Assembly: GCF_003071365.1 (NCBI RefSeq)
Contig: NZ_CP028960.1
Location: forward strand, 2,772,501-2,836,500
Source of the DNA: Methyloceanibacter sp. wino2
GTDB lineage: Bacteria > Pseudomonadota > Alphaproteobacteria > Rhizobiales > Methyloligellaceae
Reading direction: 5' to 3'
DNA: 64,000 bases
Shown: positions 1 to 64,000 of the stretch, piece after piece
Layout of the letters: every line of letters begins with the position of its first letter
How positions within the stretch are numbered: position 1 is the first letter of the stretch
Made by a program: the position numbers and the translations under genes
The notes under the pieces: model-generated
Told to the model about the DNA's origin: nothing
The model's database searches: none
The model's input: the letters and a program-made list of their open reading frames with translations, nothing else

Positions 1-2
1 TG

Positions 3-392
3 ACGCCCGAGACGTTCTACGACGAATCCCGGGTCGCCATCGTGCCCATGGGCTTCTGCTTTCCGGGGCTCGACGCGAAGGGAGGCGATCTGCCCCCGCG
101 TCGGGAGTGCGCGGTGCGCTGGCATCCCGATCTCTTTTCAGCGCTGCCGAACGTCGAGTTGATCCTGGCGGTCGGGGCGTACGCCCAAGCGTTTCACCTG
201 GGGTCAGCGCGGGGAAGGACGCTGCAGGAAACCATGCTCAACTGGCGGGAGCATCTCAAAGAGCCCAGGAGACCACGTGTGTTCCCACTGCCCCATCCGT
301 CCTGGCGGAACAATGCCTGGCTCAAGAAGAACCCGTGGTTCGAGGAGGAGCTGCTTCCGGTGCTGCGCCATGAGGTGGGCAAGGTCGTGTGA
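3..392 (+). CDS. Uracil-DNA glycosylase family protein, 3' part
   Basis: The frame is open from the first base, so the start lies before the window and about 129 C-terminal residues are visible. They match the short UDG-superfamily proteins of proteobacteria: a VPMGFCFPG segment near the beginning of the visible part, a central VGAYAQAFHL strand and helix, and a C-terminal PLPHPSWRN motif that corresponds to the DNA-intercalation/catalytic loop (H-P-S) of the superfamily. Such proteins excise deaminated bases from DNA. The exact subfamily and substrate cannot be told from this fragment. An Lrp-type regulator follows 104 bp downstream in the same direction. Confidence 0.8.
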   Translation, partial: TPETFYDESRVAIVPMGFCFPGLDAKGGDLPPRRECAVRWHPDLFSALPNVELILAVGAYAQAFHLGSARGRTLQETMLNWREHLKEPRRPRVFPLPHPSWRNNAWLKKNPWFEEELLPVLRHEVGKVV

Positions 393-496
393 GCCAGCTT
401 GCGGACCGTGGAATATTTATCTACGGTATCGGCCTATTCTGGTGAAAATTAGAACTGTGTTTCTAATCGGCCTGAATATCCCGCCTATTTTCTCGG

Positions 497-985
497 ATGG
501 CTTCGATGCTGGATCGGATGGACCGCAAGATCCTGGAAATCTTGCAGGAGGATTGCACCTTGCCGGTCGCCGAGATCGGCAAGCGGATCGGGCTGTCGAC
601 GACCCCGTGCTGGCGCCGGATCCAGAAGCTCGAAGAGCAGGGGGTGATCGAGCGGCGCGTGGCGCTGTTGGACCCCAAGAAAGTCAACGCGGGTGTGACG
701 GTGTTCGTGTCCATCACGACCAGCAACCACACCAAGGAATGGCTCGAGCGTTTTCATGCCGCACTCGCCGACTTTCCGGAGGTTGTCGAGTTCTACCGTA
801 TGAGTGGGCAGATCGACTATCTCTTGCGCGTGGTAGTCCCGGACATCGAACGCTACGACGCGTTCTACAAGCGCCTGATCGCCAAAATCGAACTCTCCGA
901 TGTGAGTTCGGCCTTCGCCATGGAGCAGATCAAGTTCACCACGTCCTTGCCGCTCGGCTATGCCGCAGAGGAAAAGCGCACTTGA
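497..985 (+). CDS. Lrp/AsnC family transcriptional regulator
   Basis: The 162-aa product has the standard Lrp/AsnC build. An N-terminal winged helix-turn-helix (about residues 8-65, with DRKILEILQ opening helix 1 and IGLSTTPCWRRIQKLEEQG as the recognition region) is followed by a RAM/ligand-binding domain from about residue 70 to 150. Such proteins form octameric rings and respond to amino acids. The TTPCWRR recognition helix is typical of the alphaproteobacterial subgroup near amino-acid catabolic genes. The start chosen gives a short leader before the conserved MDRKI; a start at the later in-frame ATGs is possible because no clear ribosome site is seen. It converges with the dehydrogenase gene, only 6 bp away. 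Confidence 0.92.
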   Translation: MASMLDRMDRKILEILQEDCTLPVAEIGKRIGLSTTPCWRRIQKLEEQGVIERRVALLDPKKVNAGVTVFVSITTSNHTKEWLERFHAALADFPEVVEFYRMSGQIDYLLRVVVPDIERYDAFYKRLIAKIELSDVSSAFAMEQIKFTTSLPLGYAAEEKRT

Positions 986-991
986 GGCGTG

Positions 992-1876
992 CTAGGACGG
1001 TTTGGTCTCGTCGCGGGTGAGCCGTGCGATCAGGCTGGAGGTGTCCCAGCGCCGCCCGCCCATTTTCTGAACATCGGCATAGAACTGATCGACGAGCGCG
1101 GTGACGGGTAGGCTCGCGCCGTTGCGGCGGGCTTCGTCGAAACACATCCCGAAGTCCTTGCGGACCCAATCGACGGCAAAGCCGAACTCGAACTCGCCCG
1201 CGATCATGGTCTTCCAGCGATTTTCCATCTGCCAGGACTGCGCGGCGCCCTTGGAGATGGTGGCGATGACCTTCTCCATGTCGAGCCCGGCGCGCATGCC
1301 GAAGTTGAGCGCCTCGGCCAGCCCCTGGATGAGACCGGCGATGCAGATCTGATTGACCATCTTGGTGAGCTGTCCGGCGCCGGACGGCCCAATGAGAGTG
1401 ACGGCGTGGGCGAACGCGGCGATTGCGGCTTGCGCCTTCGCGAAGTCCGTCTCGTCGCCGCCCACCATCACCGTGAGCTTGCCGTTTTCGGCGCCGGCCT
1501 GTCCGCCGGAGACGGGCGCATCGAGCGCGCCGGCGCCGTGGCTCTTCGCGGCCTCATAGAGTTCGCGTGCGATCTCGGCGGATGCGGTGGTGTGGTCCAC
1601 ATGGACGGCGCCGGGCTTCAAGCATTGATAGAAACCGTCGGGGCCCAGCGTCACCGCGCGCAGATCGTCGTCGTTGCCGACGCAGGTGAAGACGATATCG
1701 GCGTTCGCCGCTGCCGCTGCCGGTGTGGCTCCGAACGATCCACCGTGCTCGGCGACCCATTTCTCGGCCTTTTCGCGCGTGCGGTTGAACACGGTCACAT
1801 CGTGTCCGCTTGCCGCGAGATGGCCGGCCATCGGGTATCCCATCACGCCAAGACCGATCCACGCGACTTTGCTCAT
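992..1876 (-). CDS. NAD(P)-dependent 3-hydroxyisobutyrate dehydrogenase-family oxidoreductase
   Basis: The 294-aa product is a beta-hydroxyacid dehydrogenase. It has an N-terminal Rossmann fold with a GLGVMGYPMAGHL dinucleotide loop (residues 7-19), the substrate-binding DAPVSGGQAGAENG motif near residue 120, and a catalytic lysine in the GQLTKMVNQ helix near residue 170. NRT after the second strand suggests NADP(H) preference, as in glyoxylate/succinic-semialdehyde reductases of this family. Members reduce or oxidise short hydroxyacids such as 3-hydroxyisobutyrate, tartronate semialdehyde or succinic semialdehyde; the substrate cannot be fixed from sequence. It is transcribed away from the 2OG oxygenase terminator and converges on the Lrp gene. 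Confidence 0.9.
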   Translation of the reverse strand: MSKVAWIGLGVMGYPMAGHLAASGHDVTVFNRTREKAEKWVAEHGGSFGATPAAAAANADIVFTCVGNDDDLRAVTLGPDGFYQCLKPGAVHVDHTTASAEIARELYEAAKSHGAGALDAPVSGGQAGAENGKLTVMVGGDETDFAKAQAAIAAFAHAVTLIGPSGAGQLTKMVNQICIAGLIQGLAEALNFGMRAGLDMEKVIATISKGAAQSWQMENRWKTMIAGEFEFGFAVDWVRKDFGMCFDEARRNGASLPVTALVDQFYADVQKMGGRRWDTSSLIARLTRDETKPS

Positions 1877-1926
1877 GAAGCCCCCGTCTTTCTTGCCTTC
1901 GTCCGCATCGCGGCAACCATAAAGGA

Positions 1927-1951
1927 AATGGCCGGGACGAACCCGGCCATT
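1927..1951 (-). terminator. Rho-independent-like hairpin after the 2OG oxygenase gene
   Basis: Arms AATGGCCGGG and CCCGGCCATT form a perfect 10-bp stem with a 5-nt loop. Read on the minus strand it is followed by TTCCTTT. It lies about 50 bp beyond the stop of the minus-strand oxygenase gene and before the start of the next minus-strand gene, the position expected of a terminator. Confidence 0.7.
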
Positions 1952-1998
1952 CTCTCATTCTTCAAATTTCGCGGCCGACGGCCTGCGCGTCGGGGCCG

Positions 1999-2709
1999 TC
2001 AGTCGATCGGCGCCTCGGGGAACGCGAGCTGTTCGCGCGCCCGCCACTCGTCGGTCACGTAGTTGATGATCAGCGACTTGCGGACGCCTTTGATCGGACG
2101 CCGTTCGAAGCCGTGATAGGTGTTGTCGCCGGGCACGAACACGAACGCGAGATTCGGCGCGAAGGGCGAACGCGCAACATGGCTCTTGTCCGCGTCGTAC
2201 ACGTCGGTGCCGAGATTGTCGTGTCCTTCCTCGTCCGAGAGGTAGAGGAGCATGGTGAACGACTTCACGCCGAGATCGGTGTGCGGCTCGAGCCAGAAAC
2301 CATCCGTATCTTGCGCGAATTCGATGCGCAGATAGGTACCGCTGAGGTCGGTGCCGAAGGTCTTCTCGATCATGTCGGTGATGCGCTTGTCCTGGAACGC
2401 CTCGGACACGGCACTCACGGAAGCGAACTTGTCCCGGTTCTCAACGTCGAAATATCTGCGCGTGGCGTTGTGGAGTTCGCGCTTGCCGGAAACGCCGTCG
2501 AGCGACGGGGCCGGGAAGGGGAGGCCGAGAATGTCCTCGATCGTATCGTCGGGGAAACACTTCTTCAGCACCCAGTGCGGATAGGGAGCGTCGCTGTGAT
2601 CCCCGTTCGCCACGCTTTCGGTGAAGGTGCGAATGACGTCGTCCGCCGTACTCTTCGCGGCGACATCCGCCTGCTGCAAGGCTGCGCTTTCCCTCATGGT
2701 GTCGGTCAA
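1999..2709 (-). CDS. 2-oxoglutarate/Fe(II)-dependent oxygenase-fold protein
   Basis: The 236-aa protein carries the double-stranded beta-helix iron ligands of the 2OG-Fe(II) oxygenase superfamily: an H-x-D motif in EPHTDLG near residue 144, a distal histidine in NTYHGFERR near residue 202, and an arginine about ten residues later (VRKSLIINY) that would bind 2-oxoglutarate. The layout resembles 2OG-oxygenase-like proteins found near sugar or small-molecule modification genes, but the substrate is not known. It stands alone on the minus strand, with a terminator hairpin behind it and about 270 bp of featureless DNA upstream. Confidence 0.8.
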   Translation of the reverse strand: MTDTMRESAALQQADVAAKSTADDVIRTFTESVANGDHSDAPYPHWVLKKCFPDDTIEDILGLPFPAPSLDGVSGKRELHNATRRYFDVENRDKFASVSAVSEAFQDKRITDMIEKTFGTDLSGTYLRIEFAQDTDGFWLEPHTDLGVKSFTMLLYLSDEEGHDNLGTDVYDADKSHVARSPFAPNLAFVFVPGDNTYHGFERRPIKGVRKSLIINYVTDEWRAREQLAFPEAPID

Positions 2710-2980
2710 CTCCTAAAGATTGGGACATAAAATGCTGGTTTCTCCAGCGCCCAGTCGATCCCATCCAGCTGCTCAGTTAGCACCCTAAAGCCCATGCGTG
2801 CAAATGAGCCAATTTCCTTGATTATCCTAGAGTCGGCGTTACTTGATGCTCGCAAGGCCCCCGGTGCCGCTCCGAACCTCCGGCGAATACGGTCTGCCGG
2901 CGTTGATGCGGCTCAAATCCCTTCCAAAACCAGCAGCGCCAGGTATGCGAGACGTGCGCGGGAAGGCGCGGGCGCTCAGG

Positions 2981-3160
2981 CTAGTTTATTGAGATGCCGG
3001 TGATATCCCCAAAATCCGCGAAATCGTCGTCGGTCGCGACCTGCTCGTTCCGCAGGCACCTGGCCAGCAGTTCCAAGAGCGAGGCATGAAGCTCGCACTC
3101 ACCTTCGAGCTGCGGAGGGTTTTCGGCAAGAAAAGCCAGTATTTCGGCGTAGTTCGGCAT
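2981..3160 (-). CDS. Small 59-aa acidic protein of unknown function
   Basis: An ATG at 3160 is preceded by an AGGGG-like ribosome site and opens a 59-codon frame that ends at a TAG. The product is acidic, with a predicted helical first two thirds (EILAFLAENPP, ASLLELLARCL) and a C-terminal run rich in D, F and G (DDDFADFGDITG). It lies 91 bp downstream of the DUF1045-like gene on the same strand and could be co-transcribed with it. No family is recognised. A longer frame to 3322 overlaps the neighbour and looks spurious. The combination of a leader-like helical part and a short flexible tail is also what a peptide precursor looks like, but there is no modifying enzyme nearby. Confidence 0.45.
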   Translation of the reverse strand: MPNYAEILAFLAENPPQLEGECELHASLLELLARCLRNEQVATDDDFADFGDITGISIN

Positions 3161-3251
3161 TGGAATCCCCTGTGCCCCCAATTTTCTGAAATTGGAGGAC
3201 GCCTGTGTCAAAACTGAGGCTGGGGGCCGGGGCCCAAGGGCTCGCGGGAGG

Positions 3252-4028
3252 TCATCCCGCGAGGCTGTAGCGGCCGAGGAGCCGGACCGGCGCAGCTTGA
3301 GTCTGGCCGGAAGACTGGCCATTCGCCTCCTCCGGGGTGCTCCCGATCAGCGAGAGCCCGTCTACGCAGACGCCGTCCGCGCAGAGGTCCGCAATGAGGG
3401 GCTGCAGGGCAACGGAGACGAGCTCCATCTGCCGCTCGTCGAGCGGTCCGGTCAGCCTGAGGGCGAAGCGGTACTCACTCATCACGTTCGGCTGGCCGAA
3501 GCTCTTGAGGAGCAGACGCTGATAGCGGCTCAGATGGGGATGCTCGTCATCGGCCGTGTCCGCCATCTCGGCATACGAGTCGAACGCGTTGAAGCACTGC
3601 AGCGCGAGCCAATCGAGTTCGGGGCGTGGGTCGGCCGGTTGAAGCACCAGCGACCGGCGCATACGCGTCAGCTTCAGAGGACCGGTCTCGATCGGCTTGC
3701 GGTTCGCGGCGAACTGCTCGAGGTGCGTGCGGACTTCGTCCAGGCCCGCGTCTCCCCGAAGCGGTGCGGGCGCGAAGAAGGATGCGTGCAGTCCGAAGTA
3801 GCGGCCCGGTGTCGGCGTGATGCCGGCCGGCGCATCGCCGCCGAGGCCGGACGCGGAGAAGGCCTGAAGCGTCGCGCCGTCATTGGCCCGGCCAAACCAC
3901 GAGCGGCCGAACTGTGCGAGCGCACTGCCGGGGCGCGGCGTGTAGCAAACCGAAAAATGTGTCGGCGCGGCCGGAACGGCTCCGAAGCTCGGTTCCGTGT
4001 GCTGCGTGTACTGTGCGGAATGTTGCAT
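3252..4028 (-). CDS. DUF1045-like protein (degenerate 2H phosphoesterase relative)
   Basis: The 258-aa product resembles the DUF1045 proteins of phosphonate operons, which belong to the 2H phosphoesterase fold. Shared landmarks are an opening HFSVCYTPRPGSALAQFG, the FGWLG-like SWFGR, the first histidine motif GLHASF near residue 90, and a FNAFDSY/LSRYQR middle. The second H-x-S/T motif expected in the last third is replaced by RFALRLTG, so one of the two catalytic histidines is missing. The start at 4028 is chosen for its GAGGGAG ribosome site; an upstream ATG at 4061 lacks one. No phosphonate genes are nearby, and loss of a catalytic His suggests a changed or non-enzymatic role. Confidence 0.65.
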   Translation of the reverse strand: MQHSAQYTQHTEPSFGAVPAAPTHFSVCYTPRPGSALAQFGRSWFGRANDGATLQAFSASGLGGDAPAGITPTPGRYFGLHASFFAPAPLRGDAGLDEVRTHLEQFAANRKPIETGPLKLTRMRRSLVLQPADPRPELDWLALQCFNAFDSYAEMADTADDEHPHLSRYQRLLLKSFGQPNVMSEYRFALRLTGPLDERQMELVSVALQPLIADLCADGVCVDGLSLIGSTPEEANGQSSGQTQAAPVRLLGRYSLAG

Positions 4029-4202
4029 TGCCGTCTCCCTCAAGCCGGTCTCCCCCCTCATTGAGCTGCAAGTCCGTGTCTACCGTTGCGCTGTGACCTT
4101 GACGCGACCGGTTTCGGGCGATAGGGCGGCGAAGCCATGAAGACTTGGTGAATCTCGTCTCCAATTTCGCACAGTGTCAGCGACTTTAAGGAATCCGAAC
4201 GC

Positions 4203-4832
4203 GTGATCGACCTCTACACATGGATGACTCCGAACGGACAGAAGGCCTCGATCATGCTCGAGGAGACGGGGCTACCCTACCGGGTGCATCGCATCGACAT
4301 CGAGAACGACGCTCAGTTCGATCCCGAGTTCCTCAAGATCTCCCCCAACAACAAGATCCCCGCCATTGTCGATCACGACACGGGGCTGAGCCTGATGGAG
4401 TCCGGAGCCATCCTTCTTTATCTCGCGGACAAGACGGGCATGCTGCTGCCCCAGGACTTCGACGCGAAATGGCGGACGATCGAATGGCTGATGTGGCAGA
4501 TGGGTGGGGCCGGGCCCTTCCTCGGACAAGTTCATCACTTCGTGTCCTATCATCCCGGCAAGAGCGCCTACGCCGAAGAGCGCTACACGAAAGAGGCGCG
4601 CCGTCTTTGGAAGGTGCTCGACACCCGGCTCGGCGATGTGGAGTATGTGGCCGGCGACTACTCCATCGCGGACATCGCGATCTGGCCATGGATTGCGCGC
4701 TACCCGATCCAGCCCGTGGATGTGGACGACTATCCCAACATCAAGCGGTGGTACCGTGCGATCGCCGCGCGGCCGGCCGTGCAGCGCGGATGGGATGTGG
4801 TCGATGCGGGGCGTAAGTTGCCGTTGCCGTAA
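4203..4832 (+). CDS. Glutathione S-transferase, YfcG/Nu-like
   Basis: The 209-aa protein has an N-terminal thioredoxin-fold GST domain (MIDLYTWMTPNGQKASIMLEE) and an all-helical C-terminal domain ending in the N-capping YSIADIAIWPWIARY motif near residue 160. TPNGQK at the start of helix 1, with Thr/Asn in place of Ser or Cys, and NNKIPAIVD with MESGAILLYLADK for glutathione binding, are the marks of the YfcG/YghU group, which acts as glutathione-dependent disulfide oxidoreductases. Translation starts at GTG with an AAGGAA ribosome site. The cytochrome gene follows 27 bp later and may share the transcript. Confidence 0.9.
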   Translation: MIDLYTWMTPNGQKASIMLEETGLPYRVHRIDIENDAQFDPEFLKISPNNKIPAIVDHDTGLSLMESGAILLYLADKTGMLLPQDFDAKWRTIEWLMWQMGGAGPFLGQVHHFVSYHPGKSAYAEERYTKEARRLWKVLDTRLGDVEYVAGDYSIADIAIWPWIARYPIQPVDVDDYPNIKRWYRAIAARPAVQRGWDVVDAGRKLPLP

Positions 4833-4859
4833 CCGGTGCCAGGCAGGAGGCGAGGGACG

Positions 4860-5795
4860 ATGCGGAGGGTCTTTCTAGTCGGGCTCGCGTTGATCGCGGC
4901 AGGAGGCATTGCGTTCTATCTTCTGACGATGCCCGTCACGTTCTCGGCGGACGACCTGCCCGATCACACGCCGGATGTCGCAAACGGCAAGATGATGTTC
5001 ATCGCCGGCGGGTGTGCGGAGTGCCATGCCGTGCCGGTCAAGGCGTGCGACAGTCTCGATACCGAGGATGAAACACTGCTCGCCGGCGGCCGCTGCCTCA
5101 AGACGGATGTGGGTACCTTTCACGTGCCCAACATCTCACCCGATCCCGAGAGCGGTATCGGAGGCTGGTCGACACTCGATTTCGTCAACGCGATGAAGCG
5201 TGGCGTCGGGCCCGGGGGCGTGCATCTGTATCCGGCGTTTCCCTACACGTCGTATCAGCGCATGCGTTTTGAGGATCTCATCGATCTCAAGGCCTATCTC
5301 GACACGCTGCCGCCGGTGCGCAGCTCGGTTCCGCCGAACGACCTCCGCTTTCCCTACAACATCCGCCGGGGCGTGGGCCTGTTCCAACGTCTGTACGTCG
5401 ATGGCGAGACGTTCGCACCGGACACGGACGCGAGCGAGGACGTGAATCGCGGCGGCTACCTGGTCATGGGGCCCGGACACTGTACCGAGTGTCACAGTCC
5501 CCGGAACGCGCTCGGCGGCATTATCGCGAGCCAAGCCTTCGCGGGTGCCAAGAGCCCGGAGGGGGGCGGCGATGCGCCGGATATCACGCCGGGCCCGGAC
5601 GGCATCGGTGACTGGGCCCACGAAGACATCGCCTATTTCCTGGAGACGGGATCGACACCGGACTTCGACGTCGTCGGCGAGTCCATGGTGCCCGTGCAGG
5701 AAAACATGGCGCGGCTGCCGGCGAGCGATCGCGAGGCCATCGCCGCGTTCCTCAAAACCCTGCCGCCAAGGCCGGATCCGGCGAAGACTCCCTGA
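4860..5795 (+). CDS. Membrane-anchored dihaem cytochrome c
   Basis: The 311-aa product starts with an uncleaved-looking hydrophobic anchor (residues 3-25) and has two haem c sites, CAECH (52-56) and CTECH (208-212), each in its own cytochrome c domain with downstream Met ligands. This is the build of cytochrome c subunits that take electrons from periplasmic alcohol, aldehyde or other dehydrogenases. The start is set by the AGGAGGCGAGG site just before the ATG. No partner dehydrogenase lies beside it in the window, so its electron donor is unknown. It follows the GST gene closely. Confidence 0.88.
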   Translation: MRRVFLVGLALIAAGGIAFYLLTMPVTFSADDLPDHTPDVANGKMMFIAGGCAECHAVPVKACDSLDTEDETLLAGGRCLKTDVGTFHVPNISPDPESGIGGWSTLDFVNAMKRGVGPGGVHLYPAFPYTSYQRMRFEDLIDLKAYLDTLPPVRSSVPPNDLRFPYNIRRGVGLFQRLYVDGETFAPDTDASEDVNRGGYLVMGPGHCTECHSPRNALGGIIASQAFAGAKSPEGGGDAPDITPGPDGIGDWAHEDIAYFLETGSTPDFDVVGESMVPVQENMARLPASDREAIAAFLKTLPPRPDPAKTP

Positions 5796-5843
5796 ACACG
5801 CCTTGAAGACTTGGGTCCCGCGCTCTAGCGTGGAGCGCGCACC

Positions 5844-7283
5844 ATGGTCTTGAGGATTGCAATGGCGGGGAGCTTTCAAAGCCGCTTGCGGCTGATTTTG
5901 GGGTTTGCCTTCGCCGCAGTGGGCGGGCTCGCTCTGTCGGGGGGCGCCCAGGCCGCACCGGGCGTGCGTGACGCCGCAATCGTCGTGGCGGCGACGACCA
6001 TCGCGGAGGTGGCGGACGAAACCCAGTCTCCGCAAGTTCCGGCTGCCGAAGGCGCGCCGGACGCCGCCGCCGATCCGGGAGCCGACGCCGTCACCGCCAA
6101 GGCCGAACCCGAGAAGCGCCGTCGCCTCGACATCGACTGCTTGCCGAAGGACCTGCTCGAGAGACTCCGCGCTGCGCACGGGCCGAGCGTGACGACGAGG
6201 GAGTGCGCGCCAGGCTGCTTGCCGGCGCCATCGGGACTCAATCAGAAGCAGCTGGACGATCTCTACGGCCGCTACGGGGTCGTGTGGTGCCGCTCCTGCG
6301 TCCAGATCGGCGGCCATCTTTCGCTGAAGGATGTCCGGCGCATCGAGGACGCGGGCAAGCTCGAACTGTGCAGTACGCCGCCCCGTCAGATGCCGCGGCC
6401 CGGCAGTGCCAACGGGAATGTCGTGAAGTCCTTCAGCCGCATTCGCGAACTGTATCGCGCGTCGCCGACATTGCCTGAGGACGAGAATGCGATCGCGGTG
6501 ATCATCGGCAACACGGCCTACGACAATCTGCCGGAGGCGCGCACGGCCCGGAACGATGCGGGCGCCATGTACTTCTTCCTCACCGAGCATATGGGCGTCC
6601 GGCAGGACCAGGTGATCGATCTGCGTAATGCCGCGCGCGCCGACCTGGAGCGGGTCTTCGGTCCGGTGCCGGGCTCCGACGGAGAGCTGAAGCGCTTGGT
6701 CGAAGCGCGGCCCAACGCCAAGGTGTTCGTCTATTATTCCGGTCACGGAGCCGTCAACGCGGCGCAGGACGAGACGTATCTGCTGCCGGTGGACGCGGAG
6801 CCCTATCGCGAGGAGCGGCGCGGCTATCCGCTGTCGACCCTATACGCCAACCTCGCGGGGCTCGGTGCCGATCAGGTCGTGGTCATGCTCGAGAGTTCCT
6901 TCGGCCGCGATCACGGCAACTACATCCTGCCGCCCAATATTCCGGAGACGAAGCGCAGCGCGTTGCCGGAGAAGGCCAAGGCGCCGCTCACGGTTCTCGT
7001 GGCCGCCGATCGCGGCCAGCGCGCGCTGATCGATCAGGAATACGACGTAGGGCTCTTCACGCGCTATCTGATCGAAGGCCTGGCCGGCGACGCGGACCTT
7101 GCACCCGTCGGCAACGGGGACGGGGACGTGGATAGTGCCGAGCTCTATGCCTACACGGCGGCGATGGTCCGGCTCGGCGCGCGTAAGACATTTGGTTTGC
7201 TTCAGAGCCCCCGATTGTCGGGCGCCGGCACCGCCGTTTTGAAGGCGCCGAAGGGAGCGTCCAAGGACTCCCAGCAGGGCTAA
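5844..7283 (+). CDS. Exported caspase-fold (peptidase C14) protein without catalytic Cys
   Basis: The 479-aa protein has a basic start and hydrophobic segment ending in AQAAPG (signal peptide, cut near residue 38), a low-complexity Ala/Asp/Pro stretch, a Cys-rich region (residues 99-176 with several Cys that may pair in the periplasm), then a caspase p20-like domain from about 216. The fold is marked by IAVIIGNTAYDNLP, by RNDAGAMYFFL, and by the histidine motif YYSGHG (His301). At the cysteine position, where relatives have D/E-x-C, this protein reads LESSFG, so Ser352 replaces the nucleophile. It is therefore probably a pseudo-peptidase acting as a scaffold or regulator, unless Ser serves. 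EF-hand-like GNGDGDVDSAE follows near residue 422. Confidence 0.85.
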   Translation: MVLRIAMAGSFQSRLRLILGFAFAAVGGLALSGGAQAAPGVRDAAIVVAATTIAEVADETQSPQVPAAEGAPDAAADPGADAVTAKAEPEKRRRLDIDCLPKDLLERLRAAHGPSVTTRECAPGCLPAPSGLNQKQLDDLYGRYGVVWCRSCVQIGGHLSLKDVRRIEDAGKLELCSTPPRQMPRPGSANGNVVKSFSRIRELYRASPTLPEDENAIAVIIGNTAYDNLPEARTARNDAGAMYFFLTEHMGVRQDQVIDLRNAARADLERVFGPVPGSDGELKRLVEARPNAKVFVYYSGHGAVNAAQDETYLLPVDAEPYREERRGYPLSTLYANLAGLGADQVVVMLESSFGRDHGNYILPPNIPETKRSALPEKAKAPLTVLVAADRGQRALIDQEYDVGLFTRYLIEGLAGDADLAPVGNGDGDVDSAELYAYTAAMVRLGARKTFGLLQSPRLSGAGTAVLKAPKGASKDSQQG

Positions 7284-7456
7284 AGCCAGAGCCATGCAAG
7301 AGGCTGCTGAAACAGCTTTACAAGATACGCCGGACCCCATACGGAGAGCTGCTTCGCGCGGCAGCTGACCAAGCCGATTCCGCGCGTATGTCGGTAAGGA
7401 TCGCCGGGTCCGGCCGGTAGTCTCGTGCCGGCGTCGCATGGGATGAGAGTTTTCGG

Positions 7457-8650
7457 ATGAACGTTTTTCCCAACGCGGCGGAGTATCTCCGCCACCATCG
7501 CCCGGAGCGGCCTGTCCTGGCCTTGCGCCCCCATGCGGTGGCGCGCGCGGCGCAATGGTTTGTGGCGAACTTCCCCGGCCGCGTTCTGTACGCGACCAAG
7601 GCCAATGACACGCAGGCCGTTCTCGACGTGCTGGCCGGGGCCGGCATTCGCAGCTTCGATGTCGCCTCGCTGGCGGAGATCGAGCGGGTCAGGGCCATCG
7701 TTGGGGCCGAACTCTTTTTCATGAACCCGATCAAGTCGCGCGGCGCCATTGCGCGCGCCTATCGCGACTTCGGCGTGCGGTGCTTTGCCTTCGACTCCCA
7801 TGACGAGCTGGGCAAGGTCTTGGCCGAGACGGACGAGGCGGATGATCTGACGCTGTTCCTGCGGATCGCCTGTCCCAACACGCACAGTCTTATCCCCCTT
7901 GAAGGGAAGTACGGCGCGAGCGTCGAAGAGGCGCCGGCACTGCTTTTGCGGGCGCGCCAGCACGCGACCCGCCTCGGGATCACCTTCCATGTAGGATCGC
8001 AGGCCGTGGTCCCGGCAGCCTTCGGCGAGGCGTTGACCCAGGTTGGGCAACTTATCGTGTCGTCCGGCGTGCTGGTGGATGCGATCGACATCGGCGGCGG
8101 CTTTCCGGCGCGCTACCCGCACTCGGACCCGCCGGGCCTCGATCTGTACATGGAGGAGATCGTCCGGGCGGCCGATGCGCTCGCGGTCAAGCATTCCTGC
8201 GAGCTTCTATGCGAGCCGGGCCGGGGCCTTGTCGCGGAGGCGGAGTCGGTGATCGTGCGCGTCGATGCGCGTCGCGGCACTGCGCTCTACGTCAATGACG
8301 GCGCTTTCGGGTCGCTGTTCGATGCGGCGTTTTCCGGTTTTCGTTTCCCGGCGCGCTGCGTGACGCCCGGCCGCGAGGACCTTGGGGGCGGCGAGACCGC
8401 CTATGTGCTCTATGGCCCCACATGCGACAGCGCCGACTATCTGCCGGGTCCGTTCGTCTTGCCCGACGCGATTGGGGAAGGGGATTATCTGGAAATCGGC
8501 CAGGTCGGCGCCTATGGCCGCGTCCTGGGGAACCGTTTCAACGGTTTCGGCGATTTCGAGGAAATCACGCTGACGGATGAGCCCATGCTGTCGATGTTCG
8601 CCGACATGGAAGCTCAAGCGGCGGATGATCCGCGCTCTATCAGCATCTAG
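7457..8650 (+). CDS. PLP-dependent ornithine/lysine-type decarboxylase (fold type III)
   Basis: The 397-aa product is a eukaryotic-type ornithine decarboxylase relative. It has the PLP-binding lysine in YATKAND (about residue 51), FHVGSQ for cofactor stacking, the glycine loop DIGGGFPARYP, EPGRGLVAEAE for phosphate binding, and the catalytic cysteine in GPTCDSADY. GAYGRVLGNRFNGFG near the end matches the dimer-interface active site. It would make putrescine or cadaverine in the cytosol. Translation starts at ATG about 170 bp after the caspase-like gene. A small conserved gene on the other strand converges on it; hairpin 8690-8723 lies between the two. Confidence 0.92.
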   Translation: MNVFPNAAEYLRHHRPERPVLALRPHAVARAAQWFVANFPGRVLYATKANDTQAVLDVLAGAGIRSFDVASLAEIERVRAIVGAELFFMNPIKSRGAIARAYRDFGVRCFAFDSHDELGKVLAETDEADDLTLFLRIACPNTHSLIPLEGKYGASVEEAPALLLRARQHATRLGITFHVGSQAVVPAAFGEALTQVGQLIVSSGVLVDAIDIGGGFPARYPHSDPPGLDLYMEEIVRAADALAVKHSCELLCEPGRGLVAEAESVIVRVDARRGTALYVNDGAFGSLFDAAFSGFRFPARCVTPGREDLGGGETAYVLYGPTCDSADYLPGPFVLPDAIGEGDYLEIGQVGAYGRVLGNRFNGFGDFEEITLTDEPMLSMFADMEAQAADDPRSISI

Positions 8651-8689
8651 ATTTTGCAGGTGGTGTACGGAAACGCGGCGCCTATGAAG

Positions 8690-8723
8690 AGAGGGCCGCG
8701 CTCTTCGTGTAAGCGGGCCCTCT
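8690..8723. terminator. Hairpin between convergent genes
   Basis: Arms AGAGGGCCGCGCT and AAGCGGGCCCTCT pair almost fully around an 8-nt loop. It lies between the decarboxylase stop and the stop of the convergent small gene and probably acts in both directions, although neither side has a long T run. Confidence 0.55.
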
Positions 8724-8749
8724 AGGTGCCTTGAGTAGTCTCTTGGCCG

Positions 8750-8950
8750 TCAATGCTCACGTGACTGCCGCGCATCGCGGATGGCCGCATCGTGATACGA
8801 GCCGCTCCCGTAGTCGACGTAGGCTACACCCATTGACGTCAGGAGATCATCGGCCGCGTGTGCGCCGTATTGGCTGCCACTCAGTCCCGAGCGGCCGCCT
8901 TTCGGAAACGGAATGACTTTCGCCGTCTCCTCATGTGCATTTGCCGTCAT
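8750..8950 (-). CDS. Small conserved-looking protein, 66 aa
   Basis: A 66-codon frame opens at the ATG at 8950, six to eight bases after a strong GGAGGACT ribosome site. Longer in-frame starts lack such a site. The product begins MTANAHEETAKVIPFPKGG, has a central stretch rich in Gly/Ser/Ala and ends with DARQSREH. The VIPFPKGG segment is common in short alphaproteobacterial proteins of unknown role. No membrane segment or signal peptide is seen. A plausible promoter (TTGTGC, 18 bp, TATATA) lies around 9015-9045 on the minus strand. It converges on the decarboxylase gene. Confidence 0.6.
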   Translation of the reverse strand: MTANAHEETAKVIPFPKGGRSGLSGSQYGAHAADDLLTSMGVAYVDYGSGSYHDAAIRDARQSREH

Positions 8951-9368
8951 ATAGTCCTCCATTGTCATGTGTGCGTTACCACTGAATCGGAGCAACGCAC
9001 CTGGAGTCACCTATATAGAAACGCAGCAGCCCCTTGCACAAAAAAATCGCGGGATGGCGTACATTTGAGCAGCAATTCTTCTGCTGCATTGCTCGGCAAG
9101 ATTGGGCTGCCTTCGGATTGACCAACCGCGCACAGATTGATCGCATATCGGGCGCGCGTTCACCGTTTTCCCTAAGCCGCTAAAATTGTTACGGAAAAAT
9201 GTACGTGCCTGCAGCGGGGTATGCTGACGAAGCTGGCCTTCTGCGCCCGGCCCGCCCGCTTTCTTCGCACTGGCACAAAAACTGCTTTCAGGAGGTATTG
9301 GCCGCCAGCCTCTCGCGGCCGAGGTGGGACTCATCCGTACAGTCGTTTAAAACCCAGAAGGACTCACA
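8951..9368. other. Gene-free region upstream of glnII
   Basis: These 418 bp separate the divergent small gene and glnII. They hold the minus-strand promoter candidate near 9015-9045 and the sigma-54-like promoter at 9271-9286. No NtrC-type palindrome that I can defend was found. Open frames here are short and without ribosome sites. Confidence 0.6.
9271..9286 (+). promoter_or_regulatory. Sigma-54 (-24/-12) promoter candidate for glnII
   Basis: TGGCAC, five A residues, then CTGCT match the sigma-54 consensus TGGCAC-N5-TTGCW at all invariant bases except one T. The GG and GC doublets are 12 bases apart as required. It lies 83 bp upstream of the glnII start. In rhizobia glnII is known to be under NtrC and sigma-54, which supports the call. 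Confidence 0.65.
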
Positions 9369-10400
9369 ATGACCAAGTTTAAGCTCGAGTACATTTGGCT
9401 CGACGGTTACGCGCCCGTGCCGAACCTGCGTGGCAAGACCCTCATCAAAGAGTACGATAGCTTTCCGAGCCTCGAAGACCTCCCCGATTGGGGTTTCGAT
9501 GGCAGCTCGACAATGCAGGCCGACGGCAGCAACTCCGACTGCGTTCTGAAGCCTATCCGCGTTTTCGCTGACCCGGCCCGCAAGAACGGCGCCTTGGTTC
9601 TCTGCGAAGTGATGAACCCAGACGGCACGCCGCACGTATCGAACAAGCGCGCGACCATCCTGGACGACGACGGTACGTGGTTCGGTTTCGAGCAGGAGTA
9701 TTTCTTCTACAAGGACGGCCGCCCGCTGGGCTTCCCGGAGCACGGCTACCCGGAGCCGCAAGGCAAATACTACACCGGCGTCGGCTTCAAGCAGGTCGGT
9801 TCGATCGCGCGTCAGATCGTGGAAGAGCATCTCGACATGTGCCTGGACTGCGGCATCAACCACGAAGGCATCAACGCCGAAGTGGCCAAGGGCCAGTGGG
9901 AGTTCCAGATCTTCGGCAAGGGCTCCAAGAAGGCGGCCGACGAAATGTGGATGGCCCGCTACCTGCTGGAGCGCCTGACCGAGAAGTATGGCGTCGACAT
10001 CGAGTATCACTGCAAACCGCTCGGCGACACCGACTGGAACGGCTCTGGCATGCACGCCAACTTCTCGACCGAGTACCTGCGCACTGTCGGCGGCCAGGAT
10101 TACTTCGAGGCGCTGATGAAGGCGTTCGAGGACAATCTGGAAGACCACATTGCGGTCTACGGTCCCGACAACCACATGCGTCTGACCGGCAAGCACGAGA
10201 CGGCGCCGTGGAACAAGTTCAGCTATGGCGTTGCCGACCGTGGTGCGTCCGTCCGCGTGCCGCACAGCTTCGTCAAGAACGGCTACAAGGGCTACCTGGA
10301 AGACCGTCGTCCGAACTCGCAAGGCGACCCCTACCAGATCGCCTCTCAGATTCTGAAGACGGTTGCTTCTGTTCCGACGGCCGCGAGCGCGGCTGCGTAG
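9369..10400 (+). CDS. glnII: Glutamine synthetase type II (eukaryotic-like GSII)
   Basis: The 343-aa length and motifs identify GSII, the short octameric or decameric form found in plants, animals and some rhizobia: KLEYIWLDGY at the start, WGFDGSSTMQA for the beta-grasp, FGFEQEYFF with the metal-binding glutamates, NAEVAKGQWEFQIF, and NGSGMHANFS with the catalytic region, ending in DRRPNSQGDPYQIASQIL. It joins ammonium to glutamate with ATP in the cytosol and in related bacteria is used under nitrogen limitation. The sigma-54-like promoter upstream fits such control. A strong terminator follows. It is a single-gene unit. Confidence 0.97.
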   Translation: MTKFKLEYIWLDGYAPVPNLRGKTLIKEYDSFPSLEDLPDWGFDGSSTMQADGSNSDCVLKPIRVFADPARKNGALVLCEVMNPDGTPHVSNKRATILDDDGTWFGFEQEYFFYKDGRPLGFPEHGYPEPQGKYYTGVGFKQVGSIARQIVEEHLDMCLDCGINHEGINAEVAKGQWEFQIFGKGSKKAADEMWMARYLLERLTEKYGVDIEYHCKPLGDTDWNGSGMHANFSTEYLRTVGGQDYFEALMKAFEDNLEDHIAVYGPDNHMRLTGKHETAPWNKFSYGVADRGASVRVPHSFVKNGYKGYLEDRRPNSQGDPYQIASQILKTVASVPTAASAAA

Positions 10401-10448
10401 GGATACGCGTCCCGTAAACGGCCCGGGCAATTCGCATCGGAAACTGCA

Positions 10449-10474
10449 AAGGGGAGCCCTTCGAGGCTCCCCTT
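10449..10474 (+). terminator. Rho-independent terminator of glnII
   Basis: AAGGGGAGCC pairs with GGCTCCCCTT around CTTCGA, followed by TT and C. It sits about 50 bp after the glnII stop. Confidence 0.85.
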
Positions 10475-10580
10475 TTCGCGGCCGATTTGCCACTTCCTTT
10501 CAGTCTCGTAACATGACTGGTCTGGTTCTGCAGGCTAAGCTTCCCACCGACTCATGACTGAATTGGGAGGGAACGCCGAA

Positions 10581-10976
10581 ATGGCAGATCGACTGCAAAC
10601 CGACTGGGCGCCGCGCATCTTGAGTATCGTGCGCATCGTTGCCGCGCTGATCTTCATGGAGCACGGCACGTCCAAGCTGCTCGGATTTCCGAGTGGCGGA
10701 TTCTCGCCGGAGGCATTTTCGTTGCCGTGGATTGCCGGCATTCTCGAGATCGTCGGTGGGGCGCTACTGGTGGTGGGTCTGTTCACGCGGCCGACCGCGT
10801 TCGTGCTGTCCGGCTTGATGGCCTTTGCCTATTGGTTGGCCCATGCGCCGAAGAGTGTTTATCCGCTGTTGAACGGCGGCGATGCGGCGATCCTGTTCTG
10901 CTTCATCTTTCTCTACATTGCCTTCGCAGGCGGCGGCCCCTGGAGCGTCGATGAGATGCTGAGGAAAAAGTCCTGA
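10581..10976 (+). CDS. DoxX family membrane protein
   Basis: The product (131 aa from the ATG at 10581, which follows a GGAGGGAACG ribosome site; an upstream ATG at 10554 adds nine residues) is a four-helix membrane protein of the DoxX/DoxD-like family. Typical marks are ALIFMEHGTSKLLGFP near the first helix, EIVGGALLVVGLFTRP in the second, AFAYWLAHAP in the third, and a last helix FLYIAFAGGGPWSVD. Family members are linked to quinone- or thiol-related redox processes, but a defined reaction is not known for this branch. It stands as a single gene. Confidence 0.85.
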   Translation: MADRLQTDWAPRILSIVRIVAALIFMEHGTSKLLGFPSGGFSPEAFSLPWIAGILEIVGGALLVVGLFTRPTAFVLSGLMAFAYWLAHAPKSVYPLLNGGDAAILFCFIFLYIAFAGGGPWSVDEMLRKKS

Positions 10977-11057
10977 GGACGGCGCCGTAGCGTAAACCGA
11001 TTATTAAGCAAGTCTCTAAACTCGCCGTTCATCGCCGCCGAATCACACTCGGTGGCG

Positions 11058-11321
11058 ATGAGCGTATGTCGGCATATCACGATGGCCGTCTTGGCTATCA
11101 CGGTGACTGGTCTGCTCGGAACCAACGCGGCCAAACAGGTCGCGCCCGGATCCAGCGCGGAGCAGTTCGACAACGCGTTCTGGATCAAGACGAAATTGCC
11201 GGATGATCTGTTGGCCGGACGGCTCAACGTGACGACTGTCTCCAAGTCCACGGCAGGAATTCCGCTTCCCACCAAACCGCGTCACCGCAAGAAGGCACGG
11301 ACCGCGCAGTTGCTGCGCTAG
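11058..11321 (+). CDS. Hypothetical exported protein, 87 aa
   Basis: A frame from ATG 11058 (GTG 11052 also possible) encodes a hydrophobic leader (TMAVLAITVTGLLGTNA) that looks like a signal peptide, a short polar middle and a basic end (KPRHRKKARTAQLLR). No family is recognised and no good ribosome site is visible, so the call is tentative. It lies 75 bp after the DoxX gene in the same direction and stops about 75 bp before a minus-strand terminator. Confidence 0.4.
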   Translation: MSVCRHITMAVLAITVTGLLGTNAAKQVAPGSSAEQFDNAFWIKTKLPDDLLAGRLNVTTVSKSTAGIPLPTKPRHRKKARTAQLLR

Positions 11322-11394
11322 GTCTGCCGGATATCTCCAGCCTGTTGTTTGAGAGCCGCTTGCCGTCCGTTGCGCGGACGATCACGCGTGGCGT

Positions 11395-11441
11395 GAAAAA
11401 AGCAGAACCCCCGGCCTGGGAGGGAAGACCGGGGGCTCTGC
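11395..11441 (-). terminator. Rho-independent terminator of the 33-aa gene
   Basis: A 15-bp GC-rich stem (GCAGAACCCCCGGCC against GACCGGGGGCTCTGC, two wobble pairs) with a 10-nt loop is followed on the minus strand by a run of six T. It sits 16 bp beyond the stop of the minus-strand small gene at 11457, which supports that gene being real. Confidence 0.85.
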
Positions 11442-11456
11442 GTCCGAACGCATCGC

Positions 11457-11558
11457 TTAGCGATCGAAATTCGTCTGGTAGGGGTTCGGGAAGCCGTCGG
11501 CCAGAACAGGTGCGCCGGTGGCCGCGAGCAGCGTCAGTGCGAGCATGATCGCCTTCAT
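11457..11558 (-). CDS. Tiny exported peptide, 33 aa
   Basis: The ATG at 11558 follows AAGGAGATACATC, an excellent ribosome site. The 33-residue product is mostly a signal peptide (KAIMLALTLLAATGAPVLA) with cleavage expected after VLA, which leaves a mature peptide of about 12 residues, DGFPNPYQTNFDR. A strong terminator follows directly. The function is unknown. The well-formed signals on both sides argue that it is expressed despite its size. Confidence 0.6.
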   Translation of the reverse strand: MKAIMLALTLLAATGAPVLADGFPNPYQTNFDR

Positions 11559-11748
11559 GATGTATCTCCTTGATCGATGGCCCGTTGCGGAATTGCTGTC
11601 GGGCTTGTCGTGGTCAAAAGGTAGATACGGGCGGACGGCATTACCAATCACGCTCAGTCAGAACGAAGTGCGCTGAACCTCGCGCAAGTTCACAGAGACG
11701 TGTCGGACAGTTTATTGGGGCGCTGTGCCAGCGCGTGCGGCGCGCGGC

Positions 11749-11844
11749 TCAGATGGTCGCGAAGAACACGGTGACCAAACCCACCGCGCCGGCCCATGCG
11801 GCGACCAGAACGACGCTGGTCGCGAGTAGTTTGAAGGAACTCAT
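11749..11844 (-). CDS. Small single-pass membrane protein, 31 aa
   Basis: An ATG at 11844 preceded by GAGGTGG opens a 31-codon frame ending in TGA. The product is a short polar start (MSSFK), then about 24 hydrophobic residues that would span the membrane once (LLATSVVLVAAWAGAVGLVT), and the end FFATI. Third codon positions are almost all G or C, as in real genes here. No family is known at this length. It lies about 190 bp upstream of the tiny exported peptide gene on the same strand. Confidence 0.5.
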   Translation of the reverse strand: MSSFKLLATSVVLVAAWAGAVGLVTVFFATI

Positions 11845-12149
11845 GTCGCCACCTCATGCTGCTGCCTTGGCCCCGCCTTCAAAGGGGGTGAGCGTGGAGC
11901 GCCCTGACGCTCCGCGCCCGATTGCCAAGGAGAGGCTTACGCTCGCCAGTTCAGGGCCTGACCTTGCGCAGAGTGCGCGCGGCCGCTTGAACCCGTCCTG
12001 AACCGGACGTGCAGGTGACGTTCATCTTTGGGGAGGGCAAAGACCGGTGCGCCGCTCACGGCGCGCGGAGGCGAAGGCGCGCTGTGCGCACCTTCGCTTA
12101 GGTGTTTGGATGCTTGGAGGCTAGCGGCGCACGTTTGCGCCAGCGTTCC
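11845..12149. other. Gene-free stretch
   Basis: About 305 bp between two minus-strand small genes. It holds several GC-rich inverted repeats, for example GGCGCA/TGCGCC near 12125-12142 just after the stop of the upstream gene, which may end its transcript. No convincing frame is seen. Confidence 0.5.
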
Positions 12150-12401
12150 CTACCAATAGTAGGCGCGGCGTGCGCGACGGCGCCAGCGGCGCTTGTAGGG
12201 GCGGGGGCCGTAGTAGCGTTGGCGGTAGTAAGGGCGCCGTGCGTAACGATAAGGCCGATAGTAGCGGGGTCCGATACCGACGCCGACTCTGACGCCGGGA
12301 GCTCTGACATAGACGCCCGCGTTTGCTTGTGTCGGTGCAAATGCGACGACGCCAACCACCAACGCGCAAGCCATGCCACAGGCCATCATGAATTTCGTCA
12401 T
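12150..12401 (-). CDS. Exported Tyr/Arg-rich basic protein, 83 aa
   Basis: The start at 12401 is chosen for the GAAGGAG ribosome site; a longer frame to 12536 has none. A signal peptide (KFMMACGMACALVVGVVAFAPTQANA) with cleavage after ANA is followed by GVYVRAPGVRVGVGIGP and then a tail of alternating Tyr, Arg and Pro (YYRPYRYARRPYYR). Such YR-rich small secreted proteins are frequent in Hyphomicrobiales and of unknown function. The strong positive charge suggests binding to envelope polymers or nucleic acid, which is inference. Confidence 0.65.
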   Translation of the reverse strand: MTKFMMACGMACALVVGVVAFAPTQANAGVYVRAPGVRVGVGIGPRYYRPYRYARRPYYRQRYYGPRPYKRRWRRRARRAYYW

Positions 12402-12512
12402 GGCGAACTCCTTCGACTTCAACTTCGATTTGATGTGCACACTCGCAGACAAATGCGGCAGCTGCCAGGCGAGAGCGGTCCGAAGCTTAACAAATGGGTG
12501 TGCGGCAAAGAG

Positions 12513-12544
12513 AGCCCGGCTTGCAGCGGGGTGCAAACCGGGCT
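12513..12544 (-). terminator. Terminator-like hairpin after the 80-aa gene
   Basis: AGCCCGGCTTGCA and TGCAAACCGGGCT form a 13-bp stem with one wobble and a 6-nt loop, followed on the minus strand by CTCTTT. It lies about 50 bp beyond the stop of the minus-strand gene at 12597. Confidence 0.65.
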
Positions 12545-12596
12545 TCGAGATCGGCGTCAGGGGGAACGCCGTCGGGGGAGGGAGATGGTCCTTTGC

Positions 12597-12839
12597 CTAA
12601 CGGCGTGTGACACGACGCATCGGGCCAATAGGCGTGTCGTCGCCGTAGCGGTGTTCCAGATAACGGTCCAGCTTCTTCAGGCCGCGGCGCGCTTCGTGCA
12701 CGAGCACTTGCTCGAGAGAGGGCGGGGCGTAGTCGTAGCAGACGGGGTCTTCGCCGCAGTCTCCGGCATAGGCGGCGCCTGTGAACAGAAGCGGTGCGGC
12801 GACGGCGGCGAGCGCGGCGGTTTTGGTGAAAACGGTCAT
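12597..12839 (-). CDS. Small exported protein with paired Cys, 80 aa
   Basis: ATG 12839 follows GAGGAGATTAG; longer frames to 13037 overlap the ABC gene and lack a ribosome site. The product has a signal peptide (TVFTKTAALAAVAAPLLFTG, cleavage near AYA), then GDCGEDPVCYDY with two cysteines six residues apart, a helical middle (LEQVLVHEARRGLKKLDRYLEHR) and a basic end. It looks like a periplasmic protein of unknown function. Its own hairpin terminator follows. Confidence 0.6.
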   Translation of the reverse strand: MTVFTKTAALAAVAAPLLFTGAAYAGDCGEDPVCYDYAPPSLEQVLVHEARRGLKKLDRYLEHRYGDDTPIGPMRRVTRR

Positions 12840-12945
12840 CTCTAATCTCCTCATCGAAGGGGGTGGTGGTCGGGGTCGCTGTTGCGTGTTCGTCGATGAG
12901 GTGAAGGTAGTCGGAGGCGCTTGGCGTCTCGATAGGGTGGATCCC

Positions 12946-13608
12946 CTATATGGCGGAGGGTGAGGTGAGCTTCCCGTCCGCAAGCCGGACCGTGCGCGAT
13001 GCAATGCGCTCGCGGAACTGCGCGTCATGCGACACAACGATCATCGCCTGCGGAAGCGTGCGCAATATCTCGGTCAGCCTGGCCTCGTTGTCTTCGTCGA
13101 GGGCGTTGGTCGGCTCGTCGAGAAGAAGAACCTCCGGTTCCATGGCCAGAACGGTGGCGAGCGTGACCAGGCGCTTCTCGCCGCCCGAGAGCTTGTGGGT
13201 CACGCGGTCCTTGAACCGGGCGAGATCCAATTCCGCCAGCACGCGATCGACGATGGCCATGGCTTCCTCGCGGGTCTTGCCCAGGTTGAGGGGGCCGAAA
13301 GCCACATCCTCGGCCACGGTCGGGCAGAACAGTTGATCGTCGGGATCCTGGAACACCAGCCCGGCAAGGCGCCGTACCTCGAGGAAGTCATCTTCGGCGC
13401 GGCGTTCCTGGCCGAAGGCCATGACGCGCCCGCGGCTGGGCCGCAGCAGGCCGACGATGAGACGCAAGAGCGTGCTCTTGCCGGACCCGTTGTGCCCGAC
13501 GACGCACAGACGCTCTTTGCTGCCGAGCCGGATGTCTGCGCCATTGAGCACGGGCGGGTAGCCCGGATAGGCGAAATGAATGTCGGTAAGCTCGATCAGG
13601 GATGACAT
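12946..13608 (-). CDS. cbiO: Energy-coupling-factor ABC ATPase, CbiO/NikO type
   Basis: The 220-aa product has a Walker A GHNGSGKST (about residue 36), Q-loop FQDPDDQLF, signature LSGGEKR, Walker B VLLLDEPTNALD and the switch histidine in VVSHD. The QDPDDQLF and FGPLNLG segments are characteristic of ECF-type ATPases of metal transporters. It powers the CbiMQ membrane complex in the cytoplasmic membrane. It is the last gene of a five-gene minus-strand operon that begins behind a cobalamin riboswitch, so cobalt is the likely cargo, with nickel the alternative. Confidence 0.92.
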   Translation of the reverse strand: MSSLIELTDIHFAYPGYPPVLNGADIRLGSKERLCVVGHNGSGKSTLLRLIVGLLRPSRGRVMAFGQERRAEDDFLEVRRLAGLVFQDPDDQLFCPTVAEDVAFGPLNLGKTREEAMAIVDRVLAELDLARFKDRVTHKLSGGEKRLVTLATVLAMEPEVLLLDEPTNALDEDNEARLTEILRTLPQAMIVVSHDAQFRERIASRTVRLADGKLTSPSAI

Positions 13609-13624
13609 CTGCGACCCCGCCGCC

Positions 13625-14410
13625 TCAGATCAGAAACTGGAGCGCGACGAGCGCTGCCAGGATGCCGCCGAAGGCGAACGCGAAGCCGACATCCGATCGC
13701 CCATAGGCGAGGTCGCCCGATAACGGTATGCGCCCGGAGAACCCCCGGCACTTCATGGCGCCGAGAATCCGTTCCGACCGCTCCACCGCCCGGACGAGCA
13801 TCATGCCGATCAAGTAACCCAGAGATTGGTAGGTGTGCCTGTTGTTTCCGGGGCGGAACCCGCGCGCCTTCATGGCGATACGCAGACGCAGATACTCTTG
13901 TTGAAGCACGTCGACATACCGGACCATGAACATGAGCAGGTAGACGAGTCCCTCGGGCATTTTCAGGCGGTAGAGAGCCTGTCCCAATTTGGCGGGCTCC
14001 ATGGAACCGACAAGCGCCATCAGCGTCAGAATGATCGCATTGGCTTTCAAGCCGATCTCGATCGCCTGCCGCAACCCTTGCCATGTCGCTGGCCAACCGA
14101 AGACCGTGAACATGGCGTCGCCCGGCACGGTGAACGGCAAGAGCAGGAGCATGAAGATGATGAAGCCATCCATCGTGACCATGCGCTTCAGGGTCGCGCG
14201 CGGCGGCAACCGGGCCATGAACATCAGCGCCAGGGAGACGACGAGGGCGCCGGCCAGGATCCGGAGGTCATGAAGGCTGACCACGACGATGGCGAACGCC
14301 ACCGCCGCTAGAATCCGGGCCCTTGGATCGATCTCGCTAATATAGGTCTTGGCCGTGGCTGCGCCGGTGTCCAGCAGCGACGGCCGTCCGGCCTTGACCA
14401 CATGTCCCAC
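13625..14410 (-). CDS. cbiQ: ECF transporter transmembrane protein CbiQ
   Basis: The 261-aa protein is the T component of the group I energy-coupling-factor transporter. It has several membrane helices in the first half (AAVAFAIVVVSL, LAGALVVSLALMFM, GFIIFMLLLLPFTV) and the two cytoplasmic coupling motifs near the C-terminal half, MKARGFRP and MKCRGFSGR (the A-R-G signature), which bind the ATPases. A final helix ends LVALQFLI. It sits between the accessory protein and the ATPase genes with gaps of 4 and 16 bp, so it is translated from the same transcript. Confidence 0.9.
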   Translation of the reverse strand: MGHVVKAGRPSLLDTGAATAKTYISEIDPRARILAAVAFAIVVVSLHDLRILAGALVVSLALMFMARLPPRATLKRMVTMDGFIIFMLLLLPFTVPGDAMFTVFGWPATWQGLRQAIEIGLKANAIILTLMALVGSMEPAKLGQALYRLKMPEGLVYLLMFMVRYVDVLQQEYLRLRIAMKARGFRPGNNRHTYQSLGYLIGMMLVRAVERSERILGAMKCRGFSGRIPLSGDLAYGRSDVGFAFAFGGILAALVALQFLI

Positions 14411-14414
14411 GCCC

Positions 14415-15020
14415 TCAGGCCCCCGTCATTTTGCGGCGCGCGGCGATGTAGAATCCGAGCCCGAACAGGCCGAAAATATAGCCGATGCCGCCGAGAACGT
14501 TCTGAATGTCGTTCTTCTCCTTATACGCATCGATGTCGCGGCGAAGCGGTATGATCTGCTTTTGCACGGCCTTCGTGATCAACTTCAACTGTGCTTGCGT
14601 CACGGTCTCGTCGGCCGCGCCCTCTTGAGCGGAGGACGCTGAGTCAGTCTTGGTCTCAGTTGCCGTCGCTGTATCCGCTGCGACGGGCTCGGCGCCGGCT
14701 ATGTCCGGTAGTTCTTCGGCTTCCATGCGGACAGTGGCGACGTGTCCGGAGCCGAGATTGGACTTGAATAAGTGCGCAACGGGCTTGGTCGGACGGAAGG
14801 TGAAGAAGCCTTCCTCGTCCGTCTTGGTTTCGCCGAGCTTGTTGCCGTCCTCGTCGAAGACCTCGACAAGCTCATTGGGCGCCATATCGCCGTTGGAGAA
14901 GCCGATCTCGCCCTCGATCACGTCGCCGCTGGCATAGACCGAAGCGATGACCTTATGCGCAAGCGCGGAGTGAACCGGCATCAGGATAAGTAGAATGAGC
15001 GCAAGGCGAAGGGACCTCAT
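14415..15020 (-). CDS. NikL/CbiL-like accessory protein of metal ECF transporter
   Basis: The 201-aa protein has a signal peptide ending SALA with a mature N-terminus beginning HKV, a beta-sandwich carboxypeptidase-like domain (EVFDEDGNKLGETKTDEEG, FFTFRP), an Ala/Thr/Glu-rich spacer, and one C-terminal membrane helix (GGIGYIFGLFGLGFYIAA) before a basic end. This is the build of NikL/CbiL proteins, which replace NikN in some nickel or cobalt uptake systems. A free N-terminal histidine after cleavage could bind the metal, as the MH start of CbiM does. Its start overlaps the stop of cbiM by 4 bp. Confidence 0.82.
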   Translation of the reverse strand: MRSLRLALILLILMPVHSALAHKVIASVYASGDVIEGEIGFSNGDMAPNELVEVFDEDGNKLGETKTDEEGFFTFRPTKPVAHLFKSNLGSGHVATVRMEAEELPDIAGAEPVAADTATATETKTDSASSAQEGAADETVTQAQLKLITKAVQKQIIPLRRDIDAYKEKNDIQNVLGGIGYIFGLFGLGFYIAARRKMTGA

Positions 15021-15649
15021 GACGAAACTCCTTCCGATGGGGACACCGTGAAGCCCTCGAACAGTTCGGGCTTTACCTTTCGTGCAAGGTAGATGGCCGC
15101 GGCTGTGATCAGTGCCTCGATGATCATGATGGGGATGTGCGCGAAGAATGTGAGCTTGGCCGCCGCCAGGAATTCATCCCCCGTCAGCGCCAATGAGAGA
15201 GCCACACAGCCCGTCGTCAAGGCAATCGCAAGGCCCCCGCCGATACCTCCCCAGATTGCGGCGACGGTGGGAGAGCCCGACGCGATACCCCGGCGGCAGA
15301 TGTAGTAGACGAGCACCGCCGGCAGGGCGATGTTGACCGTGTTGACGCCCAGCACAGTCAGCCCGCCGAACCCGAAGAAAACGGCTTGCAAGAGCAGGGC
15401 GACGAAAAGGGCCGGAAAGGCGGCCCAGCCGAGCACCAACCCGGCCAGACCGTTCATGATCAGATGGACGCTGGAGGGTCCGATTGGCACATGAACCAGG
15501 GACGCCACGAAAAACGTTGCGCTTAGAACGCCCGCGGCGGGCATCTTCTCCGCCGGCAGCGATTTCAGGCCCAACGCAATACCGCCGGCGGCGAGAACCG
15601 CGCCGCCGATCAGGACTTCATTCGATAGAGCACCGTCGACAATGTGCAT
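15017..15649 (-). CDS. cbiM: CbiM/NikM substrate-binding membrane protein
   Basis: The 210-aa S component begins MHIVDGAL. The conserved Met-His start threads into the membrane and provides the square-planar metal site in this family. Further marks are HVPIGPSSVHLIMNGLAGLVLGW with histidines on adjacent helices, and ending KVKPELFEG. Six to seven membrane helices are predicted. It captures Co2+ or Ni2+ and works with CbiQ and CbiO. Position behind a B12 riboswitch favours cobalt. It follows the periplasmic accessory gene by 25 bp. Confidence 0.92.
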   Translation of the reverse strand: MHIVDGALSNEVLIGGAVLAAGGIALGLKSLPAEKMPAAGVLSATFFVASLVHVPIGPSSVHLIMNGLAGLVLGWAAFPALFVALLLQAVFFGFGGLTVLGVNTVNIALPAVLVYYICRRGIASGSPTVAAIWGGIGGGLAIALTTGCVALSLALTGDEFLAAAKLTFFAHIPIMIIEALITAAAIYLARKVKPELFEGFTVSPSEGVSS

Positions 15650-15674
15650 CTTTCCCTCCAGGTCCTAGGCTGGC

Positions 15675-16472
15675 TTATTTCACGTCGAAAGCGCGGACCC
15701 AGATGACCGCGTCTTGGGAAAGCTCCTTGCCCTCATGCTCCTTGGTGTTGCCGGAGCCGAGCGCGGCAAAGCCCCAGAAGCCCGCCTTTGGAATGCCGAA
15801 TGTGAAGTAGCCGTTGTCATCGCTGACGGCGACGAGCGCGCCGCCCGGCATCGGCGAAGCAGTTGGATCTTTCGGCTTGTTCTCGTCCATGGACGGCTCG
15901 GCCGCCATGTACTCGACCTCGATCTCCACGCCGGGTACGGGCTTGCCGTCGGCCATCACCCGGCCGGTGAAGGTCGAACCGGCCACGATGTTGGTGGGCT
16001 TGTTGAGGGGAATGATCTCCGTGGGGAGGCCCTGCGGCTCCATCCAATCCGTCGGGACCTCATTCAGGTTGAGATAGCTCTTCGCGATCTGCTGGATGTA
16101 GATGTCCTCGCTCTCCTCGTAATAGGGAGAGGGAACAGCGACGAGGACATAGTCGCCCGATCGCTTGAGCGGCACGGAGGCATCGTAAGCCGTGGCAGTG
16201 TTCTCCGCGCCCTCGAACGTGATCTGCTTCAGCGTGTCCTTGAGGTCGATCTTCTTGCCGCGGTTGACGGCGTAGAAGTCGATCACTTCGCCCATATCCA
16301 TCACGTGGCCGTTCTCGAAAGGATGCCAGAAGATCAGCTTGACCGGCACGTCTCCCGCCTTGGTCAGATTGACCTCCGGCGTATAGACGAGCTGGAAATG
16401 GGCGGCCGCGGCGAGCGGCGCGAGAAGCGCGGCAGCACCGATTGCAGCGGATAGTCCGTTACGAAGTTTCAT
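15675..16472 (-). CDS. DUF4198 periplasmic metal-uptake accessory protein (NikK-like)
   Basis: The start at 16472 is preceded by GGGAGAG. A signal peptide ends in AAAA and the mature protein begins HFQLVYTPE, again with a leading histidine. The 265-aa product has two beta domains: an N-terminal DUF4198 part with FWHPFENGHVMDMG, rich in His, and a C-terminal CNA-B-like part with GRVMADGKPVPGVEIEVEY and DDNGYFTFGIPKAGFWGFA. It matches NikK, the periplasmic helper of NikKMLQO systems. It is the first gene after the riboswitch and leads the operon of the accessory protein, CbiM, NikL-like, CbiQ and CbiO. Confidence 0.85.
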   Translation of the reverse strand: MKLRNGLSAAIGAAALLAPLAAAAHFQLVYTPEVNLTKAGDVPVKLIFWHPFENGHVMDMGEVIDFYAVNRGKKIDLKDTLKQITFEGAENTATAYDASVPLKRSGDYVLVAVPSPYYEESEDIYIQQIAKSYLNLNEVPTDWMEPQGLPTEIIPLNKPTNIVAGSTFTGRVMADGKPVPGVEIEVEYMAAEPSMDENKPKDPTASPMPGGALVAVSDDNGYFTFGIPKAGFWGFAALGSGNTKEHEGKELSQDAVIWVRAFDVK

Positions 16473-16630
16473 AGGTCGTCTCTCCCAAGCGGCCCGTGCG
16501 GGACGAACCGCATCGGGCATGAGGAAAGGACGATCGGGGAAGTGGCGGTAAGATGAGCGGGAACGGAAGATAGGCCACCGGACACCCACTCAACCGCCAG
16601 ACGCTCACCCCGGCGTCCGGTTTCGGTTAA

Positions 16631-16653
16631 GGCACCGGGCAAAAGCCGGTGCC
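16631..16653 (-). promoter_or_regulatory. Hairpin downstream of the riboswitch, possible expression platform
   Basis: GGCACCGG and CCGGTGCC form a strong 8-bp stem just after the riboswitch aptamer on the minus strand. No T run follows (TTAACC), so termination or an anti-antiterminator role is uncertain. A second inverted repeat (CCGGAC/GTCCGG, 16577-16620) lies further on, before the first gene. Confidence 0.45.
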
Positions 16654-16654
16654 G

Positions 16655-16830
16655 GATGTCAGCGGCAGGTCTCCTGACTCACGGATCGTCGCGTCGGCCT
16701 TGCCTTCCCAGGGTCGTGAAGTCCCCAGTGGCGTCGTTCAGCCGTGCTCACCGTTCACAGTTGCGGGGGCAGCCACGGGATTGTCGTCTCGATGACGCGA
16801 GACAGGACGCACCGTGTTCCCTCTTAGTCT
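16655..16830 (-). promoter_or_regulatory. Cobalamin (B12) riboswitch
   Basis: On the minus strand the conserved cobalamin-riboswitch elements occur in the right order: GGGAACACGGTG with TCC, then GGCTGCCCCCGCAACTGTGA, GCCACTG, GGGAAGGC, and the B12 box AGTCAGGAGACCTGCC (16664-16679). The spacing fits the family. It lies about 180 nt upstream of the first gene of the CbiM-type operon and should repress it when adenosylcobalamin is plentiful. This ties the transporter to cobalt supply for B12 synthesis. Confidence 0.95.
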
Positions 16831-17209
16831 CGACCAGCAATGATCGAGAACCGTCGACCCTTAGAAAGGGCCGCAAATTTTCGGCAGTGTCAATAGCGCT
16901 ACGGCGTTTGCGACTGCGACGGAATGTTTCTCGCCGCCAGCGACGGTCTGTGCGGAATGAAGTCGTCGTCTGTTTTCGGCGACGTGATGGTGAGCGCCAT
17001 TTACGCTAGCTGCGCGCCGGGTTGGTCCGCTTCGTCGGTACAAGTGTACCGAGGATCACTGTGTTACGAGTGGGCGATCCTCGGAATACTGGATGATCGA
17101 GGGTACATAGACGTGCAAAAGGCCGGGCGGCTGTCGCTTATGGGGCGGGCTGCCAGATTTGGCTCGGCGGCAGCCACACTCCACAGCCAGACTTCGGCTT
17201 AACCCTCCA
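16831..17209. other. Gene-free stretch with a perfect palindrome
   Basis: About 380 bp between the riboswitch and the monooxygenase stop. Frames here are poor. It contains a perfect 7-bp inverted repeat, CGGTACA-AG-TGTACCG, at 17036-17051, which looks like an operator. The promoter of the riboswitch operon should lie in its left part (minus strand). Confidence 0.5.
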
Positions 17210-17515
17210 CTACACGCCCTTGCTCGTAATCAACTTGGACGGATGGATTGTGGGCTCCTCCGCCAGAAGCGGTGGCACGGTTGCAAAGATCAGCTTCGCG
17301 GCGTCGCCCGTCATGTGCGCGGCGCGCGCGTCTTCGCTCGTGAAAAGATCGACGAGAAAGACACTATCTGGCTCGGCCTCCGAACGGAGGATCAGCCACA
17401 GTGGCGTTCCTTGTTCCTTCTCTACATGGGGCAGCGCTGCGGCGAGGGCCTCTGCCACTTCCGCTCCTTTGCCCGGCTTGGCCTTGAATGGAATGACGCC
17501 GGCGATGTCGCTCAT
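17210..17515 (-). CDS. Antibiotic biosynthesis monooxygenase (ABM) domain protein
   Basis: The 101-aa product starts at 17515 behind AAGGAGATCCCT. It is a single dimeric alpha+beta barrel ABM domain: IPFKAKPGKGAEVAEALAAA, LWLILRSEAEPDSVFLVDLF, and DARAAHMTG near the second half. Family members include cofactor-free quinol oxygenases and small enzymes acting on electrophiles; sequence alone does not fix the reaction. A much longer frame (to 18463) runs antisense to the GlxA gene and is ignored. The gene is divergent from the GlxA-type regulator, which may control it. Confidence 0.85.
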   Translation of the reverse strand: MSDIAGVIPFKAKPGKGAEVAEALAAALPHVEKEQGTPLWLILRSEAEPDSVFLVDLFTSEDARAAHMTGDAAKLIFATVPPLLAEEPTIHPSKLITSKGV

Positions 17516-17704
17516 AGGGATCTCCTTGCTGACTGAAACGGGACGCCGTCCGCCGCGTCCGCGCGAGTTAGGCAGCGCAGCTGCCTCCTTCCGAACAATG
17601 ATCTCGATCCCGGCCGTTGCCACGATGGCGGATTTGCCATAGTTCATGCAAAAATCGCCAAAGGGGTTCAGAAAGTCCGGCGGATTAGGGAGACTGGAGA
17701 CACC

Positions 17705-18682
17705 ATGAAGATCGTTGTCTTGGCGGCGAGCGGGTGTCTTCCCTCGGCCTTCGTAGGCCTGATGGACGTACTGACTCTTGCGCAATGGGCGCCCGCGAAC
17801 AGGCGGCAGTCCGGCCCGGCTTTTGAGATCCTTTCGGCGAGTGCAGACGGGGCGCCAGTGACTGACGGACGGGGGTGTCGCGTCGACGTCATGCGCAGTC
17901 TCGACGAGATTGGGACCTGCGCTGCGGTAATCGTTCCGGGCTTCCTTCCCGATAATGCCCTGCGTCCGCCGTCCATGGCTGGTCTGGCGTCGGTGGCAAC
18001 GTGGCTCCGCGCGGCACATGATAGCGGGGCTCTGGTCTGCGGCTCCTGCAGCGGAAGCTTCCTTTTGGCCGAAGCCGGACTGCTGGACCGGCGTCGGTGT
18101 ACGACGACGTGGTGGTTGCATGAGGAATTCAAGCGCCGCTACCCGCGCGTCCATGCGGTCTGGGCATCTCCCATGATCGAGGACGACCGCATCGCCACCG
18201 CCGGAGGGCCACTGTCCTGGATCGATCTCGCGCTGCATGTCATCCGCCGCCTCATGGGCGCCGAGGCTGCAAGGGCGGCCGCCGACTTCGCCGTCGTCGA
18301 TGCGGCGCCTTCCGCCGGTGCAGCCTATGTCCCCATCGGATATCTCAGCCGGGCGGGGCATTGGCTCGCGGATGCCGAGCACGTCGTGCGTCATGCCGGC
18401 GGGCAACGTATCGGCGCACGCGAACTCGCGCAGCGGCTGGCGACGTCCGAGCGGACGTTGCACCGGCGGCTGACGGAAGCGACGGGTGAATCGCCGAAGC
18501 GCTTCATCGATCGGGTTCGTATCGAGACGGCGCAGACGCTCCTCGAATCCGGACAGCAGTCGGTCAAGGAAATTTCAGCAGCGGTCGGATACGAGGACGA
18601 AAGCAGCTTTCGGCGGCGGTTCAAACGGCTTGTCGGCACGACGCCTGCGGCCTATCGGAATCGGTGCCGCGATCGCCGGTGA
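17705..18682 (+). CDS. GlxA-type AraC family transcriptional regulator
   Basis: The 325-aa protein joins an N-terminal DJ-1/PfpI amidotransferase-like domain (residues 1-190, with the nucleophile-elbow-like CGSCSGSFLLAEAGLLD) to a C-terminal AraC/XylS double helix-turn-helix (about 225-322, with SERTLHRRLTEATGESP and VGYEDESSFRRRFKRLVGTTPAAYR). Such regulators often control catabolism of quaternary amines or other small nitrogen compounds. It diverges from the ABM monooxygenase gene with 189 bp between them, an arrangement that suggests direct control. The effector is unknown. Confidence 0.9.
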   Translation: MKIVVLAASGCLPSAFVGLMDVLTLAQWAPANRRQSGPAFEILSASADGAPVTDGRGCRVDVMRSLDEIGTCAAVIVPGFLPDNALRPPSMAGLASVATWLRAAHDSGALVCGSCSGSFLLAEAGLLDRRRCTTTWWLHEEFKRRYPRVHAVWASPMIEDDRIATAGGPLSWIDLALHVIRRLMGAEAARAAADFAVVDAAPSAGAAYVPIGYLSRAGHWLADAEHVVRHAGGQRIGARELAQRLATSERTLHRRLTEATGESPKRFIDRVRIETAQTLLESGQQSVKEISAAVGYEDESSFRRRFKRLVGTTPAAYRNRCRDRR

Positions 18683-18694
18683 GCCGTTGCAGCA

Positions 18695-19459
18695 CTAAAT
18701 GCCGCTGTCGGAGTCCGAGTAGGGCGTGCCGCCCATGTCGAGGACCTGGCACAAGTCCTTCGCAGCCTCCTCGATCGCTGGAAGGTCATGGCAGCGGAAT
18801 ACGACAAACGTGCCGTAGCCGCTCTCTTTGAAATAGGGGTAGCTGCCGATCCGCACCTTGGGATGGGCAGCCTGTAGCGCTGCAAGAGCTTCGGCGACCT
18901 CGCCCTCGACGGCGTCGACGCGGATGGACCGTGAACTGATCGGGTGGCCGGTATTAAGCCGCTGCACGATGGTCTCCATCATGGCCTGCATGACGCGGGG
19001 GACGCCCGCCATGACCACGACGTTGCCGACGATGTAGCCCGGCGCACCGGAGACCGGGTTCGGTACCAGTTCGGCGCCCTGCGGCAGCCGCGCCATACGG
19101 CGCGTGCCCGGTCCGAGAGCAGCGCCGGGAAAGCAGTCCTCCATTGCCTTGACGGCTCTGGGGTCGTCTTCGACCAACGGCACCCCAAAAGCACTGGCGA
19201 TCGCATCGGTGGTGACGTCGTCATGCGTGGGTCCGATGCCGCCGGTGGTCAGGACATAGGAGAAACGCCCGCGCAGGCCGTTGACCGCGCTGGCTATCTC
19301 GGTGACGACGTCGGGAACGATGCGCACCTCGCACAATGTGATGCCGGCGCTGTCCAGGCGGCCGGCGATGTAGGAGATGTTTTCGTCGCGGGTCCGGCCC
19401 GAAAGAATTTCCTCGCCGATAACGACGAGCGCCGCGGTCGTCATGTTGCCGTCAGTCAT
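18695..19459 (-). CDS. CinA-like competence/damage protein (MoCF-binding domain only)
   Basis: The 254-aa product is the molybdopterin-binding-like COG1058 domain, marked by ALVVIGEEILSGRTRDEN at the start, YVLTTGGIGPTHDDVT near residue 70, and GAPGYIVGNVVVMAGVP near 140. In CinA this domain hydrolyses ADP-ribose and is followed by a nicotinamide-nucleotide deamidase domain that is absent here, as in many alphaproteobacteria. The start at 19459 (MTDGN) or 19444 (MTTAAL) cannot be separated. It ends 12 bp from the convergent GlxA gene. Confidence 0.87.
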   Translation of the reverse strand: MTDGNMTTAALVVIGEEILSGRTRDENISYIAGRLDSAGITLCEVRIVPDVVTEIASAVNGLRGRFSYVLTTGGIGPTHDDVTTDAIASAFGVPLVEDDPRAVKAMEDCFPGAALGPGTRRMARLPQGAELVPNPVSGAPGYIVGNVVVMAGVPRVMQAMMETIVQRLNTGHPISSRSIRVDAVEGEVAEALAALQAAHPKVRIGSYPYFKESGYGTFVVFRCHDLPAIEEAAKDLCQVLDMGGTPYSDSDSGI

Positions 19460-19585
19460 TGCCCAGGGTCCCGTTTTCCTCCATGGAGGGCGTCGAGACA
19501 CTATAGACCAACTGGTACACTCGCATAGGTCATTGGTGGCGGATGCCCCCACCGGGAGTGACGATTCGCAATAAAGGCAGCGCAG

Positions 19586-20115
19586 ATGCTGAGAGTTCGA
19601 GACGCCGTGGAGCTGGACTTCCCGCGTATCCATCAGATCATCAATGACGCCATCGAGAACACGACAGCTAACTGGGACCTCGAGCCTTCCAGCGCCACGG
19701 ACCGCAAAGCCTGGCTCGATGCCCGCAGGGAGAAGGATCTGCCGGTGCTGGTCGCCGACCGCGACGGTGCCGTGATCGGGTTCGCATCGTTCGGTTTCTT
19801 TCGGCCCTTCCAGGGCTTTCGGCACACCGTCGAGCATTCGATCTATGTCGCCCCCGGGCGCAGCGGCAGGGGGCGGGACGGGCGCTTCTTGCCGCTCTGA
19901 TTGCCGAGGCGGAAACGCGCCGGATGCATGCCATCGTTGCCGGGATAGAAGCCGCCAACGTGCCGTCGCTTGCCTTGCACCGCGAAGCAGGATTCGAAAT
20001 CGTCGGCCGTCTGCCGGAAGTCGGCCGCAAGTTCGGCCGCTGGCTCGATCTCGTCTTCATGCAAAGGTGCTTGAGTGACGATGCGCCCGGTGGCGACCCT
20101 AAACCGGTACGGTGA
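19586..20115 (+). pseudogene. GNAT N-acetyltransferase, phosphinothricin/amino-acid type, frameshifted
   Basis: Two frames make one protein. The first (19586-19900) gives the GNAT start VRDAVELDFPRIHQIINDAI and HSIYVAPGRSGRG. The second (to 20115) gives ETRRMHAIVAGIEAANVPS, ALHREAGFEIVG and GRWLDLVFMQ, the usual end of Pat/MnaT-type acetyltransferases. The break is at the run of five G at 19869-19873; one more G would read straight through as RGAGRALLAALIAEAE, which rebuilds the acetyl-CoA loop. Either the gene is a recent pseudogene or the base is missing from the assembly. The intact enzyme would acetylate phosphinothricin-like amino acids. Confidence 0.85.
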
Positions 20116-20530
20116 AGGTCGTTGCCGTTCCCTTCAGGCAGACTTCTCCGTGTTGATTGGTGACGGTCGTGCGCAGGTCGCAAATCGGTTTGTCGTCGCG
20201 TGCCTTCAGCACCTCGATCCGGCCCGTGATCACATCGCCGACCAGGACAGCCTTGGTGAAGCTCCAGTCGACCTTCAGGAAAACCGTGCCGGGTCCTGGA
20301 AGCTTCTCCGCGACGATGGCGTTGAGGATTCCGGATGTCACGCCGCCCTGGACGATGAGGCCACCGAATATGGAGTTCTTAGCAATCGCCTCGTCGTAGT
20401 GCAGAGGGTTCTTGTCGCCCGTGATCTCTGTGAACAACTCGATGTCCCGCATGCTGATCTCGTTCTTGAGTTCCGCAGACTCGCCGACCCTCGGAGTCGT
20501 CCCTCGGGCCGTCTCTAACCACGCGCTCAT
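20099..20530 (-). CDS. MaoC-like (R)-specific hydratase
   Basis: The 143-aa single hotdog domain has the hydratase-2 motif: DKNPLHYDEAIAKNSIFGGLIVQGG, where Asp and His of the D-x-N-P-x-H motif are the catalytic pair, and VLVGDVITGRIEVLKARDD as the central strands. It hydrates trans-2-enoyl-CoA or a related substrate. Its start overlaps the ribA stop by 4 bp, so the two are translated from one message. That link with flavin synthesis in the organosulfur region is unexplained. Confidence 0.88.
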   Translation of the reverse strand: MSAWLETARGTTPRVGESAELKNEISMRDIELFTEITGDKNPLHYDEAIAKNSIFGGLIVQGGVTSGILNAIVAEKLPGPGTVFLKVDWSFTKAVLVGDVITGRIEVLKARDDKPICDLRTTVTNQHGEVCLKGTATTFTVPV

Positions 20531-21699
20531 ACAGTCCTCCCCATCTGGTCCTGCTCGGTTAGATGTCCACAGCAGGTTCTTTTTGTTTCCAAATACCGGT
20601 TGTTTGTTCCGTTCGGTGCGATCGTGTGGGCCACACGTGATTGAACGACGATCCCGAATTGCGACATCGATTCGAGCTTGTTGGGATTATTGGAAAGCAG
20701 CCGGACAGTTTGGATGCCCAGATCTTTCAGGATCGCGGCTGCCAGCCCGAAGCAGCGGGCGTCGCTTTCCCACCCAAGCGAGTGATTGGCTTCGAGCGTG
20801 TTTTGTCCCCGTTCCTGCAGAAGATAGGCGCGGAGCTTGTTGGTGAGTCCGATGCCCCGTCCTTCCTGCGCGAGATAGAGAAGGACGCCCGAGCCTTCTT
20901 CCGACATGCGCTCGAGTGCACGGCGGAGCTGGGGACCGCAATCGCACCGAAGGCTGCCGAGCACGTCGCCGGTGAAGCAGGCGGAATGCACCCGCACCAG
21001 CGGGGCAGATTGCTTGCTCGGATCGCCGATGATCAGCGCAATGTTGTGCAGTCCGCTCTCGCTATCCCGATAGACGATCGCGCGCGCGACGCTCGCGACG
21101 TCGAGCGGAAGCTCTGTCGTGGCGATGCGCTCGAGGCTCGGAGGCTGGTTGAACTGACCGACGATGTCCTCCCCATCGACGACGGGATAGCCCTTGGTGG
21201 CGTAGCGCTGCGCATCCGCCGTTGTCGTGAGGCCGACAATGAGGGCCGGCAGGAGTTGAGCGTGCTTCGCCAAGTCGACGGCGATATCGCCGTTCATCGG
21301 CACCGCGGTCGGCTCGCCGAGGCGCGTCAGGTGCTGGGGTACGGTCGGGTCCGCCAGTCCGCGTACTTCCTCGGGCGTGAGGCTGGACGGGTCGACGGGA
21401 AAGGCCAGAACCGTCTCCGGCGGGAAGCTGGTATCGTAGCCGAGTGCCCGGGCCCGTCCGGCAGCGAGCAGCAGGGCCGGTTCCTCGATTGCGAGATCTG
21501 TGATCTCCCGCAGGTTCAAGCCAGATGCGGTTTCCGCTGCCAATACGACCAGGGGTCGTCTGCCGTCCACCAGGATGGGCAGGCCATCGCGCAGCGCCGA
21601 CATTGCGTGCCGTACCGAGCGGGCACGCTGCTCCTTAACGAGGTCGAAATACCAAACCTTTTTTTGCCGCATGTTGGTATTTGCGGCCCGGTCAGCCAC
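20527..21699 (-). CDS. ribA: GTP cyclohydrolase II with degenerate N-terminal RibB-like domain
   Basis: The 390-aa protein carries a complete GCHII domain in its second half. The zinc cysteines lie in HSACFTGDVLGSLRCDCGPQ, the catalytic region is YLAQEGRGIGLTNKLRAY, and SNNPNKLESM closes the fold. The first ~200 residues align with the RibB position but lack its DDEDRENEGD active site, as in other alphaproteobacterial RibA proteins. It opens the riboflavin pathway from GTP. The GTG start overlaps the 43-aa ORF upstream by 8 bp; an internal ATG at 21672 (MRQKKVWYF) is the alternative. Operator site A lies about 180 bp upstream. Riboflavin supply for the FMN-dependent monooxygenases nearby is the likely reason for its place. 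Confidence 0.92.
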   Translation of the reverse strand: MADRAANTNMRQKKVWYFDLVKEQRARSVRHAMSALRDGLPILVDGRRPLVVLAAETASGLNLREITDLAIEEPALLLAAGRARALGYDTSFPPETVLAFPVDPSSLTPEEVRGLADPTVPQHLTRLGEPTAVPMNGDIAVDLAKHAQLLPALIVGLTTTADAQRYATKGYPVVDGEDIVGQFNQPPSLERIATTELPLDVASVARAIVYRDSESGLHNIALIIGDPSKQSAPLVRVHSACFTGDVLGSLRCDCGPQLRRALERMSEEGSGVLLYLAQEGRGIGLTNKLRAYLLQERGQNTLEANHSLGWESDARCFGLAAAILKDLGIQTVRLLSNNPNKLESMSQFGIVVQSRVAHTIAPNGTNNRYLETKRTCCGHLTEQDQMGRTV

Positions 21700-21823
21700 G
21701 ACGCTTACGGACGAGTTGAAGATTTCGGGAATAGGTCGGCAGCACGGGTCTAACCTCTGATTTTACCTGCCTTTTGAACGCCGCCACATCGTTGCGCAGC
21801 GGATTGGCCCAGCCGTTCGACAT
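21692..21823 (-). CDS. Small basic 43-aa protein coupled to ribA
   Basis: ATG 21823 follows a strong GGAGGACTCGAA ribosome site and opens a 43-codon frame whose TGA overlaps the ribA GTG by 8 bp (GTGGCTGA). The product (MSNGWANPLRNDVAAFKRQ ... LQLVRKRRG) is basic and without a membrane segment. It is the first frame after operator site A, so it should be made whenever ribA is. It may be a leader that couples translation or a small functional protein. No family is recognised. Confidence 0.55.
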   Translation of the reverse strand: MSNGWANPLRNDVAAFKRQVKSEVRPVLPTYSRNLQLVRKRRG

Positions 21824-21867
21824 TTCGAGTCCTCCCTTCCAGCCTTGACAAAAAGTGACCGGTTGTC

Positions 21868-21897
21868 GCAAGGATAGACCGGTCGGTACATCCTTGC
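21868..21897. promoter_or_regulatory. Operator site A between ribA operon and MFS gene
   Basis: The core ACCG-GT-CGGT (21878-21887) is flanked by perfect outer arms GCAAGGAT (21868-21875) and ATCCTTGC (21890-21897), a 30-bp nested palindrome. A weaker copy, ACCG-GT-TGTC, lies exactly 20 bp away at 21858-21867, on the same helix face. The site lies in the divergent region between the ribA operon and the MFS gene. The same core recurs near other organosulfur genes (see sites B to E). Confidence 0.6.
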
Positions 21898-22002
21898 CAG
21901 AGAAAATCTGGAGGTTTCGTCGACACCGGCGCCGGAAAGGCACCGCAAGACTTTCGTGGGGGAAATCCGAGACCCGGAATAAGCAAAAGGCAGGGTGGGT
22001 CT

Positions 22003-23303
22003 GTGCAAAAGCCAGTTAATTCGAGGGGCGGCGAGTTGGATCACCCGGTGCGAGCGCCCGGGGTGATTGTAGGCGACTCGGGACACACCGAGCTAGCGAA
22101 TTCAGAGAAGCGTCTGTCGACGCTGCTGCTGTTGTGCTTATGCGTGGTCCTTTCCATGACCACGTGGTTCTCGGCCACCGCCGTGATGCCGCAACTGCAG
22201 ACCTATTGGAACGTCACGCCGCAGCAGAGCACGTGGCTCGCCATTTCCGTGCAACTCGGCTTTGCCATCGGCGCGGTCGGCTCGGCCGCGATCAGTCTTT
22301 CGGACCTTGTGTCGCCGCGCGTGCTCATGGCCATTGCTTCGGCCGCGGTCGCGGTCGCCAATCTTGGGCTGTTGGTCGTGCCGGATGCCGATAGCGGCAT
22401 CATCTTGCGGACGATCACCGGCGTATTGCTCGCCGCGGTATACCCGCCGGCCCTCAAACTCATCTCGACGTGGTTTCGCAAGGGACGTGGCGTGGCGCTC
22501 GGCAGCGTCATCGGCGCGTTGACTCTCGGCTCGGCCATGCCCCACGCCATCAACGCGCTCGGCGGACTCGATTGGCGCATCGTCATCGTCACGACGAGCA
22601 TCGCGAGCCTTCTCGCGGCCGTTCTGATGATCACCCTTTTGCGTGAGGGGCCGTACCCCTTCGCGAAGACGAAGTTCGACCCGTCGCAGATCAAGCAGGC
22701 GCTCGCCAACCGGGTCTTTGTATTGGGCACGGTCGGATATCTCGGTCACATGTGGGAGCTGTATGCCATGTGGACCTGGCTCCTCTTCTTCGTGAAGGCG
22801 AGGCTCGCCGCAGGCGACATCGACAGCGGCTACATGGCATCGCTGCTCACGTTCCTAATCATCGCGGCCGGTGCCCCGGCCTGCATCCTCGCCGGCGCTG
22901 CCGCCGACCGCATTGGACGCACGGCCATGACCTTCATCCTGATGGTCATCTCGGGGCCTGCGCCGCCTTTATCGGCTTCACCTTCGACGTCCCCCTGTGG
23001 ATCTTCATGGTTGTCGGCCTGATCTGGGGCGCCACGGTGGTGGCCGATTCCGCTCAGTTCTCAACCATCGTCACCGAAGCCGGCGACCCGCGGCTCGTCG
23101 GCACGGCTCTGACCGTGCAGCTCGGCTCGGGCTACGCGCTCACTGTGCTGGCCATCTGGCTCTTGCCAGCCGTGGAGCACTGGCTTGGCAGTTGGCAGTG
23201 GGTCTTCTTGGTTCTCGTTCCGGGACCGGTGATCGGTGCCATTGCCATGGCGATGCTTCGTCGGTTGCCCGAGGCGACCCAGATCGCCCATGGGCGCCGA
23301 TAG
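22003..23303 (+). pseudogene. MFS transporter, frameshifted
   Basis: Two frames form a 12-helix major facilitator. The first (GTG at 22003) gives helices 1 to about 9, starting STLLLLCLCVVLSMTTWF, with SLSDLVSPRVLMA and STWFRKGRGVALGSVIGALT. The second frame gives AAFIGFTFDVPLWIFMVVG and on to RRLPEATQIAHGRR. The break lies at GGGG, 22953-22956; one extra G restores ILMVISGACAAFIGF. Members of this kind move small organic anions or drugs across the inner membrane. It diverges from the ribA operon over operator site A and precedes the FMN reductase and SfnG genes, so export or uptake of an organosulfur compound is a reasonable guess. Confidence 0.85.
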
Positions 23304-23550
23304 CTGAATCAGGGGGCCGGCCGATCGTTCGGCAGGCCCCGGCAAGGGAAGAAGCGAACGTGTTGCGGCTTCTCGCAAGGGACTTGGTGGCGAGCATCCG
23401 CGCACGGCGCGGATCTCTCGGAGGTCGAAAAGATTGCGCTGGAACAGTGTCTTACATGGGCCGGTGTGTCGCGGGCGACCGCACAAAAGGTATTTTTTTG
23501 GTTATGGGCGATTTCCGGTTGCGCAAAACCAATCGAAACGGCACGATGGA

Positions 23551-23568
23551 TGGACCGGTCGGTATAAT
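23551..23568 (+). promoter_or_regulatory. Operator site B with overlapping TATAAT
   Basis: TGG-ACCG-GT-CGGT-ATA (core 23554-23563) has the same core as site A. A perfect -10 hexamer TATAAT (23563-23568) overlaps its right arm. The FMN reductase start is 32 bp downstream. No convincing -35 box is seen, which fits a regulated promoter. Binding here would block polymerase directly. Confidence 0.6.
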
Positions 23569-23599
23569 AATTTAATGAGCCGGATTGGGGAGTGAGGAA

Positions 23600-24166
23600 A
23601 TGTGCCTGATTGTCACGGTGAACGGCAGCCCGAAGGACGGCGGTCGCACGGGCGCAATATTACGCGAGACAGCAGAGGCGGTGCGCCGGCGCGTAGATGG
23701 CGCGCGCATCGAAGAGGTTAGCCTCGCGCTGGACTGGAAAGAAATCTTTTCAGGCCTCTGGCGCCCGCAGATTTCTGAACGCGCTGAAGAGGTTGTGTGC
23801 CGTGCCGAACAGGCCGACCTCCTGATTATCGGTTCGCCCATTTACCGGGCCAGCTACACGGGCGTGCTGAAGCATTATTTCGACCTCGTCGATCGCGACG
23901 TGATGTCGGGCAAGAAGGCGATTCTTGCCGCAACGGGCGGATCGCAGATGCACTGGCTCGCATTGGAGCACCAGTTCCGTCCTCTGATGGGCTTCTTCAA
24001 CATTCAAACGGTCCCGACCGCTTTGTACGGCGTCGAGGGCGATTTCGACGGCGTCGAGATTCGCAGCGAGACGCTTCGCGCGCTGATCGACCGCGCCGCA
24101 TTCGAGGCGGCGGAGCTGCTGAATGCCTCCGCAGCGTCGGAGGAAGCCGTCGAGGCTGCACAATGA
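23600..24166 (+). CDS. NAD(P)H-dependent FMN reductase, MsuE/SfnF-like
   Basis: The 188-aa flavodoxin-like protein begins CLIVTVNGSPKDGGRTGAI, with the FMN phosphate loop, and has the second flavin loop GSPIYRASYTGVLKHYFDLVD near residue 80, followed by KKAILAATGGSQMH. This is the SsuE/MsuE/SfnF group that supplies reduced FMN to two-component monooxygenases. ATG 23600 is preferred (GAGTGAGGA upstream) to a TTG at 23585. Its stop overlaps the start of the sfnG-like gene (ATGA), and operator site B covers its promoter. Reductase and oxygenase are thus made together. Confidence 0.9.
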   Translation: MCLIVTVNGSPKDGGRTGAILRETAEAVRRRVDGARIEEVSLALDWKEIFSGLWRPQISERAEEVVCRAEQADLLIIGSPIYRASYTGVLKHYFDLVDRDVMSGKKAILAATGGSQMHWLALEHQFRPLMGFFNIQTVPTALYGVEGDFDGVEIRSETLRALIDRAAFEAAELLNASAASEEAVEAAQ

Positions 24167-25503
24167 GCCAGCTCAGCCACAAAGACTATCATGAGCACGG
24201 GGGCATGAAGTTCGCCCATTGGGTGCCGAATGTGAGCGGTGGTCTCGTCGTCAGCCGTATTCCGCAGCGGACGGACTGGGGGCTCGAGTACAACGTCAAG
24301 CTCGCCAAGATCGCGGAGGAGGCGGGGTTCGAATATGCCCTCACGCAGGTCCGGCTCATGGGGAGCTATGGTGCGGAGTACCAGCATGACTCCATCATGT
24401 TCTCTGCCGCCATTCTCTCCGCGACGCGGCGGCTGAAGATCATCTCTGCGATCATTCCCGGAATCTTCCACCCCATCGTCGTCGCCAAGCAGGGCGCGAC
24501 GGCCGATCAGATCTTCAATGGACGCTGGTCGATCCATGTGGCGAGCGGCTGGAACCGGGAGGAGTTCGACGCTCTCGGCGTACCGTTTCTGGACCACGAC
24601 GAGCGCTATGCGCGCTCTCGGGAGTTCGTCGAGATTCTGCGCGGCGCCTGGACCACGGACAATTTTTCGTACGACGGCAAATACTGGCAGATCAAAAACT
24701 TCACGCTCCAGCCGAAGCCGCTGGCGCTGCCGGACCGGCCGATGCCCGACGTCTTCCAGGGCGGCAATTCGACCGCGGCCCAGGAGATGGCCGCCGCTGT
24801 CTCCGACTGGTACTTCATGAACGGCAACACGCCCGACAATCTCAAGCGGCAGATCGACAATATCCGGGGTATGGCGGCCGAGCGCGGCCGTACCGTTCGC
24901 CATGCTGTAAATGCCTTCGTCATCGCCCGGGAAACCGAGAAAGAGGCGCACGAAGAGCTCAAGCGGATCATCAACAACGCCGACGACGAGGCGGTCGAGA
25001 AATTCCGCATCTCGGTCAAGGAGGCCGGGCAGGCGACCAAGGACCGAGAGGGTATGTGGACCGATTCGGCCCGCCGCGACCTCGTCCAATACAATGACGG
25101 CTTCAAGACGGATCTGATCGGGACGCCCGAGCAAATCGCCGAACGCATCCACGCGCTGCGCAAGATCGGCGTCGACATGATCCTGTGCGGCTTCCTGCAC
25201 TTTCACGAGGACACGCAGTATTTCGGCGAACGGATCATCCCGCTCGTCCGTGCTCTCGAGCAGGCTGAAGGCGGCGCTGCGCACGCTGCCGAAGAGTCCG
25301 AGTTCTCCGCCACGCCGCGTCTCGTCGCGCAGAACCCGTCCCCGACGCCACTGGAAGGGGGCGGCCATGAGCGACGACAGAAAGGTGGAGCACGTGTCTT
25401 TCCCGTCGATCAAGCGCGCGATCAGCAGCGCCGAGGAGATCATCGAGGAAGCCCGCAACGGCCGGATGTTCATCCTGGTGGACGACGAGGATCGCGAGAA
25501 TGA
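24163..25503 (+). CDS. sfnG: FMNH2-dependent dimethyl sulfone monooxygenase, SfnG-like
   Basis: The first ~370 residues match the SfnG family of bacterial-luciferase-like monooxygenases: KFAHWVPNVSGGLVVSRIPQ, GFEYALTQVRLMGSYGAE, NGRWSIHVASGWNREEFDALG, VFQGGNSTAAQEMAA and DLVQYNDGFKTDLIGTPEQ. SfnG splits dimethyl sulfone into methanesulfinate and formaldehyde with FMNH2 and O2. The frame then runs 133 nt past the start of the next gene. One more G in the run at 25357-25361 would end the protein at the TGA of an ATGA overlap (25368-25370), the usual arrangement in this operon, so the last ~45 residues are probably an artefact. Confidence 0.88.
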   Translation: MSQLSHKDYHEHGGMKFAHWVPNVSGGLVVSRIPQRTDWGLEYNVKLAKIAEEAGFEYALTQVRLMGSYGAEYQHDSIMFSAAILSATRRLKIISAIIPGIFHPIVVAKQGATADQIFNGRWSIHVASGWNREEFDALGVPFLDHDERYARSREFVEILRGAWTTDNFSYDGKYWQIKNFTLQPKPLALPDRPMPDVFQGGNSTAAQEMAAAVSDWYFMNGNTPDNLKRQIDNIRGMAAERGRTVRHAVNAFVIARETEKEAHEELKRIINNADDEAVEKFRISVKEAGQATKDREGMWTDSARRDLVQYNDGFKTDLIGTPEQIAERIHALRKIGVDMILCGFLHFHEDTQYFGERIIPLVRALEQAEGGAAHAAEESEFSATPRLVAQNPSPTPLEGGGHERRQKGGARVFPVDQARDQQRRGDHRGSPQRPDVHPGGRRGSRE

Positions 25504-26605
25504 AGGCGACCTGGTCATCCCGGCGCAGTTCGCCACGGCCGAAGCCATCAATTTCATGGCCCGGCACGCCCGCGGTTTGATCTGCCTGGCGCTGACGCCG
25601 CGCCGCGTCGACCAGCTCGGCCTTCCGCCGATGGCATCGCGCAACAACACCCAGTACGAGACGGCGTTCACCGTCTCGATCGAGGCCAGCACGGGTGTCA
25701 CAACCGGGATCTCCGCGGCCGATCGCGCCCATACGATCGCCATTGCGATCAATCCGGAGACCAGCCGCGAAGACATCGTCATGCCCGGCCATGTGTTTCC
25801 GCTTTGCGCGCGCGATGGCGGAACGTTGGTCCGCGCCGGCCACACAGAGGCTGCGGTCGACGTCTCGCGCATCGCGGGGCTCAATCCTTCTGGTGTGATC
25901 TGCGAGATCATGAACGAGGACGGATCCATGGCCAGGCTGCCGGATCTGGTTTCGTTCGCGCAGCTCCACAATCTCAAGCTGGGCACGATTGCCGATCTGA
26001 TCGCGTATCGGCGCAAGAACGAACGTCTGGTGGATCAGGTTGCCGAAAGCGGCCTGCATCATCCGTCCTTCGGCGAATGGCGCTTGCTGGTCTACCGGGA
26101 CCAGGTCGAGAGCGGCGAGCATATCGTTCTCGCCAAGGGCGACCTGAGTGGTCCGGAACCGGTGCTCGTGCGCATGCACGCGACCGACTTCATCACCGAT
26201 GCATTGGGTGGCTCCGGCGGGGTGCTGCACCAGGCCATGCACCGCATCACGCAGGAGAGCCGCGGCGTCGTCGTCTTGATCAACGATCCGAGGCCGAATG
26301 CGATTTCCGAACGCGTCAGTACCGTTAGTCCGCATCGGCGCCCCAATCCGCGCATGCGGGACTACGGCATCGGCGCACAGATCCTTATCGATCTGGGGAT
26401 CCACGACATGATCCTCCTGTCGGATCGCGCAACCACGCTCGTGGGTCTTGAAGGCTACGGCCTCAACATTATCGACCCCAATCAGGACAGAACTTCATTG
26501 GCGCCGCCCGGCAGCGGCCGGCCACGACGGACGCGGAAGACGCGCCCGCGCCGGACGTGCCGGGGGCGCCGACCGATTGGCTCAAAAGGGATGAGGAGCA
26601 AATGA
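25367..26605 (+). CDS. ribB: 3,4-dihydroxy-2-butanone 4-phosphate synthase with degenerate GCHII-like domain
   Basis: The 412-aa product has an intact RibB domain (residues ~20-220) with FILVDDEDRENEGDLVIPA, TGISAADRAHTI and HVFPLCARDGGTLVRAGHTEA, all needed to make the four-carbon precursor of riboflavin. The second half has the GCHII fold but the zinc cysteines are gone (HATDFITDALGG in place of the C-x2-GD...C-x-C motif), so it is a RibBX-like rather than bifunctional protein. This complements the nearby ribA, whose first half is the degenerate one. The last ~35 residues are an unlikely Arg-rich tail; see the findings for a possible missing base at 26476-26479. Confidence 0.88.
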   Translation: MSDDRKVEHVSFPSIKRAISSAEEIIEEARNGRMFILVDDEDRENEGDLVIPAQFATAEAINFMARHARGLICLALTPRRVDQLGLPPMASRNNTQYETAFTVSIEASTGVTTGISAADRAHTIAIAINPETSREDIVMPGHVFPLCARDGGTLVRAGHTEAAVDVSRIAGLNPSGVICEIMNEDGSMARLPDLVSFAQLHNLKLGTIADLIAYRRKNERLVDQVAESGLHHPSFGEWRLLVYRDQVESGEHIVLAKGDLSGPEPVLVRMHATDFITDALGGSGGVLHQAMHRITQESRGVVVLINDPRPNAISERVSTVSPHRRPNPRMRDYGIGAQILIDLGIHDMILLSDRATTLVGLEGYGLNIIDPNQDRTSLAPPGSGRPRRTRKTRPRRTCRGRRPIGSKGMRSK

Positions 26606-27159
26606 CTACGGGAACTCAGCAAGTGGCAAAGAAGAGCAAGTCAAGCCAGGACAATGCCGTCAAGGCTATCACCGCGGCCAACGGTCAGCCGCGCATCGAC
26701 GGTGAGATCTTCCGCGCCGTCATGCGTCAGCTCGCAGGTGGAGTCACGGTCATCACGACGATGCGCGAAGGCAACCCGCATGGATTCACGGCGACTGCGT
26801 TCTGCAGCGTTTGCGCCGAACCGCCGACCGTCTTGATCGTGGTGAACCGCACCGCGCGGACGCACCCGCACATCGATGCACGGCGGCATTTTGCGGTGAA
26901 CATCCTCGCCGACGACCAGACGGCGTTGGCGAACCGGTTTGCCGGCAAGCTGGAAAATCAATTCGAGGGAATGTCCTACACGATCCCGGACGGTGGAGCC
27001 CCCGTGTTCGAAGGTGTCTCGGCACACCTTCAATGCGTCGTGAGTTCCCGCCTGGATATTGGGACGCATACGATCTTTATCGGAGACGTTGTGGGCGGTG
27101 GAACATCAGAAAGCGACCCGCTTGTGTACCACGCGGCACGTTTTGGACGCGTGGAATAG
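26602..27159 (+). CDS. Flavin reductase-like, FMN-binding split-barrel protein
   Basis: The 185-aa product has an Ala/Lys-rich start and then a split-barrel flavin reductase domain: RAVMRQLAGGVTVITTMREG, HGFTATAFCSVCAEPPTVLI, VNRTARTHPHID, HFAVNILADDQ and, near the end, HTIFIGDVVGG with PLVYHAARFGR. This is the HpaC/NtaB/DszD type of reductase that feeds FMNH2 to luciferase-like monooxygenases of the NtaA/DszA/DmoA group. It begins at the ATG of an ATGA overlap with ribB. It is a candidate partner (DmoB-like role) for the DmoA encoded 6 kb downstream. Confidence 0.87.
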   Translation: MTTGTQQVAKKSKSSQDNAVKAITAANGQPRIDGEIFRAVMRQLAGGVTVITTMREGNPHGFTATAFCSVCAEPPTVLIVVNRTARTHPHIDARRHFAVNILADDQTALANRFAGKLENQFEGMSYTIPDGGAPVFEGVSAHLQCVVSSRLDIGTHTIFIGDVVGGGTSESDPLVYHAARFGRVE

Positions 27160-27296
27160 GTCGCCCAATAACAGGGGGGTTAGGCTGATGGCACTCGCAT
27201 TACGATCCGGCTAACGCCAACAAAACTCTAGACAATTAACGCTCTCCAGGACCGCTGAGAGAGCATCCAACGGAACACTCACCAGTGGAACGAACG

Positions 27297-28655
27297 ATGA
27301 GACTCGCTCAAATTTCGGCCGTCGCGGCCGCATTCAGTGCTTTGTTAGCCGGACCCGCCGTTGCGCAGCAGGCGGCGTCCGAACCGGAATACTCCGGACT
27401 TCTCGCAGGTCCCGCCAGCCGTTTGGCAGACAAGGGCATCACCTTCGATCTGACCGTTTACGATTTTCTATTCACGAACCCGAGCTTTGGTCTCGACCCG
27501 GGCAACGCGGGTAACTCCGCATACTGGGTAACCTCGGCCGATGTCGATCTCGATAAGCTGATGGGCTGGAAGGGCGGCAAATTCCACCTGAAGGAAACGT
27601 TCTTCAATCTCGTCTACAACAACGACGACATCGCGGGTCAGTTCGGCGACAACTCCCTCGGATACCAAACGACCTACATTCAGCGTGGCTCGGAGCTGTC
27701 TCAGCTCACACTCGAGCAGTCGATGTTCAACGGAAAGGTCAACGTCGAGTTCGGCCGCACACATCCGTTCTTTTACTTCACGCCTATGACGTGTGAGACG
27801 TACAACACCTGTTACCAGGATGTGCTCTATTTCAATGCCGGCTACATCTCGCCGCTGTTTTCCGTTTGGGGCGGCCGGGCCAAGATCGACCTCTCGCCGA
27901 CGAGCTATTTCCAGGTCGGCACCTTCTCGCTCGATCAAGGCTGGCATTTCCATAGCGGCTGGGACTGGGGACGTCCGCTGCCGGACGGCATGTTGTCATT
28001 GGCCGAGTACGGCTTTGACACCGCCTACGGGCCCGGTGGCAAGTACACCGGTAAATACGTTCTGACCGGCTACTACAATTCCGGCGAACACGCCTCCAAC
28101 AACACCACGGTCAGCGGCCGTTCCCGTGGTCTCTTCCCGGACGAGCAGGCGAAGATGGAGTCGGATACGTCCGGTATCGTCTTCAACAGCACGCAGATCG
28201 TCTGGCGTGAGGACGGGGGCAGCAGCACCTACAGCTCGCCGAGAACCCTCGCGGTCTACACGGGCGCCGGCTATTCGTTCGACACGACCGTGCCGGTCCT
28301 TGCCGACATCTATATGGGCTTCAACCTGCATGCGCCGTTGCTGTCGCGCCCGAACGACAAAGTCGGGATGAAGTTCCGCTACGAAGCCATGAACGACAGC
28401 TACAACGAGTTCATGGCGCAGGCGAACAAGACTGCCGGTGGCTCGGGTGCGCCGTTCGAAGACAAGTTCATCGTCGAACTCAACGCGCACACCGATCTGT
28501 TCAAGGGCATGGTCCTCGAGTCGGTCGCCCAGTACATCGTCAATCCGAACAGCTACTACAATCCGTATACGGCCGAACGCCCGGATGAAGGCTTCTATCT
28601 CGGTGCGACTCTGAAGGTGCCCCTCGGAAAATTCGCAGGCATTGCGCCGCAATAG
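27297..28655 (+). CDS. Outer-membrane porin, OprB/carbohydrate-porin-like
   Basis: The 452-aa protein has a signal peptide (RLAQISAVAAAFSALLAGPAVA) and then alternating aromatic and glycine residues of an outer-membrane beta-barrel, ending in a strand GFYLGATLKVPLG before the C-terminus. SGLLAGPASRLADKGITFDL near the start and FEFGRTHPF-like VEFGRTHPFFYF are typical of OprB-like porins. The ATG at 27297 is chosen over the GTG at 27285. It lies in the organosulfur cluster between the flavin reductase and soxC, so it may pass sulfone, sulfonate or sulfoxide compounds, which is inference from place only. Confidence 0.8.
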   Translation: MRLAQISAVAAAFSALLAGPAVAQQAASEPEYSGLLAGPASRLADKGITFDLTVYDFLFTNPSFGLDPGNAGNSAYWVTSADVDLDKLMGWKGGKFHLKETFFNLVYNNDDIAGQFGDNSLGYQTTYIQRGSELSQLTLEQSMFNGKVNVEFGRTHPFFYFTPMTCETYNTCYQDVLYFNAGYISPLFSVWGGRAKIDLSPTSYFQVGTFSLDQGWHFHSGWDWGRPLPDGMLSLAEYGFDTAYGPGGKYTGKYVLTGYYNSGEHASNNTTVSGRSRGLFPDEQAKMESDTSGIVFNSTQIVWREDGGSSTYSSPRTLAVYTGAGYSFDTTVPVLADIYMGFNLHAPLLSRPNDKVGMKFRYEAMNDSYNEFMAQANKTAGGSGAPFEDKFIVELNAHTDLFKGMVLESVAQYIVNPNSYYNPYTAERPDEGFYLGATLKVPLGKFAGIAPQ

Positions 28656-28666
28656 AAAATCTGAAG

Positions 28667-28693
28667 CGGCAGGCCCGCTGGCCGGGCCTGCCG
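28667..28693 (+). terminator. Hairpin between porin and soxC genes
   Basis: CGGCAGGCCCG and CGGGCCTGCCG form a perfect 11-bp stem with a 5-nt loop right after the porin stop. No T run follows, so it may only weaken transcription into soxC or protect the porin message 3' end. Confidence 0.5.
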
Positions 28694-28711
28694 TCCCCCA
28701 ACAAGTAAGGA

Positions 28712-30013
28712 ATGATGATGGACGATACGGATCAGGAGCGCACCGAAGAGGATTGCCCCTGCCGGGAGGGAATGTTCCCCAGGAACCCGTCGCGGCGGCG
28801 TCTTCTGGCCGCCGCGGCGGGCAGTGTGCCCCTCATGCTTGCGGGCCGCGCAGTGGCCGAAGTAGCGGCCAAAGAGATTTCCGTTCCTGAAGATCCGACC
28901 AAGGTGCCGGGACGGCCGGTTGGATCCGACGGCGGCTATGGCTCCCGCTCGCCATTCGAGACCGAGAAGCGTCTCACCGAGCTTGGCAATCCCAGTCAGA
29001 TCACGAGCTGGTCTTACACGCCTCTTGCCACGCAGATCGGCAATCTCACGCCGTCGGGTCTGCACTATGAGCGTCATCACGGTGGCATTCCGGCGATCGA
29101 TCCGGCGCGCCACGAACTCTTCATTCACGGCATGGTGGAGCACCCGAAGCGCTTCAACATGGCAGACCTGAAACGCATGCCGTCGATTACCCGCATGCAC
29201 TTCATCGAGTGTTCGGGGAACACGCTGACGGAGTGGCCCGGGCCGACGGCGAAGACCGTGCAGGTCACCCACGGGCTGCTCAGCACGTCGGAATGGACGG
29301 GCGTGCCGTTCAGTTTTCTCGCGCGCAATCTCAAGCTCAAGCCCGGTGCCGCCTGGGTGCTGGCCGAAGGGGCGGATGCGGCCGTCATGACTCGCAGCAT
29401 CCCGCTCGACAAGATGCTCGACGATGCATTCCTGGCATATGGCCAGAATGGCGAAGCGATCCGCCCCGAGCAGGGCTACCCGCTTCGTCTGATGCTCCCC
29501 GGCTACGAAGGCAACATGAGCATCAAATGGCTGCGCCGCCTGGAGATCAGCGACCGGCCCTACATGACACGCGAAGAGACCTCCAAATACACTGGGCTCA
29601 ACGCGAACGGCATGGCCGACAAGTTCGTCTTCGACATGGAAGCGAAGTCGGTCATTACGTTCCCCTCGGGCGAAATGAAGCTGCCTGGACCGGGACGGTA
29701 CGAGATCGCCGGCCTGGCCTGGTCCGGCCGCGGCCGTATCCGCTCGGTCGAGGTGTCGCTTGACGGCGGCAAGAGCTGGTACCCGGCGCATTTGGATTCG
29801 CCACCTGAGCCGAAGTGCACGGTGCGTTTCACGTTCCCGTGGCGCTGGGACGGACAGCCGGTGCTGCTTGCGAGCCGATGCACGGACGAAACGGGCATGG
29901 TGCAGGCAACGCGCGAGGATCTCGTGGCGCTGCACGGCCTCAACTACGTCTACCACTACAACGCCATTCAGCACTGGGCCGTCGCCGCCGATGGAGGGGT
30001 GAGCAATGTCTAA
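28712..30013 (+). CDS. soxC: SoxC-type sulfite/sulfane dehydrogenase, molybdenum subunit
   Basis: The 433-aa protein is exported by the Tat system (NPSRRRLLAAAAG near residue 26). It has a sulfite-oxidase-type molybdopterin domain with the Mo-binding cysteine in MHFIECSGNT (about residue 169) and a C-terminal dimerisation domain (RIRSVEVSLDGGKSWYPA). SoxC marks are ITSWSYTPLATQIGNLTPSGLHYERHHGG split over two stretches and LPGYEGNMSIKWLRRLE. It overlaps the cytochrome gene by 8 bp. No soxXYZAB genes are in the window, so free sulfite from C1-sulfur breakdown is the likely substrate. Confidence 0.93.
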   Translation: MMMDDTDQERTEEDCPCREGMFPRNPSRRRLLAAAAGSVPLMLAGRAVAEVAAKEISVPEDPTKVPGRPVGSDGGYGSRSPFETEKRLTELGNPSQITSWSYTPLATQIGNLTPSGLHYERHHGGIPAIDPARHELFIHGMVEHPKRFNMADLKRMPSITRMHFIECSGNTLTEWPGPTAKTVQVTHGLLSTSEWTGVPFSFLARNLKLKPGAAWVLAEGADAAVMTRSIPLDKMLDDAFLAYGQNGEAIRPEQGYPLRLMLPGYEGNMSIKWLRRLEISDRPYMTREETSKYTGLNANGMADKFVFDMEAKSVITFPSGEMKLPGPGRYEIAGLAWSGRGRIRSVEVSLDGGKSWYPAHLDSPPEPKCTVRFTFPWRWDGQPVLLASRCTDETGMVQATREDLVALHGLNYVYHYNAIQHWAVAADGGVSNV

Positions 30014-30575
30014 ACCCTCCTTGCTGTTCGCGGCCGTGGCCGCTTTCACGCTGTTCGCCGTGCAGGGACCGGCTTGGTCACAGGACGTGGCGAACAATGC
30101 CGACGGCTACGGCACGCCGCTGAAGCCGGAGGATCTCCTCGAGTTCTTCTCCATTCCGCCGGACGGTGCCGGGCTTCCCGAAGGCAGCGGCGCCGCGGCG
30201 CAAGGCAAGGAGGTCTACGCGGTCTCCTGCGCCATGTGCCACGGGCCCAAGATGGAGTCGGTGCCCGCGACCGGCGGCCCGGCGCTTGTCGGTGGTCGCG
30301 GCACGCTCACCGACGTGCCGGCGATCAAGACAGTCGAGAGCTACTGGCCCTACGCCACGACGCTGTTCGACTACATCAAGCGGGCCATGCCGTTCCACAT
30401 GCCTGGCTCGCTGACAGACGATCAGGTCTATGCGGTGACGGCCTACATCCTGGCCGAAGGCGGCATCATCGAGGACGATGATGTGATGAATAAAACGACC
30501 CTTCCAAAAGTAAAAATGCCGAATGCAGATGGATTCGTTGCGTATCCGAATCCTGATGTGCGGCGCTTCAGGTGA
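30006..30575 (+). CDS. Short SoxD-like monohaem cytochrome c
   Basis: The 189-aa product has a signal peptide ending AWSQ, one haem c site CAMCH (residues 75-79), and downstream PFHMPGSLTDDQVYAVTAYILAEGG, with a Met ligand and the usual last helix. This corresponds to the N-terminal cytochrome domain of SoxD; the second haem domain of full SoxD (about 350 residues) is missing. With soxC it would form a periplasmic sulfite or sulfane dehydrogenase that passes electrons to the respiratory chain. It is translationally coupled to soxC. Confidence 0.88.
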   Translation: MSKPSLLFAAVAAFTLFAVQGPAWSQDVANNADGYGTPLKPEDLLEFFSIPPDGAGLPEGSGAAAQGKEVYAVSCAMCHGPKMESVPATGGPALVGGRGTLTDVPAIKTVESYWPYATTLFDYIKRAMPFHMPGSLTDDQVYAVTAYILAEGGIIEDDDVMNKTTLPKVKMPNADGFVAYPNPDVRRFR

Positions 30576-30691
30576 TCTGGGTTCGTTTATGAAGAAATTC
30601 GAAGAGAATTCCTTCGTGTCTTCTTCGAAAAAGAATGGTGGGAGCGAAAAATGATAACCAAAACAGAGGGAAACGCAAAAGGGATAGCGCT

Positions 30692-31789
30692 ATGCAGAAG
30701 GCGAATATTGATGAGGGTATCGAAGTAGCCCCACTCAGACTTGGGAGTGCTTTAAAGGGAGCCGCGTGGATTTACGGGCTGACGATCGCGTCGTGCGCGC
30801 TCGTGAACCTGATTGTGACGCATTATCCGATCGGGCCATGGCAAGGCGAAGAGATCGCCAAGTTCTTCTGGCTCGACAACGTGACCTGGCAGATCTTCGC
30901 GGTCGGCTGGGCATGCCTGTTCGTGGTCTGTAGCTTCTGGCCATTCAACACAATGACGAACCCACTTACACGGGGCATTGCCGTCGTTGCGGCGTCGTGG
31001 GTCCTCGGCTGGATCACGGCCAAGGCGATCTACGTCACGGGTCTCGGCTCGGACTGGATCTTCCCGCTCGTGGGCACGTCGTGGTTCTTTCTGGCCTTCT
31101 TCTGTTTCAACGGAGAGAACTGGATCGTTCAGGGCCTGAAGCCGGCACGGCAGTTCTTCATCCTGCTCATCCTGATCGGCGGGCTTACCTTCGTGCTGAC
31201 CCACACCGACATCGTCTGGATTCCGGCTTGGTGGTTCCCGTTCAATCTGGCCGGCGCCGCGACCGGAACGCTCGCCTACCTGACCCGGGGCATGCGTCAG
31301 CCGGAGAAGTCCGTCACGCAAATGTCGATGCTGTTCCTCGTGGCAGGGGCGGTCATTTGGGCTTCGGCCGGACTTGGTTTCTGGGACAGCAGCGCCACCG
31401 GCGTCGCCGAGTTCTGGAACATGGGCGCCATTGGAGCGGGCAATGAGTGGCTCGTCTTCTTCATGGTGGGCACGTCGATCAACTTCGCGCTGCCTGTCCT
31501 GTTGAACAACTGGCCGTTCAGCAAGATCCCCATGCCTTGGGGCGGTCTGATCGCCTGTGCCTTCTATCTGGCACTCGACGTGGTCGTGACCGTGTTGCTG
31601 CTCGCCGGCGTCGGGACGGTGTTCTCCTCGCAAGAGCAGCTGCTGACCTACGCCTATATGGGCGTCAACTGGTCTCTGGTCATGCCGCTCGTGTTCGGAA
31701 CGGGTATGACCGAGCCCTACCTTTGGAAGGGTCAGAAGACTCCAGGTACCTGGGAAGACGTCGACGAGGCAGCGCCCAGCACCACATAA
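30692..31789 (+). CDS. Unidentified polytopic membrane protein (about 10 TM)
   Basis: The 365-aa product (ATG 30692, with AAGGGATAG upstream; an earlier frame to 30635 has no ribosome site) has about ten hydrophobic segments, for example ASCALVNLIVTHYP, GWACLFVVCSFWPF, GTSWFFLAFFCFNG, FFILLILIGGLTFVLTH, NEWLVFFMVGTSINFALPV and LDVVVTVLLLAGVG. It is rich in Trp and has conserved-looking charged or polar points inside the membrane part (HTDIVWIPAWWFPFN, FWNMGAIGAGNEW). I do not recognise the family. It follows soxC and the cytochrome, with an inverted repeat (TTCGAAGA/TCTTCTTCGAA, about 30597-30628) between, and precedes the TetR gene. A transporter for a sulfur compound or its oxidation product is a guess. 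Confidence 0.75.
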   Translation: MQKANIDEGIEVAPLRLGSALKGAAWIYGLTIASCALVNLIVTHYPIGPWQGEEIAKFFWLDNVTWQIFAVGWACLFVVCSFWPFNTMTNPLTRGIAVVAASWVLGWITAKAIYVTGLGSDWIFPLVGTSWFFLAFFCFNGENWIVQGLKPARQFFILLILIGGLTFVLTHTDIVWIPAWWFPFNLAGAATGTLAYLTRGMRQPEKSVTQMSMLFLVAGAVIWASAGLGFWDSSATGVAEFWNMGAIGAGNEWLVFFMVGTSINFALPVLLNNWPFSKIPMPWGGLIACAFYLALDVVVTVLLLAGVGTVFSSQEQLLTYAYMGVNWSLVMPLVFGTGMTEPYLWKGQKTPGTWEDVDEAAPSTT

Positions 31790-32297
31790 CAAACAATGAC
31801 CAATCATGGTCTTGATAGAGGCGGGTCCTCCGGAACCCTGGCTTTGGATCACCAAAGCAACGGGTCTGGGCGGCCCGCCTCGACTCATTCTACGGCGACC
31901 GAAGCGGCCGGCATCCCGGCACGTTTCTCTCACAGGCCGCTCCCATACCTTGGGGTGTTCAAGGTTGCGCGTTCCAAGACATGGCGTCATAGTAGTTGCA
32001 CCAAGTCTCGGCCCAGGCGGTCGAGTATTGCACCATGCTCAAGGCAACTTCGCCCAAGGCAACTTCGAGGGAGCAGTCGGTACCGATCGGACACTGTGCC
32101 AACATCGTATTGGCCAGGGGAACGCTGCGATGCGCGCCTCCGTGAACACACTGAATTGCTCGGGCGAGGAATGATTACGAACAGCGACGGGACGTGACAT
32201 CCAGTGTAGATTGCCCGCCGAGGCGATCACTTAGGCCCATTTGGGCGTGCTCATCACATGGTTGCCGTGCCGCTTGCGTCATTGAGGAAACATAACG
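31790..32297. other. Gene-free region upstream of the TetR gene
   Basis: These 508 bp have several open frames but none with a ribosome site or a recognisable product. They contain a tandem repeat of AAGGCAACTTCG (about 32041 and 32056) and operator site E (32079-32094). The TetR promoter should lie here. Confidence 0.5.
32079..32094. promoter_or_regulatory. Operator site E upstream of tetR
   Basis: GGT-ACCG-AT-CGGA-CAC (core 32082-32091) matches the ACCG-N2-CGGT core of sites A and B with one change. It lies 207 bp before the TetR start, where an autoregulatory site would be expected. Confidence 0.45.
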
Positions 32298-32921
32298 TTG
32301 GCCGAACCTGCGACGCTTGAAATTCCGAAACCAGAGAAGCCCCAGAAGGAGCGGATCAGGCGCATCACGGCAAAGCTGTTTGCCGAAAAAGGATACCAGG
32401 CTGTCGGCGTTGCCGAGATCGGGGAGGCCGTGGGCCTCGGAAGAGGCGCCCTCTATTATCATATCGGCAGCAAGGAAGACCTGCTGTACGACATTGTCAT
32501 TCGCTACATCACCGCCCTCGTGACGGCGGGCAACACCATCCTCTACGAATATTCAGATCCGCATGAGCGCATCACGCAGCTCAGCCGCTACCTCATGCGA
32601 ACGATCTCCGAGCATCTATCCGAGCTCACGGTGTGCTTCCGCGAGGCAGAGGCACTGACGGGCGAGCGCTATGACGAGGTGTCCCGTCTCCACGCGGACT
32701 ATCAGGAGATTTGGGCGCGCGCCATCAAGGAAGGGGCAGAGCAGGGGACGTTCCGCGAGTTGCCGCCCGTGGCGCTCAAGGGCATCCTCGGCATGTACTT
32801 CTACAGCTTCTTGTGGCTGAACCCGAACGGGCGTCAGAGCTCGGACGAGATCGCCGACGTATTCGCGGACATCGTTTTCCGGGCAGCGGACAAGGACCGG
32901 CCCACGCCAGACGCGGAGTAA
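32298..32921 (+). CDS. TetR family transcriptional regulator
   Basis: The 207-aa protein has an N-terminal helix-turn-helix (residues ~15-65: RIRRITAKLFAEKGYQAVGV, IGEAVGLGRGALYYHIGSKE) and an all-helical ligand domain with AcrR/FadR-like lengths. It starts at TTG after GAGGAAACATAACG. It stands between the SoxC-cytochrome-membrane protein group and the convergent dmoA. Palindromes with an ACCG-N2-CGGT core, a shape common for TetR operators, lie upstream of it and of several organosulfur genes, so it is the best candidate for local control. The ligand is unknown; a thioester or C1-sulfur metabolite is possible. Confidence 0.9.
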   Translation: MAEPATLEIPKPEKPQKERIRRITAKLFAEKGYQAVGVAEIGEAVGLGRGALYYHIGSKEDLLYDIVIRYITALVTAGNTILYEYSDPHERITQLSRYLMRTISEHLSELTVCFREAEALTGERYDEVSRLHADYQEIWARAIKEGAEQGTFRELPPVALKGILGMYFYSFLWLNPNGRQSSDEIADVFADIVFRAADKDRPTPDAE

Positions 32922-32941
32922 GGCCGGCCGCATCGACACGG

Positions 32942-32966
32942 CCCCGGTTTCGCGTGCCGGGGTTCT
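32942..32966 (+). terminator. Terminator-like hairpin after tetR
   Basis: CCCCGG and CCGGGG pair around a 9-nt loop and are followed by TTCTTCTCT on the plus strand, 20 bp after the tetR stop. Confidence 0.55.
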
Positions 32967-33196
32967 TCTCTCGATCGAATTGGGATGGTAATCTCGGGGT
33001 TCGAGAGCTCAGAGCGGCAGCACGTAGAACATTCCATGCTGCCGCCCTTAGCGCGACCGTCTTCGGGTGGACAGTGGGAGCTTGAAGACGATCCCGATCC
33101 GGTACAGACCCCCGGGAGAGGAAGGTTCTCGGGGCTGTACGCGAGAGCTTTGGACGATGTCCTCGTGAAACCCGTCCAAGCACTGACGATAAATTT

Positions 33197-33228
33197 GTGG
33201 GCGGAAGCTGTTTTCAGCTTCCGCCCAC
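33197..33228 (-). terminator. Strong bidirectional-looking terminator after dmoA
   Basis: GTGGGCGGAAGCTG and CAGCTTCCGCCCAC form a perfect 14-bp stem around TTTT. It lies 13 bp beyond the dmoA stop (minus strand), in the convergent tetR/dmoA interval, and is flanked by A/T-rich bases on both sides. Confidence 0.8.
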
Positions 33229-33241
33229 ATTTCGTTTCTAT

Positions 33242-34690
33242 CTACTGCGCTGCGACCGGAGCGCGTTCGTCATCGAAGTTGGATTCGGTCGTCTTGTCCG
33301 CGACGCTTTCCTTGCCGGCAAATGCACCGCGCTGCTCGCTCGCCGGATGGGTGTCCTCGGCGTAAGGCGTCGACGTGCCGATCAGCTTCTCGCGGAAGGT
33401 ACCCGGCTTGTACTCGGTCTGTGCGCGACCGCGCTTAACCAGCTCCGGAACCACGTAGTTGATGAAGTCCGAAGTCGTGCCGGGCGTCACCGCGTAGGCG
33501 AGGTTGAAGCCGTCGATACCGCCTTCGTCGACCCACTCCTCGAGAACGTCCGCAACCTTCTGCGGGCCGCCGACGAGAACCGGGCCCAGACCGCCGATGC
33601 AGCGTTCGCGGATCACGTCCTTCACCGTCCAGGTCTTGCCGTCGTGGCCGCTGGTCAGGGATTCGAGCGTCGTGCGAAGGCTGTCGTTCTCCATCGCCTC
33701 GAGCGGCTGGTTGGGATCGTAACCGGAGAAGTCGATACCGGTCCAACCACCATAGAGAGCCAGCATGCCTTCCGGGCTCGCATAGGAGAGGTACTCCTGA
33801 TACTTGCGCTCGGCGGCTTCGTCGTTGGCGCCGGTGATGACCGTCAGAAGCGTGAAGATCTTGACCGAGTCGCGGCTGCGGCCTGCGGCCTCGACCTGAT
33901 CGCGGATCTTCGTCGTCACAGCCTTGGACTGCGCGATGCTCGTGGTCAGAATGAACATGCCCTCGGCGTGCCGGGCGGCAAAGGCCTGACCCTTCGGCGA
34001 AGCGCCGGCCTGGAAGATGACCGGAGTCCGCTGCGGAGACGGTTCGCAAAGGTGGAAACCGGGCACCTTGTAGTACTTGCCGTCGTGCCGGATCGGATGG
34101 ACCTTGGCCGGATCGGTGAAGATGCCGCTCACCTTGTCACGGTGGACAGCGCCTTCTTCCCAGGAACCTTCCCAAAGCTTGTACATGACTTGCATGTACT
34201 CTTCCGCCATGTCGTAACGCTCGTCATGGCCGATTTGCTTGTCCATGCCGATGTTGAGCGCGGCGCTGTTCAGGTACGACGACACAACGTTCCAGGCGAC
34301 ACGGCCCTTGGTCAGGTGATCGAGCGTGGAAAGACGGCGGGCCAGCACGTAAGGCTGCTCGAACGTCACCGCGGCGGTGACGCCGAAGCCCACATGATCG
34401 GTAACGGCGGCCATGGCCGAGATCGCGCCGAACGGATCGTTCACCGGCACCTGATCGGCGTCTTTGAGGGCCGCGGCGGCGGAGTTGCGATAGACATCGT
34501 AGACGCCGACCACGTCGGCGATGAACAGGGTGTCGAAATGCCCCCGCTCCAGCTCGATCGCCATGTTGGTCCAGTATTCGATGTCGTTGTACCGAGAGGC
34601 TTGGCTCTCGGGATGGCGCCACGTTCCTGCCGCCTGGTGACTGACGCAAGTCATGTCGAAGGCGTTCAGAATTATGCGCTTCTTCGTCAT
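33242..34690 (-). CDS. dmoA: Dimethyl-sulfide monooxygenase, flavin-dependent subunit
   Basis: The 482-aa protein belongs to the NtaA/SnaA/DszA branch of luciferase-like monooxygenases and matches what is known of Hyphomicrobium DmoA: RIILNAFDMTCVSHQAAGTW at the start, RYNDIEYWTNMAIELERGHF, LFIADVVGVYDVYR, RVAWNVVSSYLNSAALNIG and GGLGPVLVGGPQKVADVLE. DmoA oxidises dimethyl sulfide to methanethiol and formaldehyde with FMNH2 and O2, using a separate reductase. ATG 34690 (GGAGCC upstream) gives the family N-terminus. Operator site C lies about 200 bp upstream. The flavin reductases at 23600 and 26602 are possible partners. It is a single-gene transcript ended by a strong hairpin. Confidence 0.93.
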   Translation of the reverse strand: MTKKRIILNAFDMTCVSHQAAGTWRHPESQASRYNDIEYWTNMAIELERGHFDTLFIADVVGVYDVYRNSAAAALKDADQVPVNDPFGAISAMAAVTDHVGFGVTAAVTFEQPYVLARRLSTLDHLTKGRVAWNVVSSYLNSAALNIGMDKQIGHDERYDMAEEYMQVMYKLWEGSWEEGAVHRDKVSGIFTDPAKVHPIRHDGKYYKVPGFHLCEPSPQRTPVIFQAGASPKGQAFAARHAEGMFILTTSIAQSKAVTTKIRDQVEAAGRSRDSVKIFTLLTVITGANDEAAERKYQEYLSYASPEGMLALYGGWTGIDFSGYDPNQPLEAMENDSLRTTLESLTSGHDGKTWTVKDVIRERCIGGLGPVLVGGPQKVADVLEEWVDEGGIDGFNLAYAVTPGTTSDFINYVVPELVKRGRAQTEYKPGTFREKLIGTSTPYAEDTHPASEQRGAFAGKESVADKTTESNFDDERAPVAAQ

Positions 34691-35159
34691 AATGTTAGGC
34701 TCCTTAGGCTTCCCATTGCTTTTCTCATTGACCTGCATTCGCACGGCACACTGCGCGCCGCTGCCAATTTCGGCCCGTTTCCGATAGCGCCCGTGCCGAG
34801 GTTGAGCTCAGCAACAGGCCGCCGGGTATGGGTGTTTCGAAGGTTCGATACTCCCTCCCAATCGAGAGTCCCTCGAACCACTTCAAGTTGGCTCTGTATC
34901 GATCGGTATATACACAATGAAAGCCCTCGGAAGCTGAGTCAAGTTGGTTTGATCGAAAAAGACCTGACGTAATTCCGTGTTTTTAAGGGGGCATCCCGTG
35001 CTTCGGATGGCGGGCGCGTGGCGCAGGCAAACCGCGCTCGGAGGACCGATCGGGGGCTCATCCGAGGGGCAGGAGGCCATTTTGTGGCCAAAGCGGGATT
35101 TCAGACCGGCGTCGGAGCGCGTGGTCCGCGGACTGGTTTACCGCCGGGGCACGCGTTGC
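34691..35159. other. Gene-free region between dmoA and hipA
   Basis: About 470 bp holding the dmoA promoter region and operator site C. A further core-like ACCGATCGGG occurs at 35045-35054. No convincing gene is seen. Confidence 0.55.
34895..34910. promoter_or_regulatory. Operator site C upstream of dmoA
   Basis: TGT-ATCG-AT-CGGT-ATA (core 34898-34907) agrees with the ACCG-N2-CGGT pattern at all but one core base and keeps the A/T-rich outer arms TGTA and TATA. It lies about 205 bp upstream of the dmoA start. Confidence 0.5.
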
Positions 35160-36491
35160 CTAGGACGACGCGCAAAGCGTTTGCAGTTTGACCAGCCGTT
35201 TGACGGCGACGGCCTTGACCGTCTCGTGAATGTCTTCGGAAAAAGGTGCGGGAAGGGCGCTTTCTACCGCGTCGATCGCATCGGCCGCCGTGTCCACCAC
35301 CTCTGCGAGCACGTGACGGCCCAGCGTCTCCGTCATTGCCGCGGTCTCGAGGAAGTGCTGCGCCTCGATATCTTCGATCCTGTGATGGCGTTCAGTGCCG
35401 ACGGACATGGCGAGCCGCGGCCGCAGGCCCCCTGCGGATCCGTTCGCAATGCTCGGCTCGACGGTCAGGATGTCGTAGAGGGGCGTCAGCCGAAACGTGC
35501 CGCCGTGTCCGAGAAAAACGCTGAAATTCTTGGCGTGTCCGTCGGTTGCGCCCGTCAGCCAGAACACGATTTGGGCTTTCAAAACGGCTGCCTGGTCCTC
35601 CGCCGGGGTTTCGCTTCTCTGCAGGAAGTCGAGAATCTGCGCCATGCCGGGTCCGCCTTGCCGTTCGTATTTTACCGTCGGATGGACCGATAGCGCCTGG
35701 CACATATCTTCTTGGTGGATACGGACGATCCGCCCGTCTTTGTCGACCTCCCGGTCGAACCGCTCCACCACAAGCGCCTTCGTGTCCCCAAAGGAATGGA
35801 TTTCCGCATTGGCCACGGACAGTCCGAAAGCCCGCGCAAGCTCGAGACAGTAGTATTCGTTTTCGATGCTGTTCGACAGATCGGTGCCCGTCGGCAGTTT
35901 TCCGATCTGGGTCTTCAGAATATGCGTCGTCGGGGTTGAGCCGTGCGGTTTGAACCAGCGGCCGTCGTGGCGCAGCAGGGCCGTTTTCTTCTGGGCTCCC
36001 GCCAGGGCAATACGAAACGGGTCGTCCGAGCGGATGCCGAGTGGAGTGTCTGGAAGACTCTGGAGCAGTGCTTCAAGTTCCGTGTCGCCTAGGGCGTCGC
36101 CGCTGATCTCGCCCGCGCCCGTTCCGCCGTCTTCGGGACCTTCGTCCTCAGCTGCGAACTGAAGTGCGCCCGCGCAGTCGTTGCCGATCGCCGCCAGCAA
36201 GCTGCACGTGTCGCTCCCCGGGGCGCCGACCGTCGCGGCGATCTCGCACCGCTGTCTTTCTGAATCGGGCAGCAGGTTGTCGAACACCGCCAAGACGGAA
36301 GCGCCGCTGTAGGGGGCTTCGCGCAGCGGAAGGGTCGTCGAAACGGGAGGGGCAAAAGGCCGGTTGAGCCAACGGGAATCGTAGCCGAACTGAATGGTCT
36401 CGTTTCCAGCATGGGTCAGATGTCCCACAACGCAGTTGTTCATCAGAACCCGCAAAGGGGGGCGGAGGTCGGAGTGCGGCACTACGAACAA
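35160..36491 (-). CDS. hipA: HipA-family kinase, no HipB partner seen
   Basis: The 443-aa protein has the HipA N-terminal subdomain (LRVLMNNCVVGHLTHAG, YDSRWLNRPFAPPVSTTLPL) and the kinase core: the GAQKKTALL P-loop-like region, HILKTQI with the lysine, CLELARAFGLSVANAEIH, the catalytic segment TGATDGHAKNFSVFL and the metal-binding YDILT. HipA kinases phosphorylate glutamyl-tRNA synthetase or related targets and slow growth; they are normally encoded just after a HipB repressor. No helix-turn-helix gene is found on either side, although site D and a palindrome lie upstream. It lies just outside the left end of the integrative element. Confidence 0.9.
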   Translation of the reverse strand: MFVVPHSDLRPPLRVLMNNCVVGHLTHAGNETIQFGYDSRWLNRPFAPPVSTTLPLREAPYSGASVLAVFDNLLPDSERQRCEIAATVGAPGSDTCSLLAAIGNDCAGALQFAAEDEGPEDGGTGAGEISGDALGDTELEALLQSLPDTPLGIRSDDPFRIALAGAQKKTALLRHDGRWFKPHGSTPTTHILKTQIGKLPTGTDLSNSIENEYYCLELARAFGLSVANAEIHSFGDTKALVVERFDREVDKDGRIVRIHQEDMCQALSVHPTVKYERQGGPGMAQILDFLQRSETPAEDQAAVLKAQIVFWLTGATDGHAKNFSVFLGHGGTFRLTPLYDILTVEPSIANGSAGGLRPRLAMSVGTERHHRIEDIEAQHFLETAAMTETLGRHVLAEVVDTAADAIDAVESALPAPFSEDIHETVKAVAVKRLVKLQTLCASS

Positions 36492-36930
36492 GCCCCGCGA
36501 CCTATGGGACCAACGGGGATGAGATGCACGGCACAGACGGCCGTGCGACGTGTTCCTTCAATCAAAGTCTCACTCCGATGGATACGCCCCGGGGACGTGG
36601 ACTGCAGTCGCGAGCCCAAGCATGTATCATCCGATCGGTACAATAAAGAGAGAAGTCGTTTTTTGCACGACATCGGCGCGGAAATCTGCACATCAGTGTG
36701 ATAGGCCCGCCCTCTAGTGGCTTCCCGAAGTGCAAGTGGACGCGCGGGCGTACCGTGAGCCGAGCGGCTACGTATTGGTACCGGCTAAGGCACCACGGCA
36801 ATAGACTTTCTATGTGGCCTTCAATTCTACTGTCCGTGAACCTGCGGCCCCGTCATGTCGAATGGGACATCGGCTGGTACAGTTGTACCAACGCGCGCTG
36901 CGCAGATTGAAACCTAGATCATTGATACAA
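36492..36930. other. Gene-free region with operator-like palindromes
   Basis: About 440 bp between hipA and the left att site. It contains site D (36627-36642) and a perfect inverted repeat TGGTACA-GT-TGTACCA (36875-36890), whose inner 14 bp follow the same GGTACA-N2-TGTACC rule as the palindrome at 17036-17051. Open frames are short and not convincing. Confidence 0.5.
36627..36642. promoter_or_regulatory. Operator site D upstream of hipA
   Basis: TCA-TCCG-AT-CGGT-ACA (core 36630-36639) matches the ACCG-N2-CGGT pattern with one change and shares the CGGTACA right arm with site A. It lies about 140 bp before the hipA start. Confidence 0.4.
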
Positions 36931-36962
36931 ATGGTGGGCGGTACTGGACTTGAACCAGTGAC
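36931..36962. repeat. attL: displaced 3' end of tRNA-Val
   Basis: These 32 bp are identical to 50781-50812, the 3' end of the intact tRNA-Val gene (T arm, acceptor and CCA). Identity stops exactly at both sides. This is the footprint of site-specific integration at a tRNA gene, the left copy being the fragment cut off. Confidence 0.9.
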
Positions 36963-37060
36963 ATGAGCGTTTTGATCGAAATCAAACCAGTGCATAGTGT
37001 TGCGTAAGACCACTGTTTTGCTTGTGTTATTTCATACATAGCGGATCATTGCCTCTCACG

Positions 37061-37104
37061 GGGCAACACGGCAGCGCACCTCAAATGTTGCCCACACGTT
37101 GCCC
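37061..37104. repeat. GTTGCCC repeats at the left end (possible integrase arm sites)
   Basis: GGGCAAC at 37061-37067 and GTTGCCC at 37087-37093 and 37098-37104 recur in an 11-bp rhythm. The same pair ATGTTGCCC...ACGTTGCCC is found at the right end (50705-50725). Repeats inside both ends are typical of arm-type binding sites of tyrosine integrases. Confidence 0.5.
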
Positions 37105-37141
37105 AGAAAGGGTCACTGGTAACGAGGGCACAGCCACTGGT

Positions 37142-38368
37142 ATGGCCGCCGACAAGCGCAAATTCTCGGATACGTTCCTTCGCAGTCTGCAATCTGCCCC
37201 GACAGGCCTGCGCGTTGAATTTATGGATACGGTTGTTCCCGGTTTCGGTGTGAGGCTGACCGACAAGGGACGCAAGACCTTCATCCTCTTGGCGCGTTAT
37301 CCCGGCAGCAACAACCCGACGCGTCGCAAGCTCGGCGAATACCCATCACTCAGCTTGGAGAAGGCACGGAAGAAGGCTCGGGACTGGATCGACCTCATCA
37401 AGGACGGGAAAGACCCGCGAAATGAGGAGGAGGCTCAGCGACGCGCGGAACAGCGCAAGCGTGATGATAGGTTTGAAGGGGTTGTCGAAGCGTACGTCAG
37501 TCGCGTTCTTCCCTCGCAGCGACGTGGAGACATTGTCGCGAGGGAAATGCGTCGGGAGTTCTGTGGCCGTTGGACTGGACGACCGATTAGCTCCATCGAG
37601 CGGCGTGATGTCATCGAAGCAATTAGCGAGGTCGTCGAGCGGGGTGCGACCTACCAAGCCCACAATCTATTCGGACATCTTCGTTCGTTCTTTAATTGGT
37701 GCATCGAAGCGGGCGATTACGGGCTTGAGCACTCGCCCTGTGATCGCATCCGACCGAACAAGTTGATAGGTGAACGCAAGTCACGCCAGCGGGTGTTGAC
37801 TGACGCCGAACTCCGAGCCTTCTGGATCGCAACCGGCGAGATCGGTTATCCGTTCGGTCCACTCTATAGACTGCTGCTTCTCACTGGCGCTCGTAAGAGC
37901 GAAATCGGAGAGGCGCGCGAACGCGAACTGGATAGGGTGAAGAAGGCGCTAGTTATCCCTCCCGAGCGCTTCAAATCAGACGCCACTCATATCGTCCCGC
38001 TGACTGACGAGGCCATGAAAGTGATCGATGGTCTCCCGGTCTTTGAGAAACCTAATTTTCTCTTCAGCACTTCGTTTGGGGTGCGACCCGTCTCGGGCTT
38101 CGCGAATGCGAAGGAGCGCCTAGATCGGCTGATGGCTGCCGAGTTAGGACGCCCACTGGACCCATGGCGAAACCATGATCTTAGGCGAACCATGCGAACC
38201 CAACTGGCTGCGCTGCGGGTCTCGGACACTATCGCGGAGATGGTAATTGGCCATGGCCGCAGGGGTCTTCAACGCGTTTACGATCAGCACAGCTACGAAC
38301 GAGAGATGCGCGAGGCCCTTGAGCTTTGGGCCGACCGCTTGCACGAGATTGTGACGACTTCAGCGTGA
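37142..38368 (+). CDS. int: Tyrosine recombinase / integrase of the element
   Basis: The 408-aa protein (ATG 37142; the frame is open further upstream through the GTTGCCC repeats, which is unlikely to be coding) has an arm-binding DUF4102-like start (KFSDTFLRSLQ, GFGVRLTDKGRKTFILLARY), a core-binding domain, and the catalytic domain with Arg in LLLTGARKSEIGEA, HDLRRT for H-x-x-R, GHGRRG for the next His, and Tyr in QRVYDQHSY. It would excise and integrate the island at the tRNA-Val gene. It lies next to attL, as expected. Confidence 0.93.
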   Translation: MAADKRKFSDTFLRSLQSAPTGLRVEFMDTVVPGFGVRLTDKGRKTFILLARYPGSNNPTRRKLGEYPSLSLEKARKKARDWIDLIKDGKDPRNEEEAQRRAEQRKRDDRFEGVVEAYVSRVLPSQRRGDIVAREMRREFCGRWTGRPISSIERRDVIEAISEVVERGATYQAHNLFGHLRSFFNWCIEAGDYGLEHSPCDRIRPNKLIGERKSRQRVLTDAELRAFWIATGEIGYPFGPLYRLLLLTGARKSEIGEARERELDRVKKALVIPPERFKSDATHIVPLTDEAMKVIDGLPVFEKPNFLFSTSFGVRPVSGFANAKERLDRLMAAELGRPLDPWRNHDLRRTMRTQLAALRVSDTIAEMVIGHGRRGLQRVYDQHSYEREMREALELWADRLHEIVTTSA

Positions 38369-38502
38369 CGCCGAACGGGTCCGCATCAAGTGTGGATAAA
38401 GGCTCTGTCCTGACTTACGCAAAAAACGAGTGGGCTCAGTGTTCGTCAGTAAGCACTGAGGCGCAATGAAGCGCGCAGTCACGCACTGAGGGAACTCGTA
38501 CC

Positions 38503-38724
38503 ATGAAGACAGTTTCAGAAGGCCAAGCGCAGCTCAAATTGCTGGGCTGGGATGGTTTAGTCGCAAAAGGCATCACTGCCAGCAAGCCAACGATTTACCG
38601 CCAGATCAAACAGGACAAGTTCCCGAAGCCGGTTTATCTCGGCAAGTCACCTACGTGGCTAGAGCACGAGATTGACGGGCACATACGTAAACGGATGTCC
38701 GAGCGTGACGTGGAGGCTGCATAG
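38503..38724 (+). CDS. AlpA-family DNA-binding protein / excisionase-like
   Basis: The 73-aa product has the winged-helix MerR-like fold of AlpA proteins: GLVAKGITASKPTIYRQIKQ and the FPKPVYLGKSPTWLEHEIDGHIRKRM segment in two parts. AlpA/Xis proteins promote excision and regulate integrase genes. GAGGGAACTC serves as ribosome site. Just upstream are CACTGAGG repeats (38453, 38483) and an inverted partner near 38437, which may be its binding sites. The next gene follows 5 bp later. Confidence 0.85.
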   Translation: MKTVSEGQAQLKLLGWDGLVAKGITASKPTIYRQIKQDKFPKPVYLGKSPTWLEHEIDGHIRKRMSERDVEAA

Positions 38725-38729
38725 GGGAG

Positions 38730-39278
38730 ATGATTGACCAGTCACAAATCCCCCTGGCCGATCCGCGCCGCGAGCACCAGCCTCTCTTGAACTCAACCAA
38801 GTCGTTGCTCTTTTCGGAGCGCGTTTCCACCCGCCAGGCTGTGGGCCAGGAGTACCTGGGCACCGGCTGTTTGATGGTGCGCGAGCGTGTGACACAGGCT
38901 GAACCTGTTGGAGAGTGCCCGGAGCGTCTCAAACGTCTAGCGCACCCCTCAAATCCGCTCGTAGCCCAGCTAAATGATCGATGGCGGGTCGTGGACGATC
39001 CACCTCAGTGGACACTTCAGAAGCGCAAGGGAAATCCCCGCAACAAAAACTCCGGCTGGTCGCATCGCTCCCATTGCCGGACGAAAGAGGGCCTCCTCCA
39101 GTGCGTGCGTGAGTACTGCAGCAACGTCGACCCGTCGGCACTGTCCAAACTCGCTTCTCTGCCCGATTTTCATGGAATGCAAAACTTGGACGTTCTGGAA
39201 ACAGACCAAGTACCAGGCGAAAACGGGTCCATGCGGTCGTCGCCCGAGACTTTCGAGGTTCGCGATGCTGACAGATAG
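38730..39278 (+). CDS. Hypothetical protein of the island, 182 aa
   Basis: ATG 38730 follows TAGGGGAG and lies 5 bp after the AlpA gene, so the two are co-transcribed. The polar product has no membrane segment. Its second half (WTLQKRKGNPRNKNSGWSHR, CRTKEGLLQCVREYC, LSKLASLPDFH) looks like conserved rhizobial island proteins of unknown role that precede replication-like genes. The end overlaps the next gene by 14 bp. Residue content is normal for coding DNA, and no domain is recognised. Confidence 0.6.
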   Translation: MIDQSQIPLADPRREHQPLLNSTKSLLFSERVSTRQAVGQEYLGTGCLMVRERVTQAEPVGECPERLKRLAHPSNPLVAQLNDRWRVVDDPPQWTLQKRKGNPRNKNSGWSHRSHCRTKEGLLQCVREYCSNVDPSALSKLASLPDFHGMQNLDVLETDQVPGENGSMRSSPETFEVRDADR

Positions 39279-40128
39279 CGAACATGACGTTCAGCTCTGC
39301 TCTCTATTAGTTAGCCGCTCCTGCGTAGCATCTCTGGAACAGCTTTCATCTCTCGCCAATCCGTATCGAGCTGAGCGTGCCAACATCGCAAAGCCAGGCA
39401 GACACCATTCGAGCAAATGCATCACCATGCGTCAGGCTGAGAACATGATGGAGGCCGTCCAGTTTGCCCGTTCCATTGGTCTGCCCTTAGTGGCTCACCT
39501 CACAATCCATTGGGGCTACACTGATGTTGGCGATGACCAAGACGGCAAGTTATTCGCCAAGTTGCGGGAAGGCCTGGACAAGTGGGCTCGTCGGCGCGGC
39601 TTCCCCCTCGCTGGTATTTGGGCACGAGAACGGATGTCAGGCGGGCAGGCGGAGGTGGAGCACTGTCATCTGCTCTTTCACCTGCCGGTAAAATACCGGA
39701 CGGGCAAAGGCCTGAGCGAAGTCGAAGCCGCAATCTATCGCCTCATCAACAAACACGGTCGACGCACGGGATCGAAGCCAAGTGATGGCTACTGGGCCGA
39801 TGAAGTCGTCAAGCTCGTGATCCACTACTGCCCTGACGGCAAGTATCTAATCAAGGGCGGAGGCCCCGATGTGTGGGAGCGCTTTGGTGTTAGAAGAGAA
39901 CACCGCCGCCTGCAGGGCCTAATTCAGGGGAAACGGTGCGGCACTACTGAGAATATTGGGCGGCTGGCACGCGAGCGCTGGGAAACTGACGAGGGTTGGG
40001 AAGAGGATGTGCGAGCGAGGTCATCTGGTCGCCCCCGAGCCCTTGCAACACCGCAAGACTGCCGAGTGTACCGGATACGGCCGCCGACCAACAAAGAGAG
40101 CCACGTCAAGATCACATGTCGGCTGTAA
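39265..40128 (+). CDS. Possible HUH-type replication/transfer protein
   Basis: The 287-aa product (ATG 39265, overlapping the previous gene) has a strand GLPLVAHLTIHWGYTD followed 60 residues later by QAEVEHCHLLFHLPV. The second contains a His-x-His pair in a hydrophobic strand, as in the HUH motif of rolling-circle Rep and relaxase proteins. Candidate tyrosines follow in AAIYRLINKHGRR and HYCPDGKYLIKGGG. The end is basic. Similar proteins sit beside AlpA genes in rhizobial islands. The HUH assignment is inference from motif order and needs a structure-based check. Confidence 0.55.
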   Translation: MLTDSEHDVQLCSLLVSRSCVASLEQLSSLANPYRAERANIAKPGRHHSSKCITMRQAENMMEAVQFARSIGLPLVAHLTIHWGYTDVGDDQDGKLFAKLREGLDKWARRRGFPLAGIWARERMSGGQAEVEHCHLLFHLPVKYRTGKGLSEVEAAIYRLINKHGRRTGSKPSDGYWADEVVKLVIHYCPDGKYLIKGGGPDVWERFGVRREHRRLQGLIQGKRCGTTENIGRLARERWETDEGWEEDVRARSSGRPRALATPQDCRVYRIRPPTNKESHVKITCRL

Positions 40129-40189
40129 GTCCGTCGATGCAGGGGAATGGGCCAGCTATCTGAGTGGAATAGGTTTTTGGAACTAGATT

Positions 40190-40234
40190 GATATAGCCAA
40201 TAAGGCGTCCTTAGGACGCCTTATTGGCTATATC
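40190..40234. repeat. Perfect palindrome P1, 21-bp arms
   Basis: Arms of 21 bp (left half GATATAGCCAATAAGGCGTC plus C) are perfectly complementary around TTA. It follows the stop of the HUH-like gene by about 60 bp and is followed on the plus strand by TTAAAA. It may be a terminator for that gene, but it shares its architecture (21-bp arms, 3-nt centre, GTCC-centre-GGAC core) with palindrome P3. Confidence 0.85.
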
Positions 40235-40244
40235 TTAAAAACTC

Positions 40245-40271
40245 CTGAATGTCAAGCGGCTTGACATTCAG
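40245..40271. promoter_or_regulatory. Palindrome P2 over the -35 box of abiEi
   Basis: CTGAATGTCAAG and CTTGACATTCAG are perfect 12-bp arms around CGG. The right arm contains the -35 hexamer TTGACA. AbiEi antitoxins are known to repress their own promoter by binding inverted repeats, so this is the best operator candidate. Confidence 0.7.
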
Positions 40272-40288
40272 CCTAAGGCGTTTATAAT
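40261..40288 (+). promoter_or_regulatory. Consensus sigma-70 promoter of abiEi-abiEii
   Basis: TTGACA (40261-40266) and TATAAT (40283-40288) are both perfect and 16 bp apart. Transcription would begin near 40295, at the first base of palindrome P3. Confidence 0.85.
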
Positions 40289-40293
40289 CGATA

Positions 40294-40338
40294 CATGTAG
40301 AGCATCAGTTGTCCTAAGGACAACTGATGCTCTACATG
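40294..40338 (+). promoter_or_regulatory. Palindrome P3 covering the abiEi ribosome site and start codon
   Basis: Arms of 21 bp (left CATGTAGAGCATCAGTTGTC plus C) are perfectly complementary around TAA. In the RNA this forms a 21-bp hairpin at the very 5' end. Its loop side holds AAGGA (40316-40320) and the right arm holds the ATG at 40327, so translation should be blocked unless the hairpin is opened or cut. Confidence 0.8.
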
Positions 40339-41280
40339 GTGCCAACCCAAGCAGGCCATATGGCAGAGCAAATCCGAGCGCCGTTCCAAGATACAAAGCG
40401 CATGACGCTCTTGGGCGAAGCGCTAATGCGAAAGCTCGAAGCGTCCGGCAAACCATTGGTAGGAAACTACGAGATTTTTCGCCATCTCTGGGACATCTAT
40501 GCAGCTAGGGATGTGAAGTACCTTCGAGGAGACCTCCCGAGCCAAGACGTGCTTCGGCGCACTCGCAAACTGCTTCGCAGAGAAGGCGTAATCCGTGCGG
40601 ACAACGACTACACTAGCATGTGGCGAATAACGGCAGTCTCTGACAGTCCCGCCGACGACATCGTCTGTGTCGCCGATCCAAACTGTTATGTATCTCACCT
40701 TTCGGCAATGCAGAGATATGGCCTAACAAGTCGACGTCCAGAGGCATTGTTTATAACGCTGCCTGCGCCGACAGAGGTCAAACAGAGATTGAGAACGCGC
40801 GTTCGTGAAGACTTCGGCGACGCGATAGACAACAACGATATCTACATCGAACCCTTAAATGCGACGCATCACCCGCGCCGGGTTAGGGGTCGCCCCATCG
40901 ACACGTTCTCCACACGGTACTTTGGCGAGTGGCGGCAAATTAGAGGCTCATTCGTTCGCGTCGCCACTGTCGGCCAAACCTTTCTTGACATGCTTGAAGC
41001 GCCCCATCGCTGTGGCGGCATGCTCCACGTCTTGTCTACATGGAATGCACATGCTCGGGGCTACCTTGAGGAAATCATCACGCGAGTGAATACGGCTCCC
41101 AAGCCAATTCATAAGGTTCGAGCCGGTTACATATTAGAGGAGCAGTTGGGCATCGATGATCCGAGAGTGCTCGCCTGGAAGAAATATGCTCAGCGCGGGG
41201 GCAGCCGCGTTCTGGACCCCGGGGAGCCATTCGTTGACCACTATTCAGAAGATTGGATGATCTCAATTAATGTCGGCTGA
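40327..41280 (+). CDS. abiEi: AbiEi-type antitoxin / autorepressor
   Basis: The 317-aa protein precedes and overlaps (11 bp) an AbiEii toxin gene. It has an N-terminal winged helix-turn-helix (about residues 40-100: [34 protein letters not shown]) and the antitoxin C-terminal region ([38 protein letters not shown]). Type IV antitoxins of this kind repress the operon and counter the toxin without a stable complex in most cases. The ATG at 40327 has AAGGA 7 bp before it; ATGs at 40336 and 40360 are alternatives. Base composition is lower in GC than in the chromosome. Confidence 0.82.
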
Positions 41281-42169
41281 AAGTGAAGGCGACAACGAAG
41301 TCGTCGTAGATATCGCCGAGTGGGTTGAAAAAGCAAAGTCGGACCCGGAGGCCTACCTAGAACGTCAGGCTACAGAGGTTTTTCTGACGGCCTTAGGAAT
41401 TGCCGAGCCATTCAGCCATCAGATATTTCTTAAGGGCGGCATTCTGATGGGCGTTGTCTACCAAAGCCCGCGCCAAACGGGTGATATTGATTTCACCACC
41501 ATCATGGAGCCAACCCCTGAGATTGGCGACCAAATCAGCAATGCACTCGACGCCGCCTTTCCGCGCGCGGCTGCTGAACTTGGCTATCCCGATCTCCTGT
41601 GTGCAGTGCAGACATCGAAGTATCGTCCGGCTATGGAGAAGTTCCCGACTGCTGAAGCACCCGCACTGTTGCTGAAGATTGGCTATGCACGACGAGGGTC
41701 CCCGCAGGAACGCCATTTCCAACAGGGACGTGCGATAAACACCCTCGACGTTGATATCAGTTTTCGAGAGCCTGTCAGAGCAATCCAGATTGTCAAGTTC
41801 ACGGGCTCGTCTGGTCGAGTTCACGCATATTCTCTTTTCGACCTCATTGCGGAGAAGCTCCGGGCGCTGTTGCAGCAAGAACTCAGGAACCGCTTCAGAC
41901 GGCAAGACATCTACGATCTAGATGCGCTTCTGAATAAATTTGCTCTGGACGACGACGAGAAGCAAAAGCTGCATGAAACGCTCTTGGAGAAGTGCGCTGC
42001 AAGAAAGATAAACCCCAACGAACAATCGCTGTCGCAGCCTGAAATAGTCAGGCGAGCCAAGCAGGAATGGGACACACTCGGCCAGGAGCTGGCTGAAGTA
42101 CCCGACTTCGACGACTGCTTCTCACGCGTCGACGCCTTCTACCGGTCTTTGCCTTGGAAACGCGATTAG
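41270..42169 (+). CDS. abiEii: AbiEii nucleotidyltransferase toxin
   Basis: The 299-aa product has the DNA polymerase-beta-like nucleotidyltransferase motif of AbiEii/DUF1814: [20 protein letters not shown] followed by IDFTT (G-G then D-x-D), a second acidic strand near [10 protein letters not shown], and the lysine-containing [21 protein letters not shown] which is typical of the family. Such toxins transfer nucleotides to tRNA acceptor ends and stop growth, giving phage abortive infection. It overlaps abiEi and is the second gene of the type IV module. Confidence 0.88.
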
Positions 42170-42272
42170 CCAATCTCGGCTTTCAGCTTGCTAGACAATC
42201 TGGCGCAAAATTTATGCACCTAGCGCCACGTCTGACTGCGAAACACCAACGATAACCTGGAACGGTGGAACC

Positions 42273-42857
42273 ATGAGCAGAGCAAGAAGCCGAGTGCGCC
42301 TTGAAGATGGTCTCAAGCTCGATCTGAACGAGCTAGTACGCGATGGCTTCGGGCCACGCGACAACGAGCCCGTCGTCTTCCGCACTGAGTGGACCTCCAA
42401 TCGTACCGGACCGAAGGCCAGCGCTGGAATGATCATTCAGAAGCATGATGAGGACCGAGCGTCGCTAAGAGTGCTCTTCCCCGGCAGGTTTGAGCAGCGG
42501 GTCGAGCTGATCACACAACCTCGGCACTTTGGCGGACGCCAGTGGTATTTCGTCTGCCCCATCACGGGACGAAAGTGCTCCGTGCTGTGGCAACCTCCCG
42601 GAGCGCACCGCTTTTGCAGCCGCCAAGCTTGGGGAAACCAGGTCGCCTACCAGACCCAGTTCGAGACCCCATTTGACCGGGCTATCACGGCGAGGGAGAA
42701 GGTGAAGGACCGCCTGATCGGCGACCTCGACCGCCGCGCCTGGGACTTACCTCCGAAACCGAAATGGATGCGGCTTAGAACCTATGAGCGTTTGGCCGAA
42801 AAATACCTGCACCAGCAACGTATCATCGATCAGACTATTGCTGACTATCTGCGTTGA
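42273..42857 (+). CDS. Conserved-type island protein with degenerate zinc ribbon, 194 aa
   Basis: The product has a region WYFVCPITGRKCSVLWQPPG, HRFCSRQAWGNQVAYQTQ that follows the pattern of a widespread rhizobial hypothetical family in which two C-x-x-C pairs form a zinc ribbon before YASQ. Here only single cysteines remain at each place, so metal binding is doubtful. A basic, helical C-terminus follows (KPKWMRLRTYERLAEKYL). It lies 103 bp after abiEii and reads the same way. The function is unknown. Confidence 0.6.
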   Translation: MSRARSRVRLEDGLKLDLNELVRDGFGPRDNEPVVFRTEWTSNRTGPKASAGMIIQKHDEDRASLRVLFPGRFEQRVELITQPRHFGGRQWYFVCPITGRKCSVLWQPPGAHRFCSRQAWGNQVAYQTQFETPFDRAITAREKVKDRLIGDLDRRAWDLPPKPKWMRLRTYERLAEKYLHQQRIIDQTIADYLR

Positions 42858-42920
42858 GTTTTTTTGCGGGTTAGCCAACGTGTTTCGATTTCTGAAACTG
42901 GGCAGCCAGAGCGGGAGGAG

Positions 42921-43544
42921 CTAGGGTGCTTCTAGGCGAGCCACGATGCGCGCCAAATCTGCTGGTTCCCAAGCGTCACCCAACGCATGCTCGCAAAGAC
43001 TTTCTACCGAGCCGATGGCTTTGCTGTAGTCGCAACTAAATAGCTCTCTTGCCGTCACCGATTTCCCGTGATGCTTGCGGGTATACGTCCGGGGACTGCT
43101 GTACTCTGCAAGAGATGTTTGCGCCTTCGCCTCAACCCAGCCCGCTTTGTCGAATTTGCGTCGATAGATCAGTTGCCAGTCATCCGCGCCGCCATACTCA
43201 TCCTTGATCAGGGCATCCGCGCGTTCGCTGGCGAGCTGAGCGATCCCAATTTTGACAAGCCTCAGTTTGCGAGACACAGCAACGTAGACAAAGCCAGGCA
43301 CCTGGTGCCTCTTCCAATGGGCTACGCCTTGGGGGGAACATTCCACACAATGACCGGAGCTTAGACGAAGCCGGGCTGCATGACCCTTCTGGCACGGGCT
43401 GTCCACAAGCGCCAACGACTTATTCTGGCGCTTCAGTTCAATCTTCCAGTCCGAAGTGCGCATTCCCCGCGCATCAAGCACACTATCGACGGGCAATTTG
43501 TGTCTGCCCAAGCTGCGCAACTGATCATCGGTTAGCTTGAGCAT
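42921..43544 (-). CDS. Zinc ribbon plus T5orf172/GIY-YIG-like nuclease domain
   Basis: The 207-aa protein (ATG 43544, GGAGAGAAG upstream) starts with a polar region, then a possible zinc ribbon (DSPCQKGHAARLRLSSGHC, VECSP) and a GIY-YIG-type domain of the T5orf172/Mug113 group: PGFVYVAVSRKLRLVKIGIA, SERADALIKDEYGGADDW and, later, KAQTSLAEYSSPRTYTRKHH with ELFSCDYSKAI. Such domains are DNA nucleases or nickases frequent in phages and islands. It is on the opposite strand to the AbiE module and next to the recombinase gene. Confidence 0.7.
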   Translation of the reverse strand: MLKLTDDQLRSLGRHKLPVDSVLDARGMRTSDWKIELKRQNKSLALVDSPCQKGHAARLRLSSGHCVECSPQGVAHWKRHQVPGFVYVAVSRKLRLVKIGIAQLASERADALIKDEYGGADDWQLIYRRKFDKAGWVEAKAQTSLAEYSSPRTYTRKHHGKSVTARELFSCDYSKAIGSVESLCEHALGDAWEPADLARIVARLEAP

Positions 43545-43689
43545 TCTTCTCTCCTGGGATCGCATTGTCTCCCGCAAGAGTGATGTTCTCGACGCAAAAA
43601 ACACAAGGTAACAACACTGTGGTTGGCATGGTGGCCGCGAACATTCTCAGTTCGTGACCGCCCCTTAAGAAGGGCCCCCTGCCGAGGGA

Positions 43690-44364
43690 CTAGGCCAGCA
43701 TGCTGGCGACTGATTTGGCAGCATAGGGGCGTCCCCGCTCATTGACATAGCCGCACGCTGCCAGCTCCTTAGAGATTGCCCGCAACGACATCCGCCCGGC
43801 CTTCGGACGCTTCCTGCGGAGCTTGCGCGCAAGGGCGACAACTTCGGGATGCGTCTCCTGCAGAGGTTTGCGTCCCTCGCATCGCCCCTCGCTCTGCCGC
43901 TTGCGCTTCCGCGCGGCGGCGAGCTTCGCCACGACGCTTGCCTTCTCGAACTGCGCAATAGCTCCAAGCACCTGACGCACCAAAACAGCAGTTGGCGTAT
44001 CCTCCGTGAAGAAGTCTGGGGCCGACGCGGGGATGATCGCAATCCCGAGGTCTCGTAGCATGTCGTGACCGGCGAGCTGCACCGCGAGATCACGCGCAAA
44101 ACGGTCGGGGCTCTCTACAATGATTGTCTTAGCCCCGTTCGATGCCAATCGCTGGAGCATCTCAGCGAAGCCGGGTCGTTGGTCCACCAAATCGGCACCG
44201 CTGACCGCGCGGTCGTAGTACTCGTCCACGATCTGGAAGCCAGCCCGCTCAGCAAATGCCTCGATGGCGGCCCGTTGACGTTTGTCGCTGTCCTTGTCTG
44301 CGCCGACATTCGTCGCGCTCGAAGTGCGCAAATAGGCAACTGCGGGTTTCATTTGTTTCGACAT
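43690..44364 (-). CDS. Serine recombinase / resolvase
   Basis: The 224-aa product has the resolvase catalytic domain. The serine is in AYLRTSSATN (about residue 12), then DKRQRAAIEAFAERAGFQIV, the arginine motif IIVESPDRFARDL, and the long E helix QVLGAIAQFEKASVVAKLAAARKR in two parts. A short C-terminal helix-turn-helix follows (SLRAISKELAACGYVNERGRP). It may act as a resolvase or invertase on the island or be a remnant of another element. It diverges from the Ntn/SEC-C gene. Confidence 0.88.
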   Translation of the reverse strand: MSKQMKPAVAYLRTSSATNVGADKDSDKRQRAAIEAFAERAGFQIVDEYYDRAVSGADLVDQRPGFAEMLQRLASNGAKTIIVESPDRFARDLAVQLAGHDMLRDLGIAIIPASAPDFFTEDTPTAVLVRQVLGAIAQFEKASVVAKLAAARKRKRQSEGRCEGRKPLQETHPEVVALARKLRRKRPKAGRMSLRAISKELAACGYVNERGRPYAAKSVASMLA

Positions 44365-44592
44365 TACCTGCTTAAGTTCAATGGGATAGTCGCATAGTTG
44401 TAATTTAATCTCAAGATAAAGTAACACAAATACCGAATTTTAACAGCCCGGGTCAGATTTTGAGTGCGTGACAGGATGGTCAAAGTAGTAAGATAGTAGA
44501 TCACCACTTTGGGGTGCAACGGCCAACGGTCGAGCGGGGTCCAAGATGAAAAGTCAAATCGGCAAGCGGCGGCGCTTGGAGGGACTCCACCG

Positions 44593-45507
44593 ATGACAAT
44601 CATTATCGGGATTTGTACTTCGCAAGCCGTCCAAATGTTCTCAGACATGCGGCTTTCTTGGAACGGGGAGGTTCGTGACGATGAAACCGTCAAAGCATGT
44701 TTCTTCGAGTCTGGAGTCGCTCGTGTAATTTTCGGCTATACCGGGTTGGCAGAATGGAAGACCAATGATCCCGACACGTCATTCAATACTCTAGCGTGGC
44801 TGACAGGCGAAATATCCGAGTGTCTGGGACGCACCACGTCGATAAATGATTTGCTTCGTGAGCTTCGGGAACGCGCTTCAAACACATTCAATTCTCATCC
44901 CGCGTTGACGCAGCTTGCGCCTGAAAGACGCAGGCTGAGCGTCGTCTTCCTTGGTTATGAGTATCCTCAGCAAAACGGACCAGAGGAAGGTCGTCCTTTC
45001 TCCGCAGTTCTCTCAAATTTTGAAGATGTGGCCTCTGAGGTAAGGCACGACACTGCGCAGAGTGAATTTTTTCTGCATGTCAGGCCGTGTGATGAATCTG
45101 GTGCGCAGCAACTGTTGCTTCTCGGAGTCCAGGTGGTCTCTGACAGCAGGAAGGCGGAGCTAACTGCGCTGATCAAGGAAGGGAAACCGCCCAAAGCTCT
45201 GGCGGGGAAAGCTCTTCAAATAGTGGCGGAGGCGTCTGACAATCCCCGTGCGCGCGGTGCAGTTGGGCCAAACACCATGGAAGCGACCTTGTGGCCGATA
45301 CGGCAGAAGCCACCTCAGTCTATTTATCACTCTGCGACCGGAGGCGATAAGATTCATCTTTTAGGAATGGTCGAGCCCAATGGTTGGGCCATCGCCCGTA
45401 TTCAGTTGGTTACTCAGGACAAATTTCCCGGGCGACCGAATAGGAATGCGCCTTGTCCATGTGGAAGTGGAGTGAAGTATAAGCGCTGCCATGGTCGCAC
45501 TCATTAA
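44593..45507 (+). CDS. Proteasome/HslV-like Ntn hydrolase fused to SEC-C zinc motif
   Basis: ATG 44593 follows GGAGGGACTCC. The 304-aa product begins MTIIIGICTSQAVQMFSD. If Met is removed, the chain has Thr1, Asp17 (SDMR), Lys33 (ETVKAC) and Gly47 (VIFGYTG), which are exactly the positions of the catalytic and oxyanion residues of proteasome beta and HslV subunits. A later strand SVVFLGYEYPQ fits the fold. The C-terminus RNAPCPCGSGVKYKRCHG is a SEC-C zinc motif, as in SecA. It is thus a putative threonine protease with a metal-binding adaptor tail. It stands 82 bp before hsdM in a defence island and diverges from a recombinase. No ATPase partner is seen. Confidence 0.7.
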   Translation: MTIIIGICTSQAVQMFSDMRLSWNGEVRDDETVKACFFESGVARVIFGYTGLAEWKTNDPDTSFNTLAWLTGEISECLGRTTSINDLLRELRERASNTFNSHPALTQLAPERRRLSVVFLGYEYPQQNGPEEGRPFSAVLSNFEDVASEVRHDTAQSEFFLHVRPCDESGAQQLLLLGVQVVSDSRKAELTALIKEGKPPKALAGKALQIVAEASDNPRARGAVGPNTMEATLWPIRQKPPQSIYHSATGGDKIHLLGMVEPNGWAIARIQLVTQDKFPGRPNRNAPCPCGSGVKYKRCHGRTH

Positions 45508-45588
45508 GCCTGCCTGACTAAAACCGCTTCGGTTGCGGCTGTGGTTCAGCAGAACCGATCGGGAAAATAGACAAGGATCAAAACTCAC

Positions 45589-47037
45589 TTGTACGAGAAC
45601 GCATTCAACAAAATCGAGCGAGACCTGCGGGCCGAGGATGGCATCGCCAATGAGCTGGATTACGTCGAACAGACCTCTTGGGTCCTGTTCCTAAAATATC
45701 TACACGACCTCGAAACGGAACGTCGCGATCGCGCGGAGCTCGATGGCGAAGATTACACTCCGATCATTGACGGCGAGTTCCGCTGGGATAAGTGGGCAGC
45801 CCCTACAAAGGATGGCGAATTCGATCACAACGCGGCACGGATCGGGAATGACCTGATAAAGTTTGTTGATCAGGAGCTGTTCCCGTACCTTGCGTCATTC
45901 CGGCAGTCTGCCACAAGCCCGCAGACGATCCAGTACAAGATCGGTGAGGTTTTTACAGAGCTGCGAAACAAGTTTCGCTCTGGCTACATTCTGCGCGATG
46001 TCCTCGAAGCCGTGGACGGCCTGTCTTTCAACACCCAGGCTGAGCGCCACGAGCTGTCCCAGCTTTACGAAACGCGCATCCGCCGCATGGGCAACGCGGG
46101 CCGCAACGGCGGCGAATACTACACGCCCCGCCCGCTCATCCGCGCCATGATCAAAGTCGTCGATCCAAAAATTGGTGAGACGATTTATGACGGAGCAGTC
46201 GGCTCTGCGGGCTTCCTCTGTGAGGCCTATGACTACTTGCGCACCGACGAGATCTCCGCGTCCGAATACGAGACCCTGCAAACCAAAACCTTCCTCGGTC
46301 AGGAAAAGAAGGGCCTCGCCTACATTATCGGGATCATGAATATGGTCCTGCACGGGATCGAAGCGCCGAACCTGATCCATTCCAATACGCTCAATGAGAA
46401 CGTGATGGATATTCAGGAAAAGGACCGCCACGACATCATCCTCGCCAATCCTCCATTCGGTGGCGGCGAACGGCGCGAGGTGCAGCAGAACTTCCCGATC
46501 CGCACGGGCGAGACAGCCTATCTGTTCCTGCAACACTTCATTCGCAAGCTGAAGGCAGGCGGACGCGCCGCCGTGGTGATCAAGAACACCTTCCTCAGCA
46601 ACACCGACAACGCCTCCATCGCACTGCGCAAAGAACTTCTGGAGGCTGCTGAACTGCACACGATCCTCGATTGCCCGCAAGGCACGTTCCAGGGCGCTGG
46701 TGTGAAGACCGTGGTGCTGTTCTTTGAGAAAGGCGCAAGAACTCGGGACATCTGGTACTACCAGCTCAATCCTGGCCGCAGCCTTGGGAAGACCAGCCCG
46801 TTGAATGACGACGATCTGACGGAGTTTGTCGAGCTACAACGCACCCGCGCAACGGGGCCGCACAGCTGGGTCGTCAATCGTGCCGATTTGGACGAGGAGA
46901 GCTACGATCTGTCGGTTAAGAACCCCAACGCGCCTGAGGCCGAGCTCCTGCGCAGCCCCGAGGAGGTCATCGCTGACATGCTGGCGCGGGATGCCGAGAC
47001 GGCACAAATCCTCGAAGATATTCGGAGGACGCTTTGA
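45589..47037 (+). CDS. hsdM: Type I restriction-modification methyltransferase subunit HsdM
   Basis: The 482-aa protein has an N-terminal helical HsdM domain (LDYVEQTSWVLFLKYLHDLE), the AdoMet-binding loop TIYDGAVGSAGFLCEAYDYL and the adenine-methylation motif IILANPPFGGGERREV. It methylates adenines in the HsdS target. Translation starts at TTG 45589, some 12 bp after AAGGAT. Its stop overlaps the hsdS start by 4 bp. The three hsd genes form one operon. Confidence 0.95.
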   Translation: MYENAFNKIERDLRAEDGIANELDYVEQTSWVLFLKYLHDLETERRDRAELDGEDYTPIIDGEFRWDKWAAPTKDGEFDHNAARIGNDLIKFVDQELFPYLASFRQSATSPQTIQYKIGEVFTELRNKFRSGYILRDVLEAVDGLSFNTQAERHELSQLYETRIRRMGNAGRNGGEYYTPRPLIRAMIKVVDPKIGETIYDGAVGSAGFLCEAYDYLRTDEISASEYETLQTKTFLGQEKKGLAYIIGIMNMVLHGIEAPNLIHSNTLNENVMDIQEKDRHDIILANPPFGGGERREVQQNFPIRTGETAYLFLQHFIRKLKAGGRAAVVIKNTFLSNTDNASIALRKELLEAAELHTILDCPQGTFQGAGVKTVVLFFEKGARTRDIWYYQLNPGRSLGKTSPLNDDDLTEFVELQRTRATGPHSWVVNRADLDEESYDLSVKNPNAPEAELLRSPEEVIADMLARDAETAQILEDIRRTL

Positions 47038-48254
47038 GGGCTGCGGTAGAAGCTTCGTGGGCGGTCAAACCGCTGGGTGAACTGTGCCGCATTGAGCTTG
47101 GCAGCACTCCTGCACGAAAGAGTGCGGCAATGTGGGACCCAGGCCGGAAGACAGAAAACGTCTGGCTGTCAATCGCCGATCTTCCGCACAGCCTTCACGC
47201 CGTTGTGACAGACAGCAAAGAGTACGTTTCTGACCTAGCCGCCGAGAGCATGCGAGTGATCCCTCGGGGAACCCTCTTGGTCAGCTTCAAGCTGACTTTG
47301 GGAAGGCTTGCGTACGCTGGCCGCGACCTTTTTTCAAACGAGGCTATAGCCTCGCTTCTCGAAATCGATGAACAGCGAATTTCAAAGGAGTTCCTATATT
47401 GGGCCCTGACTGCGTTTGACTGGGACAAGGCTGCTGAAGGTGATCAGAAAGTTAAGGGAAAGACGTTAAACAAAGCAAAGCTCAAGAAGATACCGATCCC
47501 GTTTCCTGCACTCGAAGAACAGCGACGGATTGTTGCTGTGCTGGATGAGGCCTTCGAGGGCCTGGCCCGCGCGCGTGCCCATGCAGAGGCCAACCTCAAA
47601 AATTCGCGTGAGTTGTTCTCCGCGTCGTTGCGCTCGCTATTCTCGGATAACAGTGAGCATTGGCCTTTACGAAACATCGCGGATGTTTGCTCCAATTTCG
47701 GTAGGGGCAAGTCGAAGCATCGCCCGCGCAACGACCCCCGTCTTTATGGCGGCGATATGCCATTTATCCAGACAGGGGACTTGAGCCGCGCCGATCACTT
47801 TCTTAGTGACTTTACACAGACCTATTCCCCTGCAGGCATAGCTCAAAGCCGTGTTTGGCCCAAAGGGACTGTCTGCGTCGCGATAGTTGGTGCAACAATC
47901 GGCGAGAGTGCAATTTTAGAATTTGAAGCATGCTTTCCCGACAGCATAATCGGAATGATCCCTCATCCCGAGAAGGCCGATCCGGAGTTTCTCGAGTTTC
48001 TGCTGCAATTCGTCAAGGCGGATCTAAAGGAAGCTGGCAAGGGCAGTGCCCGAGACAATATTAACCTGCGAACCTTCAGTGATCGGCTGTTCCCGATACC
48101 GAACTTGGAACTGCAATTTTCCGCAGTTGAAAAGATTTCAAGTTTAAATAAGGCGTCGAGGGAATTGGCAGGGCTGTACTCCGAAAAGCTCCATGACATC
48201 GACGATCTCCGGCAATGTCTTTTGCAAAGAGCCTTTGCGGCCGAGTTGGCATGA
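47034..48254 (+). CDS. hsdS: Type I specificity subunit HsdS
   Basis: The 406-aa protein has two target-recognition domains, each opened by a short motif (AVKPLGELCRIELGSTPARK; WPLRNIADVCSNFGRGKSK) and each followed by a long helix that spaces the half-sites (IPFPALEEQRRIVAVLDEAF; ELQFSAVEKISSLNKAS). It sets the bipartite DNA target of the complex. It starts at TTG within the hsdM stop overlap. The recognition sequence cannot be read from the protein. Confidence 0.93.
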   Translation: MRAAVEASWAVKPLGELCRIELGSTPARKSAAMWDPGRKTENVWLSIADLPHSLHAVVTDSKEYVSDLAAESMRVIPRGTLLVSFKLTLGRLAYAGRDLFSNEAIASLLEIDEQRISKEFLYWALTAFDWDKAAEGDQKVKGKTLNKAKLKKIPIPFPALEEQRRIVAVLDEAFEGLARARAHAEANLKNSRELFSASLRSLFSDNSEHWPLRNIADVCSNFGRGKSKHRPRNDPRLYGGDMPFIQTGDLSRADHFLSDFTQTYSPAGIAQSRVWPKGTVCVAIVGATIGESAILEFEACFPDSIIGMIPHPEKADPEFLEFLLQFVKADLKEAGKGSARDNINLRTFSDRLFPIPNLELQFSAVEKISSLNKASRELAGLYSEKLHDIDDLRQCLLQRAFAAELA

Positions 48255-48271
48255 TGTAGCGGATCGCGAAG

Positions 48272-50599
48272 ATGAGCATTCACGATGAAACCGAAGCCGA
48301 CACTCGCGCCGAGCGCATAGACCCCGTCCTTGCGGCGGCTGGCTGGGGTAAGAACGGCTCTAGGGTCCGTCGTGAAGTTATCTGCCCTGGGCGCATCCAA
48401 TCAGGCGGCACACGTGGTAAAGGGTTGTCCGCTGATTACGTCCTGATCCACAAAGACCAGAAGCTTGCAGTGCTGGAAGCCAAGCGCGCAGGCGTCAGTC
48501 ATCGCAACGGGGTTGGTCAGGCCAAGGACTACGCCACCCGTCTGGGCTCGCGCTATGCTTACGCCTCCAACGGGCTGAACTGGTATCAGATCGACATGGC
48601 CAGCGGGGCCGAGGGCGATATGGACTTGCCCTTCCCGACGCCCAACGAGCTTTGGGACCGGACCTTTGCCGATCACAACGATTGGCGCGAGCGTTTTGGT
48701 GCCGTGGATTTTGAAACTGATGGCGGCAAGTGGGAGCTGCGCTACTACCAACACAAGGCCATCACGGCAGCACTTGAGGCCGTAGCCAAGGGCGACCACC
48801 GTATCCTGCTGACGCTCGCGACTGGCACTGGAAAGACATCCATTGCGTTTCAGATCGCGTGGAAGCTGTTCCAGTCCAAGTGGAACCTCTCTGGCGAACC
48901 GGTTCGCCGTCCCCGTATCTTGTTCCTGGCCGACCGCAACATTCTCGCTGACCAGGCCTACAACGCTTTTTCCGCCTTTCCGAACGATGCGGTAACAAGG
49001 ATTGACCCTGGCACAATCAGGAAGAATGGCGGCAAGCCGCCTAAGAACGCGAGCCTATTCTTTACGATCTTCCAGACCTTCATGACCGGCGAAAGTGAAC
49101 CGGTCTATATGCAGTACCCACCCGATTTCTTCGATTTTATTGTGATCGACGAATGCCACCGCGGCGGGGCCAAGGACGAAAGCGAGTGGCGTCAATTACT
49201 CGAATACTTTGAGCCAGCCGCGCAACTTGGCCTGACCGCCACGCCCAAGCGCAAGCACAACGCCGACACCTACGCCTATTTCGGCGAGCCCGTATACACC
49301 TACGCTCTGCGAGATGGCATCGAGGATGGCTTCCTCACGCCTTTCAAAGTACGTCAGTTGGCCAGCACCATCGACGAATATGTCTATGATGGCAGCGACG
49401 AGCTGATTTCGGGTGACATTGAAGAAGGCGAGGCCTTCACGGAAGGCGATTTCAACACGCGGATCATAATCGAAGAACGCGAGCTCAGCCGCGTGAAGGA
49501 ATTCATGAGTCAGATCGACCAGCGTCAGAAGACGATAGTTTTCTGTGCTACGCAGGACCATGCAGCGTTAGTGCGAGACCTCATCAATCAGGTGAAGCAC
49601 AGCACTCACCCGCACTATTGTCACCGCGTTACTGCTGATGATGGCGCAGTGGGCGAGCAGCACCTTCGCGATTTTCAGGATAATGACAAGACAATCCCCA
49701 CGATCCTGACGACCTCCCAAAAGCTATCAACGGGCGTGGATGCGCGGAACATTCGCCACATTGTGTTGATGCGCCCCATCCGTTCAATGATCGAGTTCAA
49801 GCAAATCATCGGACGCGGCACGCGTACCTATGAAGGCAAAGATTTTTTCACCATCTGGGACTTCGTGAAGGCGCACGAAAACTTCAACGATCCTGAGTGG
49901 GACGGCGAGCCGCTGGAGCCCGAACCGCCGGGAGAACCACACCCACCCATTGGGGGACCTGAGCCCGAACCAGGCGACCCAGGCGAACCGGGCGAAGATG
50001 GCCCCGAGGAGCCGCCGCGCGAGAAGATTGTCGTAAAGTTGTCGGACGGCAGTTTACGGCGCATCGCCTACATCGCTTCCACGACATACTGGAGTCCCGA
50101 AGGCAAACCGATTTCGGCTATGGAGTTTCTTGAGCGGCTCTTCGGCGATCTATCTGGGTTGGTCGCGGACGAAGACCAACTTCGCGCGATGTGGAGTGAT
50201 CCAGACAACCGTGAGCATTTCCTACAGCAACTGTCAGATCGCGGGTATGATAAGGACAGGCTCGACGACATTCGTCGGCTTGTAGATGCTGCGGACAGCG
50301 ACCTCTTTGACGTGCTTAGCTACATCTTGTTCACAACTGAACCTAAGACGCGACATCAGCGAGCAGAACAGGTTCGTAAGGATGGCGTCGCCGACGCGGA
50401 TGGAGAAATGAAGGCGCTGCTTCTGGCCATCCTGGCGGCATATGAGGAGCGCGGCGAAGCGGAACTGGCCACCAACAAACTCGGCACATTCATGACGGCA
50501 CGCTACGGCAGTGTCAGTGAGGGCAAGGAGAGATTAGGTGGGCTAGACATGGTAAGGGACGCGTTTCGAGCAATGCAGACGACCCTCTATTCAGGTTGA
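48272..50599 (+). CDS. hsdR: Type I restriction endonuclease subunit HsdR
   Basis: The 775-aa protein has an N-terminal nuclease domain (SADYVLIHKDQKLAVLEAKR, with the D...E-x-K core), then an SF2 helicase with Walker A LTLATGTGKTSIAF, DEAD-box-like FIVIDECHRGG, LGLTATPKRKHNADT and IIGRGTRTYEGKDFFTIWD. A Pro/Glu/Gly-rich linker (about residues 548-585) separates it from the EcoEI_R-type C-terminal domain that binds HsdM/S. It translocates and cleaves unmethylated DNA. The ATG lies 17 bp after hsdS. It is the last gene of the island. Confidence 0.95.
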   Translation: MSIHDETEADTRAERIDPVLAAAGWGKNGSRVRREVICPGRIQSGGTRGKGLSADYVLIHKDQKLAVLEAKRAGVSHRNGVGQAKDYATRLGSRYAYASNGLNWYQIDMASGAEGDMDLPFPTPNELWDRTFADHNDWRERFGAVDFETDGGKWELRYYQHKAITAALEAVAKGDHRILLTLATGTGKTSIAFQIAWKLFQSKWNLSGEPVRRPRILFLADRNILADQAYNAFSAFPNDAVTRIDPGTIRKNGGKPPKNASLFFTIFQTFMTGESEPVYMQYPPDFFDFIVIDECHRGGAKDESEWRQLLEYFEPAAQLGLTATPKRKHNADTYAYFGEPVYTYALRDGIEDGFLTPFKVRQLASTIDEYVYDGSDELISGDIEEGEAFTEGDFNTRIIIEERELSRVKEFMSQIDQRQKTIVFCATQDHAALVRDLINQVKHSTHPHYCHRVTADDGAVGEQHLRDFQDNDKTIPTILTTSQKLSTGVDARNIRHIVLMRPIRSMIEFKQIIGRGTRTYEGKDFFTIWDFVKAHENFNDPEWDGEPLEPEPPGEPHPPIGGPEPEPGDPGEPGEDGPEEPPREKIVVKLSDGSLRRIAYIASTTYWSPEGKPISAMEFLERLFGDLSGLVADEDQLRAMWSDPDNREHFLQQLSDRGYDKDRLDDIRRLVDAADSDLFDVLSYILFTTEPKTRHQRAEQVRKDGVADADGEMKALLLAILAAYEERGEAELATNKLGTFMTARYGSVSEGKERLGGLDMVRDAFRAMQTTLYSG

Positions 50600-50704
50600 A
50601 CTGTCTAGCCCCCTTAGGCTGTTCCCGCTTGCAGCGATTTCTCTAATAACGTCTCGGGCAAGCTCCGCTTTTGGCATGAAGCCAATGAGTCTCGATCGCG
50701 TCGG

Positions 50705-50725
50705 ATGTTGCCCCAGACGTTGCCC
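50705..50725. repeat. GTTGCCC repeats at the right end
   Basis: ATGTTGCCC and ACGTTGCCC, 12 bp apart, repeat the arrangement seen just inside the left end (37086-37104). They lie about 55 bp inside attR and may be integrase arm sites. Confidence 0.5.
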
Positions 50726-50780
50726 GCAACGGACCATCACCCCATCTTCCGTCTTAGTAAGTTGATTTTTAACACTAAAT

Positions 50781-50812
50781 ATGGTGGGCGGTACTGGACT
50801 TGAACCAGTGAC
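50781..50812. repeat. attR: 3' end of tRNA-Val gene
   Basis: 32 bp identical to 36931-36962. Here they form part of the intact tRNA gene, so the element restores the tRNA at its right end. Confidence 0.9.
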
Positions 50813-50857
50813 CCCTGCGATGTGAACACAGTGCTCTACCAGCTGAGCTAACCGCCC
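50782..50857 (-). tRNA. tRNA-Val (CAC)
   Basis: The minus strand folds as a 76-nt tRNA with encoded CCA. The acceptor GGGCGGT pairs with ACCGCCC, the D arm is GCTC-AGCTGGTAGA-GC, the anticodon stem CTGTG/CGCAG encloses TTCACAT with anticodon CAC (valine, GUG codons), and the T arm is CTGGTTCAAGTCCAG. It serves as the integration site of the island. Confidence 0.96.
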
Positions 50858-51011
50858 GTGCGGGGCGCGGCTGATCTAGCTTGCGCCCGGCTCCGTCCGC
50901 GTCCTCGCCTCAAGTGATGAGGGGCCGCGACGGCAAGCGCGCATTTAGCGAACGGCCCCTCGCCAAGTCAAGCAGGCCGTCCCGCGAAACCGCGCAGATT
51001 TCCTAAAAAGT

Positions 51012-51317
51012 CTACTGGGCCGCCGCGTCTTCCGCCGGGGCCGGGGCGGGCGCCGGCTTCAGCATGCCCTTGACCTTGGCCATCGTGGTCTTGGCCTTGC
51101 CGTAGTCCCCATCCGTGCAGGCGGCGTCCGCCTCGTCGAGGAGCATGTTCACCTCTTCGACGTCGCCTTCGTCGAGCACCTTCGCGTTGACCGTCTGGTC
51201 TACGAGGCTTTCGGTTTCGGCAAGCTGGCTGACACAGTCGTCCCCTGCGTCTTGGGCGAAAGCGGTTCCGCTCATCATCAATGCGATGCAAGCGCTCATC
51301 ACAATACGTCCGCGCAT
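51012..51317 (-). CDS. Small periplasmic helical protein, 101 aa
   Basis: ATG 51317 follows AAGGAGAACTGG. A signal peptide (SACIALMMSGTAFA) ends before QDAGDDC. The mature part has two cysteines (DDCVSQL, AACTDGD) that could pair across helices, acidic helices, and an end rich in Ala/Pro (KPAPAPAPAEDAAAQ). It looks like a small soluble periplasmic protein of unknown function. It is the first gene beyond the tRNA. Confidence 0.65.
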   Translation of the reverse strand: MRGRIVMSACIALMMSGTAFAQDAGDDCVSQLAETESLVDQTVNAKVLDEGDVEEVNMLLDEADAACTDGDYGKAKTTMAKVKGMLKPAPAPAPAEDAAAQ

Positions 51318-51433
51318 TCCAGTTCTCCTTGGAGCAAAAAGCTCAGTTCCCGTACCTAGCGCGCAATTGTGGCTGTTGGTTGCAGCCCGTGGGGCGATTG
51401 AGGCGAAATTCCAGCGCGTCCACCCGGGCGCTA

Positions 51434-52117
51434 TTAGGAACGGGTCGGGTCGTGGTCTGTCAAGCGTTTGAGCAGGATTTCGGCCTGGGATTCCAAGGCG
51501 TCGAAGCTGTCGATTGCGGCGCTGGGGTGGGGACCGTCCGGCGACGGAGGGGAATAGCCGAACGTGACCAGGATCGAGGGAATTCCGGCGCGCTGCGCAG
51601 CCTCAATGTCGACGGCGCTGTCGCCCACCATGACGGCGCGGGCCGGATCGCCGCCCACGGCGGCGATGGCGTCCAGAAGGTGACCCGGGTGGGGCTTGGA
51701 AGTCTCGAACGTATCGCGGCCCGCGATTGCTGCGAAATGATGATCGAGTTCCAGCGCTTCGAGGAGAAGATTGGCGAGGCGCGCCCGCTTGTTGGTGCAG
51801 ACGGCAAGGCGCGCGCCGCGGTCCGCGAGGCGCTCCAGCAGCGCCACGGCGCCGGGGAAGGGGCGGCTCTCCACCGCGATATTGGCCTCGTAGTGGATGA
51901 GGAAGTCCGCGAGGATCGCCTCCGTGCCGGTCTCGATCCCCAGCGCCTCGTAGATCATGGCCGGCGCGCCGCGTCCCACCGCCTCGCGGACGAGCGCGGG
52001 CTCCACGGTCCGGTGTCCATGCAGTTGCAGGGCGTGGTTGAGGGCATTCGTGAGGTCCGGCGCGGTGTCGACCAGCGTGCCGTCGAGATCGAAAACAATT
52101 GTCGCACCCTCGAACAT
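51434..52117 (-). CDS. gph: Phosphoglycolate phosphatase (HAD family)
   Basis: The 227-aa protein is a HAD hydrolase with motif I FDLDGTLVDTAPDL (nucleophilic Asp), a helical cap, motif II AVCTNK, the lysine in SKPHPGHLLDAI and motif IV MVGDSAVDIEAA. ALNHALQLHG after motif I is typical of Gph. It removes 2-phosphoglycolate formed in DNA repair or by Rubisco-type oxygenation. It diverges from the aldehyde dehydrogenase gene. Confidence 0.92.
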   Translation of the reverse strand: MFEGATIVFDLDGTLVDTAPDLTNALNHALQLHGHRTVEPALVREAVGRGAPAMIYEALGIETGTEAILADFLIHYEANIAVESRPFPGAVALLERLADRGARLAVCTNKRARLANLLLEALELDHHFAAIAGRDTFETSKPHPGHLLDAIAAVGGDPARAVMVGDSAVDIEAAQRAGIPSILVTFGYSPPSPDGPHPSAAIDSFDALESQAEILLKRLTDHDPTRS

Positions 52118-52173
52118 GGGCCTCTCTCACACGTGACTTGCCGTTGCGCAAGCGGCGGCGTAGAGAGCGGGCC

Positions 52174-53633
52174 ATGCAACTCAAGACACCGACCCTCATC
52201 AAGGACCAATGCCTGATCGGCGGTGCCTGGACAGGCACGCCGGTGGACGACATCACCAACCCGGCGACCGGCGCTGTGGTCGGCCGCGTGCCCGATCTCG
52301 GCGCGCACGAGACCCGCACGGCCGTTGAGGCCGCGGATCGCGCCTTTCGGGCCTGGAGTGGCTTGCTGGCGGGCGAGCGCGCGAAAGTCTTGCGCCGCTG
52401 GTACGAACTCCAGCAGGAGCACGCGGAGGACCTCGCCCGTCTCATGACCGCCGAGCAGGGCAAGCCTTTGGCCGAAGCGCGCGCGGAGGTGGATTACGGG
52501 TCATCCTTCACGGAGTTCTACGCGGAGGAGGCCAGGCGTGTGCTGGGCGAGATCATCCCGACGCCCAAGCACAGCGGCCGCGTGCTCGTCATGAAGCAGC
52601 CGGTCGGTGTGGTCGGGGCCATCACCCCGTGGAACTTCCCGTTCGCGATGATCACGCGCAAGATTTCGCCGGCGCTGGCCGCAGGCTGCACCGTGGTCGT
52701 GAAGCCGGCACCGGAGACGCCGCTCACCGCGCTCGCGCTGGCGGAGCTGGCGTGCCAGGCCGGATTCCCCCCGGGCGTTCTCAATGTCATCACCGGCAAT
52801 GCCGAGGCCATCGGCGGCGAACTCACTTCGAACCGGCTCGTGCGCATGATCACCTTCACCGGATCCACCGAGGTCGGGAAGCTCCTCATGCGTCAGTCGG
52901 CCGACACGGTGAAGAAGCTCTCCCTGGAGCTCGGGGGCAATGCCCCGTTCATGGTGTTCGACGACGCCGACCTCGATGCGGCCGTTGCGGGCGCCGTCGC
53001 CTCGAAGTTCCGGAATTCGGGTCAGACCTGCGTGAGCGCCAACCGCATTCTGGTTCAGAGTGGCATCTACGATCGCTTCGCCGAACGGCTCACCGAGGTC
53101 GTTTCGGACCTCAAGGTAGGCGACGGCACCGAGCAGGGCGTGGCGCAAGGCCCGCTCATCAACGAGGCGGGGCTCGAAAAGGTCGAGGCTCATGTGCGGG
53201 ACGCGGTCGCCCATGGCGCCAAGGTTCTGACCGGCGGCGTACGGCACGAGCTGGGACGGACATTCTTTACGCCCACCGTGTTGACCGACGTGACGCCGGA
53301 GATGCGCATCGCCCACGAAGAGACCTTCGGACCCGTCGCGGCGCTGTTCCGCTTCCGCGACGAGCAGGAGGCGATTGCTCTGGCGAACGACACGCCGTTC
53401 GGTCTTGCGGCCTATTTCTTCACGGAGAATATTTCCCGCGCCTGGCGGGTGGCCGAGGCGCTCGAATATGGCATGATCGGCGTCAACGAAGGGATGATCT
53501 CCTCCGCATTGGCCCGTTCGGCGGTGTGAAGGAGTCGGGCCAGGGCCGCGAAGGCTCCCACCATGGCATCGAAGAATTCTTGGAATTGAAATACGTCATG
53601 ATGGGTGGTCTCGAGAACGGGAGCCCCGGATAG
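52174..53633 (+). pseudogene. gabD: Succinate-semialdehyde dehydrogenase-like, frameshifted near the end
   Basis: The first frame gives an almost complete NAD(P)-dependent aldehyde dehydrogenase: [60 protein letters not shown] with the general-base Glu, and [11 protein letters not shown] with the catalytic Cys, all as in GabD. It breaks after GMISSALA at CCC 53513-53515. With one more C the frame reads on as [20 protein letters not shown] and [10 protein letters not shown], the normal GabD end. A missing base in the assembly is more likely than decay, since everything else is intact. ATG 52174 is the family start. Confidence 0.88.
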
Positions 53634-53666
53634 CGAGAGACCTCACGAGGGGAGACCTGGCCACCG

Positions 53667-54386
53667 ATGTCGGAAAGCGCAAGGACGATCGAAGGGTACA
53701 AGGCCGCCGCGGCGAGGGCGGCTATCGAGCTGGTGCAGCCGGGCATGCGGCTCGGGCTCGGCACGGGCTCCACGGCTGCGCCTTTCGTCGAAGAGGTCGG
53801 CGCGCGCGTGCGCGATGGTCTCAACGTCATTTGCGTACCGACGTCGGAGGCGACGCGCGCCCATGCCGAAGCTTTGGGCATTCCGCTGACGACGTTGGAC
53901 GAAACCCCGCATCTCGATTTGACCGTGGACGGTGCCGACGAGATCGACGATCAGCTCCGGCTGATCAAAGGCGGGGGCGGGGCTCTGTTGCGGGAGAAGA
54001 TCGTCGCGACGGCATCCGAGCGCATGGTCGTCATCGCGGATGACCGGAAACTCTCACGAACGCTCGGGTCTCACCCGCTGCCCATCGAAGTGGTGCGCTT
54101 CGGCCTGAAGGCGACCGTGCAGCTGATCCAGGCACTTTCCGCGGAAGCCGGCTGCGAGGGCGAGATCCGGCTGCGGCCCGGTGAGGGCGGCCGCCCCTTC
54201 GTTACCGATCAGGGCAATCTGATCGTGGACTGCGCATTTCCCAAGATCGCTGAGCCCGAGGTTCTGGCTTTCGCGCTGACGCGCGTGCCCGGCGTGGTCG
54301 AGCACGGTCTTTTTCTCGGACTTTGCGATATGGCAATTGTCGCAGGGGCAAATGGCGTACAAGTCCTGAAGCATCCGAGCGCATAA
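53667..54386 (+). CDS. rpiA: Ribose-5-phosphate isomerase A
   Basis: The 239-aa product has all RpiA marks: [16 protein letters not shown] for phosphate binding, [29 protein letters not shown] with the catalytic acids, [14 protein letters not shown] and, near the end, [12 protein letters not shown]. It converts ribose 5-phosphate to ribulose 5-phosphate in the pentose phosphate pathway. It lies 34 bp after the dehydrogenase gene and is followed by glutathione reductase, which needs NADPH from the same pathway. Confidence 0.95.
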
Positions 54387-54405
54387 GGTCACAAGCGCCA
54401 AGTTG

Positions 54406-54468
54406 TCATCTGACAAAATCTCATCCGACCCGTCATCATCCGACGCATCATCTGAAAAAGTCATCCGG
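54406..54468. repeat. Five direct repeats TCATCYGR before gor
   Basis: TCATCTGA, TCATCCGA, TCATCCGA, TCATCTGA and TCATCCGG occur at 54406, 54421, 54436, 54448 and 54461, spaced 12-15 bp. They fill the gap between rpiA and gor and end just before its ribosome site, so they may bind a regulator or affect translation of gor. Confidence 0.6.
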
Positions 54469-54482
54469 AGTACCGATCCAAA

Positions 54483-55874
54483 GTGTCTGACTACGACTAC
54501 GATTTGTTTGTCATCGGGGCAGGGTCCGGCGGCGTTCGCGCGGCCAGGCTCGCGGCCCAGCTCGGCAAGCGCGTCGCTATCGCCGAGGAATATCGTGTCG
54601 GCGGTACCTGCGTCATTCGCGGCTGTGTGCCGAAGAAGCTGTTGGTCTATGGCAGCCGCTACGGCGCCGAAATCGAAGACGCAAAGCCTTTCGGCTGGTC
54701 TTATAGTGATCTTGCATTCGATTGGTCCACGCTGATCCACAACGTGCAGCGCGAGGTCGACCGGCTCAACGGCGTCTATACGCGAACCCTTGAGAACAAC
54801 GGGGTCGAGCGCTTCCTGACGCGGGCGACGGTGGACGGCCCTCACAGCGTGCGCCTTGGCGATCGCGATACGCCCGTAACGGCCGAATACATTTTGGTTG
54901 CCACCGGATCGGCGCCGGCATTCCCGTCCATACCGGGTACGGAGCATTTCATCAGCTCGAACGAGTGCTTCAAGTTCGAGGCGCTGCCCCAGAGCATTGT
55001 CATTCTGGGCGCGGGCTATATCGGTATGGAGTTTGCCTCGATCTTCGCAGGGTTCGGTGTCGACGTCACCGTGGTCCATCGCGGCGAACAGATCCTGCGC
55101 GGGTTCGACAACGATTTGTGCGACATGGTCGCCGAGGCACTGCGCGATCGCGGTGTCGACTTGCGGATGTGCACCAACATCACCTCGGTCGAGAAGGACG
55201 GCGACGGATACCGCGTCGCGCTGACGGATGGTGATTGCCTTCGTGCCTCATCCGTCATGGCTGCGATCGGCCGCACGCCCAACACCAAGGGGCTGGGGCT
55301 TGAGGCCGCCGGTGTCGAACTCGGCGACAACGGCAAAGTGGTCGTGAACGCCTACTCCAAGTCGTCCGTCGACAGCATCTATGCGGTGGGCGATGTGACG
55401 GACCGCGCCAATCTCACGCCGGTGGCGATCCGCGAGGGGACGGCCTTCGTCGAGACGGTGTTCGAAGACCGTCCCAAGGCGATGGACTACAGTTTCATCC
55501 CGACGGCGGTTTTCACCGAGCCGGAGATCGGCACCGTGGGCCTTACGGAAGAAGACGCGCGCAAGAACCATGCGGTCGATGTCTACAAGACGAGCTTCCG
55601 GCCCATGCGTGCCACCATCAGCGGGCGCGGCGAGCAGGTCTTCATGAAGCTGATCGTGGACGTCGAGACCGACAAGGTTCTCGGCCTGCACATGGTCGGG
55701 CCCGACGCGGCCGAAATCGTTCAGATGGCGGCGATCCCCTTGCGGCTCGGTGCGACCAAGGCCGATTTCGACGCCACCATGGCGCTTCACCCCAGCATGG
55801 CGGAAGAGTTCGTAACCCTGCGGCAGAAGTGGGAGCCGCCAACACCTATCAAGGGATCAGATGCGGCGGCTTGA
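54483..55874 (+). CDS. gor: Glutathione-disulfide reductase
   Basis: The 463-aa flavoprotein begins at GTG and has FVIGAGSGGVRAARLAAQLG-like FAD binding, the redox disulfide GGTCVIRGCVPKK, the NADPH loop ILGAGYIGMEFASIFAGFG, and the C-terminal MALHPSMAEEFVTL with the catalytic His-Glu pair. It keeps glutathione reduced. The SDR gene overlaps its end by 14 bp. The five TCATCYGR repeats lie directly upstream. Confidence 0.95.
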   Translation: MSDYDYDLFVIGAGSGGVRAARLAAQLGKRVAIAEEYRVGGTCVIRGCVPKKLLVYGSRYGAEIEDAKPFGWSYSDLAFDWSTLIHNVQREVDRLNGVYTRTLENNGVERFLTRATVDGPHSVRLGDRDTPVTAEYILVATGSAPAFPSIPGTEHFISSNECFKFEALPQSIVILGAGYIGMEFASIFAGFGVDVTVVHRGEQILRGFDNDLCDMVAEALRDRGVDLRMCTNITSVEKDGDGYRVALTDGDCLRASSVMAAIGRTPNTKGLGLEAAGVELGDNGKVVVNAYSKSSVDSIYAVGDVTDRANLTPVAIREGTAFVETVFEDRPKAMDYSFIPTAVFTEPEIGTVGLTEEDARKNHAVDVYKTSFRPMRATISGRGEQVFMKLIVDVETDKVLGLHMVGPDAAEIVQMAAIPLRLGATKADFDATMALHPSMAEEFVTLRQKWEPPTPIKGSDAAA

Positions 55875-56616
55875 GGAAAAGATAGCGCTCGTAACGGGCG
55901 GAGGCGCAGGCATCGGCCGCGCCATCAGCGAGACCTTCGCGCGCGAAGGGGCGCACGTGATCGTTGCCGACATCGACGGCGATGCGGCCAAGGAGACGGC
56001 CCATCAAATCGTCAAGTCGAACGGTGCCGCCGAGGCGCAGACGGTCGACATCACCGACACGGCTGAAGTGCAGGCGCTGATGGCGACCATCAAGGACGCC
56101 CATGGCCGGCTGGATGTCCTCGTCAACAATGCGGGCGTGGGCGCGCGTGCGGACTTTCGTCATCTCACGGACGAGGATTGGGAGAAGGTCTGGTCCGTCA
56201 ATCTCGATGGGACGGTGAAATGCGCGCGCGAGGCATTCGACTTGATGCGCGCGTCGGGCAAGGCTTCGATCGTCAATCTGTCTTCGGTGATGTCGGCCAA
56301 GCATACGCGGCAGATGGCGGTCTACTCGGCCACCAAGGGCGCGGTGTCATCGTTGTCACGCAGTCTTGCGGTCGAATACGCGCCCTACGGCATTCGGGTG
56401 AACACGCTGTTGCCGGGCTATGTGGAGACGGCGCTGATCGGCCGCTATTTGAAGAATCCCGGTATTGCCAAGGCGCTTCTCACTCAAACGCCGCTCCGGC
56501 GGTTCGGGACGCCCGAGGACATCGCCAACGCCGCGTTGTTTTTGGCGTCCGACGAGGCTGCCTACATTACGGGCGCCGCGCTCAACGTCGATGGCGGGAT
56601 GCAGACGACGCTCTAA
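55861..56616 (+). CDS. Short-chain dehydrogenase/reductase
   Basis: The 251-aa classical SDR has the cofactor loop VTGGGAGIGRAISETFA, an acidic end of strand 2 (VADIDGDA) that indicates NAD(H), NNAG, and the catalytic Ser-Tyr-Lys in NLSSVMS and VYSATKGAVSSLSRSLA. DGGMQTTL at the end is usual for the FabG-like group. The substrate is not known. It overlaps gor and is probably translated with it. Confidence 0.92.
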   Translation: MRRLEEKIALVTGGGAGIGRAISETFAREGAHVIVADIDGDAAKETAHQIVKSNGAAEAQTVDITDTAEVQALMATIKDAHGRLDVLVNNAGVGARADFRHLTDEDWEKVWSVNLDGTVKCAREAFDLMRASGKASIVNLSSVMSAKHTRQMAVYSATKGAVSSLSRSLAVEYAPYGIRVNTLLPGYVETALIGRYLKNPGIAKALLTQTPLRRFGTPEDIANAALFLASDEAAYITGAALNVDGGMQTTL

Positions 56617-57209
56617 CGGGATGTGTCGGCAGCGTGGTTCTCAGGCAGGCGGACGCTGAGCCCCGTGTCGGTGAAGTAGGCTTCTTTCAACGGGGGATCT
56701 TCCACGGTCTTGTCGCCTCTGAGCACAGAGAGCAGCGATTCCGGGTCAGCGGTGTTCCCCAGCAGTTGGGCAGGATCGTGCGGTGCGGCCGAGAGTGTTT
56801 TCGCTCGATAGACTTCAACCTTGTCGATGCCGGACTCGATGGCGAAGCGGCATACGCCCCGGATGTACAGCTTGTTGAATTCGTTCTCGGCGGTTGTCTG
56901 AGCAGCGTAAGCGATGTTGACATACCGCCAGTAGACCCCGTCGCCTCGTTTCTGGCGTTTGCGGTCGAGGGCGACAGCTTCTTCGATCAGCCGTTGCGCT
57001 AGCCAGTCGTCGTTGTGGTGTGCCGCGGCTTCGCGGAGGTCATCCACGCAGACTGTGAGGTCGCCCCGTTGGGGAGCGAACTCTTGCTCTGGAGAGCCTT
57101 CATTAGGCGCTACAGCTTCAGGCGTTATCTCGTGGGGCCTTTCGATATCCAACTCCGACGTCATGCATCGGCGCACGCGCCGGCAAAGGTTGTGATAGCG
57201 GAGCCCCAT
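56613..57209 (-). CDS. Hypothetical protein, 198 aa
   Basis: A 198-codon frame opens at ATG 57209 with GAGGATC upstream (an ATG at 57164 is possible). The product is acidic and soluble: a variable start, then a helical middle DDLREAAAHHNDDWLAQRLI, WRYVNIAYAAQTTAENEFNK, RGVCRFAIESGIDKVEVYR and a Pro/Leu end. No family is recognised. It converges on the SDR gene with a 4-bp overlap of the stops. About 267 bp without a gene lies upstream, somewhat richer in A+T, where its promoter must be. Confidence 0.65.
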   Translation of the reverse strand: MGLRYHNLCRRVRRCMTSELDIERPHEITPEAVAPNEGSPEQEFAPQRGDLTVCVDDLREAAAHHNDDWLAQRLIEEAVALDRKRQKRGDGVYWRYVNIAYAAQTTAENEFNKLYIRGVCRFAIESGIDKVEVYRAKTLSAAPHDPAQLLGNTADPESLLSVLRGDKTVEDPPLKEAYFTDTGLSVRLPENHAADTSR

Positions 57210-57476
57210 CTGTGATCCTCATCCCTGCTTCAAAACTATCCTATGGTTGAGAGGGCACAACTAAGAATTTGTAAAATCGATTGGTCGGGTCTTAGACAGT
57301 CTGCGTGCGGCAATTTCCCCATACATTACGGTACGTTATGCCTTTTCGCGAATTACGTGTAGTTGTGGGTTCTGCACTCTATATGTACAGCACACGGATG
57401 ACCTGACCAGGGGCCAAAAGCCGCTGGAGGGACGGAGAGGATGCTTTGGAAGATGCGGCCGTAGAGTAAAGCGGCC

Positions 57477-58651
57477 TTAGGCGTTCTCGCCTTCCAGGAC
57501 AGCTTTGGTGCTGGCGCCGGGCAGGGCGGCGGTCTCCGCCACGAGTTCGTCGACAACGGCGATCAGGGCTTCGTGCTGGGACGCACCTGCGGCCTTCGCC
57601 TTCTCGTAGCATTTGAGCTGGCGATCGGCGCTGGTGCCGCGTTGCATGATCGTGCGGGCATGGGCAACTTCGCGCGTGCAACCGAAATAGGCCGCGTCCT
57701 CGGCGACGAGTTCGAACAGTTCCTCGATCAGATGCGAGAAGGGCACCATGGCGCCGCGGCCGAAATCGACCATGCCTTCCTCGATGCCATAGCGTTGGGC
57801 GCGCCAGCGGTTTTCGCGGATAAGAAAAGGCGGGTAGTGGCGCCAGCGTTGGTTCTGGCGTCGCAGCCGATACAGCAGGCGAAGGATGCACTGGAACAGG
57901 GCGGCGATGGCGATGGCGTCCTCGACCAACGGACAAACGTCGGTGACGCGCATCTCGAGAGTCGGGAAGCGTGCGGACGGGCGCAGGTCCCACCAGATCT
58001 TGGTGGCGTCCTCGATCAGGCCGGCGCTGACCATGAGCTCGATGGTGCGCTCATATTCGCTGTAGCTGGAGAAGGTGTGCGGTATGCCCGTGCGCGGCAA
58101 CTCGTCGAACACGGACAGCCGGTAGGATTTGAGACCCGTCGCCTCACCCTGCCAAAACGGAGACGAGGTCGACAGCGCCAGGAGGTGCGGCAGGAAATAA
58201 GGGGCCTGGCTGAGGAGATCGATCCGAAGGTCGTCGTCGTCGATGCCGATATGCACATGCATGCCGCAGATCACCAGCCGGCGGACCACGTATTGAAGGT
58301 CCTGGGCGAGCAGGTTGTAACGCTCCTTGTTGGTGTGATGCTGACTGTCCCAATGCGCGAAGGGGTGCGTCGACGCGGCGATGGGAGCCAGTCCGAACTC
58401 CGCGGCGGTTGCGCCCACGGTCGAACGAAGTTCGACCAGCTGGTCACGCGCTTCTTGCACCGACCGGCAGACATGGGTGCCGACCTCGATCTGAGACCGT
58501 AGGAATTCGGGCTGACCTGGCCGCCCGAGGCTTGTTCCGCCTTGGCGAGCAACTCGGCCGGCGGTTCGGGGGCGAGGTCGCGGGTCTCCTTGTCGACGAG
58601 GAGATATTCCTCCTCGATGCCGATGCTGAATGTCGGTTCTTTGGTCGCCAT
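57477..58651 (-). pseudogene. YbdK-type carboxylate-amine ligase, frameshifted near the start
   Basis: One protein is split over two frames. The first codes for MATKEPTFSIGIEEEYLLVD, the ATP-grasp-like GCS2 start. The second begins in QEARDQLVELRSTVGATAAE and has FAHWDSQHHTNKERYNLLAQ, GMHVHIGIDDDDLRIDLL, WWDLRPSARFPTLEMRVTDV and ENRWRAQRYGIEEGMV, all GCS2/YbdK marks. The break is at GGG 58509-58511; one more base reads GQVSPEFLRSQIEVG. The intact enzyme is a weak glutamate-cysteine ligase of uncertain role. It is read toward an otherwise empty 267-bp gap. Confidence 0.87.
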
Positions 58652-58747
58652 AAGGATCAGCCCGGTGTGTCAGCGTGTACGCGACGTTCGATTCGCTCTT
58701 TGGGCGATTTTTGCACGATCCCTCGGAAGGGCGAAAGTGAAAGGCGC

Positions 58748-59470
58748 TCAGGCAAGTCCTTTCAGCGCGGCCCCGATGACATAGGCAACGGTCGCGGCCG
58801 CCATGCCGATGACAAAGGTCTCAAGGCCTGCGAGCCACCACGGCTTCGGCGACCAGCGGCTCCGGATCGAACCGATGGCGAAGAATGTTGCTCCGGTCAT
58901 GATGGCAGACGGCCATTCCGGATGATCGAGCCCGAAGAGATAAGGCAGGAGCGGAATGCTCCCGCACAGCACGAAGGCGACGAACGTGAAGAACGCGGCC
59001 CGTGTAGGCGAGTGCACGGCGGCAGCCAGGCCATACTCCTCGCGCATCATGGTCTCGATCCAGCTCTTCCGATGCTTGGTGAGGACCGCGACGACGGTTT
59101 CGAGCTCCTGGCCTTCGAAGCCCTTCGCCCGGAAGATCTGGCGGATTTCTTCCCGCTCGCCCTCGGGCGCGAGCTCGATATGGCGCTCTTCCGTACGGCG
59201 GAGCTGTTCGTATTCGTCACTCTCCGCCTTGGTGCCGGTGTAGTTGCTGGCGGCCATCGAAAAGCCGTCGGCGAAGAGGTTGGCGAGGCCCAGGATGATA
59301 ACGATCGTGGCGGATAGGTCGGCCCCGACCACGCCCGCCATGATGGCGAATGTGGTCACCGTGCCGTCGATCCCGCCATAGACCCAATCGCGCAAATAGC
59401 TGACCTTGGGTCCCTGGGCGAGCCGCTTGGCGATATCGCGCGGCTTATGGCTATGCTCCAGCAAAGGCAC
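58748..59470 (-). CDS. VIT1/CCC1-family iron or manganese transporter
   Basis: The 240-aa protein has [23 protein letters not shown] in its first helix, [23 protein letters not shown] in the second, a cytosolic metal-binding helical insert with many Glu ([29 protein letters not shown]), and three C-terminal helices. Members export Fe2+ or Mn2+ from the cytosol in exchange for protons. It diverges from the DAHP synthase gene with 124 bp between. Confidence 0.9.
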
Positions 59471-59594
59471 GGCTTTTGGTTCCTTCCCGCGTCATTATCG
59501 GTTATTTGGCAGGCCCCGCGATAGAGAAGTGATCGCGATCCCCTGCTAGCCACAGTCATTTCAAGTGCTTATATAGCGGGGACTTAACTGGAGA

Positions 59595-60992
59595 ATGAGA
59601 ATGGCACCGCGTTGGAGCCCCGATAGCTGGCGTTCAAAGCCGATTGAGCAGGTTCCGGACTACCCGGATCCCGCAGCCCTGTCCGAGGTCGAGCAGCAGC
59701 TCGCCACGTTTCCGCCGCTGGTTTTTGCAGGCGAGGCGCGGGAGCTGAAGGCCAAGCTCGCCCGCGTCGCGCAAGGCGAGGCCTTTTTGCTGCAGGGCGG
59801 CGACTGCGCGGAGAGCTTCGCGGAGCACGGTCCGGACACGATTCGCGACTTCTTCCGCGTCTTTCTGCAGATGGCCGTGGTGCTCACCTATGCGGGCGGG
59901 TCGCCTGTGGTGAAGGTCGGCCGCATCGCCGGCCAGTTCGCGAAGCCGCGTTCGTCGTCCACCGAGACCTCGGATGGGGTCTCGCTGCCGAGCTATCGCG
60001 GCGACATCATCAACGGCATCGATTTTTCGGAGCTCGATCGCAATCCCGATCCGCAGCGCATGCACATGGCCTACCGTCAGGCCGCGGCGACGCTCAATCT
60101 GCTTCGCGCGTTCTCGCAAGGCGGCTATGCGAATCTCGAGCACGTGCATCAGTGGAATCTCGGCTTTGTCGCAGACAGCCCGGCGGGCCACCGCTATCAG
60201 GAACTCTCCGATCACATCGCCGAAACGCTGCGCTTCATGCGCGCGATCGGGCTGACACCTGAGAACACGCCGCAGCTGCGGTCCACGAGCCTGTACACGA
60301 GCCACGAAGCACTGCTGCTCGGTTACGAGCAGGCGCTGACCCGGATCGATTCCACATCGGGCGATTGGTACGCCACGTCGGGCCACTTTCTGTGGGCTGG
60401 CGACCGGACGCGCCAACTCGACCATGCGCATCTTGAATTCCTGCGCGGGGTCAAGAATCCGATCGGCGTGAAGTGCGGACCGAGCGTCGATTCGGACGAG
60501 CTTCTGCGGCTGATCGATCTGCTAAGCCCGCAGAATGAGCCCGGACGCTTGACGCTGATCTGCCGTTTCGGCGCGGACAAGGTGGGCGACCATCTCCCGG
60601 CGCTGATCCGAGCGGTGAAACGCGAAGGGAAGTCGGTTGTGTGGACCTGCGACCCGATGCACGGCAACACGATCAAGGCCGGCAGCGGGTACAAGACGCG
60701 GCCTTTCGATCTGATCGTCAAGGAGGTGGAAGCCTTCTTCGACGTGCATCGCGCCGAGGGAACTCATGCGGGCGGCATCCACGTGGAGATGACCGGCAAC
60801 AACGTCACCGAATGTGTCGGCGGCGCGAAGGCGGTCACCGAAACCGATCTGTCGGACCGGTACCACACCCATTGCGATCCCCGGCTAAATGCCGATCAGT
60901 CCATCGAGCTGGCCTTCATCGTGGCAGAGCGTCTGCGCCGCGAGCGGGAAGGCCGGCCCATGCCTCAAGTCTCCGTCGCGGCTGGCGAGTAG
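59595..60992 (+). CDS. 3-deoxy-7-phosphoheptulonate synthase, class II
   Basis: The 465-aa protein is a plant-type (class II) DAHP synthase: [21 protein letters not shown] split over two motifs, [36 protein letters not shown]-like [27 protein letters not shown] and [18 protein letters not shown]. It joins phosphoenolpyruvate and erythrose 4-phosphate at the entry to aromatic amino-acid synthesis. ATG at 59595 or 59601 both work. nadE follows after 89 bp. Confidence 0.96.
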
Positions 60993-61081
60993 TCGGGATG
61001 CGGGGGGCGGGCTTTGCGCACGCCCCGTTTCAGGGGCAGCCCGGCTTCGGTCGCCGCAATTCATCCAATTGAGTTGACTCC

Positions 61082-62755
61082 ATGGGCAGTGAAACCAAGG
61101 ACTCATTCAAGCTCGCGCTCGCGCAGGCCAACCCGGTCGTGGGCGACCTCGAAGGCAATCTCGAGACCGCGTTGCGATTTCGGGAGGGGTTTGCCGCGTC
61201 CGGCGCGGACCTTGTGGTCTTCTCCGAGCTCTTCCTGACCGGCTATCCGCTCGAGGATCTTGTATTGAAGCCGGCCCTGCAGCGCGCGGCGCGCGCCGCC
61301 TGCGAGGACTTGGCGGCCCGCACCAAGGATGGCGGTCCGGCCATGCTCATGGGTTTGCCATGGGCGGAAGGCGATGACGTCTACAACGCGGTGGCGTTGC
61401 TGGAGGAGGGCCGCATCGCCGCGGTGCGTTACAAGCATGTCCTGCCGAACTACGGCGTGTTCGACGAAAAGCGCGTGTTTGCGCCGGGGCCGATTCCGGA
61501 GCCGATTGCGTTCAGGGGGCTGAAGCTCGGTGTCCCCATCTGCGAGGACATCTGGGAGGCGGGCATTTGCGGGTCCCTGGCCGAGGCCGGCGCCGACATC
61601 CTGATCGCTCCCAATGGCTCGCCCTATTGGATGGGCAAGCAGGCGATCCGTTACGGCATGGCGGAGGCGCGCGTGGCCGAGGCGAAGCGACCGCTCGTCT
61701 ATCTCAACCAATTCGGTGGACAGGACGAGCTCGTGTTCGACGGCGCCTCCTTCGTGCTCAACGCAGACGGAACCTGCGCGGTGCAAGTGCCGGCTTGGGA
61801 AGATGCGGCGGTTGTCACCGATTGGCACCGCGACGCGGACGGCTGGCGCTGCGCGCAAGGCGAGATCGCAGGCATCGAAACGGGCGAGGCGGCCAACTAT
61901 CTCGCCTGCGTCACGGGCCTGCGCGACTACATCAACAAGAACGGCTTTCCCGGCGTGGTTCTGGGCCTCTCGGGCGGCATCGACTCGGCCCTGTGCGCTG
62001 TCATGGCCGTCGATGCGCTGGGCGCTGATCGCGTCCACTGCATCATGCTGCCGTATGAGTACACCAGCAGCGAGAGCCTGACGGACGCGCAGCAGATCGC
62101 GAAGGCGCTGGGTGTCCGCTACGACATTGTGCCGATCCATGACGGCGTCGAGGGGTTGGGCGTTTGCCTGGCGGAGATACTGGGCGGTGCGCCGGACGGC
62201 TTCACGATGGAGAATCTGCAATCGCGCACACGCGGCACGCTCCTGATGGCGGTGTCGAACAAGCTCGGGCCGCTCGTGCTGACGACCGGAAATAAGTCAG
62301 AGGTTTCCGTTGGTTACGCGACCTTGTACGGCGATATGAATGGTGGGTTCAATCCCATTAAGGACCTCTACAAGGGACAGGTCTACGCTCTGTCGCGCTA
62401 CCGCAATCAGAACCGGCCGAAGGGATGCCTCGGGCCCGACGGCGTGATCATTCCGGAGAATGTCCTGACCAAGGACCCGTCGGCGGAACTGAAACCCGAT
62501 CAGCGGGACGTGGATTCCCTGCCGCCTTATCCGGTGCTGGACGACATTCTCAATTGCCTCGTGGAGCAGGAGCTTTCCGTCCCTGAGATCGTGGAGCGCG
62601 GCCACGACATCGAGACCGTGAAAAAGGTCGAGCGCATGCTCTATCTCGCCGAGTACAAGCGCCGCCAGGCTGCGCCTGGGGTCAAGATCACCGAGCGCAA
62701 TTTCGGCCGCGACCGGCGCTATCCGATCACCAACAAGTTCCGCGAGACCACCTAG
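61082..62755 (+). CDS. nadE: Glutamine-dependent NAD+ synthetase
   Basis: The 557-aa protein has an N-terminal nitrilase-type glutaminase domain with the catalytic Glu in FSELFLTGYPLEDL, Lys in RYKHVLPNYGVFDEKR, and Cys in GVPICEDIWE, and a C-terminal synthetase with the PP-loop GLSGGIDSALCAVMAVDALG and TTGNKSEVSVGYATLYGDM. It amidates nicotinic acid adenine dinucleotide. The stop overlaps closely with gltX (the TAG is followed directly by its ATG). Confidence 0.96.
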   Translation: MGSETKDSFKLALAQANPVVGDLEGNLETALRFREGFAASGADLVVFSELFLTGYPLEDLVLKPALQRAARAACEDLAARTKDGGPAMLMGLPWAEGDDVYNAVALLEEGRIAAVRYKHVLPNYGVFDEKRVFAPGPIPEPIAFRGLKLGVPICEDIWEAGICGSLAEAGADILIAPNGSPYWMGKQAIRYGMAEARVAEAKRPLVYLNQFGGQDELVFDGASFVLNADGTCAVQVPAWEDAAVVTDWHRDADGWRCAQGEIAGIETGEAANYLACVTGLRDYINKNGFPGVVLGLSGGIDSALCAVMAVDALGADRVHCIMLPYEYTSSESLTDAQQIAKALGVRYDIVPIHDGVEGLGVCLAEILGGAPDGFTMENLQSRTRGTLLMAVSNKLGPLVLTTGNKSEVSVGYATLYGDMNGGFNPIKDLYKGQVYALSRYRNQNRPKGCLGPDGVIIPENVLTKDPSAELKPDQRDVDSLPPYPVLDDILNCLVEQELSVPEIVERGHDIETVKKVERMLYLAEYKRRQAAPGVKITERNFGRDRRYPITNKFRETT

Positions 62756-64000
62756 ATGAGTGTCACCGTCCGCTTCGCGCCGAGCCCCACGGGACGGCTG
62801 CATGCCGGCAATATCCGCACCGCGATCATCAACGCGCTGTTCGCTTGGAAGGCCGGAGGGAAATTCATTCTGCGCCTCGACGACACGGACAAGGAACGCT
62901 CGACGGAAGAGTTCGCGCGCGGCATCGAAGAGGATATCGCCTGGCTGGGCCTCGCGTGGTCCGAGAAGGTCAAGCAGTCGGACCGGCTCGCGCGGTACGA
63001 CGCGGCCGTCGAGACGCTGAAAGAGATGGGCCGTCTTTATCCGGCCTACGAGACTCCCGAAGAGCTGGAGCTCAAGCGCAAGCGTCAGCTCGCGCGCGGC
63101 AGGCCGCCCGTCTACGACCGGGCGGCGCTTGAGCTGACCGATGACGACAGGGCGGCGTTCGAGGCCGAGGGTCGCAAACCCCATTGGCGCTTCAAGCTGG
63201 AGCCGCGCGACGTGGTCTGGGAAGACCTCGTGCGGGGTCGACAGCATGTGGATGCGGGCTCCCTGTCTGATCCCGTCCTGATCCGCGGCGACGGCACGTT
63301 CCTCTACACGCTGCCGAGCGTGGTCGACGACATCGATCTTGGCATCACCCACGTCATTCGTGGCGAGGACCATGTGGCCAACACGGCCCCGCAGATTCAG
63401 CTTTTCGAGGCGCTGGGCGCGGTCGCGCCCGATTTCGGGCATCACAACCTTCTCGTGGGCGCCGAGGGGCAGGCCTTGTCGAAGCGCGACAAGTCCCTGT
63501 CCATCCAGGGCATGCGCGAGGAGGGGCTCGAACCGCTCGCCGTGGTCAGCTATGCGGCGACGATCGGCACCAGCGACCCGATTGCGCCCCACGACAGCTT
63601 GGACGTGCTCGCCGAGGCCTTCGACTTCGCAAAGCTATCGCGGGCACCGGCCCGCTTCGATGTGCACGAGTTGCGCCTGCTGAACGCCAAGCTGCTGCAT
63701 GCCTTGCCGTTCTCCGACGTTGCCGCGCGTCTCGAGGAACAGGGCGTGACCGGCGGGGAAGCGTTCTGGGACGCTGTGCGGGGCAACCTCGATGTGCTGG
63801 ACGACGCCAAGGGCTGGTGGTCCGTGGTGACGGGCCCGATCGAGCCGGTCGTTGAAGACCCGGACTTCTGCGCTGTGGCGGCGGATTTGCTGCCGTCCGA
63901 GCCGTGGGACGAGGGGACTTGGAGCGCTTGGACCGCCGACGTGAAGGCGAAGACGGGAGCGAAAGGCAAGGCCTTGTTCCACCCGTTGCGGCTGGCGTTG
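62756..64000 (+). CDS. gltX: Glutamyl-tRNA synthetase, 3' end beyond window
   Basis: The frame is open from ATG 62756 to the last base, giving 415 residues without a stop. It has the class I signature [72 protein letters not shown] (KMSKS-like) and the start of the anticodon-binding part. It charges tRNA-Glu, and in alphaproteobacteria one of two copies may charge tRNA-Gln for later amidation. It begins one base after the nadE stop. It may be relevant that HipA kinases target this enzyme and a lone hipA lies 26 kb upstream. Confidence 0.95.

Follow-up and report, generated by a model that had tools for sequence, protein, structure and literature searches.

Many proteasome-like homologues without an assigned function were described in 2021, some of them with unidentified C-terminal domains, and the parts of that survey on which we draw report no genomic contexts suggesting a specific function for the new homologues (PMC8665760). 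The same parts number the proteasome catalytic triad and oxyanion-hole position as residues 1, 17, 33 and 47, and they describe a distant actinobacterial proteasome homologue, DAH, which is marked in Proteobacteria, Actinobacteria, Cyanobacteria, other bacteria and phages, and which appears to have an additional C-terminal domain matching no known structure (PMC8665760). In a separate field, the metal-binding domain of SecA is stated to bind SecB, and similar domains may belong to further components of the Sec system (PMC8076867, in the part used here).

The gene that we discuss here brings these two subjects together, as a proteasome-like domain followed by the SEC-C motif. An initial sequence-only reading of the locus, made without searches, knew of no described system of this design, which is not quite right, since proteasome-like homologues were described in 2021, as the part of the survey cited here makes plain (PMC8665760). 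The terms SEC-C, zinc and SecA have no occurrence in the main text of that survey (its supplement being outside this scope), and a SEC-C/Ntn-hydrolase fusion is not among the PMC literature matches listed, a scope outside which supplements, preprints and most subscription journals fall.

The gene and its protein

The window, by which we mean the whole stretch of 64,000 nucleotides from Methyloceanibacter sp. wino2 that was analysed, carries at 44593..45507 (+) a coding sequence of 304 aa, opening MTIIIGICTSQAVQMFSDMRLSWNGEVRDDETVKACFFESGVARVIFGYTG..., in which a proteasome-beta-like Ntn hydrolase domain (approximately aa 1-279) is followed by a C-terminal SEC-C motif; the observation of these two parts in one reading frame is confirmed. 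An RBS-like GGAGGG (44578..44583, +), claimed from the start as a strong ribosome site, does indeed lie 9 nt 5' of the ATG, and the proposed active-site numbering after removal of Met is borne out in the ORF. The codons concerned are those of Thr1 (residue 2; 44596..44598, +), the predicted nucleophile once Met is gone, Asp17 (residue 18; 44644..44646, +) and Lys33 (residue 34; 44692..44694, +), all three assigned on their conservation in 25/25 alignment rows, and Gly47 (residue 48; 44734..44736, +) at the oxyanion-hole position, which is Gly, Ala or Ser across the family.

The tail had likewise been recognised by inspection, and the SEC-C motif (aa 284-302; 45442..45498, +; core CPCGSGVKYKRCH) turns out to be a full-length match to Pfam PF02810 (E 5.5e-10, 39.4 bits against a cut-off of 20.4), with all four metal-ligand residues of the CxC...CH pattern present. 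SecA zinc-peptide structures match it too (E 3.1e-6 to 2e-5 in PDB sequences), as do YchJ peptides, and the identity of the ORF as a plain SecA fragment was considered and rejected. Above threshold, the tail alone is recognised by Pfam, PADLOC and PDB sequences; NCBIfam gave tail matches under its cut-off and one weak DsbG match (E 0.18), and the Ntn part searched alone against PHROGs and Pfam drew a blank. The Pfam Proteasome family PF00227 does not match the protein, and a PF00227 search of its own genome missed this gene and found two others, HslV-like and Anbu-like by eye. On a side note, the PADLOC E2 and E1-E2 models match window 44593-45504 in the SEC-C tail (approximately profile positions 168-191), so that the same tail may occur in some ubiquitin-like conjugation proteins of bacteria.

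Predicted fold

From an alignment of the window protein and 20 relatives (21 sequences, without P0001 and without L100, which contains unread bases), AlphaFold2 produced a model with a mean pLDDT of 88.6 and a pTM of 0.86, falling in confidence in the tail (block means 67, 72 and 43); from the single sequence it reached a pLDDT of 37, which is useless. The modelled strands and two helix pairs follow an order that fits S1-S12 and H1-H4 of proteasome beta (labels assigned by eye). Foldseek returned 423 PDB matches at E<=0.001, the best 50 of which are all 20S proteasome, HslV or Anbu (E 3e-7 to 9.3e-6), with TM values among those 50 of 0.46-0.67 by target length and only 0.35-0.47 by query length. 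Among viral structures the best match is a Gordonia phage relative (E 6.5e-15), and ten further matches reach E 0.001, one of them annotated as proteasome beta.

Profile comparison was less forthcoming. The family profile had no proteasome among its matches in PDB sequences, and hhalign with the single HslV-like and Anbu-like sequences of the same genome was not significant (E 0.2), the non-significant Anbu alignment nevertheless being in register at Thr1, Asp17, Arg19 and Lys33. Since sequence profiles fall short of HslV and Anbu, kinship rests on the predicted fold and the active-site register. We consider a proteasome-like fold with a catalytic Thr almost certain. The proposal of a proteasome/HslV-like threonine hydrolase, for which structure prediction and fold search had been named as a check and another fold as the contrary outcome, is thus strengthened: the predicted fold is Ntn-type and proteasome-like, no other fold emerged and the catalytic residues are conserved.

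Conservation of the active site

How far that conservation can be trusted depends on how the relatives were collected. In the 25-row alignment and tree, the 19 rows that came from the first genome-contig DNA pattern, as well as L100, had been selected for Thr1, Asp17 and Lys33. Excluded were an interrupted gene (L042), two genes identical to L027 (L044 and L046) and L050, which diverges from its relatives before its end as if frame-shifted, and L134-L138 were translated after the tree and stand outside the 25 rows. Thr1, Asp17, Arg19, Gly24, Lys33, Thr49 and Gly50 are invariant in this alignment, and Gly120, Asn141, Phe158, Gly177 and Gly224 are present in 24/25 rows. The first genome-contig pattern did not select for Thr49, Gly50 or any of these five 24/25 positions, and the second pattern, which brought in L100, required Thr49 and Gly50.

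Because the DNA pattern selected several of the invariant residues, the better test lies in relatives found without it. Eight distinct relatives came from tblastn and profile searches that demanded no motif (L012, L017, L072, L076, L134, L135, L136=L137 and L138), and all eight keep Thr1, Asp17 and Lys33 by eye, with a longer loop ahead of Lys33 in L136 and L138. Since the profile had been derived from rows bearing the motif, full independence can be claimed for just the two tblastn relatives, the plasmid and phage proteins L012 and L017. Conservation of the triad among homologues, which had been offered as a second check, therefore holds in 25/25 rows and in 8/8 unselected relatives, and loss of these residues was not seen. 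Position 47 is more varied, being Gly in the window protein and divided in the family between Gly (11 rows), Ala (11) and Ser (3), a variation despite which the backbone at this position may still form the oxyanion hole.

Relatives and their distribution

Single-sequence searches with the Ntn part found nothing in plasmids (E 0.01), phages (E 0.1), viral contigs or genome contigs, and no true relative was seen by single-sequence searches of four overlapping genome sets (of 151, 385, 397 and 398). Whole-protein matches in genomes, besides the gene itself, were dismissed as relatives, for none begins before residue 235 and all end in SEC-C, most of them in frames of about SecA length; two further matches were set aside, L010 as a frame with four stops and L011 as overlapping an HDAC-like ORF (by eye).

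A tblastn search at E 10 turned up one weak match (E 1), located on a plasmid of Mycobacterium marseillense; its protein reads MTLLQTLFSNDRIVQVSDRRLTLNGEVFDDEYTK...GFTG. Four plasmid tblastn matches were examined, with H1 as the genuine relative; H14 is SecA, and H4 and, by its annotation, H41 are larger SEC-C proteins. Used as a query, the plasmid relative led to nine Gordonia phage records at E 8e-36. In Gordonia phage Nymphadora the relative is gene 30 (L016:3001-3870), annotated hypothetical and lying between minor tail genes and the helicase region. Viral contigs yielded nothing to P0001 as sole query and nothing to a first DNA pattern, and alignment A2 found there the Gordonia phage contig alone. 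A degenerate DNA pattern, built from the window, plasmid and phage sequences and checked on viral contigs, was run on genome contigs, where it picked out 30 stretches, 23 encoding relatives and 7 due to chance. A second pattern picked out 7 (five chance, one known phage and one new relative, L100, on a viral-collection contig), and profile searches contributed L072, L076, L134, L135, L136=L137 and L138.

Relatives are extremely patchy in their distribution over many bacterial groups, with profile-search frequencies of 1/249, 2/146, 8/128 and 1/93 genomes, each count including the genome searched around, and this distribution is compatible with that described for DAH. The relative on the Mycobacterium plasmid sits two genes from a recombinase, and the viral-collection contig with L100 also carries an integrase. 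An identical 933-bp gene occurs in records labelled Mycobacterium helveticum, M. nebraskense and M. gordonae (L027, L044 and L046), which points to recent transfer. One relative, of 713 aa (L093:9270-11411, genome G1122), has the Ntn domain followed by apparent TPR repeats by eye, and this TPR-like stretch may be a second kind of C-terminal module for recruitment, attached to the same type of enzyme.

The SEC-C branch

SEC-C is a repeated architecture in this family and, as the sequence-only reading had supposed for the window protein, a genuine fusion to the Ntn part: it is present in 9/25 relatives (the window protein, L022, L023, L026, L028, L032, L041, L076 and L100), mostly on one branch, with Glu in place of one Gly in L032. 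The named SEC-C rows span Pseudomonadota, Campylobacterota, Bacteroidota, Chlorobiota and Planctomycetota. It is absent in the other 16/25, including the two Nitrobacteraceae that are nearest to the window protein by branching, and the Gordonia phage and plasmid relatives are also without it. Mapped on the tree, the presence or absence of SEC-C takes two changes, where shuffling gives 7.6 and not one of 500 shuffles is as low.

The nine SEC-C rows together with L049 and L031 are set apart from the rest by a branch whose support, 94/96, is just below the starred level. In L049 and L031 the SEC-C tail is replaced by a basic end containing RGKGGKH. The nine alone form no clade in the best tree, and constraining them together was not rejected (p-AU 0.066); details of the tree are unsure because L076 and L100 have long branches. 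One gain and one loss would be the simplest reading of this history. The relative L076/L097 (genome G1240) is also worth recording for a long extension beyond its SEC-C, which includes a Cys-rich stretch.

A mobile element in tRNA-Val

In the window, the Ntn gene is cargo of a 13.85-kb element that sits in tRNA-Val together with an integrase, AbiE and hsdMSR. An att-like 32-bp direct repeat marks the left end (36931..36962, +), and its second copy (50781..50812, +) lies within the tRNA-Val (cac) gene (50782..50857, -) that is the integration target. Rightwards from the left end follow a tyrosine integrase (37022..38368, +; Arm-DNA-bind_3 and Phage_integrase), AbiEi (40327..41280, +; PADLOC E 2.1e-105), AbiEii (41270..42169, +; Pfam 4.9e-28, PADLOC 2.2e-108), a T5orf172-domain protein (42921..43604, -) and a serine resolvase-type recombinase (43690..44427, -). 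Beyond the Ntn gene come hsdM (45589..47037, +), hsdS (47034..48254, +) and hsdR (48272..50599, +), with 81 nt on the same strand between the Ntn stop codon and the start of the hsdM ORF. Both the mobile island with AbiE and the position directly before hsdMSR were thus read correctly from the letters.

The element has a GC content of 55.8%, against 62.7 and 63.8% in two outer stretches. Among 17 genomes searched, G004 has the most similar tRNA-Val flank, and its tRNA-Val joins directly to window position 16996, so that this genome lacks 17.0-50.8 kb of the window; in G005 the DNA after tRNA-Val is unlike the window, and together these two genomes show the tRNA-Val site to be variable. The G004 gap is of 17.0-50.8 kb, yet the window shows a single att-like repeat pair, spanning 13.85 kb. 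Just beyond the att-bounded element lies a gene for a HipA-like kinase (35160-36491, -).

Neighbourhoods elsewhere

Whether defence genes keep company with this gene in other genomes was judged from ORF lists around 23 relatives (L077-L098 and L100), leaving out the interrupted L042 locus (L099) and taking neighbours by coordinate at L080, where ORF calling missed the focal gene. The control consisted of 17 stretches of the same genomes with 120 ORFs, at up to eight genes each against up to six per focal locus, a bias that works against enrichment.

Of the relatives, 6/23 (L077, L079, L080, L084, L096 and L098) have an RM-type or DUF262 gene no more than three called genes away, against 0/17 controls; the one-sided Fisher p is 0.026, in a category chosen after viewing the list, and rises to 0.11 once the mad2 match in the controls, whose model is of methylase type, is added to the RM-type count. 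Counting every PADLOC match instead gives at least 7/23 relatives against at most 6/17 controls, which shows no enrichment (7 vs 5: p 0.61), the focal count being a lower bound because single-protein PADLOC scans cover 15/118 focal neighbours. The 118 focal neighbours gave 113 PADLOC models, several per protein and among them PDC-M37B (E 4.7e-39; protein of origin not traced); 115 control ORFs gave nine model matches (five PbeA models, MzaA, mad2, HTH_VI and SduA), and of five further control ORFs one (L120) matched Pycsar-cyclase models. Pfam counts GmrSD_N/DUF262 in 3 focal neighbours, Eco57I in 2 and N6_Mtase in 2, and of the families that it counts at least twice in the 118, none is AAA+.

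A conserved linked gene was sought around the relatives and none was found. AbiEii adjoins L082 and T5orf172 is near L095, both being families that the window also holds, and CcdB adjoins L078; by eye, five loci (L083, L085, L086, L087 and L092) have housekeeping-like surroundings and a clpB-like gene adjoins L081. Two mycobacterial loci, L080 and L096, both have the Ntn gene and integrase ORFs that closely resemble each other (by eye, with Pfam for the L080 copy), with defence cargo that differs: UvrD-like and IIG/DrmMI-like proteins and a DpdE-like helicase in the former, DUF262 and a methylase-like ORF in the latter. The company of defence genes elsewhere is suggestive only, as is the defence role first proposed; the RM-type/DUF262 enrichment is lost when all PADLOC matches are counted (at least 7/23 against at most 6/17).

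How the enzyme might work

Methionine aminopeptidase removes Met before Thr, and Ntn hydrolases use a free N-terminal Thr, so that in a protein starting Met-Thr this aminopeptidase should expose Thr1. With these residues in place and the fold as predicted, Asp17 and Lys33 would activate Thr1 for the cleavage of a peptide or amide bond, an activity that we infer, and the enzyme is probably a hydrolase that acts on proteins. With no propeptide in the protein, and with neither a partner gene nor an AAA+ unfoldase turning up repeatedly beside its gene, it is most likely substrate access that limits activity. Such access would most likely be given by the SEC-C tail, docking on a partner that could be SecB, the ribosome or client proteins; by analogy with SecA, we favour a docking role for the tail with reasonable, though far from complete, confidence.

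In this way the tail might bring the enzyme to chains that are nascent, bound to SecB or exposed in some other manner. The gene travels as cargo, on integrative elements, on phages and on at least one plasmid, and mobile DNA may retain it because the targeting of such chains would matter under phage or stress attack. It would then most likely be an accessory conflict or stress gene, on evidence that is suggestive only. Taking these strands together, our best reading, which we rate at about an even chance, is an Ntn hydrolase of proteasome-like kin, stand-alone and mobile, that is brought to its partner by its tail. A role in phage or mobile-element conflict we advance tentatively, as possible but on the doubtful side, and a narrower form of it, in which a single-gene mobile anti-phage or anti-element protease would use SEC-C to sit on SecB or the ribosome and cleave new foreign or signalling proteins, is a long shot.

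What else it could be

The alternative that survives best, although still somewhat unlikely, is a protein quality-control enzyme that clears stalled, misfolded or pre-secretory proteins via SecB or the ribosome, the islands being merely its carriers. This would sit well with the binding of SecB by the SecA metal-binding domain and with the suggestion, not peer reviewed at the time, that YecA with its nearly identical domain is a SecB interactor (both from the part of PMC8076867 used here), as well as with the several relatives that lie amid housekeeping-like genes or, in L081, beside a clpB-like gene (by eye). It is hard to square with extreme patchiness, carriage on a plasmid and in phages and genes that are identical across species, or with a host that already has HslV- and Anbu-like genes.

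Unlikely, to our minds, is a Thr1-dependent enzyme that is no protease, such as a specific amidase or a connectase-like protein ligase, perhaps monomeric. Connectase does show that the family includes a ligase (PMC8665760, in the part cited), and no AAA+ family recurs in the neighbour tally, but direct evidence is lacking and our model keeps helices at the H1-H4 places (by eye), whereas connectase is described in that source as being without H1 and H2 (PMC8665760).

We give still less weight to the idea that the phage or element is itself the beneficiary of the gene, which might for instance eliminate defence proteins of the host. Homologues in nine Gordonia phage records, on a plasmid near a recombinase and on an integrase-bearing viral-collection contig are what such a gene would lead one to expect, but the Gordonia phage and plasmid versions lack SEC-C and most relatives were found outside recognisable phages.

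The short distance of 81 nt to hsdM on the same strand raises the further idea of a fixed accessory subunit of the adjoining type I restriction system, for instance a guard that degrades HsdR, and HsdR is indeed controlled by ClpXP proteolysis in E. coli. By eye, hsdMSR stands beside the gene in none of the relatives' ORF lists examined, so the Ntn gene probably has no fixed place in this RM operon, and we have rejected such a subunit as very improbable. Chance resemblance without any Ntn hydrolase, which could appeal to a domain recognised by no sequence library searched, is next to negligible in the face of the AlphaFold2 fold, the PDB fold matches and residue conservation that extends to unselected relatives.

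Significance and comparison with known systems

We think that the proposed stand-alone mobile hydrolase with a docking tail merits attention since the SEC-C branch gives a concrete handle, in the form of a defined docking motif, on a proteasome-like family that is rich in function-unassigned enzymes. In the window, a small mobile element carries a member of this branch next to genes for restriction and abortive infection, and the branch would offer a test of whether mobile DNA uses proteasome-type proteolysis in its conflicts.

Islands with AbiE and type I RM systems resemble this one in being the same mobile-element cargo as the window Ntn gene, but neither system is known to include the gene as a component, and no relative was seen beside hsdMSR. 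With the C-terminal tail of SecA, YecA and YchJ the protein shares the CxC...CH metal motif at its C-terminus; those proteins differ in bearing SEC-C on an ATPase or on proteins of unassigned function, and not on an Ntn hydrolase.

HslV is alike in modelled fold and in the numbering of the catalytic triad, but the window protein is without significant sequence similarity to it (hhalign), no HslU-like ATPase is present among the eight window neighbours scanned with Pfam, and the host genome has a separate HslV-like gene. Anbu shares the predicted fold and the non-significant hhalign register at Thr1, Asp17, Arg19 and Lys33, but the model of the window protein has no long C-terminal helix (H5) after its last strand, sequence similarity is again not significant and a separate Anbu-like gene exists in the genome. 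We have rejected an HslV or Anbu orthologue.

Closest of all is DAH, which in the part of the survey used here has a proteasome-beta-like fold, Thr1, Asp17 and Lys33, and no propeptide (PMC8665760), features shared with the window protein, in which the fold is predicted; the difference lies in the SEC-C tail, which goes unnamed in the main text of that survey. The Ntn gene thus appears to belong to a known kind, the proteasome-like homologues (PMC8665760), within which, with DAH compared by description, its SEC-C branch appears to be new.
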